This document shows, piece after piece, positions 1 through 63,115 of a stretch of 63,115 nt of DNA. The translations under genes and the position numbers were made by a program. Within the stretch, counting starts at the first letter, position 1, and every line of letters starts with the position of its first letter. The notes under the pieces were generated by a model. That model was not told the origin of the DNA. It worked only from the letters and a program-made list of their open reading frames with translations, and searched no databases. The DNA comes from a virus: positions 1 through 63,115 of IMG/VR virus record IMGVR_UViG_3300036715_000947. One strand, written 5' to 3'.

Positions 1-295
1 AAGCCTCCCATGGGCCGGAGCATGGCCGGGAAGCCTCCCATGGGCCGGAGCGTGGCCGGGAAGCCTCCCATGGGCCGGAGCGTGGCCGGGAAGCCTCCCA
101 TGGGCCGGAGCGTGGCCGGGAAGCCTCCCATGGGCCGGAGCATGGCCGGGAAGCCTCCCATGGGCCGGAGCATGGCCGGGAAGCCTCCCATGGGCCGGAG
201 CATGGCCGGGAAGCCTCCCATGGGCCGGAGCGTGGCCGGGAAGCCTCCCATGGGCCGGAGCGTGGCCGGGAAGCCTCCCATGGGCCGGAGCGTGG
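1..295. repeat. Left-end 30-bp minisatellite array
   Basis: About 9.8 head-to-tail copies of a 30-bp unit that begins AAGCCTCCCATGGGCCGGAG and ends CATGGCCGGG or CGTGGCCGGG; copies differ mainly at that one C-A/G-T dinucleotide. The array starts exactly at base 1 in unit phase and decays at about 295. The same unit ends the window at 63115, also in phase, so the two ends join without breaking periodicity. It is open in frame (an apparent M-G-R-S-x-A-G-K-P-P repeat peptide), but that is a consequence of the 30-bp period, not a gene. Confidence 0.95.
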
Positions 296-326
296 GTAAT
301 TATTGCCTAACTAGCCATCTTGTACA

Positions 327-358
327 CACTACGGGCCGGGAATTCCCGGCCCGTAGTG
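327..358 (-). terminator. Perfect 32-nt palindrome, likely terminator of the late operon
   Basis: A perfect inverted repeat with stem CACTACGGGCCGGGAA and its complement, centred on GAATTC. It lies 16 nt beyond the stop of the last minus-strand gene and before the end array. There is no long U-run, so it may act as a factor-assisted or bidirectional terminator, or as an mRNA 3' stabiliser. The GGGCCGGGA core recurs in the hairpins at 621-649 and 1384-1402. Confidence 0.6.
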
Positions 359-373
359 CACGTGCTAGCTAGC

Positions 374-583
374 CTAGCGGTTGCGGAAGTACGCGTTGAG
401 ACCGAGTACCACCGGGTGGCCCTCGTACGTGGCGCCCGTTTCAATGTTGCCATGCGTCGAGGCAATGACGAGTGTTTTCCCGGTAGCGGACATGACCGGG
501 ACCGAGTTAATGGGCATATCGACGACGAGCCGCCCGTTCTTGATGGTGACGGAGATGGGAGCGGGAGCGGGAGTCTTGGCCAT
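374..583 (-). CDS. Small conserved phage protein
   Basis: A 69-residue protein starting MAKTPAPAP after a GAGG SD site. A short Ala/Pro-rich N-terminus is followed by a compact segment (ITIKNGRLVVDMPI, then SATGKTLVIASTHGN, ending LNAYFRN). This matches a family of very small proteins common in phages of environmental bacteria, with the signature 'GKTLV(I/V)ASTHGN'; I know of no assigned function. It is the last gene of the leftward arm and is flanked on both sides by strong hairpins, so it may be its own transcription unit. No membrane segment or cysteines are present. Confidence 0.75.
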   Translation of the reverse strand: MAKTPAPAPISVTIKNGRLVVDMPINSVPVMSATGKTLVIASTHGNIETGATYEGHPVVLGLNAYFRNR

Positions 584-620
584 GACGTAACCTCATGCGG
601 TAGGTGGGAACGTGGAAGAA

Positions 621-649
621 TAGCGGGCCGGGACATTCCCGGCCCGCTA
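621..649 (-). terminator. GC-rich hairpin after the Lys/Ala-rich gene
   Basis: Stem TAGCGGGCCGGGA, loop CAT, complementary arm to base 649: 13 bp, perfect. It starts a few bases beyond the stop of the 656-1345 gene on the minus strand. The U-run is poor, as in the neighbouring hairpins. The stem core GGGCCGGGA is shared with hairpins at 327-358 and 1384-1402. Confidence 0.6.
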
Positions 650-655
650 GGTGAG

Positions 656-1345
656 CTATCGGCGGGCCGTCTTCTTGGCCTTGGCCTTGGCTTCGGGGGC
701 CGTCTTCTTGGCCTTGGCCTTGGCTTCGGGGGCCGTCTTCTTGGCCTTGGCTTCGGGGGCCGTCTTCTTGGCCTTGGCTTCGGGGGCCGTCTTCTTGGCC
801 TTGGCTTCGGGGGCCGTCTTCTTGGCCTTGGCTTCGGGGGCCGTCTTCTTGGCCTTGGCCTTGGCTTCGGGGGCCGTCTTCTTGGCCTTGGCTTCGCCGG
901 GATTCATGGTGAAACCGAGGTTGCGGAGGGTGACGAAAAATTCCCGATAATTGCGGAGGCCTTCACGCGTGAGCATCCTTTCCGGCACCTCGTCATAAAG
1001 GTCCGTGAGGTCCATGATCTCGCCGCGCGCGGAAGCGAGTACTGAGTCAAGGTGGGTCCGGAGATACTTCATATCTTCGCGCGTCATGGGAACGGGCGCG
1101 GGCTTGGGGGCCTTGGCGGGCTTGGGGGCCTTGGCGGGCTTGGGGGCCTTGGCGGGCTTGGCCGTGGGCTTGGCCGTGGGCTTGGCCGTGAGCTTGGCCG
1201 TGGGCTTGGCGGGCTTGGCCGTGGGCTTGGCCGTGGCCTTGGCGGGCTTGGCCGTGGGCTTGGCCGTGGCCTTGGCGGGCTTGGCCGTGGGCCTCACGGG
1301 TGGCGCGACGGGCTTGCGGTTCGCGGGAGCGGTGATCGTACGCAT
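656..1345 (-). CDS. Lys/Ala/Pro-rich repeat protein, histone-H1-like tails around a small core
   Basis: A 229-residue protein; the start has a strong GGAGG site. Residues 1 to about 85 are TAKP/PAKA/PKPAKA repeats. Residues about 86-150 form the only normal-complexity part (MTREDMKYLRTHLDSV through NYREFFVTLRNLGF). Residues 150-229 are repeats of the nine-residue unit PEAKAKKTA, encoded by 27-bp DNA repeats with CTTGGCCTTGGCTTCGGGGG. The tails are strongly basic and resemble eukaryotic H1 C-termini and bacterial Hc1/AlgP-type tails, so non-specific DNA binding or condensation is inferred. The core is unrecognised. Repeat number is likely to vary between isolates. Confidence 0.7.
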   Translation of the reverse strand: MRTITAPANRKPVAPPVRPTAKPAKATAKPTAKPAKATAKPTAKPAKPTAKLTAKPTAKPTAKPAKAPKPAKAPKPAKAPKPAPVPMTREDMKYLRTHLDSVLASARGEIMDLTDLYDEVPERMLTREGLRNYREFFVTLRNLGFTMNPGEAKAKKTAPEAKAKAKKTAPEAKAKKTAPEAKAKKTAPEAKAKKTAPEAKAKKTAPEAKAKAKKTAPEAKAKAKKTARR

Positions 1346-1383
1346 GGGTAAACCTCCAATGCCCGAAGGATGCCGGGCGCATG

Positions 1384-1402
1384 GGGCCGGGAAGTCCGGC
1401 CC
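1384..1402 (-). terminator. Hairpin downstream of the 1412-1783 gene
   Basis: Stem GGGCCGG with a GAAGT loop and arm CCGGCCC; it sits just beyond the stop of the minus-strand gene. Shorter than the two hairpins to its left but with the same core sequence. Confidence 0.5.
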
Positions 1403-1411
1403 GGTGATGGA

Positions 1412-1783
1412 CTAGTGGACCGTGGCGCTATGGTGTACGCGTGGGACGTACGACATGCACGAATTCATGGGCCGCCCCGTTACGGCGGAGTGGAGATAGG
1501 CAAGGCGCGAAAATACGTGGTCCAATAGCTCGGACCACGGGGCACCGTACCGCGCGGGCCGCTCCTCGTCGGCGCGTTCCATGGCCTCACGGATCGCGAG
1601 TACCTCGTGCAATATGTCTTCGATGGATTCATCGGCACCGGGCAACTTGCGGGCTTCGTCGAGTGTGAATGCGAGGTCCGTCGCGTACGTGAGAACATGC
1701 GCGGGATCGCTATCTAGGGCCGAGTCTAAATCGGTCACGGTCGATACCGCAAGAGTTAATAGTGCCTCTAGTGTGTGCGCCAT
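1412..1783 (-). CDS. Hypothetical acidic, probably all-helical protein
   Basis: The start is set at ATG 1783 because GGGAGG lies seven to eight bases upstream; an in-frame ATG at 1807 lacks such a site. The 123-residue product starts MAHTLEALLTLAVSTV and is acidic and helix-rich through residue 85 (DLDSALDSDPAHVL, SIEDILHEVLAIREAMERADEE), ending in a His/Ser-rich tail. No family recognised. It stands alone between the 13-bp repeat region and two hairpins, with a possible promoter 110 nt upstream, so it may be expressed independently of the late operon. Confidence 0.65.
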   Translation of the reverse strand: MAHTLEALLTLAVSTVTDLDSALDSDPAHVLTYATDLAFTLDEARKLPGADESIEDILHEVLAIREAMERADEERPARYGAPWSELLDHVFSRLAYLHSAVTGRPMNSCMSYVPRVHHSATVH

Positions 1784-1893
1784 ATTCGCGCCTCCCATCG
1801 GGTCCATCCCGTGGGTAACAACATAGCCAATTTATACGCTAGCGCAAGGATTTTTTTAATGCGCTAATTAGTAACATAGCGGCATAGTATAGT

Positions 1894-1923
1894 ATAGTAT
1901 GGTGCGGTATGTCTCTATGTCAC
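1894..1923 (-). promoter_or_regulatory. Possible minus-strand promoter in AT-rich spacer
   Basis: On the minus strand GTGACA (1923-1918) and TACTAT (1899-1894) are 18 bp apart, five and four matches to the sigma70 boxes. The surrounding 1820-1950 stretch is the most AT-rich of the left arm and carries an AGTAT tandem. It would serve the 1412-1783 gene and the small genes after it. Confidence 0.35.
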
Positions 1924-1951
1924 TATATAGCTATCTAGCTAGAGTATAAAC

Positions 1952-2177
1952 CTACCGGCGAATCCTACCGGCGAATCCTACCGGCGCGATCAATGGAGCC
2001 CATCGGCGAATCCTACCGGCGAATCCTACCGGCGCGATCAATGGAGCCCATCGGCGAATCCTACCGGCGAATCCTACCGGCGAATCCTACCGGCGAATCC
2101 TACCGGCGAATCCTACCGGCGAATCCTACCGGCGAATCCTACCGGCGAATCCTACCGGCGAATCCTACCGGCGAATC
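1952..2177. repeat. Array of 13-bp direct repeats
   Basis: Fourteen copies of CTACCGGCGAATC, most exactly head-to-tail, interrupted twice by the same insert (CGCGATCAATGGAGCC followed by CATCGG). No convincing gene lies here; the in-frame peptide is repeat-driven. The stretch 1784-2241 otherwise holds only the possible promoter at 1894 and the terminator at 2182. Confidence 0.9.
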
Positions 2178-2181
2178 CATG

Positions 2182-2214
2182 AAAAATCCGGGCCAATACG
2201 TGGCCCGGATTTTT
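2182..2214 (-). terminator. Bidirectional intrinsic terminator after the lysis cassette
   Basis: Stem AAAAATCCGGGCCA, loop ATACG, perfect complementary arm ending in TTTTT: a 14-bp stem with A-tract and T-tract, a textbook rho-independent terminator in both directions. It lies 28 nt beyond the stop of the spanin-like gene and should end the main late transcript. Confidence 0.85.
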
Positions 2215-2241
2215 ACTTATGACTAACTAGTTATGCGGAGA

Positions 2242-2859
2242 TTATTTCAAAAGCAATTTCGTGACGACCCAAATCGTACCCACAGCGCCACCACCTTCTA
2301 GCCTGCCCTGCGTCCTGGCCTCCTTGACAGCACTCCTCCAGGCATCGGTCGCCGCCTGCTGTGCCAGTCTGGCCTTCTGCTCATGCTGGAACGCCTGGTA
2401 CATCTCCTGGTACTGGAGCGTCTTGTCAGAGAGCGCCACCTTGAGCGTGCCCACCTGTGAGGACAGATCCGCATTCGACACCTGTAGCGCCTCGATGACC
2501 TCTTTGTCTTTGGCGATCACGGCGTCGCGTGCGGCCACCTCATCGGCAGTGGCGGTGGAAGGCACGGGCTTAGCGGCGAGCTTGGCAAGTAACTCGTCAC
2601 GCTCACGAAGCAGGCGTGCGGCCTTGGCCTCAGAAGCCTTGGCCCTGTCCTCAGCAGCCTGTAGCTCCGCAACGTGATCGGGAATGGCCTGCGCTGCGGT
2701 GGCGTGGGAGTTGGCCGAGGCGTCCTCATTGTGCGATATGGTCTCCTGGCTTGACCCTTTGTGGGAATGATACGCGGCCATGCCCTTGACCACGCCCCAC
2801 CAGATCAGAAGACCCAGCACTGCCGCGCCGATGGCGTAGATAATCGTCTTACTGCCCAT
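2242..2859 (-). CDS. Rz-like inner-membrane spanin candidate
   Basis: A 205-residue protein with one N-terminal membrane segment (residues about 5-24, IIYAIGAAVLGLLIWWGVV) and a long periplasmic helical part: residues 60-180 are Ala/Glu/Lys/Gln-rich with heptad character (VAELQAAEDRAKASEAKAARL onward). This N-in topology plus coiled coil is typical of i-spanins such as Rz. No Rz1-like lipoprotein (lipobox plus Pro-rich) was seen nested in it. It overlaps the holin-like gene by about 11 nt and closes the lysis cassette just before a strong terminator. SD AGGAG precedes the ATG. Confidence 0.6.
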   Translation of the reverse strand: MGSKTIIYAIGAAVLGLLIWWGVVKGMAAYHSHKGSSQETISHNEDASANSHATAAQAIPDHVAELQAAEDRAKASEAKAARLLRERDELLAKLAAKPVPSTATADEVAARDAVIAKDKEVIEALQVSNADLSSQVGTLKVALSDKTLQYQEMYQAFQHEQKARLAQQAATDAWRSAVKEARTQGRLEGGGAVGTIWVVTKLLLK

Positions 2860-3100
2860 CTTTGTCTCCTGTCTTGTTGATGGGACCTAGCTCTTCCATC
2901 ACTTTTCCCGCTCCGAAGGCCCACTTGGCGAAGTCGAGGAATTTTTCTGTGCCCTGCTGGCAGTAGGCGGCTACGTCAGGTCGAAGCACACCGACAATCC
3001 ACATGGACACAGCTATGATGAGCGCGATGAGTGAGGCAATGCGCGTGAATGACCAGTTTCCGCGCTTGTCCTTTAGCCAGCCTTCCGGTTGAGTGTTCAT
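2849..3100 (-). CDS. Small membrane protein, holin candidate
   Basis: The start is ATG 3100, sharing ATGA with the stop of the upstream gene; an upstream in-frame ATG would lie inside that gene. The 83 residues start MNTQPEGWLKDKRGNWSFTR and have one clear membrane span (IASLIALIIAVSMWIVGVL). The pattern 'D-x-R-G-x-x-S-x-x-R' followed by a span is typical of small holin-like phage proteins. A second amphipathic stretch (FLDFAKWAFGAGKVMEE) may be membrane-associated. Its position between cell-wall enzymes and the spanin supports a holin role. Confidence 0.55.
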   Translation of the reverse strand: MNTQPEGWLKDKRGNWSFTRIASLIALIIAVSMWIVGVLRPDVAAYCQQGTEKFLDFAKWAFGAGKVMEELGPINKTGDKDGQ

Positions 3101-3537
3101 GCCGCATCCTTGATGGTGAGCCAAACTTCGTCATGGCTTTCCAGCGCCTTCTTGACCATGGCGAAAAGCTGTGGAAGCACGACAGAGCCACCGTGGATGC
3201 GCGTGTCAGAGTCAGTTACTTGGCCCACCCCGATGCAGCCCAGTGTATCTTCTGCTGTGTTAAGGCTGTGGATGCGAATGCCGGTAAACCCAGGAACATC
3301 GTTCACCAGCAGCATGTCCTTCTGGAACTTCGGACTGAAGGTTATGGTGATCTTGTAGCGGCCCGCCGGTATGGCAGTCTTCCCGTACACCTTCTTGCCT
3401 TCGTCTTCCGGTGTGGAGGGGTCGTCCACACGCACCTGGTCTTCGAGCGTGTAACAGAAGTGGGCGCCACTTTCCAGAAACAGGTCGCCTAGTGTGGTGT
3501 CGTCTTTGCTCGGCTTGCGTTGAAGTAAAAGTTCCAT
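3097..3537 (-). CDS. DUF5675-type protein, putative cell-wall enzyme
   Basis: A 146-residue protein after a perfect AGGAGG. The region YGKTAIPAGRYKITI, then VNDVPGFTGIRIHSLN and DTLGCIGVG (residues about 50-105) is the DUF5675 signature. The conserved His (IRIH) and Cys (GCI) recall the H...GC pattern of L,D-transpeptidases, so action on peptidoglycan is plausible but not shown. No signal peptide. It lies in the lysis cassette with a holin-like gene immediately downstream (ATGA overlap), consistent with an endolysin or auxiliary lytic role. Confidence 0.65.
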   Translation of the reverse strand: MELLLQRKPSKDDTTLGDLFLESGAHFCYTLEDQVRVDDPSTPEDEGKKVYGKTAIPAGRYKITITFSPKFQKDMLLVNDVPGFTGIRIHSLNTAEDTLGCIGVGQVTDSDTRIHGGSVVLPQLFAMVKKALESHDEVWLTIKDAA

Positions 3538-3574
3538 ATCAAACCTCCTGTGCGGCGCAGTGCCGCGACTTGCG

Positions 3575-4009
3575 TTATGATACCGCCGCGATCAAGGCAG
3601 CCTTGCCACCAAGTGCCTCTATCAATACCTGCGGCGTCCACCCTCGCGCCTCGTGGTCCAGGCCAAGGACCAGGGCCGCGAACTCGGCACACTCCCAGCC
3701 CGCATGGTCCCCAGGATCTCCTAGGCCCGCCAGGATCGCGTCCTTGGCGGAGTAGTGGTCCCCGAGGTGCTGGAGGACCATGGGCACGTCAACGGTTCGC
3801 CCGGTGTGGAAGACAGTGGGGGCGTCCTTCATGCGGTTGCGGAGGGCGTGGCAGGACACACCGCCGATGGCGCGGGCCTCAAGGACCAACGGCTCGCCAT
3901 CTACCACCCAGAGCACCCCGCAGTGGTCCCAGGCGCTACGGGTCCACCAGCGAATGACGGCGGCTACGGGGCCTCGCCCTCGGAACATGACTAGATCGCC
4001 GGTCTGCAT
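3575..4009 (-). CDS. Permuted papain-like (YiiX/NlpC-P60-type) hydrolase, endolysin candidate
   Basis: A 144-residue protein with a GDLVMFRG start and a His in SAWDHCGVLW (residue about 29), an acidic LEAR segment and a late Cys in GWECAEFAAL (residue about 107). A His before the Cys is the order of circularly permuted papain-fold enzymes (YiiX/LRAT/CHAP-like); the family includes amidases and peptidases acting on peptide cross-links. Located between tail and lysis genes, it could be the endolysin, or a virion-associated enzyme. No signal peptide or wall-binding domain is visible. Confidence 0.65.
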   Translation of the reverse strand: MQTGDLVMFRGRGPVAAVIRWWTRSAWDHCGVLWVVDGEPLVLEARAIGGVSCHALRNRMKDAPTVFHTGRTVDVPMVLQHLGDHYSAKDAILAGLGDPGDHAGWECAEFAALVLGLDHEARGWTPQVLIEALGGKAALIAAVS

Positions 4010-4471
4010 CTAGGCCCCCATGCTCACGGCCTTGTCCGTCGCCACGATCCAGGCCCGCTGGCTCTCCCAGGTGGTGTCGGGGATCATCCCGGCCTTGGCG
4101 AGGTTGGCGCGGTAGATCGCCGCGTAGTTCTCGGCGGGCACGATGAGGGCCTGGAGCCCAGTGGCCGCGATCCCAGCCGAGGCCCAGGCGGCGATGGCAT
4201 CGGCCTCGGCGCAGGTCGGGTTGGCCTTGATGTAGTCCACACTCGCGGACTTTCCGGCGAACCGCTCCTGCCGAAGAAGCTGGTCCACACTGGAGAACTC
4301 TCCGATAGAGTCAAGCCCCTGGAGAGACGCCACAACGGGCACCTTTGTGTTGTAGTTCTCCACCTGGAGCTTGGCGATGGAGGCGGCGCACTGATCCACC
4401 AGAGCCTTGGCCTGGATAAGTGCAGCCTCCTTTCCGTTGAGAAGGGCGAGGGTTTGAAGGGCGTCAGCCAT
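4010..4471 (-). CDS. Hypothetical protein following the tail-tip gene
   Basis: A 153-residue soluble protein, Ala-rich, with helices at the N-terminus (LALLNGKEAALIQAKALVDQCAAS). Strong GGAGGAG SD site; its stop touches the start of the next gene. Its place directly after the host-specificity gene suggests a tail-fibre accessory or assembly factor, but I recognise no family. It lacks catalytic motifs and membrane segments. Confidence 0.6.
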   Translation of the reverse strand: MADALQTLALLNGKEAALIQAKALVDQCAASIAKLQVENYNTKVPVVASLQGLDSIGEFSSVDQLLRQERFAGKSASVDYIKANPTCAEADAIAAWASAGIAATGLQALIVPAENYAAIYRANLAKAGMIPDTTWESQRAWIVATDKAVSMGA

Positions 4472-4486
4472 GGTAGGCTCCTCCAG

Positions 4487-7400
4487 CTATTGTGGCTTCA
4501 CATTGTGAGATACCACGCCAAGCGTGGTGTAAGTGTGGACGCGATTGACGGTGATCTTGACGACAGGCCCGTAAACGTCGGCCCGTGCGGACTCTACAAC
4601 TAGGCCGTTCGTCAGCACATCGCCGTGGACCAAGTGCTGTAGTTCTTGCCAGCGGCCATCGCCGAGTAGGAATCGGTGATTGGCAGCGAACCTGCCCGTG
4701 CGCCCGTTGGAAAGCACAAGCAGCCATCGGTGGTTTGTGCTCATGGATGCGTGTGTGACTTCCTCAACGCACACGCACCCTTCGGATTCGTCCCAGGCCA
4801 CAACACGGTCGCCAACGCGGACAACACCCGATGGCTTCTCGGTGCCGTCGGCCATGAGCAAAGGCACATCAGGAGCAGGACAGTTACCTCCACCACCCGT
4901 TCCGCCACCCGTTCCGCCACCCGATGCCCCCGTGATACCTGACGGCCAAGACGTGCCATTGTCCGTGAGCGCGGTGCCGACAGTCCACCCAGACGCGGAG
5001 TAGAAGCAATGGGTGTCGCTCGATCCCGCCGCGCCGTAGAGTGTGACCTTGCACGCCGGGACTCCTGACAGAATCGCCTCAGCGATAACCTGTGTGGCAT
5101 AGGACGCGTTCCCGGCATCTGAATCGCTCGTCGGGTTGTAGTAAATACGGTCCCCAAGCGGGCAGTAGTAGACGCCCCTTGCGGTCAGCGTGGCAGTTGT
5201 ACCAGCGGCGGACTGGCTGAACAACTCGATCTTGGCGTAGGAGAGCCCATCCAAATTATCCGTGTATGAATTTGGCGCCAGCTTGAGATCGATGCGCCCC
5301 ATGTAGGGGCTGGCTACCTGGTAGAGCCTTGGCGTAACGGTTAGCTGAGAAATGTTGGGGCGTCCGCCATTGGTGCCAGGGTCATTACTGCCCCGATAAA
5401 AGCACCGGAATGACGTTCCAGCCTGCCCGTTGTCGCCGATGGCGCTCATGGCACGGGCGGTCAGACCAGACAACTTATAGCCTGCGAGATTGACGCCGTA
5501 GCCTAGTTCCATTTGCGCGGTGAATGTTTCGCCGCCAAGTAAGGTTGAAGGAAAACCACCCGCGCTGATCCTGAAACCGATGGGCGCCGAGATGGCCGTG
5601 CCCGCATGGTATCCGTTCTCGTCCGAACCGCTCCGCATGTCCAGCGAGTAAAGCAACGGCACCCGCGCCACGAGTGCCTGGAGCGTGCCGTCCACAATCA
5701 TGGAGGCGTCGGCCATGCGGCGGGCGTATAGGTTGTCGAACCAGTACCACCCAGATGGCTGTGCATCGTTCACTTCGAGGTATATGACCATGAGCACCGC
5801 GCCCGCTGGCGCGGTGCCAATACATGAGGCTTTGGCATAAGAGGTTGAGCTAACTACAGTCGGCGAGCCCCAGCCAACTGTATTGTTTGCGGCGTCCCGG
5901 AAATAACAACCCATAGCCTGCATACCTGGGCCCTGAGACTTTGCCATGCACTCCATGTAATATTTGTCACCAGCAGCACAGGGGATGTGGGCCAAGTCTG
6001 TGCCGCTGTAAGTTCCGTTTGTGTGGTACACCGCGCGGGCGTAGTCCCCCGAGAAGGCGTTAGGCCCGGAGTGATCCAGCCACGCCGCTTCAAATGAGCC
6101 AGCAGGCCAGCCACCGGTAGGCGGAGTTTGATCGCTGGTCCCATTGGGGATCAGATTGTCGAGGTTCGTCACCGTCAATTGGCTAGAAATCAACTGCCCG
6201 AATAGCCCCGTTGCCGCCACCAGCACATCAGTCCACGCCGTGCCTGCCGCGTTGACCTGCACCGTGCGGGCGTCCGTGGTGATGGCGTAGTAGCCTGCGG
6301 GATAGCTCGCATTCGGCAGCGCGGGCTTCGACGCATAGGCCCACGCGACCTGATGCGGCTGTGAAGCGAGTTGCACGGCGTTTGCCTTGTTCGTGGCATC
6401 CGTCGCCGCCATGCTGATCGCGTTCTGCGCCGTGCCCACCGCGATGGCGTTCCGAAGATCGGCGGCGGCATTCTTCACGGCGGTCCACTTCGGGTTCCAC
6501 AGGGCCACGCGATTCCCGGTGCCGAGCGATGTGGTGCCGCTGAGTGAGTTCCAGGCCGTGGGGCTGGTGAGCGTGGAGAGGTAGGACATCAGCGCGGAAT
6601 AGGCCGTGTCATAGGTGGAGTGGCTCACGCTGTAGGCATTGGCCTTCGCCACGAGGTCCGCGTTCTCGCCCGTGATCGCGTTGTAGTCGAGGATGATCTG
6701 CGGCTTCTCGCCCGTGGTCAGGGTGTCGGGATCGTTGATCGTGTTGACGCCGGACTGTGCCGCATCCACGTCTGACTGTGACACGGTGCCAAACGCACCA
6801 ACGGATATCCAGTCAATGGCTACCGATGTTCCTAGATCATTGATGAAGTCGAATCGGAGGGCGAGAACATTCCCGCCGGTCATGTAGTCAGACCCGCCCA
6901 CAGTGAGTGTTCGCATGTCCGCGACGATGGTGGTCCAGACGCCTACGGTTGGGGCTGGAATCACTTTGCGGTAGCCAGAGTTCTCACCGTGACCGGCATT
7001 ACTTGGGTAGATGACACCTTCCCATGGGCCTGTAATGAGTTTGACCCGCATGGCGATTGCGTAGGATTTTGTTGGGTCCAGGTTCAGCCCAGTAAACCTT
7101 AGATTTTGGTCAGCAACCGTGTTGGTGATTGTCGTGGTCGTCCCATTGTCACTCGATGCGACGGTGCCTGGGAATGTGACACCGGCAGGAAGGCCACCGG
7201 AGAAATCTTTGAAGAGAATCGGCTTGATGGGTGAGCCAGCCAGATCGTTAGCCGCATCCGCAAGGGCCTTCGCCTTGGCATAGATCGCATTGAGAAGGGA
7301 CTGCCTGTTGGAATACACATCGGCGAACTTCTGCCGGAAGGTGGTTCCCACGATGGGCACGTCTGAGCCGGGGATGACGTTCCAGCCGGGTAGTGTTCCG

Positions 7401-10078
7401 AGGTAGGTGGTCAGAACTGAGACGGCAACGTCGTAGGACGTGCGGCTCACTCCGTAGGCATCTGCCTGGGCATCAATTCCGGCTTGCTCATTCGTGATGT
7501 TGGTGTAGTCGAGTACTACGGCTGATTTTTCTCCAGAGCTGAGAATGTTGTCCGAGGCGATGCTAGCGAGTCCATCCAATGCGGACTTGATCCAATCAGG
7601 CTGTGTTGAGCTTGCCACCACGGTGTAGGAGCCGCTCGCCCATTCGGAGTTTCCAGACTTGTAAACACCACACACCCGCACGGAGTAGGTGCCCGGCTGC
7701 ACGTCGTCGAGTAGCGCGGTAGGTCCTGTCACCACCATGTCAGTCCACGGACCAAAGTCACGCGATGCCTGAGCATGGTAGCTAGAGGCGCTGTCTTGGT
7801 CCCAAGAGGCCATGAGCACTTGCACATTGCGATCTTGAAGTGTGCGTGTAGTGGCGATGATGCTGAGGTTGGCGGGGACGGCGATGGCCGTGCTGGTGTC
7901 CTTCCGTGGGATCGTGTCGCCAGCAATCAAGCCGAGCATGGCGTACTTCGCCGGGTCATGCCGCAAAGCCGACACAGTGTATGTAAGGCCCGTGTCCTTT
8001 GTAACATCTGTCACCCTCCACAACGAATCCGTAGTGGGTGTGCTGAGCAACCACGAAGTGCCCGCAGCCGGTGCAGAAGAAAACGGAGATGACACGCTCA
8101 AGGTAGAAGTCGTGCTTGCCGGTGTGCTCACTGGCTTGGTTTCAAGGCCAACAAGCGTTTGGCACGAGAGCGTGTAGGAGGTGCCGGGGGCGAGTGTGAC
8201 TGGTGCGTCCAAAGTCACATTGCTTGCGTCGGAAGCAGAGATGATGCGCCCACCGATGCGTGCGTGCCCCGCGCGGAATTGATCACTGATGCTGATGATG
8301 TCGCCAGGGTAGACTACAGAGCCTTCCAGTCCAGAGGAAAACGACACCAGCTCTGAAGCAAGAAGCTCTGTGAGTATTGCCCACTTGCATAGGCGAAGCG
8401 CCTGTCCGTGCGAAGTGCACCCAATGGCGGACAGATTGAGGACATTGTAGCCATAGCGAGAAATGCCGTCCTGGTCCTCGTACACGGCAACGTCGGAATC
8501 ATACCCTAGCTCTGGATTCAGGAACGTAGCAATCGCCACCGTGTGTCGTGCTTGCTTAGCTGTTCCTTCGTACCTGAACGCTCCGCCCTCTACGTTGGCA
8601 TTCGTGAACACCGCGGAAACCACATCGTCTGTGTCGGCCACCGCAGTGACAAGCCCACTCGCGTAGTACGTGACGCCCCAAAAGATCGAGGCCATGTCGG
8701 ACAGAGCCTTGATAGCATTCTGCTGGCCTTGGATGTAGATGTTGGCACTCATGCGGGGCTCAAGGCCCATCTTGCCATCGTCCACCAATGTGTCGCACCA
8801 CTGGCCGATGTTGTACAGGCTCCATTTGTCTAAGTTCGTTGCCTGTAGGAATGTGCCGCTGCCATAGCGGGTGGAAGTGGCCATGTCGTACCACACCCAC
8901 GCAGGATTGTTGCACCAAGCCATTTTGAACGACCCATCCCAAGCGCCAGCGGTAGTGCCGGGGCCGGTGGTGGCGTAGTTCGCAAGCCTGGTTATTGTGC
9001 GCCCTGGTGCCGAAGCCTCAGTTACCGGGGAGCCGCCCGTGGTGGTGAGCACAAGGTCAGAAACATTGGAGATCGTAAATGTGGAGTTGTTGGCCGCGTT
9101 TGTGAAGCCAGTCGTAGTAATCTGCTGACCAACCACAAAACCATCGTCAATAAAGCTGCCCACGTCTCGCGTGAATGTGTGCGCCGTACCGTCCACTGCT
9201 ACCTTGTTGGGGCGGAACGGCTCACGAGGTGTGTAGTTCGCAGGCACTTTGATTTTGAGAAGTTTGGCAACGACCGTTACCTGCGGAATGGACTTGAACT
9301 GTTTTGAATTGACGCGCATTGAAAGCACAGCGCTGTTTGGGTAGCGCAGTCTCACGTCAATGATTTCAGTAAACGCCTCCCACCATGTATCGCGTAGGTT
9401 GTACGCAGTAGAGTCAGGCGACAAGCGCGTGACGCGAATCTGCCATGTTCCGGTAGGAACCGGAAGATCAACATGATAGGTTTTAGTGAACTTCGTAGAG
9501 AACGGGCCGCCAGTGATTACGCCGTTGCCCTCAAGCACAACCGCCGTCCACGCCCCACCCATGTAGCCAGGATTCTGGATTTCGATTTTGATCTGTACTG
9601 TGTTGCCGGAGGTGTTGCCGTTACTGGAGTCTATTACCTTGAACTGGTTCGGCATTGAGATGCGCACGCGCACTGCCGACGGGTTGGTGGACGTGGAGCG
9701 TACTACTGGCGTTGCCTGGAACACCTGAACGCCAACGACAGTCTCAGACTCGGACCCCGCGATGCCTTTGATCGCGGGCTGTGTGTTCGTTCCGGCAACA
9801 AGGGCCATGGCGAAGCCCTTGAAGTTCTTTGTAACACCATCTCCAGATAGCACAGGGGTGCCATCCAGGTACACGCTCTTCAAACCTTCGTAGAGCCCCG
9901 CGATAGGTCCTTCGCCTAGAAGAATCTGGAGTGTTCCAGTCTCGTTTACCGTGGGGTCCAAGTAGGACGGGCGTCCTACCGGGCCGCTCCCGCCACCACC
10001 TCCTCCTGGTCCGCTTGGCCCGCTAAGCCAAGAGGAGCCGCCTCCGCCATCACTTGGATCTACAACGCTAGTGACCAT
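4487..10078 (-). CDS. J: Tail-tip / host-specificity protein (lambda J-like) with C-terminal Hint domain
   Basis: A 1863-residue protein after the K and I homologues, the position of lambda J. After a Gly-rich N-terminus, the first 600 residues follow the J-type hub (YLDPTVNETGTLQILLGEGPI, VFQATPVVR, LRYPNSAVLSMR). Residues about 292-370 hold an inserted beta domain also present in the tail tube protein. A fibronectin-III-like domain (about 736-825) is followed by two copies of a helical repeat (about 829-940 and 1098-1220, each with a 'L-x-x-G-E-K' motif) and jelly-roll-like modules to about 1700. A Gly linker precedes an intein-like Hint domain at 1733-1863. Receptor binding and DNA-injection hub roles are inferred from the family. 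Confidence 0.9.
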   Translation of the reverse strand: MVTSVVDPSDGGGGSSWLSGPSGPGGGGGGSGPVGRPSYLDPTVNETGTLQILLGEGPIAGLYEGLKSVYLDGTPVLSGDGVTKNFKGFAMALVAGTNTQPAIKGIAGSESETVVGVQVFQATPVVRSTSTNPSAVRVRISMPNQFKVIDSSNGNTSGNTVQIKIEIQNPGYMGGAWTAVVLEGNGVITGGPFSTKFTKTYHVDLPVPTGTWQIRVTRLSPDSTAYNLRDTWWEAFTEIIDVRLRYPNSAVLSMRVNSKQFKSIPQVTVVAKLLKIKVPANYTPREPFRPNKVAVDGTAHTFTRDVGSFIDDGFVVGQQITTTGFTNAANNSTFTISNVSDLVLTTTGGSPVTEASAPGRTITRLANYATTGPGTTAGAWDGSFKMAWCNNPAWVWYDMATSTRYGSGTFLQATNLDKWSLYNIGQWCDTLVDDGKMGLEPRMSANIYIQGQQNAIKALSDMASIFWGVTYYASGLVTAVADTDDVVSAVFTNANVEGGAFRYEGTAKQARHTVAIATFLNPELGYDSDVAVYEDQDGISRYGYNVLNLSAIGCTSHGQALRLCKWAILTELLASELVSFSSGLEGSVVYPGDIISISDQFRAGHARIGGRIISASDASNVTLDAPVTLAPGTSYTLSCQTLVGLETKPVSTPASTTSTLSVSSPFSSAPAAGTSWLLSTPTTDSLWRVTDVTKDTGLTYTVSALRHDPAKYAMLGLIAGDTIPRKDTSTAIAVPANLSIIATTRTLQDRNVQVLMASWDQDSASSYHAQASRDFGPWTDMVVTGPTALLDDVQPGTYSVRVCGVYKSGNSEWASGSYTVVASSTQPDWIKSALDGLASIASDNILSSGEKSAVVLDYTNITNEQAGIDAQADAYGVSRTSYDVAVSVLTTYLGTLPGWNVIPGSDVPIVGTTFRQKFADVYSNRQSLLNAIYAKAKALADAANDLAGSPIKPILFKDFSGGLPAGVTFPGTVASSDNGTTTTITNTVADQNLRFTGLNLDPTKSYAIAMRVKLITGPWEGVIYPSNAGHGENSGYRKVIPAPTVGVWTTIVADMRTLTVGGSDYMTGGNVLALRFDFINDLGTSVAIDWISVGAFGTVSQSDVDAAQSGVNTINDPDTLTTGEKPQIILDYNAITGENADLVAKANAYSVSHSTYDTAYSALMSYLSTLTSPTAWNSLSGTTSLGTGNRVALWNPKWTAVKNAAADLRNAIAVGTAQNAISMAATDATNKANAVQLASQPHQVAWAYASKPALPNASYPAGYYAITTDARTVQVNAAGTAWTDVLVAATGLFGQLISSQLTVTNLDNLIPNGTSDQTPPTGGWPAGSFEAAWLDHSGPNAFSGDYARAVYHTNGTYSGTDLAHIPCAAGDKYYMECMAKSQGPGMQAMGCYFRDAANNTVGWGSPTVVSSTSYAKASCIGTAPAGAVLMVIYLEVNDAQPSGWYWFDNLYARRMADASMIVDGTLQALVARVPLLYSLDMRSGSDENGYHAGTAISAPIGFRISAGGFPSTLLGGETFTAQMELGYGVNLAGYKLSGLTARAMSAIGDNGQAGTSFRCFYRGSNDPGTNGGRPNISQLTVTPRLYQVASPYMGRIDLKLAPNSYTDNLDGLSYAKIELFSQSAAGTTATLTARGVYYCPLGDRIYYNPTSDSDAGNASYATQVIAEAILSGVPACKVTLYGAAGSSDTHCFYSASGWTVGTALTDNGTSWPSGITGASGGGTGGGTGGGGNCPAPDVPLLMADGTEKPSGVVRVGDRVVAWDESEGCVCVEEVTHASMSTNHRWLLVLSNGRTGRFAANHRFLLGDGRWQELQHLVHGDVLTNGLVVESARADVYGPVVKITVNRVHTYTTLGVVSHNVKPQ
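4490..4882 (-). other. C-terminal mini-Hint (intein-like) domain of the tail-tip protein
   Basis: A 131-residue domain: Cys1 in GNCPAPDVP, then LMADGTEKP, a block-B-like GRTGRFAANHRFLL with the conserved His, and a block F/G-like VHTYTTLGVVSHN near the end. Only V-K-P-Q follows the terminal His-Asn, with no Cys/Ser/Thr at +1, so it cannot splice to a C-extein as written; self-cleavage is possible. No endonuclease domain is present. LMADGTEKP is identical to the same block in the terminase intein at 30514-31311. Confidence 0.85.
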
Positions 10079-10087
10079 GACGAATCC

Positions 10088-10774
10088 TTACGGGGCAACT
10101 GCACAAACCCATGGAGTGGTGGAGCCATCGCCTCCGATGGTTCCGTTATTGTCCGGCGCTAGTCCGCCGAAGCCCTTGTCCTGAAATGCCATGCTGTCAA
10201 TACCGGCGCTGATTACGTTGCCGCCAATTTTCATCAGGCCGTAGCCCAGCGGAACTGGACCTCCCTGTCCCGTTGTGAGTGCGGGAGCGTTGAACGACCA
10301 TGTTTCTGCGTCCTTGTTGTTCATGCCACTTCCCGTTGTCGGTGGCTTAGACAACATTGAGACAGCACCGGCCAACATGAGCGCATTGCCAGCTGCGTAG
10401 AAATAGTCACTGACGGCAAACGCCCACGACTGGAAGTAGAAGGCACCGGCCACGTAGAACGCGGCTGCAAGCGCATACATGATCAAGCCAGGTATGAAAT
10501 TCTTCAGCCCTCCGTGTGCGCCTGAAACAAGCGGCACGATCTTGACCACCTCTGCACTGCCGATGGGATACATGACAGTTTCCGGAGACTGGTCAACTCC
10601 GTCCACAACTACTCTGTAGTCCGTGGTGTACTGTGTGTCTCGGATGTACTGCTTGAAGCCTGGAACAACACTGGCCAGCGCGTGCACGGCCTCTGCAACA
10701 GATTCCACTTCTAGCGTGAACTCGCGGCCAAACCTTTTCCGAAGTTCCCCGTACAGAATCACAACTTTCAGCAT
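10088..10774 (-). CDS. I: Tail assembly protein I-like
   Basis: A 228-residue protein. Residues 1-85 form a ubiquitin-like/MoaD-like fold pattern (VVILYGELRKRFGREFTL, VAEAVHALASVVPGF), as in lambda gpI. Two hydrophobic segments follow at about 95-140, then a Gly-rich C-terminus. Synteny K-I-J is that of lambda and confirms the call. It overlaps the K-like gene by 7 nt. The protein is needed for tail-tip assembly in lambda and is normally absent from the mature virion. Confidence 0.85.
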   Translation of the reverse strand: MLKVVILYGELRKRFGREFTLEVESVAEAVHALASVVPGFKQYIRDTQYTTDYRVVVDGVDQSPETVMYPIGSAEVVKIVPLVSGAHGGLKNFIPGLIMYALAAAFYVAGAFYFQSWAFAVSDYFYAAGNALMLAGAVSMLSKPPTTGSGMNNKDAETWSFNAPALTTGQGGPVPLGYGLMKIGGNVISAGIDSMAFQDKGFGGLAPDNNGTIGGDGSTTPWVCAVAP

Positions 10775-11439
10775 ACTGGCCTCGCAATGAACGAAACACT
10801 TTCAACGAGTCGGCCCATGTTCTCGACCAATCCCAACTTTCCGAATGGCTGGTGTGCAATCATGCCGTTGCCGACGTATACGGCACAATGATCGTTGTTG
10901 ACTCCACGGATATTGAACACAATGAGATCACCGGGCTCCGGCTCGCCCGTACCAACCACTGTGGCGGCTCCGCTGCGCAGCCCATCAGTGAACAAGTCTT
11001 CAGAGCGCCAAAACTCGGGCCTGCGCAAAAAGTCTGGAAGTTCCAGCATATCGGTGGCCACGGTGTAGCAATCCTGCACGCCCCAAACGAAGGCGTGGCC
11101 GAGTGGATTCCATGAAGCAGGAACAAGGCGCTTCCACGTACCGTCCATGGAGAACACCCACCACGGAACACTGCCTAGATCGCACTGTGCTTGGTCATGG
11201 CAGTACTGGTCACCACCTCCGTGCGTGTGCGAGTGCACCACGCCAAGAATGTCTCCCTTGTCTTCTGCGGCGACCCAATCGGAAGGATCGATGGTGAAAT
11301 AGTCGTGAGCACCTCCGATATTGTTGCAGGGAACATAAACAGGGAGCCTGTCTCCGCCCAACACGATGAGCCCGCACGACTCATCAGGGGCACACGCACG
11401 GGCGTGGTCCATGATGGCAGTGTGTAGGTCAGGAGTCAT
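10768..11439 (-). CDS. K: Tail assembly protein K-like: MPN metallopeptidase plus NlpC/P60
   Basis: The start is ATG 11439 (ATGA overlap with L, GAGGG site); an upstream in-frame reading would run into L. In the 223-residue product the first half is an MPN/JAB+ domain: Glu in DESCGLI, then GVVHSHTHGG and a downstream Asp. The second half is NlpC/P60: catalytic Cys in FVWGVQDCYTV, His in NNDHCAVYVGNGMIAHQP. This fusion is diagnostic of lambda gpK, which acts at the tail tip and may digest peptidoglycan or process assembly intermediates. Confidence 0.92.
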   Translation of the reverse strand: MTPDLHTAIMDHARACAPDESCGLIVLGGDRLPVYVPCNNIGGAHDYFTIDPSDWVAAEDKGDILGVVHSHTHGGGDQYCHDQAQCDLGSVPWWVFSMDGTWKRLVPASWNPLGHAFVWGVQDCYTVATDMLELPDFLRRPEFWRSEDLFTDGLRSGAATVVGTGEPEPGDLIVFNIRGVNNDHCAVYVGNGMIAHQPFGKLGLVENMGRLVESVSFIARPVC

Positions 11440-12146
11440 CGAACCCTCGCTGCTCCAGGGAAGCCACCAAAAGGAAGCTCCGCATCTTTGCTTCCGAACC
11501 TGAGCTTGCAAGAAGTCAAGCGCTTGCCGCACACATCAAGGTCAGCGGTGGTGGGTGTGTCGTCAGCCTTGAAATACGAAGTGCCTGCGTAGCCGCACTC
11601 AGCACCACGGTACGCCCAAGGACACGCGTTGGCGACTATGACCCTCTTGGGAATCCTGGCAGACTGCACATCCAACGGCGTAACAAGCTCGAACTCGATC
11701 ACATCCTTGGACTCTGAAATCTTGCGCTCGATGAACCACGGCTCATCTGGCCAGCACTTGGTAGGGTCGGCGGTCGGGTTGACGCCGCCTGGAAAGTTCA
11801 CGGCGTCGAGATACTTGGCGAAGCAGCGCTTCAGTGTGACGGACGCGCCTACAAGATCATCGAGCGAGTGGATCAGGGCACCTATGGTCCCATCGAGCGC
11901 AGCTACGCTCAACCGTGGTCGTGGAAGCGTGCCCTTGCTGGACCACTTGAAGCCATCACTGCCAATTGGGAGGGCAACGTACTCGTAGCCCTGCCACACC
12001 ACGTTTGTGCCTAGTTGGTTCGTGCCAGAGTGGAAGCGATAGATGGCGTTGCCGCTGCCAGGAATGGGCGAGGTGTCGAGAACGAATAGCTCAATCACCG
12101 CCGTTGGCGATAGGCTCTGGATCTCTGCAAACGGAGTGGTCGTCAC
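11436..12146 (-). CDS. L: Minor tail protein L-like
   Basis: A 236-residue protein with the lambda gpL pattern: N-terminal beta domain (VIELFVLDT, YRFHSGTN), then the C-terminal cysteine set ANACPWAYRGAECGYAG and DVCGKRLTSCKLRFG. In lambda gpL four equivalent cysteines bind an iron-sulphur cluster; all four are visible here. Order M-L-K-I-J supports the assignment. Overlaps both neighbours by a few bases, indicating translational coupling. Confidence 0.92.
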   Translation of the reverse strand: MTTTPFAEIQSLSPTAVIELFVLDTSPIPGSGNAIYRFHSGTNQLGTNVVWQGYEYVALPIGSDGFKWSSKGTLPRPRLSVAALDGTIGALIHSLDDLVGASVTLKRCFAKYLDAVNFPGGVNPTADPTKCWPDEPWFIERKISESKDVIEFELVTPLDVQSARIPKRVIVANACPWAYRGAECGYAGTSYFKADDTPTTADLDVCGKRLTSCKLRFGSKDAELPFGGFPGAARVR

Positions 12147-12475
12147 ATCGGCACCTGCTGGAATTCTGCGGTAATGCTCGCAATGTTGTAGTCAACATCA
12201 GTGATCGTCCACTTCTTGCAAACATACTTGCGACTAATGTCGCCAGGGTGTGCGTAGTCGAACGAAAGTGTTCCTCCTTGCGCCTCAATGAAGCTCTTGA
12301 TGGCCGCCATCTCGGCGGCTGACCTACCGGAGAACGCCAGACCGCGCAACCGCATGTCGCTGTTCAGCCCATCCGGTGCGCGTTGCTCGTAGCCATCACC
12401 GAATCCCACGGAACGCACACGCGGAGTCCTGGTTTCAGTGGCTCCAATGTCAGGCACCCATGTGAATGTGGACAT
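12143..12475 (-). CDS. M: Minor tail protein M-like
   Basis: A 110-residue protein with the Phage_min_tail signature: FTWVPDIGATETRTPRVRSV near the start, FGDGYEQRAPDGLN at residues about 25-38, and a Trp/Thr-rich end (CKKWTITDVDYNIASITAEF). In lambda, gpM caps the tape measure in the tail tip. It lies directly after the tape-measure gene and couples to L by a 4-nt overlap. Confidence 0.9.
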   Translation of the reverse strand: MSTFTWVPDIGATETRTPRVRSVGFGDGYEQRAPDGLNSDMRLRGLAFSGRSAAEMAAIKSFIEAQGGTLSFDYAHPGDISRKYVCKKWTITDVDYNIASITAEFQQVPM

Positions 12476-15400
12476 TTAAGACCTCGACAGCAATCCGTTT
12501 TGACGTGACTCTTGGACAATTATTTCTCGCACCTTCGCACCGATGAGCTTGCCCAGCGCGAGAGCTTGGTCGGAGTTTCCAGATCCAGACGAAGAAGAAT
12601 CCTGGCCGTTATTGGTGATGTGGATGGTTATGCTGGTGTGCGTGCCGCCAAGTTCATGGTTGGGCGTGATGCGCCCTCCCGTGCTGGGCGTAAAGATTTC
12701 AGGACCGCGCTCGCCCACAAGGTAGGACGTACCTCCACTAACACTGCCGCCGTCGGCTTTGCCGCCTCCAAACAGGCCCATGATTGAAGTGCCTAGTGTG
12801 CTCCAGTTGTTGCCATTGGATGCCCAGTCAATGATCGGCTTCATCAACTGTGTCTTGACTATGGCCTTCTCCATCTCGACCAGCATGTCGGCAACGACGC
12901 TCTTGATGGTGTCGCCAAGTGTACGCCAGCTACGCGCAACTCCGTTGGTACTATTCATCCACGCAACCATGCCATCAGTGGCCGCACCAGTGGACTGGGA
13001 GACAATGCCCCTGATCATGGGCCATGTTTCACCGGCATTGGCGCGAAGCTGATCCTGCGCAAGCGCGTTGTCTCTCAGTGCCCTGTTGGTTCGCTCGATG
13101 CCTATGGTGGCCGCGCCCTCGGCCAGTAGCGCCTTGCGCTCTGTTTCCAGCCTGTTCTGCTCCGCAATGTCGGTAAGCCCTACCACGATGTTCCTGTCCT
13201 TGAGTGTCTGTAGTCTGGCCTGCTCCTTGGGATCGGTGATGCCCTTTTCGATGTTCGCGGCTCGATACGCCGCGGCTTCTCCGTAGAGCGCAGTGGTTAG
13301 CTGCGTAGTCAGCGCCTTTTCTTCCTGCTTGAATGCGTTGAAGCCACGACCGGCCACTAACGCATCGCGCTCTTCTTTGTTGAGCAAGCCCGCTAGCTCA
13401 AGTTGCTTTGCGTACGCTGCGTTTTCTCCGTAGAGGATGGCAGTGAGATTCTCTGCCTGCGAAGCCTTTTCGGTAGCAAGGGCAATGTCAGCTTTGTCCT
13501 GAAGTCCCTTGTCGACCACTGCCTTCGGAACGGCGGGCAACACCTCTCCATGCTTGCCTATGCTCTTCTGAGACATCTCAAGCCTGTATGCGGCGGCCTC
13601 GCCGTTACGAATGCGCTCCAGCACAACGGCATTCTTCAGTGCCTCGGCGTTGCTGTCTTCAAGGACTTTCGTACGCGCAGCCTCGTCGATGTAGTTGGAC
13701 TTTGCCAGAACTGTCCGTTTGATGTCCTCCTCCCGCATCTTGCCTGACAAACGTAGCTTCTGCTCATAGACCTCAAGCTCTGACTTCCCTAGTGCGGCGG
13801 TGTCTGCCTGTATCTTCCTGATCTCATCGTTGCTGGCAGCTAAAGATTTGCTAGCCACTAGCTCGTCTATGGTGGAAGTCGAGAAGTCGCCAGTCTGACT
13901 GAGCTTGCGAGAGTACACGTCAAGCTCGCCGTGTGTGGAGGCGTAGAGTGCGTCGCCAAGCGATTTCTTTTCTTTCAAGATAGCCACTTCTTGGCGCAGT
14001 CCATTCAGCGTACCAGCGGCGGCGGCGGTGTACTTTTTTATGGTCGTCTCACCAAACATGTACGCGGCATTCTCGCCTTGTAGAAGTTTGATCTTCTCCT
14101 GCCTGAAATTATTGGTGTCAGACTCTACACCCTTGGCCTGCCTTTCCTCGTTCTCCGCCTCATCCGCACGAATCTTGGCCGCCGCTTTCTCAGCCGCTAC
14201 CTTAGTCTTGTACAGTTCCCAGGTAGCAAGCTCGTCAGCCGTCCATCCGTTCGCCCTACGCTGTTCGTAGAGCCTCTTTTCCTCTGCGGCCAATTTCGCC
14301 ACCTCTGCGGCGGCCATGGCGTCTTTCGTGGACTTGCCGCCCGCTTTCGCATCCTCGTAGGCTTTGCGTTCAGCGGCTAACGTCTTCCAGATGGCACGCT
14401 CATCCTCTAGCGGCTTGGCAACATTTCTCTGGTGCTCTTCCGCCTTGCGGTTGGCTTCTTCCAAGCGCTTGGTTTCGCCGACCACATCACCGGCGACCAA
14501 TCGGAACCCCGCATACACTACGGCCAGACCTGCTGCCACGGCGGCGAGAGCCACCAACAAAGTACCCAGGGCCGTAGTGGTGAGGAACGTCACAGATGCA
14601 GAGAGCGCATCGGTGGCAATTTTTGCAGCCGATGCGGTCATAAAATACCCGTCAAACGCGAACGCTGCCATACCAGTGGAGATGGCAAGTTTGGCCATGG
14701 ACCAGCCAGCAGTGAGCGCCGCCACGCTAGAGGCGTAAAGCGGTGCCACCAACATGAGCGTGATTGAACCACCAACTGTGATGATCAGGCCCTTCCAGCT
14801 AATGGTAGCTTCTACCGCCTTGTTGACCCATCCGACGTACATTCCCAGCGCATGTATGACGCCTTCCACCGGGTTGACGATGTTGTCAATGAACTTCCTC
14901 CCATCCGCAGATTCAACAAACTTTTTCGTTCCTTCGCTGGCGTCCTTGAGCCACGTCACCAACGGAAACATGACAAGGGAAGCAACTGGCTCTGCGATCT
15001 CGCCGATGGAAGTCGACAAGTCCTCGAAGTACCGAACAGACGAGTTCAATTGCTTGCCGAGCGTCTGCATGGACGCTTCGTACGCACCATGAATGTCCTT
15101 GCCCTTCTCCATCACGGCATTCACGCGAGCCTGCATCTGTTCATCGACGGTTAGCTCCGCCACTGTCTTGTGCAGCTCGGCGGCCAGCTTGGTGTACGAA
15201 GTTTGCAGGTTCACGTTGATGCCGAGCGTGCGCAACATCCGCACCTGCCCAGTCTCAATGGCCCAGGTCATTCTCTGGAACGCTTCAGACGAATTGATGT
15301 TTGCGATGACGGCGGCATCCTGAGCGATGCGCCCAAGTTTGGTCGCGCTGGCCAAGTCGATGTGCGCCTCTGCCATGCGAGTGAGCGACTGTCGAGACTC

Positions 15401-15697
15401 AAGCATGGAGATGCCCGTCTTCTCAAGGCTCTTTGTGAACCCTTCCATCTCTTGCGCTGTGTAGTATGCGTTCTTGCCTACTACACCCATGACCACGCCG
15501 AGTGTCTCAAACCTTGCCGCGTTGAGCACAGCCTTCTCTGCGTAGTCGGCCAAGCTCGAAAATGCGTCCTCCATCTTGTGGAGCATGTCGATGCCAAGCC
15601 CCAAACCGGCGCCAGTCTTCACCAGACTTGCCAAGCGCTGGTCTGCGAGGACTACCGGGTCTGAGTTAACTGCTATGGAGAGGTTTGCAACTTCCAT
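12476..15697 (-). CDS. H: Tape measure protein
   Basis: A 1073-residue protein, the largest helical protein in the tail operon. Hydrophobic spans lie at about 299-330 and 366-402; residues 405-930 are long Ala/Glu/Lys coiled-coil stretches with a loosely repeated 'L-Y-G-E-x-A-A-Y' motif. The C-terminus SYLVGERGPEIFTP is a standard tape-measure ending. Length predicts a tail of roughly 160 nm using the usual 0.15 nm per residue. It starts one base after the T frame stops, with no clear gap for an independent promoter. Confidence 0.92.
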   Translation of the reverse strand: MEVANLSIAVNSDPVVLADQRLASLVKTGAGLGLGIDMLHKMEDAFSSLADYAEKAVLNAARFETLGVVMGVVGKNAYYTAQEMEGFTKSLEKTGISMLESRQSLTRMAEAHIDLASATKLGRIAQDAAVIANINSSEAFQRMTWAIETGQVRMLRTLGINVNLQTSYTKLAAELHKTVAELTVDEQMQARVNAVMEKGKDIHGAYEASMQTLGKQLNSSVRYFEDLSTSIGEIAEPVASLVMFPLVTWLKDASEGTKKFVESADGRKFIDNIVNPVEGVIHALGMYVGWVNKAVEATISWKGLIITVGGSITLMLVAPLYASSVAALTAGWSMAKLAISTGMAAFAFDGYFMTASAAKIATDALSASVTFLTTTALGTLLVALAAVAAGLAVVYAGFRLVAGDVVGETKRLEEANRKAEEHQRNVAKPLEDERAIWKTLAAERKAYEDAKAGGKSTKDAMAAAEVAKLAAEEKRLYEQRRANGWTADELATWELYKTKVAAEKAAAKIRADEAENEERQAKGVESDTNNFRQEKIKLLQGENAAYMFGETTIKKYTAAAAGTLNGLRQEVAILKEKKSLGDALYASTHGELDVYSRKLSQTGDFSTSTIDELVASKSLAASNDEIRKIQADTAALGKSELEVYEQKLRLSGKMREEDIKRTVLAKSNYIDEAARTKVLEDSNAEALKNAVVLERIRNGEAAAYRLEMSQKSIGKHGEVLPAVPKAVVDKGLQDKADIALATEKASQAENLTAILYGENAAYAKQLELAGLLNKEERDALVAGRGFNAFKQEEKALTTQLTTALYGEAAAYRAANIEKGITDPKEQARLQTLKDRNIVVGLTDIAEQNRLETERKALLAEGAATIGIERTNRALRDNALAQDQLRANAGETWPMIRGIVSQSTGAATDGMVAWMNSTNGVARSWRTLGDTIKSVVADMLVEMEKAIVKTQLMKPIIDWASNGNNWSTLGTSIMGLFGGGKADGGSVSGGTSYLVGERGPEIFTPSTGGRITPNHELGGTHTSITIHITNNGQDSSSSGSGNSDQALALGKLIGAKVREIIVQESRQNGLLSRS

Positions 15698-15698
15698 G

Positions 15699-16106
15699 TC
15701 ACTTCTCCTGAGAGTTGGCCCGGCTCACATAGGCACTGTCTATGACCCGCACAAGTTCGAGATCCGTGTACGAAATTTCTTCGTGGCGCATGGCGCACCA
15801 AGCCTGCATGTCGAGCCACGATAGTCGAACGACTGCGTTTCCGTTCTGCGACCTGCCTGAGTGCAAGTCACTCCATATGTTCCAAGCTCCCCGTGCGGCG
15901 TCTGGCAGCTCGACATGATCGAGAGCCGGAGGACGTTTGCCAGTTGTGGCTTCAACATGCTCCAGCTTTTCTCTGAGACTAACGCCGTCTTCCCCCGGCA
16001 CTTCCAGCAGGAAAACGGCGTCAGCGTAAGCACGGGTGCTCTCGATCAGGACTTGAAAGGACGAGCGGTGTCCCCGAGTCCGTCGATGAGCTGCGTCCGC
16101 ACCCAA
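15699..16106 (-). CDS. T: T extension of the tail assembly chaperone (reached by -1 frameshift)
   Basis: An open frame in the -1 register relative to the G-like gene, overlapping its 3' end by 61 nt and ending immediately before the tape measure. It contains VFLLEVPGEDGVSLREKLEHV and LSWLDMQAWCAMRHEEI. The only apparent start is a TTG without an SD site, so it is best read as the T part of a GT fusion of about 239 residues, as in lambda and most siphophages. In lambda gpGT recruits tail tube subunits to the tape measure. Confidence 0.75.
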   Translation of the reverse strand: MGADAAHRRTRGHRSSFQVLIESTRAYADAVFLLEVPGEDGVSLREKLEHVEATTGKRPPALDHVELPDAARGAWNIWSDLHSGRSQNGNAVVRLSWLDMQAWCAMRHEEISYTDLELVRVIDSAYVSRANSQEK

Positions 16107-16417
16107 AAACTCTTCTTGTCTTTGAGGATGGCCATGCAGGCTTCGTCAGAGTACGGAACCTCTTCGCCTCCACTGGTGAGACCGCGCCACGAAAGAATGC
16201 GGGCCATGACCAGATCCAGTCCATCCTGCTCATCCTGGGAGGTGGTGGAAAACTTGCGCTTCTTGGATCGGTCGAGAATGGCGGCGACCTTGGCCTGTGC
16301 TCCAGCATGGTGCGGAGAGGCCAGCTCGAAAAACCACCCGCCCTCGCCCGTAGCGGGGTGGATGATCTCGACCTCGAAGCTGTCTTTGAGTGTTGCGGAG
16401 ATGGCGCCAAAGTCCAT
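16046..16417 (-). CDS. G: Tail assembly chaperone G-like
   Basis: ATG 16417 is preceded by AAGGGAG; the longer open frame upstream is not coding. The 123-residue product starts MDFGAISATLKDSFEVEI and has GEGGWFFELASPHHAGAQAK and DEACMAILKDKKSFWV, matching phage tail assembly chaperones. Position between tail tube and tape measure is the G slot. Overlap with the downstream -1 frame supports programmed frameshifting near the end. Confidence 0.8.
   Translation of the reverse strand: MDFGAISATLKDSFEVEIIHPATGEGGWFFELASPHHAGAQAKVAAILDRSKKRKFSTTSQDEQDGLDLVMARILSWRGLTSGGEEVPYSDEACMAILKDKKSFWVRTQLIDGLGDTARPFKS
16103..16109 (-). promoter_or_regulatory. Candidate -1 slippery site
   Basis: In the G frame the mRNA reads AGU UUU UGG; a run of five U lets the P-site Phe tRNA re-pair one base back, placing the ribosome in the T frame. 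It is not a canonical X-XXY-YYZ heptamer (the A-site codon re-pairs poorly), so another site in the 61-nt overlap cannot be excluded. Confidence 0.4.
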
Positions 16418-16443
16418 GTGGTGCTCCCTTGATGAAGGTTTGA

Positions 16444-17001
16444 CTACTTTACAGGAACGGGATGTACGAAGTACCCGCGCGATTCGCGCATTTCTTTCGA
16501 TTTTTCGCAGGCAGCTTTGAATGACTTGAAATAGCCACCAGATTTTTTCGAGCGTTTTCCGTCTTTCTCCCACACCATTTCAACGCTCCACATACCAGCG
16601 TGCGTGCTCCAGTACACACCCGGGTAGCCGGAAGTGTTGGTTTTGTAGATGGGCAAATTATGTGCGTTCTCTGACACGGTGGCAATGCGAAGGTTGGCTG
16701 ACCTGTTGTCGTGCCGAATGCGGTTAATGTGGTCAACGTGCATTCCAGGCTTCCAATTCTTGCACAGCAACCACGCCATTCCTATCGTCTTGCGCTTAAA
16801 AGCGCATTTAGCGTATCCGTAGTTCTCGCTCCAGTGGTGCATGGCTATCTTGTGCAGGTCACGTATGTCCACGATAAACTCGCACGAACTATTGGAAGCC
16901 TTGACATACGCAAGCCCACGATAGAACCTCACCGAATTACGGCACTGAACTACCTCGCCAGTTGGCAGAGTTACCGGAGTGAAAACAACTGGCCAAGCCA
17001 T
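16444..17001 (-). CDS. Free-standing HNH homing endonuclease with AP2 domain
   Basis: A 185-residue protein. Residues about 85-117 are the HNH motif (HVDHINRIRHDNRSANL, then SENAHN). Residues about 122-175 are an AP2-like DNA-binding domain (SGYPGVYWSTHAGMW, YFKSFKAACEKSKEM). The combination is typical of phage homing endonucleases. It sits between the tail tube gene and the G chaperone gene, where no conserved tail gene is expected; the SD site is weak. It is presumably a selfish insertion that leaves neighbours intact. Confidence 0.9.
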   Translation of the reverse strand: MAWPVVFTPVTLPTGEVVQCRNSVRFYRGLAYVKASNSSCEFIVDIRDLHKIAMHHWSENYGYAKCAFKRKTIGMAWLLCKNWKPGMHVDHINRIRHDNRSANLRIATVSENAHNLPIYKTNTSGYPGVYWSTHAGMWSVEMVWEKDGKRSKKSGGYFKSFKAACEKSKEMRESRGYFVHPVPVK

Positions 17002-18161
17002 CAGGGCAGCCTAGTGATCATGAGCGAGGTATTCGTGCCGCTGTTCGGCGCAAACGACTCAAACTCGACCGAGGCGACCATGAGGCCGTCCTTGGGCTCG
17101 GCAGTCCACTTCTTGATACGCGCCTTGGTGATGTCGATCGTGTAGCTCGTGGTACCGCCGGGGCCGAGGTTGATCTGGAACGCCACGTCGGCGTCGTTTC
17201 GCATGGCGGTGTAGAGGGCGTAGTTGTCGAAGTAGAGCTGCAAGGAGCCAGTCACCTTGGTGGCCTTGGGTCGAATGTCGTAGAGCGCCGAAGACCCGCA
17301 CACCTCGCCGATGTCAGAATTGCGGGCCAACTTGATGGACCAGTCAGTCACGTTGGCGATGGTTACGGTGTCCTTCTTGATAGACCCGTTCCACGAAGTG
17401 ATGAGGTTCGCAGTATTGATGGGAGTGAAGGAGGTGAAGATGGAGGTGGTGCTCTCGTTTCCCACTGCCTTGGAGAGTACGTCGAACTTCACGGAGATGG
17501 AGTCGTTCACCTTGCCGGAAAGCTCCAGACCATCGACTACCACACCAGTGAACGGAAAGTTCATTCCATTCACGAGGTGCGACTTTTCCATCGAGAACGA
17601 AGGGCGATTGTTGCGAACGATCTCGACAGTCGCGGACGCCGACTCCGTGACCAGGGTGGCGGCGCTGGCGGTGAGCACCAACGCGGAGACAGCGGTAAGT
17701 ACAAAGGTGCTGTTGTTACCGGCGTTGACGGCGCCCGACACATCGATGCGGTCGCCGACCACGAAGCCATCAGCGATGAAGCTGCCGCCATCGGCACGCG
17801 TCCATGTCTTGGCCGATGAGTCAATCGCAATCGTGGCCGCTGAGGAAACTACGACTGGAGCGATCTTGATGACGTTGGCGGTCCAGTCGAAGTTACCGAG
17901 CGCGGCAGCCAGCAACATGTCGTAGGTTCCGTACGAGAGACGGCCCGGAATCGAGCCCTTGCCTCGAAGCGCACCACCGACACCAGCGGCAACCAAGCCG
18001 TCAAGCCGAAGCTCTGGATTGTCGATGTACTTCCTGTCCGCATCGAGATTGAACCCAGTGTGGCGAAGAATCTGGCCCACGGGCGACGCGGGCGTGGTGC
18101 CGAAAACAGCTTCTTGGATAAATGCGAGTCGTGCTAGATTGCCAGTTTCAACATTGGGCAT
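17001..18161 (-). CDS. Major tail (tube) protein
   Basis: A 386-residue protein with the tail tube pattern: NLARLAFIQEAVFGTTPASP at the start and VTGSLQLYFDNYALYTAMRN plus SYTIDITKARIKKW toward the end. Residues about 107-185 contain an inserted Thr/Ser-rich beta domain (GSFIADGFVVGDRI, NNSTFVLTAVSALVLT) also found in the tail-tip protein; it would project outward from the tube. Position between connector genes and chaperones fits. A TGAGGTGA SD site precedes the ATG. Confidence 0.9.
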   Translation of the reverse strand: MPNVETGNLARLAFIQEAVFGTTPASPVGQILRHTGFNLDADRKYIDNPELRLDGLVAAGVGGALRGKGSIPGRLSYGTYDMLLAAALGNFDWTANVIKIAPVVVSSAATIAIDSSAKTWTRADGGSFIADGFVVGDRIDVSGAVNAGNNSTFVLTAVSALVLTASAATLVTESASATVEIVRNNRPSFSMEKSHLVNGMNFPFTGVVVDGLELSGKVNDSISVKFDVLSKAVGNESTTSIFTSFTPINTANLITSWNGSIKKDTVTIANVTDWSIKLARNSDIGEVCGSSALYDIRPKATKVTGSLQLYFDNYALYTAMRNDADVAFQINLGPGGTTSYTIDITKARIKKWTAEPKDGLMVASVEFESFAPNSGTNTSLMITRLP

Positions 18162-18169
18162 GGTTCACC

Positions 18170-18547
18170 TCAGAGAACAGTGAAGGGTATGGAGACAGGA
18201 ATGTGCCACCAATTCGGTTCTTGGATTGGAGCGGCGAGTCGCGGCACACCACAGAAAATGCCGTTCAGGTTTTGACGCTTGAAATGATCAATCACGGCCT
18301 GTCCAGCGGTGACTGCGGGGCCTATGCCCTCACCAATGGGAACGAATACTGAAACTTGATAGATCCCCCTTTCGTGATCGCCACCGTATAGCTCTGGCTC
18401 CACTGTGGCCGGGATGAACGACACCTTGTAGTAGAGTGCGGTCTGCGTTTCCAGCTTCTCGTTGGGCCACCCAATGGCGGAAGTACCCAGCGACGGCAAG
18501 GTGAGAAGTCGTGCGTCAAGCTCGGCGCGTGCAGCGTCCCAACTCAT
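18170..18547 (-). CDS. Tail terminator-like protein (DUF4128-type)
   Basis: A 125-residue protein; SWDAARAELDARLLTL, then ALYYKVSFIPATVEPELYGG and YQVSVFVP resemble DUF4128/lambda gpU-type tail terminators, which form the ring that stops tube growth and joins the head. It lies immediately upstream of the tail tube gene, the usual place, and overlaps the preceding connector gene by 4 nt. Confidence 0.75.
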   Translation of the reverse strand: MSWDAARAELDARLLTLPSLGTSAIGWPNEKLETQTALYYKVSFIPATVEPELYGGDHERGIYQVSVFVPIGEGIGPAVTAGQAVIDHFKRQNLNGIFCGVPRLAAPIQEPNWWHIPVSIPFTVL

Positions 18548-18951
18548 TTACTCACCGCCCGTTTCTCGGCGTCTTCCCCGATCTGTTTCCACTTGGCCTC
18601 AAGAACGCGGGCCATGCCTGCCGGTGCCTTCGTGGACGAGCCAAACTCAAGCTCAAGAATGTAGCCGACGTTGTTGTACATGTAGACTGTTTTCCCAGCC
18701 TTCACGGAAGCAGCAAAGGTGCGAGCACGATCCAGTGACGGCTGCCCGTCAACGGAGATTGAAGTAGAAGTCTCCTCGCCTACAGAATTGCCCCAAAAAT
18801 AATTGCTCCTCGCGTTGCCAGTTTGCACCGGGGTGGCGGACACCATGGCGTCCGTAATGCCGATGACGCACTCCCCCAACACGCGATCAAACTGCTTGAC
18901 AGCGTATTCCCTGAACGCGGCCAGATCCTCGGCAAACTTGGTGGCACTCAT
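18544..18951 (-). CDS. HK97 gp10-like head-tail joining protein
   Basis: A 135-residue protein: MSATKFAEDLAAFREYAVKQ, then SATPVQTGNARSNYFW and NNVGYILELEFGSSTKAPAGM. The 'TPVxTGxxRxxW' and 'YxxxLExGxSxKAPxGM' motifs are the hallmark of the gp10-like minor tail/neck family. It couples by 4-nt overlaps to genes on both sides. Role: neck component linking connector and tail terminator, inferred from family. Confidence 0.8.
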   Translation of the reverse strand: MSATKFAEDLAAFREYAVKQFDRVLGECVIGITDAMVSATPVQTGNARSNYFWGNSVGEETSTSISVDGQPSLDRARTFAASVKAGKTVYMYNNVGYILELEFGSSTKAPAGMARVLEAKWKQIGEDAEKRAVSK

Positions 18952-19316
18952 TTTCGCACCAGTAATGTGTATGCGATGGGCTCGATGCCTTCTGTGTAGA
19001 TGGGATTGATGTTGATGATCTCGTGCGACACGTCAACACCATCGATGACCAGAACTAGCCTGTCGTCGGGGCGTGGGCGCGTTGCACAATCCTTGGCGGC
19101 TAAGAGCGCCGAAAGGTCGCCAGTCTGCACTAGGTTGCCGTTCAGCTTTTCAGTGGCGACAGAGAGGTTCACTTCGCACGGGTAGTCATCATTCACGGAG
19201 CTTGTAGGAGCCCCGGTGGACGCACTGTGGGCACCAAGCACAACGCGGCGAAGAACCGCTGGCACGAGTGGCCCAGCTACTCGCATTGACTTGTAAACCA
19301 ACTGTGCGTAGTCCAT
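18948..19316 (-). CDS. Head-tail connector protein, unassigned family
   Basis: ATG 19316 is chosen because AGGTAG lies upstream and the longer frame would overlap the DUF4054 gene. The 122-residue product starts MDYAQLVYKSMRVAGPL and has SVNDDYPCEVNLSV and RLVLVIDGVDVSHEI. Position between DUF4054 and gp10-like genes suggests a neck or adaptor protein. I do not recognise a specific family. Confidence 0.6.
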   Translation of the reverse strand: MDYAQLVYKSMRVAGPLVPAVLRRVVLGAHSASTGAPTSSVNDDYPCEVNLSVATEKLNGNLVQTGDLSALLAAKDCATRPRPDDRLVLVIDGVDVSHEIININPIYTEGIEPIAYTLLVRK

Positions 19317-19324
19317 GTGGCTAC

Positions 19325-19705
19325 CTAGTCGTCGGGGGTTACAACAATGGCGTGCCTGTAGGGTGACATTAGTTGCCACGCCATCGCGCCGTACTTGGTT
19401 TGGTCAAACCATGCCTTGGGACCGCTGGCCCTGAACTCGTACTCGGCAGTGGTGCTCACGGCGCCGGGAATGCTCACGGAACTGACGCGCCCCACCATCG
19501 GGGCAGACGCCAGTTCCGCAATGTGTGCCGTGAGCTGCATGAGGATGGTGGTGCGAATGGAAACATCCTTGATGCGCGAACTGTCTGTGTTGTTGCAGTG
19601 CGCACAAGCCTCCGCGAAGTAGAGCCCGAGCAGCGTGTTGTCCAGCCCCGCAAACTCGCTGAACCGGAGCTTGAAAAGGGTGGGGTCGAACACCACGACA
19701 GCCAC
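19325..19705 (-). CDS. DUF4054-type head-tail adaptor
   Basis: A 126-residue protein starting GTG after AAGGGAG. F-D-P-T-L-F-K-L-R-F-S-E-F, then a helical LYFAEACAHCNN, TTILMQLTAHIAEL and a C-terminal YGAMAWQLMSPY are the DUF4054 pattern. These proteins form the adaptor ring below the portal. Synteny capsid, small protein, DUF4054, gp10-like is standard. Confidence 0.8.
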   Translation of the reverse strand: MAVVVFDPTLFKLRFSEFAGLDNTLLGLYFAEACAHCNNTDSSRIKDVSIRTTILMQLTAHIAELASAPMVGRVSSVSIPGAVSTTAEYEFRASGPKAWFDQTKYGAMAWQLMSPYRHAIVVTPDD

Positions 19706-19708
19706 GGC

Positions 19709-20098
19709 CTACGCTCCCTTCTTCGCGTTCTTGATGATCTTCTCCATTTCCTCGGTGCCCTCGATGCCGCGCACCGTGAGCGGGTCCAGCGGCTCCAGCC
19801 CAGTCGTGTTTTCCTTCGTGTCCTTCGCCTTTGCCACGGCGTTCTCACGGCCCGTGCTGGCGTAGACATGCCCGCTCTTCACAGGACCATAGTCCTTGTG
19901 ATCCGCGACCCACCTGTCCCAGAAATTCTTGTCCACCACCGTCAGACCATCGCCTTCAACGACGTCGGTGTTGAGAACTGGGCGCTTGGGGTGCGGCATG
20001 TTGTAGCGGGCACTGCCATTGATGCGGATGGTCTGCCCACCAACTTGCAGAAGCAGTCCGTTGGGAAGTTTGCATCCGACGATAACACTTTCAGCCAT
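19709..20098 (-). CDS. Structural-region hypothetical protein
   Basis: Start at ATG 20098, with GGAG nine bases upstream; an upstream in-frame TTG is a weaker choice. The 129 residues begin MAESVIVGCKLPNGLLL and include NFWDRWVADHKDYGPVKSGHVYAS. This resembles small proteins commonly found after the major capsid gene in phages with DUF2184 capsids; function unknown, possibly head completion. Confidence 0.6.
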   Translation of the reverse strand: MAESVIVGCKLPNGLLLQVGGQTIRINGSARYNMPHPKRPVLNTDVVEGDGLTVVDKNFWDRWVADHKDYGPVKSGHVYASTGRENAVAKAKDTKENTTGLEPLDPLTVRGIEGTEEMEKIIKNAKKGA

Positions 20099-20179
20099 GA
20101 CATTCTCCGGGGTTTCTGACAAAGGTTGAACTACAAAATTGCGCGGGCCACACGATGCAGCCCGCGCAAGGTGGTGCGA

Positions 20180-21247
20180 CTAGATTCCGATCATCTGCGC
20201 GATGGCGGCGGGGAGCTTGATGATCGCGCCCCAAGTGCCACCGCTCTTCTTCTGCACGGTGCTGGAGGTGTCACGCACAAGGCCGTGCGCACGGTACTTC
20301 TCAGTGAAGGCGCAGAAGCCGAGCCGCTGTCCCTCGACCTGCTCCACGAACAACTGCGCAAGCTCACCAGCAGAAGTGGAGTACTCGGGCGCGGTCTTGA
20401 TGGTCATGTTGGGGTACGCCTCGGCCAAGAACTGCTTCACGGAACCGGAGCCGTACACATTGCTCATGGGGGTGAGCAGGGTGGCCTGGACCAGGGTGGA
20501 GATGGCCAGGGTCATCGGAGTGTTCATGTCGACGAGCCCGCCAAGCTGGCTCTGCAACTGCTTGTAGAGGTTCTGAATGTCCAGAACAATCTCAGAACCA
20601 GTGCCCTTGGCCCAGGTGGTGCCGCCCGCAGCCTTGGTGCCGGGGACGATGGGGGCGTTGAGGGAGGGATCGTTGAGCCACCCATAGTTGTCCAAACCCT
20701 GGACACCGAGGAAGTACGAGGAGTTCTGGAACTTGTTGAAGATGAGCGCCGAAGCCAGGTTCTTCTCCGCAGCGGCGTCGATCTTCTGGAGCCCGGCCAC
20801 TTCAAGCTCACGATCACCCCAGCGAGTGAAGGTCTGGTAGTGGTAGCTCTGGCGAGTCTCGTAGTTGATGTTGGCCTCGGTGGCGCCGCCGGAGTTGTAG
20901 TCTCCGTAAGGTGCCACAGAGCCGGACGACTCGACCATGGAGAAGGTGGCCGTCATGGTGGTCCAGTCGCCCTTCTTCTGTTCGCCGAAGATTTCCACGG
21001 CACGAAGAGGCGTGGTGAGCACGCGGGTGAGTTCGGGGTCCAGGTAGTTGGACAGGTACGCGGGAATGGCGGCGTTGCCGACGGTCACGAGGTGCGACTG
21101 GAGGGGATTGGGAGGCGCGGCATCCATCGTGAGAAGTGCGTTTGCGGCGTCCATTCCGATCTGCGAGTTGCGGTAGTCCACGGCACCGGGGAACACGATT
21201 CCGAAGGTGTCGGCAAGGAGTGAAATGTCTTTGTGCTGCATGGCCAT
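20180..21247 (-). CDS. Major capsid protein (DUF2184-type)
   Basis: A 355-residue protein with a strong AAGGAG site. Key segments: LSNYLDPELTRVLTTPLRAVEIFGEQKKGDW cannot be missed near residue 65 (only part quoted here in one piece would be too long; the core is PELTRVLTTPLRAVEIFGE), SYHYQTFTRWGDRELE at about 130, and a C-terminal GGTWGAIIKLPAAI. These fit the DUF2184 HK97-fold capsid family that accompanies DUF1073 portals and DUF2213 proteases. Neighbouring cement and protease-scaffold genes support the call. Confidence 0.9.
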   Translation of the reverse strand: MAMQHKDISLLADTFGIVFPGAVDYRNSQIGMDAANALLTMDAAPPNPLQSHLVTVGNAAIPAYLSNYLDPELTRVLTTPLRAVEIFGEQKKGDWTTMTATFSMVESSGSVAPYGDYNSGGATEANINYETRQSYHYQTFTRWGDRELEVAGLQKIDAAAEKNLASALIFNKFQNSSYFLGVQGLDNYGWLNDPSLNAPIVPGTKAAGGTTWAKGTGSEIVLDIQNLYKQLQSQLGGLVDMNTPMTLAISTLVQATLLTPMSNVYGSGSVKQFLAEAYPNMTIKTAPEYSTSAGELAQLFVEQVEGQRLGFCAFTEKYRAHGLVRDTSSTVQKKSGGTWGAIIKLPAAIAQMIGI

Positions 21248-21259
21248 GTCAGTGTCTCC

Positions 21260-22201
21260 TTAGTTCTTGATGCCGATGATGATCAGATCCCCGACATTCC
21301 CAGGAGTCTTCACATAGAAGGGAGTTTCCACCCAGGCGGTGGCAGAGACGGCCTGGGCAGTGATGGTGCCGGGCGAGGTGGAGAGGTTGTAGGTGCCGAC
21401 TCCGCCCGTGCCGGTGCCGAGGCTGGTGATGTAGGTACCGGCGGCGACGCTGGCGGACGAAATCACGGAGCCCACGGCGAGCGAGCCAGCGGTGACAGCC
21501 GTGACGGTCATCACATTGGTGGCGAAGGAGGCGGTGCCAGTGAAGCCACCCTGCGAACCGTTGGCCGTGACGGTGATCGCGGAATTGGAACTGAGCGTGC
21601 CGGGATAAGTGGACAGCGAGTAGGTGGCGGAGGTGCAGGCGCCGGGGGTGCCGGTCAACTGAGCTTCGATGAAGGTGTTGGCGGGGATGCCAGTGCCGGA
21701 CACCTTCATGCCGGGAGCGAGGTAGACACTGCCAGCGGTGGGCGTCATCACATTGGTGGCGAAGGAAGCGGTAATCACACCGCTCGTCCCACCAGGATCA
21801 GTGTTGAAGGAACCGGCGGGGGCGGCGTTGACGGAGCCGTCGAACAAGTTGGCGAAAACCTTGTCGCCGACAGCGGCGTCACCGAAAGAAGAGCGAGCGA
21901 AGAAGTCGCCGCGATCAAAGATCGTGACGCGGTTCCCCTTCGGGATGACCATGGAGCTTTCGCCCTTCCACGCCGTGATCAGTGCATCCTGCGGGCCGCC
22001 GACGAAGCCAGCGGGAGCCACGAGACCAGTCTTGCAGAACGAGTTCACGAGCCCGCTGCTGGTAAGCCACGCGAACGAAGCGACGTTGACGCCGGAGACA
22101 TCGGCGACGAAATTGCCGAGAACCGTGGAGCACGGATTGGTGGAAGCGATGTCGCCTTCGACACCGGGAGAGGGGTTTGCGTTCACCTGCTGCTGGAACA
22201 T
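21260..22201 (-). CDS. Capsid cement/decoration protein (Gp24-type) with two beta repeats
   Basis: A 313-residue protein. Residues 1-125 follow the structural cement pattern: NPSPGVEGDIASTNPCSTVL, then NVASFAWLTSSGLVNSF and PKGNRVTIFDRGDFFARSSF. Residues about 140-300 are two copies of a beta module beginning ASFATNVMT, with 'G-T-Y/S' strands and an ending 'S-T-x-P-G-T'. Such modules are common immunoglobulin-like-sized decorations on phage structural proteins. Expected to bind the capsid surface. Start after AAAGGA. Confidence 0.8.
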   Translation of the reverse strand: MFQQQVNANPSPGVEGDIASTNPCSTVLGNFVADVSGVNVASFAWLTSSGLVNSFCKTGLVAPAGFVGGPQDALITAWKGESSMVIPKGNRVTIFDRGDFFARSSFGDAAVGDKVFANLFDGSVNAAPAGSFNTDPGGTSGVITASFATNVMTPTAGSVYLAPGMKVSGTGIPANTFIEAQLTGTPGACTSATYSLSTYPGTLSSNSAITVTANGSQGGFTGTASFATNVMTVTAVTAGSLAVGSVISSASVAAGTYITSLGTGTGGVGTYNLSTSPGTITAQAVSATAWVETPFYVKTPGNVGDLIIIGIKN

Positions 22202-22204
22202 GGG

Positions 22205-23872
22205 CTATCCTTTCACCATGGTTGCGGCGTGAGGGTATCGGGTGGCGAAGTCAGCGACGCTGGCAGCGTCAACGGTGAGGCTGTCGGCGGCGTGAGAGGG
22301 CTCGGCAACGGCGGGCAGAGCCTTCAGAAGAGCACGGTAGGCGGAGGGATGGACGCCGGAAGTGTCCACCTTCTTGCTGTCGAGGGCCAGCTTGTAGATG
22401 GCCTCGGCGGAGTCAGCCGCAAGGGCGTCAACATCGCCGATGATCGGCTGCACGTCCTTGGCGGCCTGGAAGCGGGCGGCCAGTTCGGCAGTGGTGGCCT
22501 TCTTGATCTCGGCGAGCGCGGCATCCATGGCGGACTGGGTAACGCCAGGATCTTTCTTCGCCTCTTCGGAGATTTTCGTTGCATCGGCAACGAGCTTTTC
22601 AGCGGCAAGCTGGGCGTCGGACACGATCTTGTCGGCGGACAGCTTGGCGTCGGCCACGATCTTGTCGGCGGACAGCTTGGCGTCTGCCACCAGCTTCTCG
22701 GCTTCGGCTTTGAGGTCTTCGGGGGTCGGCATTGCGTCTCCTGTTACGGTGTTGCGGTTTATGAGGGCGGTTACGAGTCGATTGATTTCGATGATTCCAT
22801 CTTCTGGAATTTTGTAACTCGAAATTTTGTTCATCAACTCGGAAACCAGGGACTCGTCACTAGCACTTGGACGCCCGCCCTGCGTGGATGTGTCTGGATT
22901 GTCTGGATTGAGCAGCTTGTCTAGCTCAGCCTGCTCCTCCAGTTCGTCGAGCTTGTCAAGCTCGTCCATGAGTGATGCGTCGTAGGTTAGCTCGCCCTCC
23001 ATGCTTGAAAGTAGTGCGTTGAGATCGTCGCAAGCAAAGGTGCCTGCAAGACGATCCTTGAAGGTTTCAGACACAGCGCCCACCAAGCCATCGACCTGCC
23101 TGCCGTATCGTGCAGGTGCGATGTTCTTGACAAGTTTGCTGATTTCACCGGGCACGATCTTGGCGTCGGCTGCCATGTGGCCGGAAAGGTAGGTGTACAA
23201 CGCGCCCCGCACCATCTGTCCAACTGGAGTGAGCGCCCGAGCCTTTTGCTTCATAGACTTCCCCCCATCGTGAGCCGCGTCTGCAACAACCACGTCGTGA
23301 CCCGCACGGCCAGTCTCAACAAGCGCGACGTGGTTTCCAACTATGTCGGACATCACGCCATCGTACGCCACGCCCTCGTAGACACCAGGCGTTGGCACGA
23401 ACGTGTAGCGATACCCGCAAGAAAGCTCGTAGCGCGTTTTGTCATTCACTCCGTTGATGGCGTCGGCTGTCCAAAGGACGATTGAGTTTTTGAGATACGG
23501 AGCCTCAAACACTGCATCCGTGCCCGTGGCACCCACGATGTAGTTTTTGAGTGCGGGGTCTTCGAGGTCCATCGCGCCAACCGGCCGGTGGGCGTCGAGA
23601 AGTGGGAGGCTGTTGAATGTCGGCGCGGCCTTGGCAAGCTCTTCCGCTGGCCGCAGCACATGGTAGACGCGATCAGCGACAAGGCCGTGCGCTCTCCAGT
23701 TCGGGATCTCGTGCCCGAAATACGGATTCACGGCAGACTTGGAAATGTTGCAGCCGTCAACGTGCATGAAGCCTTGTGCGTCAATGTGCCTAGCGCTAGC
23801 TCTGTCCAGTGCCAGCTTGTCCAGCGCCAGCTTGTCGAACGCGAGCAGCTTCTCGTCAAGTACGCTAGGCAC
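22205..23872 (-). CDS. Prohead protease-scaffold fusion (DUF2213-type)
   Basis: Start placed at GTG 23872, which has an AAGGGTGG-type site; a GTG three codons upstream has none. The product is about 555 residues. The N-terminal part (GFMHVDGCNISKSAVNPYFG, DAHRPVGAMDLEDP, TRYELSCGYRYTF) is DUF2213, a protease linked to head maturation. The C-terminal half is scaffold-like: an acidic LDKLDELEEQAELDKLL stretch, then a coiled coil with ADAKLSADKIV repeats. KLALDKLALD repeats also occur at the N-terminus. The scaffold part is presumably cleaved during maturation. Confidence 0.85.
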   Translation of the reverse strand: MPSVLDEKLLAFDKLALDKLALDRASARHIDAQGFMHVDGCNISKSAVNPYFGHEIPNWRAHGLVADRVYHVLRPAEELAKAAPTFNSLPLLDAHRPVGAMDLEDPALKNYIVGATGTDAVFEAPYLKNSIVLWTADAINGVNDKTRYELSCGYRYTFVPTPGVYEGVAYDGVMSDIVGNHVALVETGRAGHDVVVADAAHDGGKSMKQKARALTPVGQMVRGALYTYLSGHMAADAKIVPGEISKLVKNIAPARYGRQVDGLVGAVSETFKDRLAGTFACDDLNALLSSMEGELTYDASLMDELDKLDELEEQAELDKLLNPDNPDTSTQGGRPSASDESLVSELMNKISSYKIPEDGIIEINRLVTALINRNTVTGDAMPTPEDLKAEAEKLVADAKLSADKIVADAKLSADKIVSDAQLAAEKLVADATKISEEAKKDPGVTQSAMDAALAEIKKATTAELAARFQAAKDVQPIIGDVDALAADSAEAIYKLALDSKKVDTSGVHPSAYRALLKALPAVAEPSHAADSLTVDAASVADFATRYPHAATMVKG

Positions 23873-24173
23873 GGTACCCACCCTTCACAATGGCTTGCGT
23901 GTTGGAAAGCATGAGCGAACGGCCTGCGCTCGTGGTGGCTAGGCAATAGTGCGTGTATGTTTCGCCAAGTGTGCCAGCAATCACAATCTGCTTAACTAGC
24001 GAAGTGTCCACAGTCGGAGCACCCGAGACAATCGCGGAAGTGGCGCTAACTCCGTCTGAGTCTTCGGCAGTCCACACGGCGCTAGAAATGGTTTCGCCCG
24101 CGCCCAAGAGCCGCGAGTAGTCGAAACCAAGGATGACAACTTCTCTGGGATCTTTGGCAGGGAAGGGCTTCAC
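23865..24173 (-). CDS. Fibre-tail adaptor-like beta protein
   Basis: A 102-residue protein starting GTG in a GTGA overlap. KPFPAKDPREVVILGFDYSR, AGETISSAVWTAE and a final CLATTSAGRSLMLSN follow the pattern of small phage fibre-tail adaptor proteins (an Ig-like fold with 'G-E-x-Y-x-x-x-x-x-x-T-S-x-G'). It lies directly before the repeat-rich fibre candidate in the transcript's reverse order, consistent with a role in attaching or displaying that protein. Confidence 0.6.
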   Translation of the reverse strand: MKPFPAKDPREVVILGFDYSRLLGAGETISSAVWTAEDSDGVSATSAIVSGAPTVDTSLVKQIVIAGTLGETYTHYCLATTSAGRSLMLSNTQAIVKGGYRA

Positions 24174-25633
24174 GCTTTCACCGTGTAGTTACGCATGTCT
24201 GCTCCCGGCGTGTAGTTTCTTGCCAGCCCTACGGTCACATCCACTCCATTGGTACAAGTGTAACCCCCGGAGAGATAATATCTAGTGCTGGCCCCAAATA
24301 AGTAGAATCTGTCGTCCGCCTGTGCTATGAGCGTCCGAGCGTGAAGTAGGTCTATGTTCAGACCGACAACTGAGAGTGCCGGAATATAACAAGTGAACGA
24401 CGAGATAGCTGTTGGAACATTGAGCCCTACACCTAGATCTGGCGCGGGTTTGCCAAGCACCAGTCCAGTAGGCGATGGGCATTGGGCGTTGGTGCTAAGC
24501 GAAGGCAGTCCACCTTGAAGCGCCAGATTTGCAGAAGAAGGCACCAAAAAGTTCTTGACAAGATTTGGAGCCAAAGTCCCGGTACTGACGACGGCGGCGC
24601 CGGGAACCTGGAGAACCCTGGCAACGGCAAGACTGGGCGCGGCGGAGGAGGCCGTCACTCCGGTTGCGCTGGAAACTCCTAGCAAGAAATCGAGCTTTGG
24701 TGGATTCTTGGCTAAGTTTGTAGTTGCAGGGCCAGGGACCGCAAGGTTCACCTGCGCCGTGGGAGCTAGGGCGGTGAGCCCCACGCTCGTGGGCGTTGGG
24801 CAGAGGAGCGAGATGCCCTGTGTCAGTGACGGTGCGTTGCTCGCAGACGTAATGGCGGTGGGCGTCGGCGATTGCAGTACAATTTGACTGCTCAGCGCAG
24901 GAGCGTTGCTAGCTAGCGAGATGGTAGCCGCAGGGGCCTGTAATGACGCCGATAATGTAGGCGCATTGCTAGCTAGAGACACCGTGGCTGCGGGAACTTG
25001 TAGCGACGCGCTTACAGACAACGATGGTGCAAGCGTGGAAACGACTAGCGACGCGGCGAGCGCAAGTAGGCTAGAAACGAGCGCGGGAGGATTGGTGCTC
25101 GTTTGTAGCGCTACGGGCGTAGGACACGAAATAGACGTGCCAGCGGTCAGCGACGGGGCATTCGTGGCGGTCGCTAGAGCGGTCGTTGGCGCTTGGAGCG
25201 TGAACTGGGCCGTTGGCGACGGACTGGAGCTTGTGATGGCCGCAGGAGCCGGGCAGTTCAGGACAATGTTCTGCGTCAGTGTCGGCGAAGGGCTCGCCGT
25301 GACAATCGCAACGGGGGCCGGAGCCTGTAGGCTAGTACCTTGAGAAAGGGTGGGCGAGGGGCTCGCCGTGGCAATCGCAACGGGGTCGGGGCAATTAAGA
25401 ACGATACTCTGCACCAGGGTTGGTGCGGGCGCAGCCGTTGCCATTGCCACGGGCGCAGGAGCCTGTAGTACGAGTTGGACAGTTGGCGCTGTCGTGGCTG
25501 TGGCGATGTTGGTCGGCGCAGGGCAACTGAGAACCGTACCAGGAGCCGCTTCCCAAAACTCCGAACCGGTCACGGCTCCAAGGACGCCTTCGTCTCGGAG
25601 GTTCTGAGCCGTGGCGCGGGTGGTCCACAGCAT
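24170..25633 (-). CDS. Degenerate-repeat fibre-like structural protein
   Basis: ATG 25633 in a TGATG overlap. The 487-residue protein has a short N-terminal head (about 33 residues), then some 18 tandem units of 20-23 residues of the type [V/S]-L-[Q/N]-[A/C]-P-x-P-x-A-I-A-T-A-S-P-S-P-T-L, and a C-terminal domain (about 425-487) rich in Tyr (FYLFGASTRYYLSGG). Units alternate between QAP and NCP forms at first and become more divergent later. No family recognised. Such Pro/Thr/Ser/Ala repeats suggest an elongated fibrous rod; a capsid or neck fibre is inferred from its place in the head-gene block. Confidence 0.65.
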   Translation of the reverse strand: MLWTTRATAQNLRDEGVLGAVTGSEFWEAAPGTVLSCPAPTNIATATTAPTVQLVLQAPAPVAMATAAPAPTLVQSIVLNCPDPVAIATASPSPTLSQGTSLQAPAPVAIVTASPSPTLTQNIVLNCPAPAAITSSSPSPTAQFTLQAPTTALATATNAPSLTAGTSISCPTPVALQTSTNPPALVSSLLALAASLVVSTLAPSLSVSASLQVPAATVSLASNAPTLSASLQAPAATISLASNAPALSSQIVLQSPTPTAITSASNAPSLTQGISLLCPTPTSVGLTALAPTAQVNLAVPGPATTNLAKNPPKLDFLLGVSSATGVTASSAAPSLAVARVLQVPGAAVVSTGTLAPNLVKNFLVPSSANLALQGGLPSLSTNAQCPSPTGLVLGKPAPDLGVGLNVPTAISSFTCYIPALSVVGLNIDLLHARTLIAQADDRFYLFGASTRYYLSGGYTCTNGVDVTVGLARNYTPGADMRNYTVKA

Positions 25634-26466
25634 CACTTGGCTCCGATGGCGAAGGAGCCGACGCTTGTGCCGGTGCTGGTCGTGGTCGTCCAGTACATCG
25701 CGTTGATGCAGGCGTTGGCCCCGACCTTGGGCTCACTGAGCGCCGCGAAGTCAGCGATGTAGAAACCGTTAGAGATGAGGCTAACGAACGACGACAGCCG
25801 CTTGACCGCCGTGACACCGAAACTACCCGCCGTTCCAGTGCTCGCGCTGAGGGTCACGGAATCAACCGTCTTGATCCACTTGCCCACGGTGCCGGCTGGA
25901 GGCTGGATCGGGAGCATACGGTATGCGGGCAGGGAGGCCGCGATGGTAACGGTCGTGGTCCCGGTGGAGGCATCGTTATAGGTCACGGCGCAGGTTGCCG
26001 TGACGCCGGTGGAGCCCGTAGCCGTATACCATTCCAGATACCACTCCACGTCTGAGTAGTCCGATGAGCAACGGCCATCGGTGACGGGTGAGGTCATCAC
26101 CGCGCCGGTGGACTGCGCCGTGGTCACGGTACCGCTTAGGCCGCCCATGTGGCCCAGGCGGTCGATCAGCCACTTTCCCTGACCGGCGTTGGACTGGGCG
26201 ATAGAGCCCCAGATCAGTCGGCAGGTTGCGCTTCCGGGATTTACGTAGTTGGGGTTGTACGCCCCGAGCGTAGTGTTAGTCGGGTTCGCCCACGCTCCGG
26301 GAGTCGCTCCCGCCGCAGGTGCACCGCCCTCCTGCCACCCGGAGTACCAATTTCCGGCCACGGCGGTCAGACTTGTTTTGTAGATGTTGAATCGACCACC
26401 TGCGCCGGAGTTACCGGCAGCGGCGAGTGCAGAGACTACATCTGAGGTACTCGCAAAATCGGTCAC
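25633..26466 (-). CDS. Virion structural protein, hypothetical
   Basis: A 277-residue protein starting GTG (GTGA overlap with the small gene upstream). SSGAGG-type glycine-rich N-terminus, then GGRFNIYKTSLTAVAGNWYS and GHMGGLSGTVTTAQSTGAVM, Trp/Tyr/Thr-rich beta sequence throughout. It resembles a group of structural proteins frequent in environmental siphophages between portal and capsid genes. The C-terminal INAMYWTTTTSTGTSVGSF is typical. Role in head decoration or fibre base is inferred. Confidence 0.6.
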   Translation of the reverse strand: MTDFASTSDVVSALAAAGNSGAGGRFNIYKTSLTAVAGNWYSGWQEGGAPAAGATPGAWANPTNTTLGAYNPNYVNPGSATCRLIWGSIAQSNAGQGKWLIDRLGHMGGLSGTVTTAQSTGAVMTSPVTDGRCSSDYSDVEWYLEWYTATGSTGVTATCAVTYNDASTGTTTVTIAASLPAYRMLPIQPPAGTVGKWIKTVDSVTLSASTGTAGSFGVTAVKRLSSFVSLISNGFYIADFAALSEPKVGANACINAMYWTTTTSTGTSVGSFAIGAK

Positions 26467-26627
26467 GGTGCGGCCTCCAGATACATCGGCGCGAAGGCCG
26501 ACTCGATGCCCTCAAGATAGATCACCGTTTGCCCGTCATCGGCGGTGCCTACGGAGGCCACGGTGTGCACACCAGGGAAGGCGTCCGCAAAGGGTGTGAG
26601 GACTACGACGAGATCACCGGGATTCAT
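26463..26627 (-). CDS. Small 54-residue structural-block protein
   Basis: A short gene with a perfect AGGAGG site five bases before the ATG and a stop overlapping the next GTG start. The peptide begins MNPGDLVVVLTPFADAFPG and ends AFAPMYLEAAP. It is an all-beta-looking, acidic peptide with the look of a small SH3-like 'G-D-L-V-x-V' barrel. Overlap and SD site make it a real gene despite its size. Function unknown. Confidence 0.75.
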   Translation of the reverse strand: MNPGDLVVVLTPFADAFPGVHTVASVGTADDGQTVIYLEGIESAFAPMYLEAAP

Positions 26628-26639
26628 TCGAGCCTCCTA

Positions 26640-27092
26640 CTAGGTGAGCGTGAACCAGCCAGCGGCGTTCTGCGTGAGCGTCACCGTGTTGCCCGCGGCG
26701 AAGGACACATCGGCGGGAGCGGAATCAAGAAGTCCGTAGCCGACCAGCGGATTCACCTTGCCGTTCAAGGTGCCATTCGCACGGAGGACATAGTAGCGGG
26801 CCGTGAAGCCAGAGCCGGAGCCGGTCCACGAAGGATTGTTGCCCGTCTTGAATGCCGCCGTGCCGGAAGTCTGATTGAACGTGGGAGAGGTGAGCGCGAA
26901 GCCGCCCGTGGTGTAGCCGTTTCCATTGGCTACTTCGTTCGTGAGGTCGGCGGAAACAGCCATCGTAAGCGCCGGGGTGAAAGACGAAGTGTGGAGTGTG
27001 ACCACGAACGAGCTGCCGTCCATGTCGAACGTCCCGTTCCCGATGTCGGCCTTGAACGAGTTGAAGAGCGTCAGTGCAGATGGGGCGGCCAT
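26640..27092 (-). CDS. Structural protein, probable head decoration
   Basis: A 150-residue beta-rich protein: SALTLFNSFKADIGNGTFDM, FVVTLHTSSFTPAL and a C-terminal DVSFAAGNTVTLTQNAAGWF. The 'F-x-x-D-I-G-x-G-x-F-D-x-D' start with 'H-T-S-S-F-T-P' is a widely seen phage structural family of unknown detail. AAGGAG site present. Located in the cluster between portal and capsid genes. Confidence 0.6.
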   Translation of the reverse strand: MAAPSALTLFNSFKADIGNGTFDMDGSSFVVTLHTSSFTPALTMAVSADLTNEVANGNGYTTGGFALTSPTFNQTSGTAAFKTGNNPSWTGSGSGFTARYYVLRANGTLNGKVNPLVGYGLLDSAPADVSFAAGNTVTLTQNAAGWFTLT

Positions 27093-27104
27093 GGTGTTCT
27101 CCTT

Positions 27105-27419
27105 TTAGGTGGAAGGTGTATTGCGAGGGTTGCGGTGACTGGCCCTAACAGAGTCAATGCCACCATGGTGTTCGTTGTTGATGTGGTTCCAGAAGTCTTC
27201 CTTCAACTCTTCAAAATTTCGCTGTGCGTGACCTGCATCGTTCTTGATGAGCAGGAGCGTTGACTGGATGCTTGCCAATTGTGCGAATATCTCCGCAAGC
27301 TGAACTGGGATGGATTTCTGGTCGGAGCCCACCACCCTATTCCAAACTAGCTGTACCACCAGCACACAGCCGCCTCCGACCAGGCCGGTGGTCACTGGAT
27401 TTGTGAAAGCATCACTCAT
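27105..27419 (-). CDS. Small membrane protein with cytoplasmic coiled tail
   Basis: Start at ATG 27419 (TGATG overlap with the previous gene). 104 residues; the N-terminal TTGLVGGGCVLVVQLVWNRVV is a plausible membrane span, followed by a helical LAEIFAQLASIQSTLLLI segment and a His/Asn/Arg-rich end. Paired with another one-span protein upstream. Could be a membrane effector (holin or superinfection factor) misplaced among head genes; no family recognised. Confidence 0.6.
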   Translation of the reverse strand: MSDAFTNPVTTGLVGGGCVLVVQLVWNRVVGSDQKSIPVQLAEIFAQLASIQSTLLLIKNDAGHAQRNFEELKEDFWNHINNEHHGGIDSVRASHRNPRNTPST

Positions 27420-27718
27420 CACTTCCTCGCTCTCGTGGCTTCTCGTGAAGCAGCGCTTTCGTCATGGATGGAGGACTGTATGCTGTTGAGGATGGTGTCC
27501 TGGTGCTCTATCGCTGGAACGACGGCGGTCGCGGATTTGTCAAGATGCCTGAGCACTCGCCACATATCAAACACAAGCGCGAGCACAGCGATGGAAGCAC
27601 TGACGATAAAATACTGCACGACGGGTCCAATGAGCGTGTCGTGCAATACCCACGCACGCGAGCGAACGCATGGCAGTCTGTCCATCGCCCGCCTCAGTTG
27701 CGAACTTTCTGAGGTCAC
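27419..27718 (-). CDS. Small one-span membrane protein
   Basis: A 99-residue protein starting GTG behind GGAGGTGA, overlapping the portal stop (GTGA). A basic N-terminus (LRRAMDRLPCVRSRAWVL) leads to one span (VVQYFIVSASIAVLALVFDMW) and a polar helical tail. Translationally coupled to the portal gene upstream and the next membrane gene downstream. Function unknown. Confidence 0.6.
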   Translation of the reverse strand: MTSESSQLRRAMDRLPCVRSRAWVLHDTLIGPVVQYFIVSASIAVLALVFDMWRVLRHLDKSATAVVPAIEHQDTILNSIQSSIHDESAASREATRARK

Positions 27719-29622
27719 TTGTCACCTCCACCGGCGTCGGTATTCGCCTGTAGCTTTGCCGCAGCGTCTTCGTGCAGTTTGACGTAGGCGGCGTGTGTTT
27801 GGATGTAGGTTTTGAAAACATCGTTCAGTGCGTTGGTACTCGGGTCGTTCAGCGCCGCCGTGTGTGCGTCCAATGCACGCTGGTTCGCCGCCGCCGCCCT
27901 TTCGTGGCTTCGCTTAGTACCATCGCGCACTGCCTTGGCTGTGGCGTTTGCGGCCACGGCGGACGACTTTGTGGCTACGGCGTACGGCCCGTCCTCTGCG
28001 GCGTTGATGACGCCCGTGTGCTGGTTGCCGAAGAACTCGTCCGTGCCGATAGCTTCGTCACCAACTTTCTGCGCAGGCGCGGGCAGACTTGGAGACTTCG
28101 GCTCCGCCTTCCCGACACCAGACGGAGCAGCCTTCGGGGCAGGCGGCGTGATCTTCTTGCCTAGATCCAGATTGTCGTATCCAGAGTCGGGATTCTTGGC
28201 AATGCGTACGCGCTCTTCTTGTGCGTCGATGACACCTGCGTTGATAAGAGCCACGCCCGCCGTGACATCGGATGCGCGGATGGCTGCCTGCTGCTCGGAA
28301 TCGAGCGCGAAGAGTGACACGAACTCGAAATCAATGTCGTCATACACCTCGCCAAAGAGGTTCAACTGGATGACCTTGAGCAAGATTTCAAGATTGGGGC
28401 GGAAGAGCTTTTCCTGCTGGTCTGCGATGTAGTCGTAGTAGACGCGGATCTCGCCGTCGGAGTTGGCATTCAAGCCAGATGGCGTCACACCTAGCAGCAC
28501 CACAAGCGGCGTCTTTGCCACGGCGGCCATGTGCTCTTGCGCCTGTGCCTGAAGCTGGGACAGCCCGGTGATGGGTGTCGAGAATTGCGCAAAGTCCTCG
28601 TCCTTGTTGTCCAGGAGGAAGATGTTCTGGTTGTTCGCCAGTTGCGTGTAGAGCTTGGCCCTGGCCAACACCTCATCACCATCGCCACCTGACAGAACAT
28701 CTTGCATGTTGGTCTTGAGAATTTTGGTGGAGAAATTCTTGAGAAGTTTGCCTACGGAATCACGCGTGGAGAACCAGTAGTCAACATACGGCTGGGCCAA
28801 TTGGCTCATGCTCATGCCAGAGAAGTTGTAGGCTGGCTTGAGCATGTCCGGAACGGGACGTGACACGAAAGTGAGAAGCCGCGAAGAATGGACCTCCTGC
28901 CCATAGACGTACCACGAACTTGGTGTGTAGTAGTCGGCGGCCAGTGGATTGATGGAGTTGTAGTCCTTCGGGTACGTGGTAACGGGCTCGACCATCTTCA
29001 GATTGCGAAGTTTGCCTCGCCCGATTTTGAGTTTGTTGAGTACGAGCGGCTTGGCAAGCTCGGGGCCGCGATCTTCGCCCAGGTCAATGAAGATTTGCGC
29101 GCGCCCAAATTTTCCGTCCATCTCCGCGGCCTTGCGAAAAAGTTCTCGTAGGCGCAGGCGCTTCATTTCTGCGTCCAGCTTCTTGATCACGTCTGACCTG
29201 TCATCTTCGCCAGTGGAACGTAGCTTGATCCACTTGCGCGTCATCTCGGAGGCAGTCCTTTCGCTCATGTCGCGGTATTCGGTGTACTGGTCCAGCTCAC
29301 TCAAGTACGCAAAGCCTGGGAAGCCCATGCCCGTGAACGCCGCGGACAGCGATGCGTAGTTAGTCGCGCTATCCATGGCCAGCACATGCTTGGCGGGGCA
29401 CACATTCTTGGGCGGAGTGTACGGCACCACATCCCACTGCGTGCGCTTGGGCAGCTTGGGCTGGCCGGGATTGAACGCTGGCCCCATGGCGTTGGCCTTG
29501 GCACGCACCGCCTCTGAAATCTTGAACCTTCGTTCGTCCAATTCACGCTCTGCCAACGCCTCGGCCACGGCCTCAACTGGCTTCTTGAAGAATGAGAACT
29601 CGTGACCGAAGATTTTCATCAT
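27715..29622 (-). CDS. Portal protein (DUF1073-type)
   Basis: A 635-residue protein. GFPGFAYLSELDQYTEYRDM, then SERTASEMTRKWIKL, and VVLLGVTPSGLNANSDGEIR with VYYDYIADQQEKLFRPNLE are DUF1073 portal motifs. The last 150 residues form an Ala/Lys-rich extension (AAAANQRALDAHTAAL) that may reach into the head. AGGAG lies so close to the first of two ATGs that ATG 29619 may be the true start. Portal follows terminase, as usual. The portal forms the dodecameric DNA channel. Confidence 0.9.
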   Translation of the reverse strand: MMKIFGHEFSFFKKPVEAVAEALAERELDERRFKISEAVRAKANAMGPAFNPGQPKLPKRTQWDVVPYTPPKNVCPAKHVLAMDSATNYASLSAAFTGMGFPGFAYLSELDQYTEYRDMSERTASEMTRKWIKLRSTGEDDRSDVIKKLDAEMKRLRLRELFRKAAEMDGKFGRAQIFIDLGEDRGPELAKPLVLNKLKIGRGKLRNLKMVEPVTTYPKDYNSINPLAADYYTPSSWYVYGQEVHSSRLLTFVSRPVPDMLKPAYNFSGMSMSQLAQPYVDYWFSTRDSVGKLLKNFSTKILKTNMQDVLSGGDGDEVLARAKLYTQLANNQNIFLLDNKDEDFAQFSTPITGLSQLQAQAQEHMAAVAKTPLVVLLGVTPSGLNANSDGEIRVYYDYIADQQEKLFRPNLEILLKVIQLNLFGEVYDDIDFEFVSLFALDSEQQAAIRASDVTAGVALINAGVIDAQEERVRIAKNPDSGYDNLDLGKKITPPAPKAAPSGVGKAEPKSPSLPAPAQKVGDEAIGTDEFFGNQHTGVINAAEDGPYAVATKSSAVAANATAKAVRDGTKRSHERAAAANQRALDAHTAALNDPSTNALNDVFKTYIQTHAAYVKLHEDAAAKLQANTDAGGGDK

Positions 29623-29634
29623 TGCTCCTGTGGT

Positions 29635-31977
29635 CTACCCGCCTACTGAGGCAAGAAGTGACTTGGAAATCTTGAGCGGTGCACGGCGCATGGTGACAAG
29701 CTCAAGCGCTCCCATGAACGCGTCCACATCATCGTCTTTCGCTGCGTTGGGGAAGATGGCACAGCTCTCGACGAAATCATGCGCCCACTTGGTGCCCTTC
29801 AGGATGCGCACCAGACCTGCCTCCTGGATAGGCGACACCACATTGGCACGAAGCACCTTGTCTGTGGAGTGCACCACCTCCACAAACGGGATGCGCGTGA
29901 GGCGCGATAACGCCTGTATGACCGCCTTGCCCGTGGCAGAGCCGCCACCTTCGATGCCCACCTGCGACGGTCGCCATTTGTCGTACAGTTGCTCGACCTT
30001 GCGCTCCAACTCAGGGAACTCGATCTTCTCGCAGAACAGATCGAGCATGACGTAGCCGTCCTTGGCTATGCCCATGGTGACGCAGGCCGCGTTGTCGTTG
30101 CTCTGCTTGCCGCCTGCCGCCGTGTCCCAGTACTGAATGATCTGCTCCAATTGGAAGAAGACTTTCAGCCTCTCCACCTCATCGCCACCAATGCGTACAT
30201 CGGCGGGTGGCCCAGAGACATATTTCCAATTGTCGCGCAAGAAGATGACACCCTCTGCGGCAGACGGCCTCTGCTGATAGAGACTGGCCCACACACGAGA
30301 GCCCGTGCCTACTTCGTCGATGTCACCAGACCCGTAGCGTATGCGGTTCAGCGCTTCGATGGGATAGCGTGCGGGGTGCAGCGCCTCACCTTTGCGGCGA
30401 TACTTTTCGTCCTCTTCCGCAATGGCCGGGTACTTGGCAACCTCCCATTTCTCGCCGCCCTTGCCCATGGCCGTGAGCAACCGACCAGCTAGATCGTCGG
30501 CGTGCCATCGAGTGTTGTGTGCCACCAAGCCGTTTGCGATGAAATTCTCTGTGCCCTCTACCTCAATATCGAAGACCTCTTGCTCACCAACGGGCTCGAT
30601 GGCGCAAATTTCATCTTCGGTGAAGTCGTAGATATTCGGCGGCAGCGCTGAGAATTCGTGAAGTCTTTCCGTAGCCAACTGCGAGGTTGCAGTCGTTGCA
30701 CAAGAGTCCTCGCGTCTTACCGGTTCGGTGGTCGTGGTCAACGCATAGCTTGGCGTCCCAATGAGCCCTTGTGTTTTGACTGGTAGGTGGCTTCCGGCAA
30801 ATGGCGCACTTTCCTCCCTGCTGTTTAAGAAGCGCGTCGAACTCTTCCGCAGTAATGCCGTAGCGATATTTGAGACGCGACGCCCTGCGCGATTCAGGAT
30901 TGACTGAAGGCGGTCGCACACCATTCGCCCAGCGGGTTTTGTTGTAGTGAGATTTGCAGAGTCCTTTGCAACTGACTGGCTCCGTACACCCATCGACAGA
31001 GCACTCAACTCCGCGCCAGTGGCCGTAACTGACACTAGCTTGTCGCCCACTTTGAGATTTCTTAGCCTTGTCCATACAAGCGCCTCGCTCCTGCGAACGA
31101 GGAAAGGGTGGCGTTCGTTCGCTTTCACAAGCCTACCTGAACTCGTTCTGATTTCATAGCAGAAATCAGAACCTTGGCTCTTCCAATGTTTTACGAACGA
31201 CGTTGACAGCGCACCCTTATTGAACGTTGCAATCTCATCGCCAGCACGAACATCAAGCATGGGCTTCTCTGTGCCATCGGCCATCAACACCGGAGTGTCG
31301 CCAGTGACACACATGATCAACAGAATGCCGCCTCCGGGCTCTGCGCGAGTCTTGAGTGTAGTCTCGTACCAGTCCCAAATACTTTGACGCGTAGTGACAG
31401 AGTACGCCTCCTGCGCGTCCTTAACAGGATCATCGATCATCAACACGCGTGCTCCACGGCCCGTGACGCCCGTTCCCACGCCCGCGCTCTTGTACGCACC
31501 CTTGTGGCCCACAATCTCGAACTGTTCAGAATTGCGCAAGAACGAGCCCTTGGACGTAACAGTGCGCACTGACGAACTGCTCAAGGTGGTGTCGGGGAAC
31601 AACTGCGCGTACTCTTCCTGATCAATAATCTTCTGCACGTCACGATTCATCATGGACGCGAGATCATTCGAGTAGCTGGTTGCGATGAACGTCAGGTCAG
31701 GGTAGCGCCCTAGCGCATACGCGGGAAACCGCCTGGACACCATCTCAGACTTGCCCGAGCGAGGCGGGGCCATGATCATCAAGCGCGGAGACTTGCGATC
31801 AATGACATCTTGAAGGAATTGGTCTAGCTTTGCCGCCAACTCGTAATGAAACCAGCCAGCGTTGTAGTCGCTCTTCGTCCAGAGGATGAACGCCAGTAGA
31901 TCGCGCTTCGCCTTGGCGCGTATGGCGTCAATCATGCTCAACTTTTCGGCGCGGCTTAGCGTCTCCAGTTCAAGCAC
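29635..31977 (-). CDS. Terminase large subunit, interrupted by an intein
   Basis: A 780-residue precursor starting GTG behind GGGGAG. N-extein residues 1-222: Walker A MAPPRSGKSE at about 69-78 and Walker B ARVLMIDDP at about 176-184. Intein residues 223-488 are inserted between LLIM and TRWHADDL, the ATPase coupling motif. C-extein residues 489-780 carry the RNase H-like nuclease: YWDTAAGG, GIEGGGSATGKAV and KDDDVDAFMGAL supply the acidic residues. The spliced protein would be 514 residues, normal for the family. It packages DNA with the small subunit just upstream. Confidence 0.93.
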   Translation of the reverse strand: MLELETLSRAEKLSMIDAIRAKAKRDLLAFILWTKSDYNAGWFHYELAAKLDQFLQDVIDRKSPRLMIMAPPRSGKSEMVSRRFPAYALGRYPDLTFIATSYSNDLASMMNRDVQKIIDQEEYAQLFPDTTLSSSSVRTVTSKGSFLRNSEQFEIVGHKGAYKSAGVGTGVTGRGARVLMIDDPVKDAQEAYSVTTRQSIWDWYETTLKTRAEPGGGILLIMCVTGDTPVLMADGTEKPMLDVRAGDEIATFNKGALSTSFVKHWKSQGSDFCYEIRTSSGRLVKANERHPFLVRRSEALVWTRLRNLKVGDKLVSVTATGAELSALSMGVRSQSVAKDSANLTTTKPAGRMVCDRLQSILNRAGRRVSNIATALLRKSSTRFLNSREESAPFAGSHLPVKTQGLIGTPSYALTTTTEPVRREDSCATTATSQLATERLHEFSALPPNIYDFTEDEICAIEPVGEQEVFDIEVEGTENFIANGLVAHNTRWHADDLAGRLLTAMGKGGEKWEVAKYPAIAEEDEKYRRKGEALHPARYPIEALNRIRYGSGDIDEVGTGSRVWASLYQQRPSAAEGVIFLRDNWKYVSGPPADVRIGGDEVERLKVFFQLEQIIQYWDTAAGGKQSNDNAACVTMGIAKDGYVMLDLFCEKIEFPELERKVEQLYDKWRPSQVGIEGGGSATGKAVIQALSRLTRIPFVEVVHSTDKVLRANVVSPIQEAGLVRILKGTKWAHDFVESCAIFPNAAKDDDVDAFMGALELVTMRRAPLKISKSLLASVGG
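30514..31311 (-). mobile_element. Intein in the terminase large subunit
   Basis: A 266-residue intein. Block A: CVTGDTPVLMADGTEKP; block B: GRLVKANERHPFLV with the key His at about 68; block F: EVFDIEVEGTENFIA; block G: NGLVAHN followed by Thr as the +1 residue. All splicing residues are intact. Residues 79-233, where an in-frame endonuclease normally sits, show no endonuclease motif in this frame; instead a complete HNH gene occupies the same DNA in another frame. The insertion point, just before TRWH, is an essential, highly conserved site. Confidence 0.93.
30611..31075 (-). CDS. Endonuclease VII-type HNH homing endonuclease nested out of frame in the intein
   Basis: 154 residues, same strand as the terminase but a different frame, lying wholly within the intein. 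ATG 31075 has a GAGG site seven bases upstream, so independent translation is likely. A Cys-rich N-terminus (CSVDGCTEPVSCKGLC) precedes the endonuclease VII core: YGITAEEFDALLKQQGGKC, AICRKPP, CVDHDHRTGKTRGLLC and NDCNLAVGY, with two CxxC zinc pairs and the catalytic D-H. It presumably drives homing of the intein. Since the intein frame stays open, the 465 nt are read in two frames. Confidence 0.92.
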   Translation of the reverse strand: MDKAKKSQSGRQASVSYGHWRGVECSVDGCTEPVSCKGLCKSHYNKTRWANGVRPPSVNPESRRASRLKYRYGITAEEFDALLKQQGGKCAICRKPPTSQNTRAHWDAKLCVDHDHRTGKTRGLLCNDCNLAVGYGKTSRILSAAAEYLRLHRR

Positions 31978-31979
31978 GG

Positions 31980-32531
31980 CTACTCCCCATCGATTGGCGT
32001 AGGTTTCTTCAGTCCTTCAAGCCGTGAGTAGAGGAACGCATCGATTTCCTCGGTAGGCTTGCTGTCGAACGGATTCTTGCGTGGATCGACCACCTCAAGG
32101 CGCTCGGAGGCAATGCCGAGCAGGTGGTCCATGCGATCCATGATTGCAAGGAGCGTGGCGGCGCGTCGCGGGTCGTTGCGCCCAGCCCACTGCGCAAGCA
32201 ACATGTCGTTGAGCCGCTCAAGCTGAAGCTGACGATGGCTGCTGGCCTGCTCCTGAATGTGCGCGTAAACGCGGTCCATCTCACGACGCACGATGGCGGC
32301 GGCCTCTCTCTCCGAGCAGCCGAGCGAGTGCGCGATGCTGGCGTAGGAGGCCCCGCCCTTGCGCAGCAACATGACTTGGTAGACGCGCTTGGTGTACTCA
32401 GGATCGTGTGACCTGTGCTTGGAAGAGACGGTATCGGGAACGTCCGTGCGAAAATCCACGGGCACCTTCCTAGCGAGAACAGACTTGATCTTTCGCCTCG
32501 GAAGTATGTCTCTCTTTTTGACAGTGGCCAT
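31980..32531 (-). CDS. Terminase small subunit
   Basis: A 183-residue protein immediately upstream of the large subunit. Basic N-terminus; residues about 50-95 form a helix-turn-helix (VYQVMLLRKGGASYASIAHS, LGCSEREAAAIVRREMDRV), as expected for pac/cos recognition; residues 95-150 look coiled-coil (RQLQLERLNDMLLAQW), suitable for ring assembly; an acidic tail follows. SD site weak. Function assigned by synteny and HTH architecture. Confidence 0.8.
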   Translation of the reverse strand: MATVKKRDILPRRKIKSVLARKVPVDFRTDVPDTVSSKHRSHDPEYTKRVYQVMLLRKGGASYASIAHSLGCSEREAAAIVRREMDRVYAHIQEQASSHRQLQLERLNDMLLAQWAGRNDPRRAATLLAIMDRMDHLLGIASERLEVVDPRKNPFDSKPTEEIDAFLYSRLEGLKKPTPIDGE

Positions 32532-32563
32532 GTGCGATCCCAGCGTTGCGCGATTGGTTGGTG

Positions 32564-32833
32564 TTACTCAGCAGGCGAGAAGTCGACGTACATCTTGTCG
32601 CCCTGTTTGAACTTTCCCCACAGAGCGGGATTGTTGACGAGCAACGTGATGCTGCCACTCGGCGTCCACATTGCGAAAGAATTGTCTTCGTCGCTGCCGT
32701 CTTGCGGGTAGGCGCCGTTCTTGCACACAGGCGCCATGGTCAGCGTCTCACCGCACTTGTCCATATTTGTGTGGTCAGCGAAATGTTCCTGCACTCCGTT
32801 GACCATGACCTTTGCTCTCATCTGTGCGCTCAT
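32564..32833 (-). CDS. Conserved small phage protein, beta barrel-like
   Basis: 89 residues: MRAKVMVNGVQEH, ETLTMAPVCKNG, NSFAMWTPSGSITLLVNNP and GDKMYVDFSPAE. This is a very common small phage family with the 'F-x-x-W-T-P-S-G-x-x-x-x-x-I-x-N-P-A-L' signature; role unknown, usually encoded near terminase or replication genes. SD AGGAAAC. No membrane span or catalytic motif. Confidence 0.75.
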   Translation of the reverse strand: MSAQMRAKVMVNGVQEHFADHTNMDKCGETLTMAPVCKNGAYPQDGSDEDNSFAMWTPSGSITLLVNNPALWGKFKQGDKMYVDFSPAE

Positions 32834-32945
32834 CTCTGTTTCCTATAGAAAGGCCCTGGCGGGCGTTGTGCTTTGTGTGGTTGTACGCGTGACTCCGGCA
32901 CGCCTATTTGTTCAATCGCCCGCCAGGACGAGGGTGGTGCGTGTC

Positions 32946-33140
32946 CTACTTGCCCTTCTTGCCGCCCTTCTTCTTGGGGCCGCCGGGGAGGAAGCCAGTG
33001 TTCGCAGAGGCGCCAGGGAAGCCCGAACCCGTCTTGCTCGACGTGAAGGTGAAGTTGCCGGGCGCAACGCGCCCGACCTTCGTTGCCTTGGGACGACCGA
33101 CAGTCGCCTTGGCCGCGCCCTTGCCAGCAGAATTGCCCAT
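32946..33140 (-). CDS. Small basic protein, paralogue A
   Basis: 64 residues starting MGNSAGKGAAKATVGRPKAT and ending in a KKKGGKKGK tail; AAGGAG site. The first 24 residues are nearly identical to the next gene, so the two are a tandem duplication with different C-termini. The extreme Lys/Gly content and lack of hydrophobic core suggest a disordered nucleic-acid-binding or virion DNA-associated peptide. Confidence 0.75.
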   Translation of the reverse strand: MGNSAGKGAAKATVGRPKATKVGRVAPGNFTFTSSKTGSGFPGASANTGFLPGGPKKKGGKKGK

Positions 33141-33217
33141 GGTGTTTCTCCTTGTTTTTTGCGCCGGTGTGGGGCGCGTGGTTGAACTGGCGTACCAGTC
33201 CGGGTTAAAGGAACCTA

Positions 33218-33376
33218 CTACTTGCCTTTCTTGTTGCGGCCCGTCTTCACGGTCTTCGTGCGGCCAGCGGTGCCGGTGATGCCTGTGACGTTCTGTCGGC
33301 TCACACGCCCGACCGTGGTCGCCTTGGGACGGCCCACAGTCGCCTTTGCCGCGCCCTTGCCAGCAGAATTGCCCAT
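33218..33376 (-). CDS. Small basic protein, paralogue B
   Basis: 52 residues, with AGGAGG five bases before the ATG. It begins MGNSAGKGAAKATVGRPKAT like paralogue A, then VGRVSRQNV and a basic end RTKTVKTGRNKKGK. Too short for most gene callers but with a strong SD site and a clear paralogue. Likely DNA- or RNA-binding. Confidence 0.75.
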   Translation of the reverse strand: MGNSAGKGAAKATVGRPKATTVGRVSRQNVTGITGTAGRTKTVKTGRNKKGK

Positions 33377-33429
33377 CTTGCCCTCCTACGTCTTTGCGCC
33401 GGTAGGCGCGGGTTAAAGGAATGCAGCGA

Positions 33430-34809
33430 TCATTTCTCGGACCCTTTGAGCCGAGCCATGTTCGCGGCCTTTTTCGCTGCCTTCATCTTCTGCCCGTTGA
33501 TGAACCACGCATCAGAGAACGGAATGCAGCGGATGTACTTCGGCCCCTTGGGTAGATGGGGCACGGTGAGATCGAAAGTCTTCTCCGTGGAGTAGACCAT
33601 GATCTGGTCGATCTTGGAGTGCGAGAGGTAGTGATCGACAGCATCGCGTCGTGCTTGCACGTGCTGTTTCGAGTTGCCGTCAGACCTGAACTGCACACTA
33701 GCGACGGGAATGTGCTTGGGCAGGCCGTGGGTGACGAACTCGAAGCACTCGGGGAAGAACGAGAACGCGATGCTAGGAATGATCGGAATACCGGCCTCCT
33801 GCCAGTAGCGCGAAATCCAGCGAGCGCGATAGAGGTTGTAGAGCTGCACCGCAAGCGGGTCAGTGCCCCATAGAGAGAAGTCCGGCTGACACGCGGCCAG
33901 CGGCTTCAGCGGAACGATGGTGCGAATGGTGTCCACGCTCTCTGACCAGATTTTCTCGAAGCGCCAATCGTCCGTGTAGAACGCGAAGATCTTGCCCGTG
34001 ACGCGCTCGTCCATGCCGCCTTCGCCGAAGATGTAGAGCTGTGGGTCCTTCTTGTCCTTTTCGTCGTACGGCCACGTTGAGGTGGGGACAGGGCCCGAAT
34101 AGAGCATGTCTGGGTTGAGGTCAGGGATGCCCCACTTCGACGTGCTGGGAAAGAACACCTCCGTCGTGTACTCGAGGATCTTCGTGCTGGTCTCCAGCGT
34201 GCCACCATCGAATGGAGAGTCTTTCAGTTCCGTCTGCCTCGTGAGCTTTTCCAGCGTGTCTTTCATCTCTTCATCAGCGCTAGATAGCGTCTTCAGAAGT
34301 TCGCCGAACATCGCGTCATCGCGCGTTGCCATCTCCGTGATCGGATCGAGGAGCGCCAGCGCTTTGTTCTCTTCCTCCGGCGACAGATCCACGTACTCGA
34401 CCGGAACAGTGCGTTCCTTGCGCCGGATCGCTTCCTCGTAGCGTGCGTGGCCGTCGAGGATAGTTCCCGTCCGCTTCGAGACGAGAATGGACTTCACCCA
34501 GCCGAGATCGTTCAGCGAACCACTGAGCGCGGCAACCTGGGCAGCCCCATGCTTCCTGTAGTTCATCTTGTGCGGGTGGATGTGGCCAAGCGGCACATCT
34601 GCGTGGCCGACGATGCGTGAGCGCAACGTTTTCCCGAGTCGCTTCGCTTCCTTCTCACGCTGCTTCGCCGTTTCCGTGGCGTCGTGCCCAACGACACTGC
34701 TCGCGTTCTCGCGGACTTTCTCTCCTGTCTTCTTGTGCTTCTTTTTGGGCAGAGGCGGTGTCGGGTCTTTTTCGCTCCCTTTTTTCCCGGCCTTCACCGC
34801 TACGCCCAT
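33430..34809 (-). CDS. ParB-like nuclease domain fused to DUF4417
   Basis: Start at ATG 34809 behind GGAGG. 459 residues. A Lys-rich disordered N-terminus (1-60) is followed by a ParB/sulfiredoxin-type domain: VGHIHPHKMNYRKHG-like segment, LGWVKSILVSKRTGTILDGHARYEEA and VPVEYVDLSPEEE (residues about 65-150). A helical linker leads to a C-terminal DUF4417-like domain: IFAFYTDDWRFEKIW, CQPDFSLWGTDPLAVQLYN, RARWISRYWQEAGIPIIPSI. First gene of the late arm. ParB-like domains in phages bind or cleave DNA or act with packaging proteins; the DUF4417 role is unknown. Confidence 0.8.
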   Translation of the reverse strand: MGVAVKAGKKGSEKDPTPPLPKKKHKKTGEKVRENASSVVGHDATETAKQREKEAKRLGKTLRSRIVGHADVPLGHIHPHKMNYRKHGAAQVAALSGSLNDLGWVKSILVSKRTGTILDGHARYEEAIRRKERTVPVEYVDLSPEEENKALALLDPITEMATRDDAMFGELLKTLSSADEEMKDTLEKLTRQTELKDSPFDGGTLETSTKILEYTTEVFFPSTSKWGIPDLNPDMLYSGPVPTSTWPYDEKDKKDPQLYIFGEGGMDERVTGKIFAFYTDDWRFEKIWSESVDTIRTIVPLKPLAACQPDFSLWGTDPLAVQLYNLYRARWISRYWQEAGIPIIPSIAFSFFPECFEFVTHGLPKHIPVASVQFRSDGNSKQHVQARRDAVDHYLSHSKIDQIMVYSTEKTFDLTVPHLPKGPKYIRCIPFSDAWFINGQKMKAAKKAANMARLKGSEK

Positions 34810-34913
34810 GTCGCTCCTCCAATGCCCCGCCATCGCTCCTGGTACAGCCTAGAACCCACGGAGCCGGTGTCAAGCCTACCTTGTGGCTATGGAGTGCCTC
34901 CCGGCGTTTTTAG

Positions 34914-34936
34914 CGCCATTTGCGGCGCAAATGGCG
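34914..34936. repeat. Perfect hairpin CGCCATTTGC/GCAAATGGCG
   Basis: Ten-bp stem with loop GGC in the upstream region of the ParB-DUF4417 gene. No T-run on either side, so an operator or origin element is as likely as a terminator. Confidence 0.5.
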
Positions 34937-35078
34937 TCGGCTATTCAGTTCCGAGCCGGTCCGCCGGAGTCACAATGACTATCTAGCCGTATAACAAGCC
35001 TACTGTCAGCTACTTGTGGGCGCAAATTTCAGCAGAAAATTTCCCTATTCAATGCGGGAGCGAAAATTTTGGAGTCCG

Positions 35079-35137
35079 TGAATAATTGAATTTCCCAATA
35101 ACTACGCGGGTCTGCGCCGGTTCTATTCAATTATTCA
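35079..35137. repeat. 13-bp inverted repeat, AT-rich
   Basis: TGAATAATTGAAT at 35079-35091 and its exact complement ATTCAATTATTCA at 35125-35137, separated by 33 bp that include ACGCGGGTCTGCGCC. The core TGAATA recurs in the inverted repeat at 35210-35270. Confidence 0.7.
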
Positions 35138-35209
35138 TTCTATTTTTTAATTAAGGGGGGAGAGAGAAAGAGAGAGAAGGTACAGTACAATGTACAAGAG
35201 AGTTAAAAC

Positions 35210-35270
35210 AAAGTGAATATCGAATAAGTGCATAAACCCGCGCCACCATTACGTTTCAAATATTCACTTT
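35210..35270. repeat. 11-bp inverted repeat AAAGTGAATAT
   Basis: AAAGTGAATAT at 35210-35220 and ATATTCACTTT at 35260-35270, 39 bp apart. Together with the preceding pair it gives four GTGAATA/TGAATA-like half-sites in 190 bp, suggesting a protein-binding array. Confidence 0.7.
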
Positions 35271-35300
35271 CCGCATGTCTCGCTAACTAGCCGCTCACGA

Positions 35301-35330
35301 AGGACAATTTCGTGTAACTAGCGGTATAAC
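35301..35330 (+). promoter_or_regulatory. Putative rightward promoter with overlapping palindrome
   Basis: AGGACA (35301-35306) and TATAAC (35325-35330), 18-bp spacer. The -35 box sits inside the palindrome CACGAA-7-TTCGTG (35296-35314), a possible operator. The -10 is embedded in CTAGCGGTATAAC, resembling the context of promoters at 49.3 and 58.3 kb. It lies 500-600 nt ahead of the first right-arm gene. Confidence 0.4.
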
Positions 35331-35690
35331 TCCACTGGATAGCGCTACTTCCAAACAAGCCACTTGTAACAAACGTTCGGCATAGAAACTAAAAAGGGTG
35401 TCAATGTGATGTATGCTACGTTACAGGGTGTGAAAAAATTGTCTCAATTTCCGGAGAATGCGTGTTGCCACGCCAAAACGTGCATAAGTAGTGACATGGC
35501 GGTGCTAATAATTTTTAGAAAATGGTGCTATACTAGGTCCACGCGAGCCGGAAACCGCCGGATCGTGACAAATGCCCACCACCACTACGTTACAGCGTGT
35601 CTCAAAATCCCACAATTATTTTTGAGGCTAACTAGCGATGAACCGCGAAAATATAAATAATTCTGGGAAAGAGTGCGTTCCAAAAAAATC

Positions 35691-35772
35691 CGATTTTTGC
35701 GTGTTTTTGGCCATTTTTGGACGGTTTTGGAGAATTCCTATATTTTGAAATATAAAAAAAATATAAAAAAAT
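35691..35772. other. Phased T-tracts plus very AT-rich segment (bent DNA / unwinding element)
   Basis: Four successive 10-bp units (CGATTTTTGC, GTGTTTTTGG, CCATTTTTGG, ACGGTTTTGG) put T-tracts in exact helical phase, the classic cause of intrinsic curvature. Directly after comes a stretch at 35736-35772 made almost only of A and T (TATTTTGAAATATAAAAAAA...). This pairing is typical of replication origins and strong regulatory regions. Confidence 0.6.
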
Positions 35773-35931
35773 CTAGCCTCAAACCCAGCCCGGCATTGAC
35801 TCTAGGGCACGTCTCCCACAGGAGGTATCTTGACAAACGCGCGTGAAACAAGGAACCTTGGGCCATCCGGTCCCGGCTGCCCGCGTGGTGGCGGGCAAGG
35901 CAAGGCGGCTTCTCAGGCAGGGGGCGCAACG

Positions 35932-36954
35932 ATGCCGGGACCGGATCACGGACGCCCCGCCACGGCCTCGAAGATGGACCCTCCGCGTCCCGGAACGTAC
36001 TGGTGGAAGCGCGTTGGAGACACCTGGACTTCCGTGTTGGTGTCAGTGGTCGCCAATGTAGCGAATGCAGCGAGTGGCGGTGAAGGCTCGTTCGACTACA
36101 CGCCGCAGGTGATCTACACGCCACAAGTGGTCTACGAGGACACGCGGCACAGAGAGGTCTGCTGGGCACATCCTCTCGAAACGTGGCACCGCGACTTCAT
36201 TTCCGACGAAGCCCACAAGAAGCAACTTGCGGCGTATGACGCAGTGGAAGAGAAGACGGAGCCGGAGGCTCCAAGGAAGACGGCGCTTCCCATCGAAAGC
36301 GACCGTCCCATCACCATCCTTGGTGTGTACCGCGCAGCCGACAAGGTGCACGTGACCGTCACTACGGAGCACGCCGAGGATCTCGTCGAGAAGCTCGTAG
36401 GGAAGCTCATCGACCAGCTTCTCAAAGACAAAGCAGACTCACCTACTTCGCTACGGAAGACAGAGGACGTACCTACGGGCCTCGTCGGTACCGAGAGCGA
36501 CCCCGCCAAGGCACAGCGCCAGCCGACGAAGGAGGATCTGGAGCGAGCCCGTGAGCACGCCACGCTTGCCTTCTCGCGCGGCAAGGCATTGGTGATCACG
36601 GCACCGCCCGACTTCGATGTGGTTACGCTCGCCACCGAGACCGCGAAGCACTTCGCGGGCAGCGCCGACGTGCTGCGTGTGGGAATGGTCACGACGGGCG
36701 TGGAGTTCTCCACAAATACTGAGTCGAGCCGCGGTGTGCTGATTATCGTCGGCCAGCCGACCAACGCAAAGCAGCTAGACGCCATAAGCGGCCTTGTCAT
36801 GGCAAGGTCCGTCTACACACGCACCGGCATCAGCGTTGCCAAGATGGCGCCGCCACCTCACGTCATCGTCGCCGACAACACAGACGGAATGATGGAGTAC
36901 TTCCCCGAGGAAACCAGGAACTTCATGCGCATCACCTTGGGCGAGGAGGTGTGA
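35932..36954 (+). CDS. Right-arm first gene, ATPase-like fold without a P-loop, unknown
   Basis: ATG 35932 has AGGGGG upstream. A longer in-frame TTG start at 35830 also has GGAGG, but its extra 34 residues are Gly/Pro-rich and unlike protein. The 340-residue product has a middle helical region and a C-terminal part (about 215-340: ALVITAPPDFDVVTLATETA, SRGVLIIVGQPTNAKQLDAI, PPHVIVADNTDGMMEYFPEE) that is laid out like a helicase/ATPase core, with an 'N' sensor-like motif and final 'R-I-x-L-G-E', yet no Walker A. That reading is inference. It precedes the primase-helicase gene. Confidence 0.6.
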   Translation: MPGPDHGRPATASKMDPPRPGTYWWKRVGDTWTSVLVSVVANVANAASGGEGSFDYTPQVIYTPQVVYEDTRHREVCWAHPLETWHRDFISDEAHKKQLAAYDAVEEKTEPEAPRKTALPIESDRPITILGVYRAADKVHVTVTTEHAEDLVEKLVGKLIDQLLKDKADSPTSLRKTEDVPTGLVGTESDPAKAQRQPTKEDLERAREHATLAFSRGKALVITAPPDFDVVTLATETAKHFAGSADVLRVGMVTTGVEFSTNTESSRGVLIIVGQPTNAKQLDAISGLVMARSVYTRTGISVAKMAPPPHVIVADNTDGMMEYFPEETRNFMRITLGEEV

Positions 36955-36955
36955 C

Positions 36956-37225
36956 GTGGACGGACTTCGCCGGAAAGAAATGGAGAGCGATCCCGCGTAC
37001 AGGAGGATGAAGGAAAATCAGTGCTGGGAGATGGCGGGTCTCGCTAGGCAGGACGGAGACTTTGCCGAAGAGAAGCGCTATGTCGACGAGGCGAGGAAGT
37101 GGGCGAGCGGCGAAAACGGTAGCCGTGGCAGCACTGAAAAAGTGACTTCGCCCGCCACCACCACTCACGAAGACACAACCGCCGCCACATACAAACAGGG
37201 CAATCCCAATCCTCCAAGGTGCTAG
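36956..37225 (+). CDS. Small charged hypothetical protein
   Basis: 89 residues starting GTG after GAGGAGG, one base after the previous stop. Helical, highly charged first half (KRYVDEARKWASGE) and a Thr-rich C-terminal tail. Its last codons overlap the spacer to the primase gene. No family recognised. Confidence 0.55.
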   Translation: MDGLRRKEMESDPAYRRMKENQCWEMAGLARQDGDFAEEKRYVDEARKWASGENGSRGSTEKVTSPATTTHEDTTAATYKQGNPNPPRC

Positions 37226-37227
37226 GC

Positions 37228-39291
37228 ATGTCGAAGCAACGTACCGGCAAGGACGAAGTAGAGTCCCTGATGCTAGAGAAGCTGGCAGCAAGCGGACTCG
37301 ACAAGAAGGACGCCCGCAAGCTGAAGATGCAGCCCATGGACGAGGCTGAAGCGGGCGAGGCGACGAACTTTGACGAGGCAGGGTTCAAGATTCCCTACTT
37401 TTCCGTCAACGGCGAAGAGCTGCCATTCTGGCGATTCCGCTTCCTTACCAACCGCAAGAAGGGCAAGTATTTCCAGCCGAAGGGCACCGGCGTGGCGGTG
37501 TACTTTCCTCCTCTCATAGACTGGGCAACGCGCATCGAGGACGCCAAGAAGTCCATCATCGTTACGGAAGGGGAGTTGAAGGCAGCGTGTGCAACGAAGC
37601 TAGGCTACCCAACCATCGGGCTCGGTGGCGTCTGGTCATTCAAAAGCAAGAAGAAGGAAAGAGACTTCATCGAGGACCTTGAACAGATCGAATGGCAGGG
37701 GAGGAGCACGTTCCTTTGCTTCGACTCGGACGCCACGACGAACCCCAAGGTCATGCAGGCCGAATGCGCGTTGGCAAGGGAGCTTGATCGCCGTGGCGCG
37801 AAGGTCTACATCGCACGACTACCGGCGCTCTCCAAGGGAGGGAAGACAGGGATCGACGATTACCTGATGTCCAGGCGCGGAGGCGTCAAGCGCTTCATGC
37901 GCCTTCTAGGCAAGGCAGAGGAGTGGAGCAAGAGTGCGGCGCTTCGGGAGTTCAACAACGAAGTCATCTTGATACGCGATCCGGGCGTGTGCGTGATACG
38001 GGCTACGGGCCAGCGCGTGGACACCAACACACTCGTCCACACCCTCTACGCCAACCGCGTCTACTGGAAGGCGTCGCCTACGGAGAAGGACCCGCTACGC
38101 CGCGTGGAAGCGTCGGTTCCCGCCGACTGGATCAAGTGGGAAGGCCGCGCCGAAGCAGAGAAGATGACGTACAGGCCGGGAGAGGGCGAAATCACCTCAT
38201 CCAAAGAGTACAATATGTGGAAAGGATGGGGCACGAACCCAGTGAAGGGAGACGTCGAGCCGTGGACGAAGCTCCTTGACTACGCGTTCAAGGACGCGGA
38301 CCCACGTGATCGCAAGTGGTTTGAGCAGTGGTGTGCGTACCCAATCCAACACCCCGGCACCAAGCTCTACACGGCCTGCGTCCTATGGTCCGTCAAGCAA
38401 GGAACGGGCAAGTCACTCATCGGCTACACGCTAGGCAGGATCTACGGTGACAACTACATCGAGATCAAGGACCACGACATCGAGTCCACGTTCAACTCGT
38501 TCATGGTGAACAAACAGTTCATCCTCGGTGACGAGATCACGGGCACCGACGGCCTCATGCGACGCAAGCTCGCCAACAAGCTGAAGGGCATGATCACACA
38601 GCTAAAGGCGACGGTGAACCAGAAGTACGTGTCCACGTACGAGATTCCCGATTGCGTCAACTACCTTTTCACGTCGCAGCATTGCGATGCGTTCTTCATC
38701 GAGAATGCCGATAGGCGGTTCTTTGTGAACGAAATCCGCGGAATGCCGCTGCCGCTCGGGTGGTATCGCAAGACGTACGATCCTTGGTACAAGAGCAAGG
38801 CGGGGATCGAGGCGTTGCACTACCACCTACTCCACCTCGACTGTAGGGGTTTCGATCCACACGCTCCCGCGCCCATGACGGATTCCAAGCGTACGATGAT
38901 CGAGGAAGGGCGCAGCGATCTTATGGATTGGATCGAGAGCGTGAGCCAGTACAACGGAGCCAAGAAGCTGATGACTTCGGAGGAGGTGCTTGTGCTTGCG
39001 CTAGGACAGGGCAAGACGATGTGGAGCAAGAACGGCATCACACGCGCCCTTCACTCGGCGGGATACATGCGACCGCTCGGGAATCAGCAGCAGCTAGTCC
39101 TACCGGATGGCCGACAGGTTAGGCCGTGGCTCATCGACCGACAAATGCCGGTACCGCCCAGGTCGGAGGTGACGCAAAAATGGGTACGCGATCTTTGGTT
39201 CTCGGATCGACCAATGGGCAGTCGCAAATTCAAGGAAGTACGGGCCGAAGCAACCAAGCGTTACGAGGACGAGGAGGAGGAGGAGTCATGA
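37228..39291 (+). CDS. Primase-helicase (DUF3854 TOPRIM-like plus DUF5906-type SF3 helicase)
   Basis: Start at ATG 37228. 687 residues. Residues about 60-230 are DUF3854/TOPRIM-like: IIVTEGELKAACATKLGYP, STFLCFDSDATTNPKV (the D-x-D pair) and GKTGIDDYLMSRRG. Residues about 340-560 are the DUF5906-type helicase: Walker A in WSVKQGTGKSLIGYTLG (about 388-404), Walker B-like NKQFILGDEITG, and sensor YLFTSQHCDAFFIENADRRF. The protein should prime and unwind the phage replication fork. Its stop overlaps the next start. Confidence 0.88.
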   Translation: MSKQRTGKDEVESLMLEKLAASGLDKKDARKLKMQPMDEAEAGEATNFDEAGFKIPYFSVNGEELPFWRFRFLTNRKKGKYFQPKGTGVAVYFPPLIDWATRIEDAKKSIIVTEGELKAACATKLGYPTIGLGGVWSFKSKKKERDFIEDLEQIEWQGRSTFLCFDSDATTNPKVMQAECALARELDRRGAKVYIARLPALSKGGKTGIDDYLMSRRGGVKRFMRLLGKAEEWSKSAALREFNNEVILIRDPGVCVIRATGQRVDTNTLVHTLYANRVYWKASPTEKDPLRRVEASVPADWIKWEGRAEAEKMTYRPGEGEITSSKEYNMWKGWGTNPVKGDVEPWTKLLDYAFKDADPRDRKWFEQWCAYPIQHPGTKLYTACVLWSVKQGTGKSLIGYTLGRIYGDNYIEIKDHDIESTFNSFMVNKQFILGDEITGTDGLMRRKLANKLKGMITQLKATVNQKYVSTYEIPDCVNYLFTSQHCDAFFIENADRRFFVNEIRGMPLPLGWYRKTYDPWYKSKAGIEALHYHLLHLDCRGFDPHAPAPMTDSKRTMIEEGRSDLMDWIESVSQYNGAKKLMTSEEVLVLALGQGKTMWSKNGITRALHSAGYMRPLGNQQQLVLPDGRQVRPWLIDRQMPVPPRSEVTQKWVRDLWFSDRPMGSRKFKEVRAEATKRYEDEEEEES

Positions 39292-39512
39292 TGAAAACTA
39301 CCAAGTCAGCCCTCCTGGCGATGTCGGAACAAGAGGAAGACACCATCGACACGAAGGGCGGTGCACGTGACCCAAGGTGTTCTGTGTGCTGGCTACCGGC
39401 AACTACGCGGGTTGCGTGTGAGGTAGGAGGTGCCATGGTGCGAGGCTGGTACTGTGCAAGATGCCGACGATACATCATGCCCACGCGATGCAAGGAGCGC
39501 AGCCATGGGTGA
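39288..39512 (+). CDS. Small zinc-ribbon-like protein
   Basis: 74 residues, ATG inside ATGA overlap with the primase stop, GGAGGAG upstream. Cysteines in CSVCWLPATTRVAC and GWYCARCRRYIMPTRC suggest one zinc site. A short acidic N-terminus (SEQEEDTID) precedes it. Coupled to primase; perhaps a DNA- or RNA-binding accessory factor. Confidence 0.65.
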   Translation: MMKTTKSALLAMSEQEEDTIDTKGGARDPRCSVCWLPATTRVACEVGGAMVRGWYCARCRRYIMPTRCKERSHG

Positions 39513-39795
39513 GGTTTCTATGGACATTACGATAAAGCTGTCCCTATCGCGCAAGGAGTTTCGGCTAGTCGGACTTGCGTTGGCGTCAAAGCCATTGCGG
39601 GCCGAGGAGGTGGAGGAGGCCAAGATGCTGAACGCCCGCTTGCAGCGACAAGTAGCGGCGGCCACCCATGAGATCGCAAGCGTGTACGGAGGCGCGGCGG
39701 AAGCAGCGGAGTCCTCCACAACCACTCCAGCCCCGCCAGCGAGCGCGGTGCGGAGAACCCCAAGGAAGAAGTCCGACGACGGAGGTGTTCTATGA
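39505..39795 (+). CDS. Hypothetical helical protein
   Basis: ATG 39505 behind AAGGAG; the open frame upstream is not coding. 96 residues: a sheet-like MDITIKLSLSRKEFRLVGLAL, a helix (EEVEEAKMLNARLQRQVAAA) and a Ser/Thr/Pro-rich basic tail. No family recognised. Start overlaps the previous gene by 8 nt and the stop overlaps the next by 4 nt. Confidence 0.6.
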   Translation: MGEVSMDITIKLSLSRKEFRLVGLALASKPLRAEEVEEAKMLNARLQRQVAAATHEIASVYGGAAEAAESSTTTPAPPASAVRRTPRKKSDDGGVL

Positions 39796-40106
39796 TGACG
39801 CGTGCACAATTCCTTCTAGTGAAGCTGGCCGAGGAGGCGGCTGAGGTGTCGCAGATAGCGCTGAAGTCAGCGCAGTTCGGCTTGTCCGAGGTGTACGACA
39901 CCGGCGGCAAAACGCCAGCGACAAACTTGGAACGGATACACCGAGAACTCGATGACTTGATGGGTGTGCTGCAAATGCTCAACACCGAGTTTGGGTTTGG
40001 GTATCCGGACCGCGTGAACAGCGCAGCGTGCATCGAGAAAAAGATACGCAAGGTGGAGTTCTGGTACCAATACTCCGTCGATCTTGGTGCCGCGGAACCT
40101 GTGTGA
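39792..40106 (+). CDS. MazG-like all-alpha nucleotide pyrophosphohydrolase
   Basis: 104 residues: FLLVKLAEEAAEVSQIALKS contains the E-E-x-x-E metal-binding motif, followed by NLERIHRELDDLMGVLQMLN with the E-x-x-D second motif. This is the MazG/dUTPase-like all-alpha NTP-PPase fold common in phages, used to hydrolyse non-canonical or signalling nucleotides. Substrate cannot be told. Confidence 0.75.
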   Translation: MMTRAQFLLVKLAEEAAEVSQIALKSAQFGLSEVYDTGGKTPATNLERIHRELDDLMGVLQMLNTEFGFGYPDRVNSAACIEKKIRKVEFWYQYSVDLGAAEPV

Positions 40107-40118
40107 GAGGAGGGTGCG

Positions 40119-40514
40119 ATGACAATCAAGCTCATGGACGAAAAGCCCAACTACCAGGAGTTCCTGATGGGCTATCTGGAATGTGCCGCGTGGTGTGGCA
40201 TCAGCGAAGACGATCCCAACAAGAACAAGTGCAGAGACGGACACCCCTCAGTGTACGACTTCACGGTTCACGAAATCTTCCGCGCCGAAAAGGAGTGCCG
40301 AGACTTTGTGGACTCCAATATACAGGATCTTCGCGGACTCGACATGAAGCGGTGCGGGTACGACTTTTGGTTCACGCGCAACGGTCACGGAACAGGCTTC
40401 TGGGACCGCGGGCTTGGTGAAGTCGGCGACCGTCTCACTGAGGCAGCAGAAGGCTGCGGCACGATGTACGTCTACGTTTCCCGCCGTGGAAAACTTCACA
40501 TGAAAGTGGGGTAG
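40119..40514 (+). CDS. Conserved phage protein, 'FTRNGHGTGFWDRG' family
   Basis: 131 residues, GAGGAGG upstream. The motif CGYDFWFTRNGHGTGFWDRG followed by GEVGDRLTEAAEG is a well conserved phage signature of unknown function. N-terminus ECAAWCGISEDD is helical. No catalytic motif certain, though the N-G-H-G-x-G-F-W loop could be an active or ligand site. Confidence 0.75.
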   Translation: MTIKLMDEKPNYQEFLMGYLECAAWCGISEDDPNKNKCRDGHPSVYDFTVHEIFRAEKECRDFVDSNIQDLRGLDMKRCGYDFWFTRNGHGTGFWDRGLGEVGDRLTEAAEGCGTMYVYVSRRGKLHMKVG

Positions 40515-40566
40515 CGTGCAGACCAGGAAACACAGTTTGTCTGAATCCGTGGGACAAGGAGGCGAG

Positions 40567-40779
40567 ATGCACAAGTCCAGCCACGAAGTCGGCAAAGTGA
40601 AGTTTCGATCCAAGCCCAAGGACGTGGTAGTGCTCCTGCCCGTTAGGATCTGGCATCAGGTCGAGATCTTAGAGGACGGGACCGAGCGCCACTCAATCGA
40701 GCATCCTTTGCACGGCGTTTTCGTTGGTGAGACGTGGACAGAAGCACTACGCAACATGAAGCAGGCGCTACAGCCGTAG
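40567..40779 (+). CDS. Small hypothetical protein
   Basis: ATG 40567 with AAGGAGG five bases upstream; the longer frame from GTG 40516 is less likely. 70 residues: a beta-rich centre (VKFRSKPKDVVVLLPVRIWH, VEILEDGTERHSIEH) and an amphipathic C-terminal helix (TWTEALRNMKQAL). Unrecognised. Confidence 0.65.
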   Translation: MHKSSHEVGKVKFRSKPKDVVVLLPVRIWHQVEILEDGTERHSIEHPLHGVFVGETWTEALRNMKQALQP

Positions 40780-40819
40780 CGCCTAACGACACAAGCTCAC
40801 CAGCCCATCTGGAGGAGAC

Positions 40820-40927
40820 ATGAACCACCACACTAGTCCGATATGGGCAGCGATCGGAGCAATCCTGTTCTTTGGATTGTTCTGGACCGTGCTCGATCTA
40901 ATCACCGGGAAATTCAAGCGCAAGTGA
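40820..40927 (+). CDS. 35-residue single-span membrane peptide
   Basis: ATG 40820 directly after GGAGGAG. The peptide begins MNHHTSPIWAAIGAILFFGL and has one span (AAIGAILFFGLFWTVLDLI) with a basic KFKRK tail, so N-out/C-in is likely. Strong SD and positive-inside rule support a real gene. Could be a membrane effector of early infection. Confidence 0.7.
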   Translation: MNHHTSPIWAAIGAILFFGLFWTVLDLITGKFKRK

Positions 40928-40948
40928 TACCTGACGGGGACACAATCT

Positions 40949-41266
40949 ATGGACGCACACATGATGCCTTTCACAGCAGGACCGAAGACGGTTGGGGCGT
41001 GTTCCGAGTTGAGCGACGATGTGGGCGAGGAACTGAAGCTCTACGCATGGCAGCCCAAAGGGCACGGCGAACTTTCATGGTTTGTCGTCGCCGAGACAGA
41101 GGCCGAGGCCAAAGATGCGGTTGATCGAGAGATTGCACGTAGGCTGTCGCTTCCTTGGGACGAACCAGATCACATTGGAGATTACGATGTGGAGGGATGG
41201 GGCTCTGACTATTACACGCTGACGGTTGCGAAACGTGGACAGCCAGTGAGCAACGACAACGAGTAG
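40949..41266 (+). CDS. Hypothetical protein with shared N-terminal leader
   Basis: 105 residues. The first 22 (MDAHMMPFTAGPKTVGACSE) match the start of the gene at 41934, also at DNA level. The rest is an acidic alpha/beta domain: GELSWFVVAETEAEAKDAVD, EPDHIGDYDVEGWGSDYYTL. No family recognised. Confidence 0.65.
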   Translation: MDAHMMPFTAGPKTVGACSELSDDVGEELKLYAWQPKGHGELSWFVVAETEAEAKDAVDREIARRLSLPWDEPDHIGDYDVEGWGSDYYTLTVAKRGQPVSNDNE

Positions 41267-41295
41267 CGCCCGACCGCTACCAACAGGAGAACGAC

Positions 41296-41604
41296 ATGAC
41301 AGATAGAGAACTGCTGGAAGCCGCCGCGAAGGCTGCGGGGATTGACGGAGAGTACCGAACCGAGCGCTTGTGCGTTGACGGCGACTGGACGAACGTGACC
41401 GCGATTTTTATGACTGACGGCGCGGGCTGGTGGTGGAACTCCCTCGAAGACGACGGAGCCGCCTTGCGTCTGGCGGTGAGGTTGGGTCTGCTGTTTGATC
41501 CGGATGCGTCGCGCCTGTACAGCGAAGAACTTGCGGACGGCAGGGGGCCGGAAGAAGCAGCACGCCGCGCCTTCACCCGCGCAGCCGCCGCGCTTGCGGA
41601 GTGA
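41296..41604 (+). CDS. Phage ABA-sandwich domain protein
   Basis: 102 residues: MTDRELLEAAAKAAGI, WNSLEDDGAALRLAVRLGL and an alpha-helical end. The 'E-L-L-x-x-A-A-K-A-A-G' and 'W-N-x-L-x-D-D-G-x-A-L-R-L-A' motifs define the small phage ABA-sandwich family. Function unknown. GGAG present upstream. Confidence 0.8.
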   Translation: MTDRELLEAAAKAAGIDGEYRTERLCVDGDWTNVTAIFMTDGAGWWWNSLEDDGAALRLAVRLGLLFDPDASRLYSEELADGRGPEEAARRAFTRAAAALAE

Positions 41605-41698
41605 GGGCGTTGGTGCTTCCCAACAACAGAGTGCAGCGCCCAGCGGGGTCCTCTGAAACGAGCAGTTGAGCGGATGGAAAAACAACAAAGGAGAAGCG

Positions 41699-41890
41699 AT
41701 GGAAACCGAAAGCCAGACCATTTTGCGAAGGGCCAAGGAAGCCCTTGATTACTACCGAGAAAGAGAGAAGCAAGCAATCGAGACGCTGGCTAGTGCAAGA
41801 GAAGATGTTCGGAAAGCGCGAGAGAAATATGAGCAGCTTTTCTTGGCGGAAGAAATGCGAGAAGCGGAACGGCGTAGAAATCGCGCCTAA
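41699..41890 (+). CDS. Small coiled-coil protein
   Basis: ATG 41699 has AAAGGAG upstream. 63 residues, nearly all one helix with heptads (AKEALDYYREREKQAIETLA, REDVRKAREKYEQLF). Highly charged; likely a dimer. Function unknown. Confidence 0.65.
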   Translation: METESQTILRRAKEALDYYREREKQAIETLASAREDVRKAREKYEQLFLAEEMREAERRRNRA

Positions 41891-41933
41891 CTTTCAAGCT
41901 GACCGGCCCCGCTGTGGGCCAAGGAGGAACGAC

Positions 41934-42251
41934 ATGGACGAACACACTATGCCTTTCACAGAAGTGCCAAAGACGGTTGGGGCGGGGTCTGAGTCGAGCC
42001 GCAATGACCAGCTTTTGAGGCTGGCGCGCCTCGGTCTCTGGTGCCTCAACGCATCCTACAGGGATTCCATCGGAGACGTTGACGGTGACGGTATCAAGGA
42101 CAAGGCACTTGAGCTGGGGATTCTTGTCACTCACGAAGTATCTGAGCCCTGCGGTGAGCACTGTGCCTGCGCGGAGTACGGGTTCCCGGCTACTTGTCTC
42201 AGAGAGGCGGAATGGCTGCACCCGTTTGAAATCCAGTTTGGAATGCGGTGA
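41934..42251 (+). CDS. Hypothetical protein with shared leader and Cys cluster
   Basis: ATG 41934 behind AAGGAGG. 105 residues. Leader MDEHTMPFTEVPKTVGAGSE is a copy of that at 40949. The C-terminal part PCGEHCACAEYGFPATCLRE has four or five Cys and a His, likely a zinc site, and resembles small phage proteins with 'P-C-G-x-x-C-x-C-A-E'. Function unknown. Confidence 0.7.
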   Translation: MDEHTMPFTEVPKTVGAGSESSRNDQLLRLARLGLWCLNASYRDSIGDVDGDGIKDKALELGILVTHEVSEPCGEHCACAEYGFPATCLREAEWLHPFEIQFGMR

Positions 42252-42338
42252 GAGCCCAACGACCGGCAGCTCGATTGAAACCAAGCGCCGGATGCGGGGG
42301 TCCGGTTGACCGCCCGGTTGGGCGCAGGAGCAGATAGA

Positions 42339-42665
42339 ATGTGTGAATTCGGGTTCTATGAAGGGCTCCCAGGCGTAGCGGGTAGGATCACGGGCACGTT
42401 TGCCGACAGCGTAGCGTCGGTAATGCGCAAACTAAGGACCTACCGGATCGTATCCTGCAATGGCTCAATGGGCAGCGTCTCGGTGTGGATCGACGACGAA
42501 GGCGGCCTATGGTGTGAGTTCTACCAATACGGGCGGACCATGGCTAGCGCCCGGCCTACCAGCAATGCCGAGGTGAGGAAGTGGCTCGAAGAGTGGCTTC
42601 CGAAAACACGGCTAACAGCCCAACGACCGGCTAACCGGCACTGCCGGAGAAAGGAACCGAGATGA
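42339..42665 (+). CDS. Hypothetical protein
   Basis: ATG 42339 with GCAGGAG upstream; the frame from 42306 lacks such a site. 108 residues; MCEFGFYEGLPGVAGRITGT, MGSVSVWIDDEGGLWCEFYQ, EVRKWLEEWLPKT. Looks alpha/beta; no family recognised. Ends in an ATGA overlap with the next gene. Confidence 0.6.
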   Translation: MCEFGFYEGLPGVAGRITGTFADSVASVMRKLRTYRIVSCNGSMGSVSVWIDDEGGLWCEFYQYGRTMASARPTSNAEVRKWLEEWLPKTRLTAQRPANRHCRRKEPR

Positions 42666-42961
42666 CGAACCAGAACGCCGAGGCACGGTCCGAGTCGAGC
42701 GCATGGCTTGGCGCATGGTTGCCGATTGACACAGCCCCACGAGACGGCACGGAGGTGCTGGTGTTGTCGTACCACGCGGGCGTGGCCGTAGTGCGTCCCG
42801 CGTGGTACAGGAGCCGCAAGGAATGGGAAGACTTCGGGCAGTACTTTTTTGGCTGGGACCGCCTGGAAGAGTGGGAGGGCTGGTGGTCCTACGCCAGCAA
42901 CGGTGTGGGCCAGGAAAAGCTGGAGGGGGCGCAACTTCCGACGCACTGGTATCCCATGTAG
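42662..42961 (+). CDS. DUF551-like phage protein
   Basis: 99 residues. WLPIDTAPRDGTEVLVL is the W-x-P-I-x-x-A-P-R-D-G-T signature typical of small phage DUF551-like proteins, followed by Trp/Tyr-rich sheets (VRPAWYRSRKEWEDFG) and a final LPTHWYPM. Function unknown; often encoded in early regions. Confidence 0.75.
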   Translation: MTNQNAEARSESSAWLGAWLPIDTAPRDGTEVLVLSYHAGVAVVRPAWYRSRKEWEDFGQYFFGWDRLEEWEGWWSYASNGVGQEKLEGAQLPTHWYPM

Positions 42962-43013
42962 GCACCGCCATGGGACATGGAGGACGAGCCACGAACCAAA
43001 AAGAGGAGGGGCC

Positions 43014-43610
43014 TTGATCGCGGCTTTGTATGTTGAGAAAAACGGATGCTACTTCGGCCTGCCGGGAGTGGACCCGTGGGACATCGAACGGGACGCCAGG
43101 CGATACCAGGGGCCTTACCCGGTTGTGGCACACCCACCCTGTGAGCGATGGGGACGGTTTTCGGAAGGCAGCCCGACGCTGAAAACCAAGGCCACCGGGG
43201 ACGACGGCGGATGTTTTTCCGCTGCACTCACCAGCCTTCGTCGATTCGGAGGAGTGCTTGAGCATCCTGCCCAATCGAAAGCCTGGTCAGCGTTTGGAAT
43301 CCCGAAGCCACCGAAAGCAGGATGGCTTCGGGTTGGGTATGCCGAATGGACATGTGAGGTCGAGCAGGGGCATTACGGGCACAGGGCAAGGAAGAAGACG
43401 TGGCTTCTGGTGGTGGGTCCGAAGCCTCCTGAATTGATATGGGGTCCGTCCGGGCAACGGTTGCCAGAGAAGCTACTGGAGAAGCGTGGGTACGAGAGCG
43501 CCAGGCGTCGAGGGATCATAAGTAGCATGTGTAGCGAACATCGGCAACGGACGCCGATTGAGTTCCGCGATCTTCTGCTTTCAATTGCAGAGGCATCGAA
43601 TGAATGGTGA
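43014..43610 (+). CDS. Conserved phage protein with HPPC motif, methylase-like layout
   Basis: TTG 43014 two bases after AGGAGGGG; no ATG/GTG is better placed. 198 residues: ALYVEKNGCYFGLPGVDPWD, YPVVAHPPCERWGRFSEG, GGCFSAALTSLRRFGGVLEH, EQGHYGHRARKKTWLLVVG. The PPC motif and the following 'GGVLEHP' resemble DNA cytosine methylase catalytic layouts, but no SAM-binding motif is evident, so the enzyme activity is unproven. The family is widespread in phages. Confidence 0.65.
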   Translation: MIAALYVEKNGCYFGLPGVDPWDIERDARRYQGPYPVVAHPPCERWGRFSEGSPTLKTKATGDDGGCFSAALTSLRRFGGVLEHPAQSKAWSAFGIPKPPKAGWLRVGYAEWTCEVEQGHYGHRARKKTWLLVVGPKPPELIWGPSGQRLPEKLLEKRGYESARRRGIISSMCSEHRQRTPIEFRDLLLSIAEASNEW

Positions 43611-43718
43611 AGGCGGTCTATGGGCTAGCGTAACCGGGCCACGCCATTGGGACATCGCTGTGTTGGATGCGAGGCCGAGAGCTTGGCCTAAGTCCAATCA
43701 TTTCAATCGAAAATAAGT

Positions 43719-43782
43719 ATGACTAGTTAGCGCGATTGTGGGATAATAGGGGTCCACCACCTCGGGCGCCGCGTCGGCGCCC
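43719..43782 (+). promoter_or_regulatory. Promoter with leader hairpin before the acidic protein gene
   Basis: ATGACT (43719-43724), 17-bp spacer, GATAAT (43742-43747). An 8-bp hairpin (GGGCGCCG, loop CGT) at 43764-43782 forms at the 5' end of the transcript. TTTCAGAAAGG follows before the ATG, similar to the leader at 49.34 kb. Confidence 0.55.
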
Positions 43783-43802
43783 CATTTCAGAAAGGGATTC
43801 TA

Positions 43803-44615
43803 ATGAATCTCCAGGTCATCACGGACAAGAGCGGGATCATCCTCGGATGGTCGCCTACCCAGGCCGATGCGAAGAAGGCGGCGAAGACTCTCGGGGGCGA
43901 GGCGTCTCCCATGGAGGTCGGAACCAGCAAGCCCGATCTCCTCGCTTTCCTCCAGAAGTACTGCACCGGCGTCCACGTGACGAAGGGCGCGAAGGTTCGC
44001 GCCGACATCGTTGCGGGGGATGCCGCCAAGAAGGACAGCGATGCGTCCGGGACCATCGAAGAGCGCGTGACGAACCTCGAAGAGGCCCTCGCAGCTACTC
44101 AGAAGGAGTTCGCTGAGGTCATCAACGAGATCCGCACCGCGCTGCCCCACGAGGACGAGGAGGAGGACGAGGAGGACGAGGAGGACGAGGAGGACGAGGA
44201 GGACGAGGAGGACGAGCAGGACGAGGAGGACGAGGAGGACGAGGAGGACGAGGAGGACGAGGAGGACGAGGAGGACGAGGAGGACGAGGAGGACGAGGAG
44301 GAGGACGAGGAGGAGGACGAGGAGGAGGACGAGGAGGAGGACGAGGAGGACGAGGAGGAGGACGAGGAGGACGAGGAGGACGAGGAGGACGAGGAGGACG
44401 AGGAGGACGAGGAGGACGAGGAGGACGAGGAGGACGAGGAGGACGAGGAGGACGAGGAGGACGAGGAGGACGAGGAGGACGAGGAGGTGAAGCCGAAGCG
44501 CGGTGCTGCGAAGAAGCCCGCCGCGAAGCCTGCGAAGAAGCCCGCCGCCAAGGCCAAGAAGCCCGCCACCAGGTCCAAGCAGCCCGCCCGTGGGCTGGCG
44601 CGTCGGCGCCGGTAG
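43803..44615 (+). CDS. Poly(Asp/Glu) protein with basic H1-like tail
   Basis: 270 residues in three parts. Residues 1-115 are a normal alpha/beta domain (MNLQVITDKSGIILGWSP, DLLAFLQKYCTGVHV, then a coiled-coil TIEERVTNLEEALAATQKEF). Residues about 117-228 are an unbroken run of E-E-D units coded by GAGGAC repeats. Residues about 230-270 are basic (AKKPAAKPAKKPAAKAKKPA). The gene has its own promoter, leader hairpin and terminator. Roles such as DNA mimicry, histone-like buffering or sequestering basic host proteins are inference. The repeat is certainly length-variable. Confidence 0.8.
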   Translation: MNLQVITDKSGIILGWSPTQADAKKAAKTLGGEASPMEVGTSKPDLLAFLQKYCTGVHVTKGAKVRADIVAGDAAKKDSDASGTIEERVTNLEEALAATQKEFAEVINEIRTALPHEDEEEDEEDEEDEEDEEDEEDEQDEEDEEDEEDEEDEEDEEDEEDEEDEEEDEEEDEEEDEEEDEEDEEEDEEDEEDEEDEEDEEDEEDEEDEEDEEDEEDEEDEEDEEDEEVKPKRGAAKKPAAKPAKKPAAKAKKPATRSKQPARGLARRRR

Positions 44616-44640
44616 CTGACGGAAGCACAGCGTGAAGAGA

Positions 44641-44666
44641 GCGGCCCGGTCCATGCACCGGGCCGC
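44641..44666 (+). terminator. Intrinsic terminator after the acidic protein gene
   Basis: Stem GCGGCCCGGT, loop CCATGC, arm ACCGGGCCGC, then TTCATCT. The stem is very strong, the U-run weak. It isolates the 43803-44615 gene from the next. Confidence 0.65.
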
Positions 44667-44689
44667 TTCATCTACCCAAGAGGTGTCCA

Positions 44690-45070
44690 GTGCCTAGCCT
44701 CTACAAACTCAAGCACCAAGCGTTCGCCATGGCACGCGCAAACGGTCACTGCTTCTCACAGTACCATCGAGTAGGGCGGATGTGGGTGGCCGAGTGCGTT
44801 TGGTGCGGGCGCATGGTGCTAGTCACTACCGATCCAGTGCCGGGTGTTCCACACATCATTGGTGAGGTGGTGGATCTGAAGTGCCCGGCCAAGCACAAGA
44901 AACCGTGCGTCAAGTTTGCAGCAATAAAAGATGGGCGCGGCCTCCCACAGCGAAGACTCTACAAGCACTACGCAGCGTCCAAAGACGGTCTTCACTGCAT
45001 TGACTGCGGGACACTGCTGGACGACCGAGGAAAGTGTGCGTGGTGCTATGGCAGGGGAGCAAATGAGTAA
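44690..45070 (+). CDS. Zinc-ribbon protein
   Basis: GTG 44690 with GAGG upstream. 126 residues, with pairs CVWCGR and CIDCG...CAWC plus CPAKHKKPC: potentially two zinc sites. Central part beta-rich (MVLVTTDPVPGVPHIIGEVV). The last codons overlap the J-domain gene. Probable nucleic-acid binding; no family recognised. Confidence 0.65.
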   Translation: MPSLYKLKHQAFAMARANGHCFSQYHRVGRMWVAECVWCGRMVLVTTDPVPGVPHIIGEVVDLKCPAKHKKPCVKFAAIKDGRGLPQRRLYKHYAASKDGLHCIDCGTLLDDRGKCAWCYGRGANE

Positions 45071-45398
45071 AACGTATTACGAGATCATCGGTGTGTACCC
45101 GTGTGCAACCAAGCTGGAGATACGTGACGCGTACTGGGACAGGGCTCGGAAGATGCACCCCGACATGTTCCCCAAAGCAAGCGCAGAGGAGCTATTCAAG
45201 ATCACCACGAAGTTCACGCGCCTGACAACGGCCTACAGCGTTCTCAGTGATGCCAAGGCGCGGGCCAAGTACGACCATCTGCTAGCTCTCAAAATGCGCC
45301 CGTGCAACAAGTGCAGGGCCACGGGAGTTAGGTACAACATCCACAACAGACCGGCGCCGTGCGCCGAGTGCCTCGGAAGGGGATACCATGACCGCTGA
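45063..45398 (+). CDS. DnaJ-like J-domain protein with half zinc finger
   Basis: ATG 45063 overlaps the previous stop. 111 residues. Residues 4-70 are a J domain: YYEIIGVYPCATKLEIRDAY, then ARKMHPDMFP with the diagnostic H-P-D, and TAYSVLSDAKARAKYDHLL. Residues 75-105 hold CNKCRATGVRY and CAECLGRGYH, two CxxC pairs like one half of the DnaJ zinc centre. It should stimulate host DnaK, perhaps for replication-complex remodelling as host DnaJ does for lambda. Confidence 0.9.
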   Translation: MSKTYYEIIGVYPCATKLEIRDAYWDRARKMHPDMFPKASAEELFKITTKFTRLTTAYSVLSDAKARAKYDHLLALKMRPCNKCRATGVRYNIHNRPAPCAECLGRGYHDR

Positions 45399-45624
45399 AC
45401 AGTGCTCCAATCCTGCATGGGACACATACCCGCCTCTCTCGCTCTCCCACGCAGCGTTCCACATCAACGTGCCGGCCCCGCTCTTCGGACAGCCGCCGTC
45501 CGCGTTCACCGCTCAGTGTGAGTACGTGCGTATCTATCTCGGCGGCGCCAAGGAGCCCGTCTTGCAGGAGAACAATCCGCAAGGCATCTTGCCGTGGGAC
45601 TCCCCTCTGCGGGACAAGCCATGA
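45388..45624 (+). CDS. Hypothetical small protein
   Basis: 78 residues, start overlapping the J-domain gene by 11 nt after GGAAGGGG. Pro-rich: NPAWDTYPPLSLSHAAFHIN, QCEYVRIYLGGAKEPVL, QGILPWDSPL. No family recognised; its stop is shared with the ligase start (ATGA). Confidence 0.6.
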   Translation: MTAEQCSNPAWDTYPPLSLSHAAFHINVPAPLFGQPPSAFTAQCEYVRIYLGGAKEPVLQENNPQGILPWDSPLRDKP

Positions 45625-46589
45625 GCAGGCTGTTGGACATCACCGAACCCATGACGGCGGCGCGTGGGTTCGATCCTGACAAGCCCAAGCATCGCAAGAT
45701 GCTGGAGGACATGCTGCCAGTCTACGCGTCGTTCAAGATAGATGGCGTAAGGGCCACAGCTATCGGAGGAGTGCTCCTCGGTAGGTCCATGAAGCCCATA
45801 CGGAACAAGCACACACAGAGCATGTTTCGTAATTTGGAAGGACTTGACGGGGAGCTTGTATGTGGGCGACCCAACAGTCACGACCTCTGCCGCAACACAT
45901 CCAGCGCAATCAACTCCATCGGTGGCACGCCCGACGTGCGGTGGTTCGTGTTTGACCACACGTCAGAGGGCGGGTACTCGCAGAGACGTAAGGCGATGCT
46001 GGCCGTGTGTGCGAAAGCCATGTCACCGGTGGTTGTGCTGAAGCAACACCTGTGCTCCTCAGTGGAGGAGGTTCTTGAGCTTGAGAAGGAGGCTCTCAAA
46101 AAAGGGTACGAGGGGCTCATCATTCGCAGCGCCAACGGGCTGTACAAGAGCGGGAGATCGACCATCAAGGAGGGATACCTGCTGAAGCTGAAGCGGTTCA
46201 AGGACGCCGAGGCAGAGGTGATCGGTTTCGTGGAGCTTATGCACAACCTCAACGAACAGGAGGTGTCGGAGACGGGACGCACGAAGCGATCCCACAAGAA
46301 GGAAGGCATGGTGGGCGGCGGCACACTGGGAGCGCTGAAGGTGCGCGACCTCGAAACCGGTCAGGAGTTCGAGGTGGGCACGGGGTTCTCCGCCGACGAC
46401 CGCCAGTGGTGGTGGAACAATCGCCACACGCTCGAAAAGACGATCATCACCTACAAGTACTTCCCACAGGGGGTGAAGGACAAGCCAAGGCATCCGGTGT
46501 ACAAGTGCATCCGGCATCCAGAGGACATGCCAGTGACAAAGAAGACGGAGAAGAAGGAGGCCATGCCATGGCGATCGTCAAGAAGCTGA
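45621..46589 (+). CDS. ATP-dependent DNA ligase
   Basis: Start ATG 45621 in an ATGA overlap; SD is weak, so coupling is likely. 322 residues. Motif I YASFKIDGVRA (nucleotidyl Lys at about 39), motif III-like LEGLDGELVCG (about 73), motif IV EGLIIRSANG (about 163), motif V YLLKLKRFKDAEAEVIG (about 187), and an OB-fold C-terminus (GTLGALKVRDLETGQEF). These are the covalent nucleotidyltransferase motifs of ATP ligases. Joins nicks in phage DNA replication. Confidence 0.92.
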   Translation: MSRLLDITEPMTAARGFDPDKPKHRKMLEDMLPVYASFKIDGVRATAIGGVLLGRSMKPIRNKHTQSMFRNLEGLDGELVCGRPNSHDLCRNTSSAINSIGGTPDVRWFVFDHTSEGGYSQRRKAMLAVCAKAMSPVVVLKQHLCSSVEEVLELEKEALKKGYEGLIIRSANGLYKSGRSTIKEGYLLKLKRFKDAEAEVIGFVELMHNLNEQEVSETGRTKRSHKKEGMVGGGTLGALKVRDLETGQEFEVGTGFSADDRQWWWNNRHTLEKTIITYKYFPQGVKDKPRHPVYKCIRHPEDMPVTKKTEKKEAMPWRSSRS

Positions 46590-47080
46590 AGAAGGCGAAC
46601 AGCGAAGAGAAGCCACTGAAGGAAAAGAAAAGTGTCTTCGTCGGTGGAGCACGCGAGGTCAAGAAGCCTGCGAAGAAAAACGTGGTGGAGGGTGTGGTCA
46701 TCCCCGACACAGCGGCAGAGTGTGCAGACCTTCTGTACAAGATGCGGGAAGAGCGACTCGCCATCGAGCGCAAAGCAGCACGTGTCGGAAAGGTGGAGTC
46801 TGTTTTGAAGGAGAAGCTCACCAACATGCTGCCGAAAGACAACGCCACGGGCGTACGCGGCCACGTGGCACAAGTCACCATCGACCGCCCGCTCAAAGCC
46901 ACAGTAAGGGACTGGGACAAGGTGTTCGCCTACGTGAACAAGCACAAGGCGTACGACCTCCTTCGCCACCAGATCAACGATTCCGCCGTCATCGCAAGGT
47001 GGGAGAACGGTGAGAAGGTTCCTGGTGTGGAGAAGTTCTACGCCACGTCAATCCATTGCACGAAGATCGGAAAGAAGTAA
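46568..47080 (+). CDS. Conserved phage protein, probable DNA-metabolism factor
   Basis: ATG 46568 with AAGGAGG. 170 residues: basic N-terminus (KKLKKANSEEKPLKEKKSV), helical centre (DLLYKMREERLAIERKAARV), and a conserved C-terminus (GHVAQVTIDRPLKATVRDWD, VNKHKAYDLLRHQINDSA, VPGVEKFYATSIHCTKI). The 'W-D-K-x-x-A-Y-V-x-K-x-K-A-x-D-L-L' pattern recurs in many phages next to ligase, polymerase and ssDNA-binding genes; function unknown. Confidence 0.65.
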   Translation: MAIVKKLKKANSEEKPLKEKKSVFVGGAREVKKPAKKNVVEGVVIPDTAAECADLLYKMREERLAIERKAARVGKVESVLKEKLTNMLPKDNATGVRGHVAQVTIDRPLKATVRDWDKVFAYVNKHKAYDLLRHQINDSAVIARWENGEKVPGVEKFYATSIHCTKIGKK

Positions 47081-47118
47081 CCAGTAGGCGCGTGCCGATT
47101 TCAAGGAAAGGACAGGTG

Positions 47119-47337
47119 ATGTCGTTCGTATCCGCAAGATTGGTGGAGCGAGTCCGCGAAGTAAGTAAACGTGACGGAGGCAGTGGTCCGCTCCGTGTGT
47201 CGACGTACATGGCGGCGCTGGACATTCTGGAGGTGGTGCGCGAGGAGTGCCGTGTCGAGGACGTGTTCACCGACGCACAGATACGGGACTACATCAGGCG
47301 CACAGCGGAAATGCCGCCGCTTGACTTGCCACGTTAG
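47119..47337 (+). CDS. Small helical hypothetical protein
   Basis: ATG 47119. 72 residues: MSFVSARLVERVREVSKRDG, YMAALDILEVVREECRVEDV, DAQIRDYIRRTAEMPP. All helical, charged; possibly a small DNA-binding or regulatory protein, but no family recognised. SD spacing imperfect (AGGACAGG). Confidence 0.6.
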   Translation: MSFVSARLVERVREVSKRDGGSGPLRVSTYMAALDILEVVREECRVEDVFTDAQIRDYIRRTAEMPPLDLPR

Positions 47338-47350
47338 TGAGGCGGCTGAC

Positions 47351-47671
47351 GTGGGCATCTACATCAATCCACTGGACGGAACCTCCAAGGAAGAGTTCTT
47401 GGTGAAGCACGGTCGAATGGTGAGCGCCATCGATGTGATCACCTTCGACTACACCAAGCGCGAGACAGAGCTTCCGGTGGTGCTCGTGGACAACGGAGCA
47501 TTCACCGCAGCATTGGTTGCCTATTGTGAGCGCGAGGCATGGCGCGTAGTCGTGGGCGTGTCTGATCGTTACGCGCTGTATTACGTGGTTCCCACGCACC
47601 ACATTGTCGACACACCCAGGACAGGAATACTTCGCTCCACGCTTGACCAAGCCTTTGCCATCCCGTCATAG
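47351..47671 (+). CDS. Conserved phage protein of 'YINPxD-KExFLxxHG' type
   Basis: GTG 47351. 106 residues beginning with VGIYINPLDGTSKEEFLVKHG-like sequence (quoted core IYINPLDGTSKEEFL), PVVLVDNGAFTAALVAYCER and YALYYVVPTHHIV. This pattern is common in phages and plasmids. Function unknown; the V-D-N-G-x-F-T-A-A segment is the most conserved. Confidence 0.7.
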   Translation: MGIYINPLDGTSKEEFLVKHGRMVSAIDVITFDYTKRETELPVVLVDNGAFTAALVAYCEREAWRVVVGVSDRYALYYVVPTHHIVDTPRTGILRSTLDQAFAIPS

Positions 47672-47705
47672 AGGCGGGCTCTAACCACCACTACAGGAGG
47701 AACCA

Positions 47706-48788
47706 ATGGTTCCCGGCACACCAATCCCCGACTTCATGCGCGGAATTATCCGCGACGCGCAGGACAAGCGCGACTACGTTGTCCCGGCGCAGTATGTGAC
47801 CGTAATTGACCCCGACCTCAACGTGTCGTGGGACGGCGGCCACACACAGGCCAAGTTCAACAAGCACGCCGAGGGTCAGCTTATGACCTACCTCGGCATT
47901 CCGCAGCGGTTCGTGGAGCGTCTCCGCGAGGACGCGCCCGATCTCATCCAGATCAACGCCAACCGCCTTCTGGAGAACAAGGGTGCCGACGGGCGCATGA
48001 TACGGGAGCTTCGCGGAACCGTGCGTGCGTGGCTGAGCAGCCAGTACAGGCGCCTCGACAACGAGGACGTGGCCGAGCGCGTCATGCCCATGCTGGAGGA
48101 CAACCACTACATTCTCCGTTCGGCCAGCGTAACCGACACCCACCTCTACCTCCACGCCGTTTCGCCACATGCTGAAGGAGAGGTACGCGTCGGCGACCCT
48201 GTTCGCTTCGGGTGGATCATCTCCAATTCCGAAGTGGGCTCCGGCTCCCTCAGCATCCAGCTTTTCGTGGAGCGCCTGCGGTGCCTCAACGGAATGGTAC
48301 TCCCCGAGTTCTCGAAGCGGCGGGCACACATCGGAGGGCGCTCACTGGCAGCCGTGGGCGTCGACAGCTACTTGGTGGCACCATCCACCGAGACTCAGCG
48401 AGCCTCTGACGAGGCCCTGTGGGGTGGCGTGCGAGACCACATCGCCGAGTTCATGCGCCCCGGCGGCACGCAGCGAGTTCTTGCACGAATGCAGGAGAGC
48501 GCTGAACTCCCCATCACCGGGGACCCCGCCGCCGTGGTGGCACAGCTTTCAAACACGTTCAATCTCCGCGAGCACGAGTCGAGAAGCATCCTCTACAGCT
48601 ACCTCGAAGGCGGCGATCATACGCGATGGGGCCTCAGCAACTCCGTAACACAGGTGGCCAACACCATCGGAGGCGACGGCGCGGCGGACTATGACCGAGC
48701 CGTGGAACTGGAGCGCATCGGCGGGGAACTTCTGCTCCTCGGTGCATCCCGCGAGTGGAAGGCCATCGCCGAAGCCACTGCTCGGTAG
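47706..48788 (+). CDS. DUF932-like protein
   Basis: 360 residues behind AGGAGG. Segments FNKHAEGQLMTYLGIPQRFV, RGTVRAWLSSQYRRLDNEDV, FGWIISNSEVGSGSLSIQLF and RLRCLNGMVL follow the DUF932 family found in phages and plasmids, of unknown biochemical role but linked to DNA metabolism neighbourhoods. No nuclease or ATPase motif seen. Part of the replication arm. Confidence 0.8.
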   Translation: MVPGTPIPDFMRGIIRDAQDKRDYVVPAQYVTVIDPDLNVSWDGGHTQAKFNKHAEGQLMTYLGIPQRFVERLREDAPDLIQINANRLLENKGADGRMIRELRGTVRAWLSSQYRRLDNEDVAERVMPMLEDNHYILRSASVTDTHLYLHAVSPHAEGEVRVGDPVRFGWIISNSEVGSGSLSIQLFVERLRCLNGMVLPEFSKRRAHIGGRSLAAVGVDSYLVAPSTETQRASDEALWGGVRDHIAEFMRPGGTQRVLARMQESAELPITGDPAAVVAQLSNTFNLREHESRSILYSYLEGGDHTRWGLSNSVTQVANTIGGDGAADYDRAVELERIGGELLLLGASREWKAIAEATAR

Positions 48789-48796
48789 GAGGCGCC

Positions 48797-48997
48797 GTGG
48801 ACATCCATAGCGCTAAGGACAAGGTTTTTTGCTTCACAACATACTGGGCGCTTTGTCTTGCAGCAGCAGCTATTGCGGCGGCGCTTGGCGTGGTGATGAA
48901 GACGTGGTGGAACAGCGTCAAGACCGGCGGCACGTGGCACTTCGTCACTTCGCCGCCGCCGAAGTACGAGAAACCCACACAGGGAAGGAGGAAGTGA
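48797..48997 (+). CDS. Small single-span membrane protein
   Basis: GTG 48797 with AGGAGG. 66 residues: a span at about 10-35 (CFTTYWALCLAAAAIAAALG) and a polar, basic C-terminal tail. Unrecognised. The stop overlaps the next ATG (TGATG). Confidence 0.65.
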   Translation: MDIHSAKDKVFCFTTYWALCLAAAAIAAALGVVMKTWWNSVKTGGTWHFVTSPPPKYEKPTQGRRK

Positions 48998-49230
48998 TGT
49001 TGTGGAGGTCGCCGAAGCCCAAGCCAGTGGTACGCGAGCTAACACGCTCGGAACGGTACGAGCGCATGGCATACCTGCGCTACGAAAAGAGGAGGGTCGC
49101 CGCTCTGAAGTCAACAAGGTTCCAGGACATGCAGGCGTGGGAGATCAATCTCCAGGAAGCATATCGGGTGAGGTACGAGCGCATGATGGGTGATACCTTC
49201 GAGGGTGCCATCTACGGACGACTGTGGTAG
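48997..49230 (+). CDS. Small basic helical protein
   Basis: ATG 48997, GGAAGGAGG upstream. 77 residues, Arg/Glu-rich and helical (RELTRSERYERMAYLRYEKR, MQAWEINLQEAYRVRYERMM). Possibly nucleic-acid-binding; no family recognised. Confidence 0.6.
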   Translation: MLWRSPKPKPVVRELTRSERYERMAYLRYEKRRVAALKSTRFQDMQAWEINLQEAYRVRYERMMGDTFEGAIYGRLW

Positions 49231-49283
49231 ACGCCACCTAGTAATACAATGGCGTAAGTCGTGACATATCCGTCGAAAAAATG

Positions 49284-49336
49284 TTGAAAACCTAGCGGTA
49301 TCGTGGTACAATTAACAATCGGCGGCGATCCGCCGA
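49284..49336 (+). promoter_or_regulatory. Promoter with leader hairpin before the ssDNA-binding-like gene
   Basis: TTGAAA (49284-49289), 17-bp spacer, TACAAT (49307-49312). Transcription should begin near 49319, exactly where a 7-bp hairpin starts (TCGGCGG, loop CGAT, CCGCCGA, to 49336), followed by CTTTTCAGAAAGAGG and the GTG start. Upstream AAAAAATGTTGA is shared with the promoter at 58.33 kb. Confidence 0.75.
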
Positions 49337-49358
49337 CTTTTCAGAAAGAGGTGCAGGT

Positions 49359-50321
49359 GTGAAGCATGTGTCGGGTGTTCCTGACCGCGTAACCGAGAAG
49401 CATGACGCGGCTGTTGCCAGTGGCAAGGTGCTGAAAAAGAAAAAGCGGCATTCCGACGAGACGGAAGCGCCCAGCACCGTGAAGCGGCCCAAGATGGAGG
49501 TCCGCTCCTACGACGAGCAGATGGCAAAGCTCGCCGCTCGTCAGAAAAGTGCCGAGAGCAAGGGCGGCACCAATTTCATCTCTACCGCAGGTGGGCACTT
49601 CTCCATCAACGACAAGCGCGTCAAGGGCGACGTGCTTCGCGGTGTCATCGTGGACAGCATTTTCTCGAACGTCTACTACGACAAGGAGTGGAAGCCAGGT
49701 GTGAAGGCCACTCCCTCGTGCTACGCCTTCAGCTTCGAGGAAGAGGGCCTGCGCCCTCACAAGGATGCACGCGAGAAACAGTCGAAGACGTGCGAGGACT
49801 GCCCTCTCAATGCTTTCGGCACGGCGCGTGTGGGGAAGGGCAAGGCGTGCAAGAACCAGCGCCGTATCGGGATCATTCTCGAAGACGACCTGGAAGATCC
49901 GCGTGCACCGGTCTACCTCCTCAACGTGGCCGTCACGTCAACAAAGAGCTGGAGGGAGTACGTACGCGCAATCACTTCCGCGTACGACAAGCCCACGGCC
50001 TGCGTGCTGACGGCTATCTCCATCGACACGCCGGAGGACAGGACTACCGCCGAGTTGTCGTTCACGTTTGAGCGCGAGCTTGAGCCTGATGAGCTTGACA
50101 ACGTGCTTCCGCGCCAGCAGGAAGTTGACAACATGCTGACCGTGCCGTTCCCCGTCTTCGATGACGACAAGAAGAAGGGCTCGAAGGCGGGTCGTGACAG
50201 TGACGATGATCACCAGAGGAAGTTTGCCAAGGGTGGCAAGCTCTCCTCCGCCAAGGCCAGCGCTGGACCGTCCGGCATCGTCAAGAACAAGGTCAAGAAG
50301 CCGTCGAAGTTCGTCCGCTAA
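49359..50321 (+). CDS. ssDNA-binding-protein-like phage protein
   Basis: GTG 49359. 320 residues. Basic N-terminus; FISTAGGHFSINDKRVKGDV, RGVIVDSIFSNVYYDKEWKP, CYAFSFEEEGLRPH and CEDCPLNAFGTARVGKGKAC fit a phage family usually placed with polymerase and ligase and considered ssDNA-binding; four Cys (C-x-x-C plus two) probably bind zinc. Residues 258-300 are acidic (VFDDDKKKGSKAGRDSDDDH), like SSB tails, but the end is basic. Its own promoter indicates high expression. Confidence 0.6.
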   Translation: MKHVSGVPDRVTEKHDAAVASGKVLKKKKRHSDETEAPSTVKRPKMEVRSYDEQMAKLAARQKSAESKGGTNFISTAGGHFSINDKRVKGDVLRGVIVDSIFSNVYYDKEWKPGVKATPSCYAFSFEEEGLRPHKDAREKQSKTCEDCPLNAFGTARVGKGKACKNQRRIGIILEDDLEDPRAPVYLLNVAVTSTKSWREYVRAITSAYDKPTACVLTAISIDTPEDRTTAELSFTFERELEPDELDNVLPRQQEVDNMLTVPFPVFDDDKKKGSKAGRDSDDDHQRKFAKGGKLSSAKASAGPSGIVKNKVKKPSKFVR

Positions 50322-50378
50322 GCACGGACAGCACACCACCATTGCCGGACGCTCCGGCATTCTACAGAAGGAGCCAAC

Positions 50379-50702
50379 ATGGCCCGCATCACCAAGGAAG
50401 ACATCGCGGCTATCCGCGCCGACATCAAGGAGTACAAGGAGCAGGCCAAGGCGTTCACCAAGAGCGCCGTCGCCGCCTGCAAGGAAGAGGAGGCCGCCTA
50501 CCGCATCCTCGACCGCGCCAAGGCCGCGCTTTCCAAGGCCATCGACCGCCTCGCCGCCCAGCGCCAGAAGGACAAGGACAAGCGCGCGCGGGACAAGGCC
50601 AAGCGTGCCAAGAAGAGCACGAAGCAGCGGGTGAAGCGCACGACCAAGGCCACCAAGCGCCCCGCCAAGGCCGCCAAGCGCCCCGCCAAGGCCAGTGAGT
50701 AG
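50379..50702 (+). CDS. Basic helical protein with H1-like tail
   Basis: 107 residues, AAGGAG upstream. Residues 1-60 form a long helix (MARITKEDIAAIRADIKEYK, AAYRILDRAKAALSKAIDRL); residues 65-107 are Lys/Arg/Ala/Pro repeats (KRPAKAAKRPAKA). DNA binding is very likely. A preceding hairpin GCCGGA-3-TCCGGC at 50344-50358 could modulate translation. Confidence 0.7.
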   Translation: MARITKEDIAAIRADIKEYKEQAKAFTKSAVAACKEEEAAYRILDRAKAALSKAIDRLAAQRQKDKDKRARDKAKRAKKSTKQRVKRTTKATKRPAKAAKRPAKASE

Positions 50703-50719
50703 CTGGCAGCCCACCGACC

Positions 50720-50751
50720 GTCCGGCTACGCGCTATCGAGCGTAGCCGGAC
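50720..50751 (+). terminator. Intergenic hairpin between two basic-protein genes
   Basis: Stem GTCCGGCTACGC, loop of 8, arm GCGTAGCCGGAC; no U-run, so partial terminator or mRNA processing/stability element before the next SD site. Confidence 0.5.
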
Positions 50752-50770
50752 ACTCTGAGAGGACAGTGAG

Positions 50771-51169
50771 ATGACCGCCAAGAAGAAAGTTCCCGCCGAA
50801 GATGGCGCCAACAAGGCCCCCAAGAAGACGGCCCCCAAGAAGACGGACCCCAAGAAGGCTGTCAAGAAGTCCACGGACGCAACCAAGGAAACCAAGGCCA
50901 CCGTTACCGCAAGCGCAGCGGGACCCAAGCCCGCCCCCGCACTCGCCCGCAAGCAGGCCGGTGTGCGTGTCGAACTCCTCGACAACTGGATGGCCCTCAA
51001 CACAGAGGCCAAGGACATGACGGAGAGCGAGTGCCTCGCCCTCATCACCGCCGAGCGCGAAGGCCGCTGCCGCCCCAACGTCATCCTCCGGCTTCATGGC
51101 CGGTACAACAAGGTACGCGGTGCCCGTGAACGCACCGAGTTCATGCAGCCCATCGGCAAGAGGAAGTAG
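50771..51169 (+). CDS. Basic protein with Lys-rich N-terminal tail
   Basis: 132 residues. The first 55 are Lys/Pro/Ala/Thr-rich (KKTAPKKTDPKKAVKKSTDA); residues 60-132 are a small folded domain (RVELLDNWMALNTEAKDMTE, SECLALITAEREGRCRPNVI, RLHGRYNKVRGARER). The end resembles small phage proteins of unknown role. GAGAGG precedes the ATG. DNA association inferred. Confidence 0.65.
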   Translation: MTAKKKVPAEDGANKAPKKTAPKKTDPKKAVKKSTDATKETKATVTASAAGPKPAPALARKQAGVRVELLDNWMALNTEAKDMTESECLALITAEREGRCRPNVILRLHGRYNKVRGARERTEFMQPIGKRK

Positions 51170-51210
51170 CACACCAAGCCCCGCACCATATGTCCACCAC
51201 AGGGGATGAA

Positions 51211-54063
51211 GTGAGCATCGAACCGATCACCATCGATTTCGAGACGAACAAGATAGAACCACGCCCACGGTTTCCACCAGAGCCCGTGGGCGTGGCGATT
51301 AAGTGGCCGGGCATGAAGGCCAAGTACCACGCGTGGGGCCATCCGCAGGACAACACGTGCGACAAGGAGTATGGGGTACGGAAGCTGAAAGAGGCATGGA
51401 CAAGCGGGAAGCCTCTCCTGTTCCATAATTCCAAGTTCGACGTGGCGGTGGCAAACGAGAGACTCGGGCTCAGCATCCCATCGTGGGAGATGATGCACGA
51501 CACCATGTTCCTGCTTTTCCTCGACAACCCCTATTCCAAGTCACTAGCTCTGAAGCCTAGCTCCGAGATCTACCTGGGGATGCCGCCAGAGGAGCGAGAC
51601 ATGGTGTGCGATTGGCTCGTGGAGAACCAAGCCATGCTGAGAAGCACAGGCTTGCTCGACAAACACGAGCGCATTACCGATGGCAACTTCGGAAAGTACA
51701 TTTCACTCGCGCCAGGCGGTCTGGTGGCCGCGTATGGCATGGGCGACGTGATACGCACCGAGAAGCTGTTCAAGCGCCTATACCATCAGGTCACGGTAGA
51801 GCGCGGAATGCGCTACGCGTACGACACCGAGCGCGAGCTAATGCCCATCCTGCTTGCCAACGAGCGGGAGGGCATCCGTGCGGCCAAGAAGAGCTTGGCC
51901 AATAGCATCGTCACGTACGAAGAGGCCATGCAGGAAGTGGACGAGTGGATACGGAAGCGGCTACACGCGCCGGGCATGAACGTCAACGCTGACCAGCAGC
52001 TTGCTAACGCGCTGGAAAGCTCTGGCGTAGTGACCGACTTCGTTTACACCAAGCCGTCCAAGGCCCACCCCAATGGGCAGCGTTCAGTGTCGAAAGACAA
52101 CCTGACCATTGAGCGCTTCAAGGACCCACGCGTATTCCGAGTGCTCACCTACAGGAACAAGCTGGCCTACTCTCTGGCCACATTCATGCGCCCATGGGCG
52201 GCGGTGGCCGAGCAAACAGGCGGCACCATCCACACGAATTGGAATCAAGTCATGCGCCAAGGGGCGGGCGCTATCACTGGAAGAATGTCGTCATCGCCCA
52301 ACTTTCAAAATGTGACGAAGAACGTAAAGGAAGACGTGGAGAGCGAGGGCGGATACAGACACCCATCGTTCCTGAAGTGGCTTCCCGAGCTTCCGTCGTT
52401 GAGACGGTTCCTGTTGCCGGACGCCGGAGAACTTTTTGGGCACAGAGACTTCTGCTTCTCCGACGACACCGAAGTACTGACGGATGAAGGATGGAAGCTG
52501 TTCAAGGACTTGACCAGGAAAGAAAAAGTGGCGCAATGGCGCGATGGTGTTGTCAGCTTTGCACACCCGCTGGCGTATCAGAACCTACGCCACGATGGTG
52601 TCATGTATCACATCACTGGGAAGGACTCGTTCGACCTACTGGTGTCGCCCAATCATAGGTGTTTGGTGGAGTTGGACGGAGCACGTGGTTTTGAATTTGT
52701 ACGCCCCGCTGACTATCCCACCAGCCATGCTTGGCAATGGAGCGCGGGCAAGTACTTAGGTACTGGCAAGCTGATCTGCCCAACAGACGACGAAATCACG
52801 TTGTTGTGTGCGCTCCAAGCCGACGGAAGCGTAAAGAACTACGCTGCGCCTCGCGTTGTGTGGTACTTGAAGAAGCCGCGCAAGATAGAGCGACTGTCGG
52901 CAACATTGAAGGCGTTGGGCGTGGACTACTTCACCAATCCTAACATCCCGTCCAAGCCTGGATTTACTTCATTCTCTATGGCGTGGAGCGATCTTCCAAG
53001 CAATGTTCGCAAACTCATTGACAGGGAAAAGACGTTCACTCGCAAGTTGCTTTCCATGGACCTTGCTTCGCGCAGGGTGTTTGTGAACGAGCTATTCTTT
53101 TGGGACGGATCGCGCCAAGACGGTGCGAACAGCGGGTACTACTGCTCCACCAACCGTGCGAACGTAGAGCTTGTGCAAGAAGTAGCCACCCTGTCCAACT
53201 ATCGCGCTCAGTTAAGGATAGAAAAGCACGCCACGAAGAAGACGTGCTACTTCGTGAATATGCGAGACAACCCAAGGACAGGCGTAGATACGGCGGTACG
53301 AAGTGAGATAGAGTATCACGGAAGAATCTATTGTGTCTCAATGCCGCACGGCACTGTCATCGTGCGAAGGAATGGCCGTGTATCGGTTACGGGCAACTGC
53401 CAGCAGGAATTGCGCATTCTGGCCGAGTATGAGGGTCGTGCACTGTTCAGGGCGTACAGGAAGAACGCAGACCTCGACGTTCACGTGATGGTGCAAGGAC
53501 TCCTGGCCGACGCGGGGCAGCACCTTGAGCGTTCCGACGTAAAGCGCTTCAACTTCGGCATTCTGTACGGCATGGGCGCAACCGGGCTGTCAAAGCGGCT
53601 CGGCATCTCCAAGGGCAAGGCCCGCGAGCTTATCTCCACGTGGAACCGCGTCATGCCAGGTGTGGCGGACCTCGTGGAAGACATCAAGGACGAGGTAAGG
53701 CGCGGCGGCTACATTTGCACGTGGGGAGGCAGGCAGTACACGATGCCCCCTCCCATGACCTTTGGGGAGAACGGAGAAGTACGCGATCGTGACTACGTGC
53801 TGCTCAACTACCTCATACAAGGGTCCGGCGCTGACGCCACCAAGCGGGCACTCATCAACTACTACAAAGAGAAGAAGCACAGCCGCATCATCAACAACGT
53901 CCACGACGAAATAAACTTCTCAGCACATGCACACCACATGGCTGAGGAACAGTCAATTCTCAAGCAAGTAATCGAAGACCTTCCTTTCGATGTCGGCATG
54001 AAGAGCGATGGGAAAGCTGGCAAGAATTGGGGAGCACTCGAACCGTGGAAGGACGAGCTATGA
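51211..54063 (+). CDS. polA: Family A DNA polymerase with 3'-5' exonuclease, interrupted by an intein
   Basis: GTG 51211 has AGGGG upstream; an in-frame ATG at 51190 lacks an SD site. 950-residue precursor. Exonuclease domain: ITIDFETNK near the start and LLFHNSKFDVAVANERLGL. Polymerase: QVMRQGAGAITGRMSSSPNFQN (fingers/palm, quoted core TGRMSSSPNFQN), motif A split as HRDF / CQQELRILAEY by the intein (residues 415-729), motif B region DVKRFNFGILYGMGATGL and motif C NNVHDEINF. The spliced enzyme is about 635 residues. It replicates the phage genome. Confidence 0.93.
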   Translation: MSIEPITIDFETNKIEPRPRFPPEPVGVAIKWPGMKAKYHAWGHPQDNTCDKEYGVRKLKEAWTSGKPLLFHNSKFDVAVANERLGLSIPSWEMMHDTMFLLFLDNPYSKSLALKPSSEIYLGMPPEERDMVCDWLVENQAMLRSTGLLDKHERITDGNFGKYISLAPGGLVAAYGMGDVIRTEKLFKRLYHQVTVERGMRYAYDTERELMPILLANEREGIRAAKKSLANSIVTYEEAMQEVDEWIRKRLHAPGMNVNADQQLANALESSGVVTDFVYTKPSKAHPNGQRSVSKDNLTIERFKDPRVFRVLTYRNKLAYSLATFMRPWAAVAEQTGGTIHTNWNQVMRQGAGAITGRMSSSPNFQNVTKNVKEDVESEGGYRHPSFLKWLPELPSLRRFLLPDAGELFGHRDFCFSDDTEVLTDEGWKLFKDLTRKEKVAQWRDGVVSFAHPLAYQNLRHDGVMYHITGKDSFDLLVSPNHRCLVELDGARGFEFVRPADYPTSHAWQWSAGKYLGTGKLICPTDDEITLLCALQADGSVKNYAAPRVVWYLKKPRKIERLSATLKALGVDYFTNPNIPSKPGFTSFSMAWSDLPSNVRKLIDREKTFTRKLLSMDLASRRVFVNELFFWDGSRQDGANSGYYCSTNRANVELVQEVATLSNYRAQLRIEKHATKKTCYFVNMRDNPRTGVDTAVRSEIEYHGRIYCVSMPHGTVIVRRNGRVSVTGNCQQELRILAEYEGRALFRAYRKNADLDVHVMVQGLLADAGQHLERSDVKRFNFGILYGMGATGLSKRLGISKGKARELISTWNRVMPGVADLVEDIKDEVRRGGYICTWGGRQYTMPPPMTFGENGEVRDRDYVLLNYLIQGSGADATKRALINYYKEKKHSRIINNVHDEINFSAHAHHMAEEQSILKQVIEDLPFDVGMKSDGKAGKNWGALEPWKDEL
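52453..53397 (+). mobile_element. LAGLIDADG intein in DNA polymerase motif A
   Basis: 315 residues. Block A CFSDDTEVLTDEGWKLF; block B FDLLVSPNHRCLV; LAGLIDADG motifs LLCALQADGSVKN and VNELFFWDGSRQDG, each followed by the usual helix (KIERLSATLKALGVDYF; VELVQEVATLSNYR); block F/G RIYCVSMPHGTVIVRRNGRV then SVTGN with Cys as +1. All in frame. It splits D-F from C-Q-Q-E-L-R in motif A, whose Asp binds catalytic metal, so splicing is essential for replication. Confidence 0.93.
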
Positions 54064-54809
54064 GCGCAACATCTTCACCTGCCAGTGGAATCGACAAGCC
54101 ACGCAAGAAGACACAAGTGAAGTACAAGAAGAAACGCCAACTGTCGATGCCGAATGTGTGGTCATTCTCTCGATGGTCAACGTACTCGCAGTGCCCTCTC
54201 AAGGCCAAGCTCACCTACATCGACGGCTACAGGTTCGAGAGGGAGAAGGGATCGGCGTCTGACCGTGGCGTGGAGGTGCACGCGCTTGCGCAAAACTGGC
54301 TGGAGTCTCCGAAGCTGAAGAAGCTGCCGCCCATCTTCGATTTTTTCAAAGAGGACTTGCACAGACTTCGCAGGCTGCGGGCCGTGGCCGAAGTGCCGTT
54401 GGCGTTCCGAAGGGATTGGACGCCATGTGATTTTGACGCGCCCGACTACTGGTGGCACGGCGAGCTTGACGCGGTGGCGATGCTGTCCAGCAAGGTAGCG
54501 CTTGTGGTGGACTACAAAACGGGCAAGGAGTATGAGCACCACGTTCTCCAGCTTGAGCTATACGCGCTTGCCGTCATGCTCACAGACAAGTCAATACGTC
54601 GCGTCATCGTGGAAGATTGGTACATCGACCTTCACCGGAAGAGCCGACGCCGAGAGTACACACGCTCACAGATACCCATGCTCAAGAAGATTTGGGAGCG
54701 GCGTACCAAGGCCATGTTCAACGATCACGAGTTTGCGCCACTTCCAGGGTTCTTGTGTTCGTGGTGTGACTTCACGAAGAGCAAGGGTTCTGGTCTCTGT
54801 GCACATTGA
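54060..54809 (+). CDS. PD-(D/E)XK exonuclease with Fe-S cluster (Cas4/RecB-like)
   Basis: ATG 54060 in an ATGA overlap with polymerase. 249 residues. SFSRWSTYSQCPLKAKLTYI supplies the first Cys; WHGELDAVAMLSS and ALVVDYKTGKEY give D and D-x-K; HVLQLELYALAVM is the Q-x-x-x-Y motif; CSWCDFTKSKGSGLC supplies three Cys of a 4Fe-4S cluster. This architecture is the Cas4/AddB-type nuclease used in phage recombination or DNA end processing. Confidence 0.88.
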   Translation: MSATSSPASGIDKPRKKTQVKYKKKRQLSMPNVWSFSRWSTYSQCPLKAKLTYIDGYRFEREKGSASDRGVEVHALAQNWLESPKLKKLPPIFDFFKEDLHRLRRLRAVAEVPLAFRRDWTPCDFDAPDYWWHGELDAVAMLSSKVALVVDYKTGKEYEHHVLQLELYALAVMLTDKSIRRVIVEDWYIDLHRKSRRREYTRSQIPMLKKIWERRTKAMFNDHEFAPLPGFLCSWCDFTKSKGSGLCAH

Positions 54810-54818
54810 GGTGGTGTC

Positions 54819-55241
54819 ATGCTTGAGCGGCCTATCGAAGAAGGGGCAAACAGGTGGGCCATCGCCCACGGCATTCGCCACCGCAAGATGAACGGGAAGG
54901 GCCAGCGAAGCTGGCCGGACCAGCTTTACTACTCACGCTTTTTCTTGAAAGGTGTGAAGGGCGTTTTCATCGAATACAAAGCCACAGGCAAGAAACCCAC
55001 AAAGCTCCAGTACGAGCAAATGGACGAACTACGCGCGGCAGGCTTCGACGTAGCGTGGTTCGATAACAAACTCGAAGCTGTGAATTACCTGAAAGGATTC
55101 CTCGATGAGCGCAAGCTACAAAAAGCCCTCGACCAGCAGGACAGCACCGATTTCGATGCTGAAGTCGAAAAAGCCCGAGCAGACAATCCTCGAAGAAGCG
55201 ATGTCCCTAGTCGGCGGAGAAAGGCAGGACGACTACGGTGA
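54819..55241 (+). CDS. VRR-NUC domain nuclease
   Basis: 140 residues: IEEGANRWAIAHGIRHRKMN, SWPDQLYYSRFFLKG, VFIEYKATGKKPTKLQYEQM, ELRAAGFDVAWFDN. D (PD), E-Y-K and the Q-x-x-x-x-x-L-R pattern define the VRR-NUC (PD-(D/E)XK) family, typically Holliday-junction or flap-like nucleases in phages. A charged, basic tail overlaps the next gene. Confidence 0.88.
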   Translation: MLERPIEEGANRWAIAHGIRHRKMNGKGQRSWPDQLYYSRFFLKGVKGVFIEYKATGKKPTKLQYEQMDELRAAGFDVAWFDNKLEAVNYLKGFLDERKLQKALDQQDSTDFDAEVEKARADNPRRSDVPSRRRKAGRLR

Positions 55242-55440
55242 CTTCAAGGACATGTTTGTTCGCTGGCGTGAGGCGTGCCACGCTTGCGGACGGCCCGGAC
55301 TCGCCAACGTCACAGGCGAAGATTTGGCCACGGCCATGATTCTCCTGAAAGTGATTCGTGACGCCACGCGTCCCAAGCGTGACAATCCGGTGGACATCGC
55401 TGGATGGGCGCACGGGCTCGACATCGTGCGTGGGGAGTAG
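55156..55440 (+). CDS. DUF6378-type phage protein
   Basis: 94 residues: QTILEEAMSLVGGERQDDYG, FKDMFVRWREACHACG, EDLATAMILLKVIRDATR, NPVDIAGWAHGLDIV. These match DUF6378, an all-alpha phage family. ATG 55156 reduces overlap with the VRR-NUC gene to 86 nt; ATG 55105 has a better AAAGGA site and adds 17 residues, so the start is uncertain. Function unknown. Confidence 0.75.
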   Translation: MLKSKKPEQTILEEAMSLVGGERQDDYGDFKDMFVRWREACHACGRPGLANVTGEDLATAMILLKVIRDATRPKRDNPVDIAGWAHGLDIVRGE

Positions 55441-55443
55441 TCC

Positions 55444-55995
55444 ATGCGCGATCTGATGATCGACCTCGAAACGATGAGCACCAGCAGTAACGCGGCCATC
55501 GTTTCCGTCGGCGCGGTGCTCTTCGACACCGAAGATGGAGTGCTGGGCGACACGATGAGTTTGAGTGTGTCTCTACAGTCATCCATCGACCTCGGCCTCG
55601 CCGTTGACGGAGCCACCGTTGCGTGGTGGATGCGGCAGGAAAATGAGGCACGCAAGGCCATATTCGGAGAGCCGCGACTCACGATCAAGACGGCGCTCGC
55701 AGTGCTCGCCAACTACATCGAATCGTCCCCCATGGGGTCGGACGTGAAGGTGTGGGGCAATGGCGCAGCGTTCGACGCAGTGGTCCTCCGCAACGCGTAC
55801 GATCGGTCGGGAATCCTGTGTCCGTGGAACTTCCGCAACGAGCGATGCTACCGCACGGTCAAGGTCATGTTTCCCATGGTCGGAAAGCCGGGACACGCCG
55901 ACAGGGTTAAGCACGTGGCGCTGAGTGACGCCATCGACCAAGCCGAGCACCTCATCGCCATCTACAGGCACATTCGCCATCAAACATCCAAGTAA
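55444..55995 (+). CDS. Rv2179c-like 3'-5' exonuclease
   Basis: 183 residues: LMIDLETMSTSSNAAIVSVG (DEDD motif D-x-E), AVDGATVAWWMRQENEA, DVKVWGNGAAFDAVVLRNAY and HVALSDAIDQAEHLIAIY give the remaining acidic residues and His. The 'D-L-E-T-x-S-x-x-x-x-A-x-I-x-S-x-G-A' start is that of Rv2179c-like exoribonucleases common in phages. Possible role in RNA turnover or repair. Confidence 0.88.
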   Translation: MRDLMIDLETMSTSSNAAIVSVGAVLFDTEDGVLGDTMSLSVSLQSSIDLGLAVDGATVAWWMRQENEARKAIFGEPRLTIKTALAVLANYIESSPMGSDVKVWGNGAAFDAVVLRNAYDRSGILCPWNFRNERCYRTVKVMFPMVGKPGHADRVKHVALSDAIDQAEHLIAIYRHIRHQTSK

Positions 55996-56005
55996 GGGAC
56001 GGACC

Positions 56006-56587
56006 GTGCGTACGCTAACGCTTCAAGATCGAATCGACAGCTACGTCACGCTGACGCGGCATCCTCGCTCGCTATTCGTGGGCGAGGATGGCCGTATCGT
56101 GGGCACGTGGATCATGGGCAACTCGTACAGGGTGGCCAGTGGGCTTTACGGCGGCTATCCGCACGGCTACCTCAAGCGCGTGAAGGCGCTGTTCCCCGAC
56201 AAGCGCAAGGTGCTGCACCTTTTCAGCGGCAAGGTGGACACCAGCGTGCTCCCTGGCAAGACGGTGGACATCAACAAGGACAACGCGCCAACGTGGGTGG
56301 ACGACGCACAGACACTCTCAAAGGTGCCGGTGAAGGATTTTGACCTCGTACTCGCCGATCCTCCGTACTCGGTGGAGGACTGTGACCACTACCAAACCAC
56401 GATGGTCAAGCGCAACGTGGTGATGAGGACGCTGGGGAAGAGGCTGAAGCGTGGAGCCCATGTGGTGTGGCTTGATCAAGTCCTACCGATGTACCGCAAG
56501 GACCAGTTCAGAATCGTGGCCGTGATCGGCATGGTCAAGAGCACAAACCACAGGTTCCGAGTCGTTACTATCTTCGAGAGGGTGTGA
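56006..56587 (+). CDS. DNA methyltransferase-like protein (DPPY motif)
   Basis: GTG 56006 with AAGGGA upstream. 193 residues. SLFVGEDGRIVGTWIMGN, KVLHLFSGKVDTSVLPGKTV (SAM-site-like), DFDLVLADPPYSVEDCDHY (catalytic DPPY) and LKRGAHVVWLDQVLPMY give the Rossmann methyltransferase layout of amino-MTases (adenine-N6 or cytosine-N4). No target-recognition domain is obvious. Likely protects phage DNA from restriction; substrate not determined. Confidence 0.75.
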   Translation: MRTLTLQDRIDSYVTLTRHPRSLFVGEDGRIVGTWIMGNSYRVASGLYGGYPHGYLKRVKALFPDKRKVLHLFSGKVDTSVLPGKTVDINKDNAPTWVDDAQTLSKVPVKDFDLVLADPPYSVEDCDHYQTTMVKRNVVMRTLGKRLKRGAHVVWLDQVLPMYRKDQFRIVAVIGMVKSTNHRFRVVTIFERV

Positions 56588-56588
56588 C

Positions 56589-56783
56589 ATGAAGGAAATG
56601 ACGTACGACATGTGGATGGCGGCAGGGTACTGCGTACGAAAAGGCGAGAAGTCTATGGGGCGCGACAGGCACGGCAGACCTACGTTCAAGCGCGAACAGG
56701 TAGAAGAGAGAAGTGACTTCATGCGCCCCAAATACTCGGACAGCGACCGTCTCATGGACACCGAAGATTTGTGCGGGGAGTAG
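56589..56783 (+). CDS. Small hypothetical protein
   Basis: 64 residues: MKEMTYDMWMAAGYCVRKGE, basic and hydrophilic, ending DSDRLMDTEDLCGE. GAGAGGG lies upstream. It resembles small phage proteins with 'Y-x-x-W-x-A-x-G-Y-x-V-x-K-G-E-K', whose role is unknown. Confidence 0.6.
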   Translation: MKEMTYDMWMAAGYCVRKGEKSMGRDRHGRPTFKREQVEERSDFMRPKYSDSDRLMDTEDLCGE

Positions 56784-56785
56784 CT

Positions 56786-58270
56786 GTGCGCAGAATGGTG
56801 AGAAGGCCGAAGCGGGCGCAAGAATGGGTGCCCAGGAATTACATGAAGAGGGCCTTGCGCTTCCTCCTCTCCAATGGAGCGGCGGGCTTGTGGCTCGATC
56901 CCGGCCTCGGCAAGACTTCAATCACGCTCACAGCGTTCAACTATTTGCGCAAGTACAAAACGGCGCGGCGCATGTTGGTGATCGCACCTCTGCGTGTGTG
57001 CCGGTCTGTGTGGCCCAAGGAGGGCCGGAAGTGGGCACATCTCAACGGCCTCAAGATTGTTTTCCTCCACGGCAACGACAAGGACCAGCTACTTGAGGAG
57101 GACGACGCCGATGTGTATTGTATTAACCCCGAAGGTCTACAGTGGCTTTTGTCCAAGGGCAGGTTTGGCAAGCTAGACGCCGATGTGCTGTGCATAGATG
57201 AGGTGTCTCGGTTCAAGAATACGAACACGCAGAGGTTCAAGGCGCTGAAGCCCTACCTCGGACGATTCCGTAGGCGGTGGACGTTGACGGGCACGCCAGC
57301 GCCCAACGGGCTCATGGACATCTTTGGGCAGATTTACTGTCTCGACCTTGGCCACGCGCTAGGTCCGTACGTCACACACTACCGACAGAAATTTTTCCAG
57401 CAAGATCCAGGCAACGAGTACGGATGGATACTCAAGAAAGGAGCTGAGAAAGAGATATACGAGAAAATAGCACCCCTCATACTGCGAATCGACAACAGCG
57501 TGTTGAAGGGTCTTCCTAAATTGGTGTTCAACAATGTCATGGTCGACCTGCCAGACAAGGCCATGCGCGTTTACAAGGAGATGGAGCGCGAGCTTTTCAC
57601 GCTACTGGACGACGGAACGAAGATAGCGGCAAAGAGCGTGGGCGTGGCTGTGGGGAAGTGCAATCAGATCGCCAACGGTGGCATCTACACACAGAACCCA
57701 ATCACGGGCAAGCGCATCGCGCGGGACGTGCACATGGCGAAGGTGGAAGCAGTGCAGGACTTGGTGGAGGAGATCGGTGGCAAGCCGGTGCTTCTCCTCT
57801 ACAACTATTCCAGCGACAAGGAGCGCCTCAAGCGTGCGTTTCCCAACGCCCCCTGCGTGGCCGACATGACCGAGCGCAAGGCGGATCAGCTATTCGACAG
57901 GTGGAATCGTGGCGCGGTGCCGCTGATGATGGCACAACCTAGCTCCATCGGTCATGGGCTCAATCTACAGGGTGGTGGGCAGCACATCATTTGGATGGGC
58001 CTACCGTGGGATCTTGAGCTTTGGATTCAGGCCATCGACCGACTGCACCGACAGGGGTCCAGGTTCAAGCACGTCTTCGTCCATTGCATCATCGCCAAGG
58101 GCACCGTGGACGTGATTATCCGTCGCACGCTTGCCGAGAAGGACGCCACGCAGAACAGGCTCCTAGAAGCAATCAAGAACAGCCGCAGAGACGAGGTGCT
58201 GGTGGGCACGGGCCAGGCGAGGCACTACCTCCAGGATCGGGGCGGCTGCCGCGTCTCCAGCGGGCGCTAG
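56786..58270 (+). CDS. SNF2-type SF2 helicase
   Basis: GTG 56786 with GGGGAG six bases upstream. 494 residues. Motif I LWLDPGLGKTSITL (about 36-49), motif Ia MLVIAPLRVCRSVW, motif II ADVLCIDEVSRFKN (about 131-145), motif III WTLTGTPAPNGLMDIFGQIY, and C-terminal motifs LLYNYSSDKERL, SIGHGLNLQGGGQHIIWMG and IQAIDRLHRQGSRF (Q-x-x-G-R-like). This is the phage SNF2 family, presumed to remodel or unwind nucleoprotein during replication or recombination. Confidence 0.9.
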   Translation: MRRMVRRPKRAQEWVPRNYMKRALRFLLSNGAAGLWLDPGLGKTSITLTAFNYLRKYKTARRMLVIAPLRVCRSVWPKEGRKWAHLNGLKIVFLHGNDKDQLLEEDDADVYCINPEGLQWLLSKGRFGKLDADVLCIDEVSRFKNTNTQRFKALKPYLGRFRRRWTLTGTPAPNGLMDIFGQIYCLDLGHALGPYVTHYRQKFFQQDPGNEYGWILKKGAEKEIYEKIAPLILRIDNSVLKGLPKLVFNNVMVDLPDKAMRVYKEMERELFTLLDDGTKIAAKSVGVAVGKCNQIANGGIYTQNPITGKRIARDVHMAKVEAVQDLVEEIGGKPVLLLYNYSSDKERLKRAFPNAPCVADMTERKADQLFDRWNRGAVPLMMAQPSSIGHGLNLQGGGQHIIWMGLPWDLELWIQAIDRLHRQGSRFKHVFVHCIIAKGTVDVIIRRTLAEKDATQNRLLEAIKNSRRDEVLVGTGQARHYLQDRGGCRVSSGR

Positions 58271-58333
58271 GCGGTCTAGCGGTGTTGTAACACGCGTTAG
58301 CGGCTAAGTATTGACATTACTAAATAAAAAATG

Positions 58334-58388
58334 TTGACTTATGCCGCTAACTCGCGGTATAATTGTTCATCGGCGCATCGGAGCGCCG
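58334..58388 (+). promoter_or_regulatory. Strong promoter with leader hairpin
   Basis: TTGACT (58334-58339), 18-bp spacer, perfect TATAAT (58358-58363). A 6-bp hairpin CGGCGC/GCGCCG with loop ATCGGA (58371-58388) begins at the expected start of transcription. Upstream AAAAAATGTTGA matches the 49.28-kb promoter, and CGCGGTATAAT resembles its TAGCGGTAT. It drives the last operon. Confidence 0.85.
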
Positions 58389-58409
58389 GACATCACAAGG
58401 AGGTGCAGT

Positions 58410-58763
58410 ATGAGACCCACACAACGCACGTTTGGGGCGGCGCTTGTCGTGTGTAGTTGGTGCGGCAACGACAGTGGAGACCTCGCCGTAGGACAGCTCC
58501 CTGACAGTTGCGGAATGCGCGTGATTATCAACGATCAGCCGTGCCAGACATGCAAGGACGAAATGGCTCGGGGCATCACCTTCATCGAGGCTACCAAGGA
58601 CGCGTTCGGCAAGGTCGAGCGAACAGGGCGCTGGTCGGTGGTGACGGAGGAGGGGGCGCGTGGAATCATCAATGGCGACGAACTGCTGGCGTCCGTGCTC
58701 AAGTGTCGCAAGACGTACATGGAGACGGAAACGTACGAGAGGGTGTTCGGACGCTGCAAATAA
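58410..58763 (+). CDS. Conserved phage zinc-ribbon protein
   Basis: ATG 58410 behind AAGGAGG. 117 residues: ALVVCSWCGNDSGDLAVGQL, INDQPCQTCKDEMARGITFI, then an alpha/beta C-terminus. CxxC...CxxC makes a zinc ribbon; 'P-C-x-x-C-x-x-x-M-x-x-G-I' is a common phage signature. First gene after a strong promoter, so abundant early product. Function unknown. Confidence 0.75.
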   Translation: MRPTQRTFGAALVVCSWCGNDSGDLAVGQLPDSCGMRVIINDQPCQTCKDEMARGITFIEATKDAFGKVERTGRWSVVTEEGARGIINGDELLASVLKCRKTYMETETYERVFGRCK

Positions 58764-58832
58764 CAGCGAAGATGGAGAAAAGAAGTCCGTGTGAACCGCC
58801 ACGACAAACGTGGACACTACCAGGAGGGCGAC

Positions 58833-59474
58833 ATGAGCCTCAAAGCATGGCAGAAGCGCATCGAGCAGTACGAAGCGGGAGCACCGATACCGGAATCGTT
58901 GGTGCGTGCGTTACGAGTGGCGGCACAGCCGGGAACGCCAACGCACGACCTGATCAACAGCAAGTGCCTCTATGATGGAGCGAACGCCGACCACGGTGTG
59001 GAGTGGCGGATTACCTACGAACAGACCAAAAAAGGCATCAAGTGGCTCCGGTCTCACGCGATCCGCGAACTCATGCGCGAGGAAGAACAGCGAATCGTCA
59101 ACGACTTCTCGCGCTTCTACTTCGTAGGCATCAAGGCGTACGAGTACGAGTCACCCATGCGCACAGGGCATGTGCTAACGCACTACGCCCCGGTCTACCG
59201 CGTATGTGGAAACAGTGGGGAGTGGTTCGACTACGTGAGCGCCCCGTGGCAGAGCGGCGACCCTCTCGGCATCCCGCGCTTTGGGGTGCTACAGTCGCTC
59301 CTTTGCTCAGAGGGGCGCGACACGCTACGGTTCAAGTATGGGTGGCTCAACATACAAACCGGAACGACAGGTGTGAGAGATTACGATGCGCCGTCGCGTG
59401 CGTCCTTCCTCGAATCCCTGTGTGCGTGGAATAAGAAAGGCCGGGGAGCGTGGCAGTACTGGGAGGAGGTGTGA
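58833..59474 (+). CDS. Hypothetical protein
   Basis: ATG 58833 with AGGAGG; the frame from 58791 is upstream noise. 213 residues: helical N-terminus (LKAWQKRIEQYEAGAPIPE), DHGVEWRITYEQTKKGIKWL, then beta-rich Trp/Tyr-rich C-terminal half (YGWLNIQTGTTGV, GRGAWQYWEEV). No family recognised. Confidence 0.65.
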   Translation: MSLKAWQKRIEQYEAGAPIPESLVRALRVAAQPGTPTHDLINSKCLYDGANADHGVEWRITYEQTKKGIKWLRSHAIRELMREEEQRIVNDFSRFYFVGIKAYEYESPMRTGHVLTHYAPVYRVCGNSGEWFDYVSAPWQSGDPLGIPRFGVLQSLLCSEGRDTLRFKYGWLNIQTGTTGVRDYDAPSRASFLESLCAWNKKGRGAWQYWEEV

Positions 59475-59475
59475 C

Positions 59476-59862
59476 ATGCCTAAGAAAATCTACAGTCGTC
59501 TCGCGGGTCTCGCCGATGCAATTCGGTCGTGCATCGTCGCTGAAAATTGGCAGTGGGTGGGCAGGCACCGCGCCGTCGTCAATGAGATCATGGAATACAC
59601 GTTCCCACATGGCTCTGGCTTCGACGGCATCACGAGCTTCGACACAGATGCTTCGAGTGCTAAGAAGCTGGTGTTTGCCACCGAGTTTCATCACATGGAT
59701 GCTAACGGGTACTACGCAGGATGGACACGGCACAAAGTCATCGTCACTCCAACATTCGTATTCGACATTGACATCAGGGTCACAGGCGAGAATCGCAACA
59801 ACATACGAGAACACATCGCGGAGACATTCGCCACGTGGCTCCGCAGCGAAGCGGAGGTATGA
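59476..59862 (+). CDS. Conserved small phage protein
   Basis: 128 residues, GGAGGAGG upstream. YSRLAGLADAIRSCIVAENW, HRAVVNEIMEYTFPHGSGFD, FATEFHHMDANGYYAGWTRH and VIVTPTFVFDIDIRVTG. The 'L-P-H/F-P-H-G-S-G-F-D' and 'F-x-x-x-F-H-H-M-x-x-x-G-Y-Y-x-G-W-x-x-H' motifs are a known phage/plasmid family of unknown function with possible metal-binding His residues. Confidence 0.75.
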   Translation: MPKKIYSRLAGLADAIRSCIVAENWQWVGRHRAVVNEIMEYTFPHGSGFDGITSFDTDASSAKKLVFATEFHHMDANGYYAGWTRHKVIVTPTFVFDIDIRVTGENRNNIREHIAETFATWLRSEAEV

Positions 59863-59863
59863 C

Positions 59864-60619
59864 ATGGCACGCCACGGTAACAAGACCAGCGGTATACGCT
59901 ACACCTACGAAGACACCGGATTGAAGGCGCTGTGCGAGGCGCTGGAGGGCCTTGGTGACTTGTGTGGGTATTCGCAAAGCACCTACGTGTCACCGGCAGT
60001 CGGCGAATTGTTCGGCAAGTTCGTTGATACCGACAAGCCTGACGACGGTGCCAACAGCATCTACTACTCGCACCTCACGGCCATCCCCGACGGGGCTGAG
60101 GTGAAGTGGCACAATCTTTTCGTGCCCGAGTACATGGCGTACTCCGACTACAGCGGCGGAGTGGTGGACCGCGCCAACCTTGAGACGTTCCTCGAAAAAT
60201 ATGGCAGCGTAGAGGGGGTGTACGAGGCAACGGGCGGCTATGGCACGCGTGTCGTGGCCATCATGCTCAGCAGCATTACGGAGGAGATGGTGGAGGTGTT
60301 CGCCGAGCTTTCCGACTATCCCTGTCTGGATGACGAGGCGCTTTCCGAACTCGAAACCAATCTCGAAGACGAAGACTGGGACAACTGGATCAGCGGTGAT
60401 TTCTCGCGTGCTTTGTGCAAGAAGTTTCCGGAACTGGAGGACGAGATCGACCAGATGGAGTCTGAGGACCCCGAACAGCTACGAGAGCTTTACTACACGC
60501 TCAAGGAACGCACCAACACCTACGGCTATTGCGAAGACGCAGTGAGCTACTACATCGACATCGAAGCACTCGTCAATGGCGCCGTGGCTTCGGACTTCAA
60601 CAAGAAAGAGGGGAAGTGA
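59864..60619 (+). CDS. Acidic hypothetical protein
   Basis: ATG 59864, GGAGG upstream, one base after the previous stop. 251 residues, acidic: TGLKALCEALEGLGDLCGYS, ALSELETNLEDEDWDNWISG, PELEDEIDQMESEDPEQLRE. Mostly helical, Asp/Glu-rich in the C-terminal half. No family recognised; a DNA-mimic or inhibitor role is only speculation. Confidence 0.65.
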   Translation: MARHGNKTSGIRYTYEDTGLKALCEALEGLGDLCGYSQSTYVSPAVGELFGKFVDTDKPDDGANSIYYSHLTAIPDGAEVKWHNLFVPEYMAYSDYSGGVVDRANLETFLEKYGSVEGVYEATGGYGTRVVAIMLSSITEEMVEVFAELSDYPCLDDEALSELETNLEDEDWDNWISGDFSRALCKKFPELEDEIDQMESEDPEQLRELYYTLKERTNTYGYCEDAVSYYIDIEALVNGAVASDFNKKEGK

Positions 60620-60620
60620 T

Positions 60621-61034
60621 ATGGGCTTCGTTGCCATCAGACTGCGCAAGGGCGCGGTGGTGACTCCTGACATGCGCAAACTGTTCGTTCGTCTCACGCT
60701 TCTGTCGGAGCGCATGGGCTCAAGCATGTGGGAGATATGTGGAGACGACCAGGCTACGCTCGCAGGAAGCGGCTCCTTCCACAAGGAAGGGCGCTACCTA
60801 CTGCGCAGTGTGGCGAAGCGGTGGACGACCGGCTCCATGTTTTCCAAGAGCCGACACTTCAAGGACACCAGCGATGGAGATCTCTACTTCGCCATCTTGC
60901 CGTTTGGCGTGGTGCTCTCGACATCCAAGGCGGCGCTACGTGCGGCGCTGCCAGGAGTGGGCATCAGCACCGTGTCGGACCGTCACAAGGCCAAGCGACA
61001 AACTACCGCCGTGCAGGGACCGGAGGAAGTATGA
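60621..61034 (+). CDS. Hypothetical protein
   Basis: 137 residues: MGFVAIRLRKGAVVTPDMRK, LSERMGSSMWEICGDDQATL, KDTSDGDLYFAILPFGVVLS. Alpha/beta with a basic C-terminus. Only GGGGAAG upstream. No family recognised; overlaps the next gene by 4 nt. Confidence 0.6.
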   Translation: MGFVAIRLRKGAVVTPDMRKLFVRLTLLSERMGSSMWEICGDDQATLAGSGSFHKEGRYLLRSVAKRWTTGSMFSKSRHFKDTSDGDLYFAILPFGVVLSTSKAALRAALPGVGISTVSDRHKAKRQTTAVQGPEEV

Positions 61035-61270
61035 CCAAAGCGCGCGAACAGCCGAGGTGTTGTGTGTGCAACGCCGATCTCACTAGGATGGAGGAGTACA
61101 CAGGCCACAAGATGTGCAAGCGGTGCTGGGAGTCAGAAGACTACGTGGACGAGCCCATGGAACTGTCCGAGGCCGACGGACGCGTGCTCTTTTGGGTGTG
61201 CGTGGTGTTGGCCAGCATCGTCGTCGCTGCAGTGCTGGTGCCGGTCTTTGCCTGCCTGTACAAGGGGTGA
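61031..61270 (+). CDS. Small zinc-ribbon plus membrane-span protein
   Basis: 79 residues with ATGA overlap. CCVCNADLTRM...CKRCWE is a zinc ribbon; residues about 52-76 (LFWVCVVLASIVVAAVLVPV) are a membrane span. The ribbon would face the cytoplasm by the positive-inside rule only weakly. Function unknown. Confidence 0.65.
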   Translation: MTKAREQPRCCVCNADLTRMEEYTGHKMCKRCWESEDYVDEPMELSEADGRVLFWVCVVLASIVVAAVLVPVFACLYKG

Positions 61271-61273
61271 CGT

Positions 61274-61810
61274 GTGGTGGTCATGGATTACAGTCAGAGA
61301 CTCTACCTGGTCGTGGCCATTAGGGACGGTGTTGTGTATTTCCTGGAGCGGAGCGATGTTGGCGGCCCGTGGTCTCTACACAATCCTACGGACCCCGAGA
61401 AGACAGACACCATCTCCATCAGCCGCAAGCCTATGGAGGCTGAGTTGATAGGAGTGCGGTCGATGCCGCTGGAGAGCTTCGAGCGCGTGTTCGACATAGT
61501 GGCCAACATCAGTGGAGGAGACCTCGTAAAAAAGTGGATGGAGAACAGGCATTGGGGCGTTACCAGAGAAGCGGCTGAGATCATCGACCGCGTAATCTAC
61601 ATCGAGGACAGTGTTGAGTACCTTCGATGGCGTGCGGCACACCGCAACCACGACAATGCACTAGAGCGGGCACGTCGCATCAGGAAGAACGCAGAGACCA
61701 ACGCAGAGGAGCTACCGCCAGCTAAAAAATATAACTTTGCCAAAGAGCCGCCACCGACAAAGAAACGCAAACCCAAGTTCACCAGCTTCAAAAGCCTACT
61801 GAGGAGGTAA
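61274..61810 (+). CDS. Hypothetical protein with basic tail
   Basis: 178 residues starting GTG after AAGGGG (an internal ATG at 61283 is possible). Beta-rich N-terminal third (LYLVVAIRDGVVYFLERSD), helical middle (VEYLRWRAAHRNHDNALERA), and a Lys/Pro-rich tail (KKRKPKFTSFKSLLRR). No family recognised. Confidence 0.6.
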   Translation: MVVMDYSQRLYLVVAIRDGVVYFLERSDVGGPWSLHNPTDPEKTDTISISRKPMEAELIGVRSMPLESFERVFDIVANISGGDLVKKWMENRHWGVTREAAEIIDRVIYIEDSVEYLRWRAAHRNHDNALERARRIRKNAETNAEELPPAKKYNFAKEPPPTKKRKPKFTSFKSLLRR

Positions 61811-61811
61811 C

Positions 61812-62675
61812 ATGCCCACCACGCCCACCACACCCACCACGTCCACCACACCCACCACGTCCATCCGGCAATGCTTCAAGAAGCTGCGCGAGCACCTTCA
61901 GCACATACACAACAATGTGGGAGGGGAAGATGAGTTTTTGGACGCGCTCCACAGGATAGAGAAGAGGATCGAGACGCTCACACGCGAGGTGCGGTCACTG
62001 CGAAAGATCAAGGCCACTGAGCGGGCCAGCGTCACGTGCCCGGCACCGGCGGAGGAAGCGCCGAAGCCCAAGGACACCCTCGTGGCACGCATCGTACACG
62101 ACGAAGACTGTGCCTCGCCGCGTGAATGGGATAACGTCGGAACTATGGTACTCTTCCACCGCAGGTACGCATTGGCGAACGAATCAGACATGGCCTTGGA
62201 AGAGGCCGTGGCCTTCGAGGCTGCGTTCGCAAAGCACTTCCCAGGTGGCGTACTGCTCCCGGTCTACATGTACGACCACAGCGGTGTGTCGCTATCGACC
62301 GCGCCGTACAGTTGTCCGTGGGACTCTGGCAAAGTGGGCTTCATTTACGCGAAGGCCGATAAGGTGGAGCAAGAGGGGCTGGCGCTAGAGGCGTGCACGG
62401 ATATTCTCAGAAGCGAGGTGGAGACATACAGCAAGTGGCTCGGCGGGGAGTGCTACGGCTACGTCATCGAGGACAGTGCCACTGGCGAAGTGGTGGACTC
62501 GTGCTTTGGGTACATCGGACGTGACGATGCGGAGGCGGCCGCCAAAGAAGCGGTAGCCGAGAAGGCAAAGGACCCGGAGTACCGCACGGACCGGGAATGC
62601 TCCCGATCCGTGGTCTGTGCCGCCGGAGCATGGCCGGAAGGTAGCGTGTCCGGGAGTCAGTACCGCGTGATCTAG
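61812..62675 (+). CDS. Conserved phage protein with 'GFIY' core and Thr-Pro repeat N-terminus
   Basis: 287 residues; GAGGAGG upstream. Residues 1-17 are P-T-T repeats, 18-70 a coiled coil (HRIEKRIETLTREVRSLRKI). The core, about 95-250, has LVARIVHDEDCASPREWDNV, LPVYMYDHSGVSLSTAPYSC, WDSGKVGFIYAKADKV and ECYGYVIEDSATGEVVDSCF, a widespread phage family of unknown function. The last 25 codons run into a sequence duplicated downstream (62573-62635), so the C-terminus is probably recently rearranged. Confidence 0.75.
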   Translation: MPTTPTTPTTSTTPTTSIRQCFKKLREHLQHIHNNVGGEDEFLDALHRIEKRIETLTREVRSLRKIKATERASVTCPAPAEEAPKPKDTLVARIVHDEDCASPREWDNVGTMVLFHRRYALANESDMALEEAVAFEAAFAKHFPGGVLLPVYMYDHSGVSLSTAPYSCPWDSGKVGFIYAKADKVEQEGLALEACTDILRSEVETYSKWLGGECYGYVIEDSATGEVVDSCFGYIGRDDAEAAAKEAVAEKAKDPEYRTDRECSRSVVCAAGAWPEGSVSGSQYRVI

Positions 62676-62749
62676 GGGCATGGCGGCCCGGAGTACCGCA
62701 CGGACCGGGAATGCTCCCGGTCCGTGGTTTGTACCGCCGGAGCATGACC
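62573..62749. repeat. 63-bp direct duplication spanning the end of the last gene
   Basis: The segment 62573-62635 (CCCGGAGTACCGCACGGACC and following) recurs at 62687-62749, 114 bp away, with only a few differences. The first copy is in the last gene, the second is noncoding and carries the hairpin at 62701-62724. Confidence 0.8.
62701..62724 (+). terminator. Hairpin terminator of the rightward arm
   Basis: Stem CGGACCGGGA, loop ATGC, perfect arm TCCCGGTCCG, then TGGTTT. It lies 26 nt beyond the last stop. The upstream duplicate copy at 62587-62610 has one mismatched pair. Confidence 0.65.
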
Positions 62750-63115
62750 TGGCCGTGCCTGTACCGCCGGAGGGCATGACCGGGAGCATGACCGGGAGCA
62801 TGGCCGGGAAGCCTCCCATGGGCCGGAGCATGGGCCGGAGCATGGGCCGGAGCATGGGCCGGAGCATGGGCCGGAGCATGGGCCGGAGCATGACCGGGAG
62901 CATGGCCGGGAAGCCTCCCATGGGCCGGAGCATGGCCGGGAAGCCTCCCATGGGCCGGAGCATGGGCCGGAGCATGGGCCGGAGCATGGGCCGGGAAGCC
63001 TCCCACGGGCCGGAGCGTGGCCGGGAAGCCTCCCATGGGCCGGAGCGTGGCCGGGAAGCCTCCCATGGGCCGGAGCATGGCCGGGAAGCCTCCCATGGGC
63101 CGGAGCGTGGCCGGG
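62750..63115. repeat. Right-end minisatellite, mixed 12-bp and 30-bp units
   Basis: Variants of CATGGGCCGGAG (12 bp) and CATGACCGGGAG alternate with the 30-bp unit that begins AAGCCTCCCATGGGCCGGAG. From about 62995 the 30-bp unit is regular and runs to the last base, in phase with the array at position 1. No gene is supported here. Confidence 0.92.

Follow-up and report, generated by a model that had tools for sequence, protein, structure and literature searches.

Do several right-arm promoters of this phage place a small hairpin at the very start of the transcript, and what could such a hairpin do? The window, meaning the whole stretch of DNA analysed, is the 63,115-base IMG/VR genome record IMGVR_UViG_3300036715_000947 of a tailed phage. 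Its structural genes (terminase, portal, tape measure, and tail tip J) lie on the minus strand, and the plus-strand right arm encodes primase, DNA ligase, a family A DNA polymerase, and an SNF2-type helicase. In the DNA polymerase ORF (51190-54063), some 320 residues (~417-740) form an insert that AXL_3-type polymerases lack. Parts of phage ribonucleotide reductase, PhoH-like, and thymidylate synthase proteins match this insert, which is probably an intein. Both ends of the record (1-295 and 62795-63115) lie inside the same 30-bp tandem repeat, and the genome is therefore probably circular or terminally redundant, cut within the repeat array. The lower-GC left end contains a second tandem array (1951-2178, 18 copies of the 13-bp unit CCTACCGGCGAAT) with a terminator-like hairpin immediately to its right; the array is possibly an origin or a protein-binding array.

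The promoters, hairpins, and Shine-Dalgarno (SD) sites concerned are as follows.

49284-49312 (-35 49284-49289, -10 49307-49312), plus strand: sigma70-like promoter TTGAAA-17-TACAAT with TG before the -10, 10/12 consensus matches
49319-49336, plus strand: hairpin TCGGCGG-CGAT-CCGCCGA, 7 bp, 4-nt loop, -11.6 kcal/mol, 6 nt after the -10
49347-49351, plus strand: SD AGAGG with a GTG start at 49359, read from the sequence
56771-58270, plus strand: SNF2-type helicase gene; the position just downstream is a promoter site common to the window and its relatives
58334-58363 (-35 58334-58339, -10 58358-58363), plus strand: sigma70-like promoter TTGACT-18-TATAAT just past the helicase gene, 11/12 consensus matches
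58371-58388, plus strand: hairpin CGGCGC-ATCGGA-GCGCCG, 6 bp, 6-nt loop, -11.0 kcal/mol, 7 nt after the -10
58397-58403, plus strand: SD AAGGAGG with an ATG start at 58410, read from the sequence
43719-43747 (-35 43719-43724, -10 43742-43747), plus strand: weaker sigma70-like promoter ATGACT-17-GATAAT with TG before the -10, 9/12 consensus matches
43764-43782, plus strand: hairpin GGGCGCCG-CGT-CGGCGCCC, 8 bp, 3-nt loop, -16.1 kcal/mol, 16 nt after the -10
43791-43796, plus strand: SD AAAGGG with an ATG start at 43803, read from the sequence
35529-35534, plus strand: candidate fourth promoter, extended -10 TGCTATACT (TATACT) with no clear -35, missed by consensus scans
35542-35567, plus strand: fourth hairpin, imperfect (5+4 pairs, one mismatch), -12.4 kcal/mol, 7 nt after the -10

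The 49.3-kb promoter drives an operon that runs from the 49359 gene through an intervening gene set to the DNA polymerase. The 58371 hairpin can be extended by a U-G pair to 58370-58389. An earlier note on this DNA had proposed that at three sites a sigma70-like promoter is followed at about +1 by a GC hairpin of 6-8 bp and then by an SD site. All three elements are present at all three sites, and the hairpin lies at about the predicted +1/+2 at 49.31 and 58.36 kb, but at 43.74 kb it is found ~10 nt inside the predicted RNA and is not 5'-terminal. The claim that the hairpins form the RNA 5' end is thus supported by position for two of the three. The note overlooked the weaker fourth site at 35.53 kb, where the hairpin follows the -10 by 7 nt. 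Stems near the predicted 5' end follow the -10s at 49307, 58358, and 35529 (offsets 6, 7, and 7) and not the one at 43742 (offset 16). Of the 15 sigma70-like sites that reach a score of 8.5 when both strands of the window are scanned, 3 carry such a hairpin 2-22 nt after the -10, compared with 510 of 41,978 sampled positions (1.2%).

The leaders also resemble each other. Alignment of the 49.3- and 58.3-kb leaders scored 83 (shuffle mean 23) and that of the 49.3- and 43.7-kb leaders 49 (shuffle mean 22), with 0/500 shuffles as high in either case; for the 58.3- and 43.7-kb pair the score was 45 (shuffle mean 24.5; 2/500 shuffles as high). Being well above shuffles, this likeness indicates that the shared words reflect related cassettes. 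Of the words listed in the earlier note, two are unique in the window to their pairs of sites, AAAAAATGTTGA at 49276 and 58326 and TTTCAGAAAG at 43785 and 49339. The third, GCGGTAT, is indeed shared (49295 and 58354), yet it occurs 8 times in the window and alone means little.

The first gene past the 43.74-kb promoter contains 38 copies of the 9-bp repeat ACGAGGAGG (44149-44487), which encode a long acidic repeat. The octamer CTAGTTAG occurs 5 times against ~0.2 expected, at 307, 2223, 35283, 35628 (minus), and 43723 (plus). Four copies are not within any long coding ORF, and the remaining one shares bases with the -35 of this promoter; ATTGTGGGAT follows two of the copies. The octamer is a candidate operator of a phage regulator.

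At the DNA level no near match to the right arm was found among named phages. The window polymerase and helicase are closest to those of Stenotrophomonas phage AXL_3, Pseudoxanthomonas phage PW916, and the uncultured MW202621 (37-45% identity). Searches for diverged close relatives of the right arm with four protein queries returned only identical contigs (3300035181_000353 and 3300035181_000792) or distant phages, and a 4.7-kb portal fragment (L113) that is 92% identical stops short of the right arm. No diverged copy of the window's own hairpin sites was found, and covariation at its own stems comes from three paralogous cassettes only.

More distant relatives, among them AXL_3, PW916, YuA, and many IMG/VR contigs, possess the same kind of element. 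One site has the same place in the window and in relatives: a promoter with a hairpin directly follows the helicase gene. In a helicase-anchored survey of 100 loci with a relative (a locus count that is slightly too high), the stretch from 45 nt before the helicase stop to 130 nt past it contained a promoter in 42 and none in 56, and 2 were too short. The 42 promoters represent 30 distinct leaders. Seventeen of these, the window included, have a hairpin of -5 kcal/mol or lower starting 6-8 nt after the -10, one of them (L093) looking spurious, and the other 13 fail to reach -5 kcal/mol. The hairpins at L093:15056 and L059:523, both of which look spurious, were kept in the counts of this survey and in the offset and base-before-stem counts below. 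The common post-helicase form reads TTTACA-N17-TAgaAT, then seven bases of which the last is A, CGGTC-loop-GACCG, GCTGAGGAG, and a start codon. AXL_3 and PW916 possess further hairpin copies adjoining the ligase gene. Phage YuA has two clear copies, both in promoters that are already annotated as repeats: CGGTC...GACCG follows the -10 by 8 nt at the 7746 promoter and CGTTC...GAACG by 7 nt at the 29082 promoter, and 3/6 promoters found (10524, 22663, and 31124) are without a hairpin. In MW202621 (L010), two strong plus-strand TTTACA promoters with leaders and start codons (35501 and 36085) lie amid genes annotated on the minus strand only, and the annotation there may be wrong.

A covariance model of the TTTACA/CGGTC leader family (R1) gave 36 matches in the 60 loci searched. 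Its single match in the window (13.4 bits, E 1.4, at 4460-4515) is away from the hairpin sites. The window leaders are therefore like those of the family in build and place, not in sequence.

The distance between hairpin and -10 is fixed in this group. It was examined in 83 TTTACA-type promoters, each with an SD and a start codon close by, the window excluded, at three clustering levels. Hairpins of -5 kcal/mol or lower begin exactly 7 nt after the -10 in 16/56, 10/42, and 8/24 clusters. Control offsets of 10-39 in the same set gave 0-4 clusters, and shuffles a mean of 1.7, 1.5, and 0.8 with a maximum of 6, 4, and 3 at the three levels. In a wider set of 188 promoters forming 143 clusters (window and YuA included; T1, Xp15, and KPP25 left out), a perfect stem of 5 bp or more starts at offset 6-8 in 20/143 clusters, compared with 1, 2, 0, 3, and 1 at five control offsets. 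When fold energy is averaged across all promoter-like sites the peak is weak because most such sites are false, and it becomes clear once an SD and a start codon are required. In the TTTACA set the base before the stem is A in 14/17 hairpin clusters, and CA precedes it in 11/17, which is what a start at that A would predict. In hairpin-less clusters A is also the commonest base at that position (21/39). As it is common with and without a hairpin, this base marks the predicted transcription start and not the hairpin.

The placement is a habit of one lineage, not of phages generally, since most promoters of these phages have no hairpin (39/56 TTTACA clusters) and an IMG/VR-wide scan for a single stem gave no excess over a shifted control. 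In that scan TATAAT-N7-CGGCG..CGCCG was found in 46 stretches (39 distinct), compared with 57 (40 distinct) for the N17 control; requiring a -35 score of at least 3 left 5 against 3. In phage T1, used as a control, hairpins occur at offset 6-8 in 0/29 promoters and at offsets 1-4 in up to 5/29, some of these being terminators. Among the 12 promoters of the Xp15 and KPP25 stretches, a hairpin begins once at offset 7, once at 8, and three times at 9.

The stems could in principle be kept as RNA hairpins or as DNA palindromes, and the pattern of changes separates the two. In an alignment of 23 leaders, whose rows were chosen among promoters carrying the 5' arm, 98.3% of pair cells are paired, and both unpaired cells come from L042, which is misaligned and was kept. 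Double changes are seen at 2/5 pairs, along with 7 further pair types, and the covariation score exceeds 500/500 shuffles and every slide. In promoters with the 5' arm CGGTC at offset 6-8 the 3' arm is present in 16/16 distinct cases (shuffled: 15%), 7 of them via one G-U pair. The ligase-side stems of AXL_3, PW916, and L072 stay paired through U-G/U-A/C-G and A-U/G-C changes. On the transcript strand of the wider set, single stem mismatches at offset 6-8 comprise 12 G-U, 1 A-C, and 9 others, while the pooled control offsets have 7 G-U and 8 A-C. A sign calculation (12/13 G-U) gives a probability of ~0.002, but five of the twelve share one stem type and may represent one event. A DNA palindrome would give G-U and A-C equally, and the G-U bias therefore points to selection on an RNA hairpin. 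Judged from these sequence comparisons, it is the RNA hairpin and not the DNA palindrome on which selection acts in the related phages.

On balance we consider it probable that several operons of the window phage, and of a wide group related to it, begin their mRNA with a hairpin at +1/+2 that resists 5'-end-dependent decay. Sigma70 transcripts normally start ~6-7 nt past the -10. The host sigma70 RNA polymerase would accordingly start ~7 nt past the -10 here, usually at the A just before the stem, which would leave 0-2 unpaired nucleotides at the RNA 5' end. Such a paired end would be expected to resist host decay, in which RppH removes pyrophosphate and RNase E then acts. Operons with the hairpin would have longer-lived mRNA than hairpin-less promoters of the same genomes. 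The 43.74-kb hairpin, ~10 nt in, would protect less or work otherwise. The hairpins of the window leave the SD outside the stem, and in relatives the SD is unpaired in predicted folds. A protective role would call for just such a stem at +1/+2, its sequence and loop size being free to vary, and the hairpin position and the free variation of stem sequence fit it. Passages of PMC3997798 report that in E. coli bla mRNA is stabilised by a 5' hairpin, which impedes RppH, and that purified B. subtilis RppH requires at least two unpaired nucleotides; in a passage of PMC8948821, a 5' leader hairpin is reported to stabilise T4 gene 32 mRNA.

A more far-reaching version, which we hold only tentatively and would not bet on, is that in this broad siphovirus group two promoter classes, differing only in the presence or absence of the +2 5'-terminal hairpin cassette (present: long-lived mRNA), set the dose of the replication operons post-transcriptionally and without a phage regulator. 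The 5' mark would then be a structure that no host decay enzyme opens.

The best-surviving rival, which is unlikely, is that the hairpin marks the operons of a regulon by binding an RNA-binding protein, encoded by phage or host, that controls translation or anti-termination. The CGGTC/GACCG stem recurs in several promoters of one genome and across genomes, and the window leaders share words outside the stem. However, stem sequence, stem length, and loop size vary within one genome: PW916 has the stems CGGTCG, GTCGGC, and GCTCGGC, whose loops measure 5-7 nt, and in the window a 6-bp stem has a 6-nt loop, a 7-bp stem a 4-nt loop, and an 8-bp stem a 3-nt loop. The loop is not conserved. Of the two roles suggested in the earlier note, binding of a phage regulator is therefore less favoured than 5'-end protection, because stems and loop lengths differ among the promoters of one genome.

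It is distinctly improbable that the hairpin acts in initiation or early elongation, by blocking RNA polymerase backtracking or pairing of the 5' end with the SD, and not in decay. Any strong early hairpin could do this, and the unpaired SD in the predicted folds of relatives agrees with it, but a stem start fixed at +1/+2 would not be needed, yet the offset peak is sharp at 7. Still less probable is a double-stranded DNA operator over +1 to which a dimeric repressor binds. An inverted repeat at +1 occupies a classic operator position, and the window stems have CGGCG/CGCCG in common, but half-site spacing is variable (loops of 3 to ~15 nt), and the compensatory changes and the transcript-strand mismatches (G-U 12 vs A-C 1, elsewhere 7 vs 8) speak against it. 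The least credible alternative sees terminators in the hairpins, or composite cassettes of promoter and terminator of the T4-type PeSL kind. It can cite T1 (L111) promoters with U-run hairpins at offsets 0-5 (e.g. 15084, 22782, and 28559) and the 49.3-kb dyad, flagged as terminator-like on the minus strand (49338-49317), but no sense hairpin of the window is so flagged and the aligned leaders of relatives have no U-run after the stem.

Several known systems were compared with the promoter-borne hairpin. In N4-type promoters a hairpin upstream of +1 replaces the -35/-10 and is used with a giant virion RNA polymerase. This type was rejected because the window hairpins are downstream of a sigma70-type -10 and the longest of the listed ORFs (1863 aa) matches tail tip J. 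Rfam 15 gave 0 matches at the gathering score in the window and in L008, L009, L051, and L037. The PeSL of T4-type phages is a small repeated cassette of promoter and stem-loop, the stem-loops being terminators. The element described here is likewise a small repeated phage cassette of promoter and stem-loop, but its stem is at +1/+2, and a PeSL-type cassette was rejected because the U-run is absent from the window's sense hairpins. In YuA (NC_010116) the repeats (TTTACT...TATACT) are annotated as 'putative sigma70 promoter requiring phage-encoded cofactor', and the annotation names no hairpin. Searches of the open-licence PubMed Central literature turned up no description of promoter-built 5' hairpins in such phages.

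The T7 gene 10 leader is a 5'-terminal stem-loop that stabilises mRNA, and so are the E. coli ompA, papA, and engineered bla leaders, which are named in PMC3997798. The promoter-borne hairpin is like them in its short stem at the predicted 5' end, few unpaired nucleotides, and an SD outside the stem. Unlike these four, it keeps one distance to the -10 across many operons of a whole phage group, and its stabilising effect is predicted. T4 gene 32, in a passage of PMC8948821, is likewise a case of a phage leader hairpin reported to stabilise its transcript; it concerns one gene and a CUUCGG tetraloop, whereas loops here are variable and no window hairpin has a CUUCGG loop. The pattern in the related phages suggests that the pairing of promoter-borne hairpins is kept by selection across a large group. 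Promoters with and without hairpins in one genome form a natural set for studying phage escape from 5'-end-dependent decay, and the fixed hairpin position provides a rule for recognising true start sites in phage genomes. Stabilisation by a 5'-terminal hairpin is known from individual mRNAs; in the present case a large phage group apparently builds such hairpins into its promoters at a fixed place.
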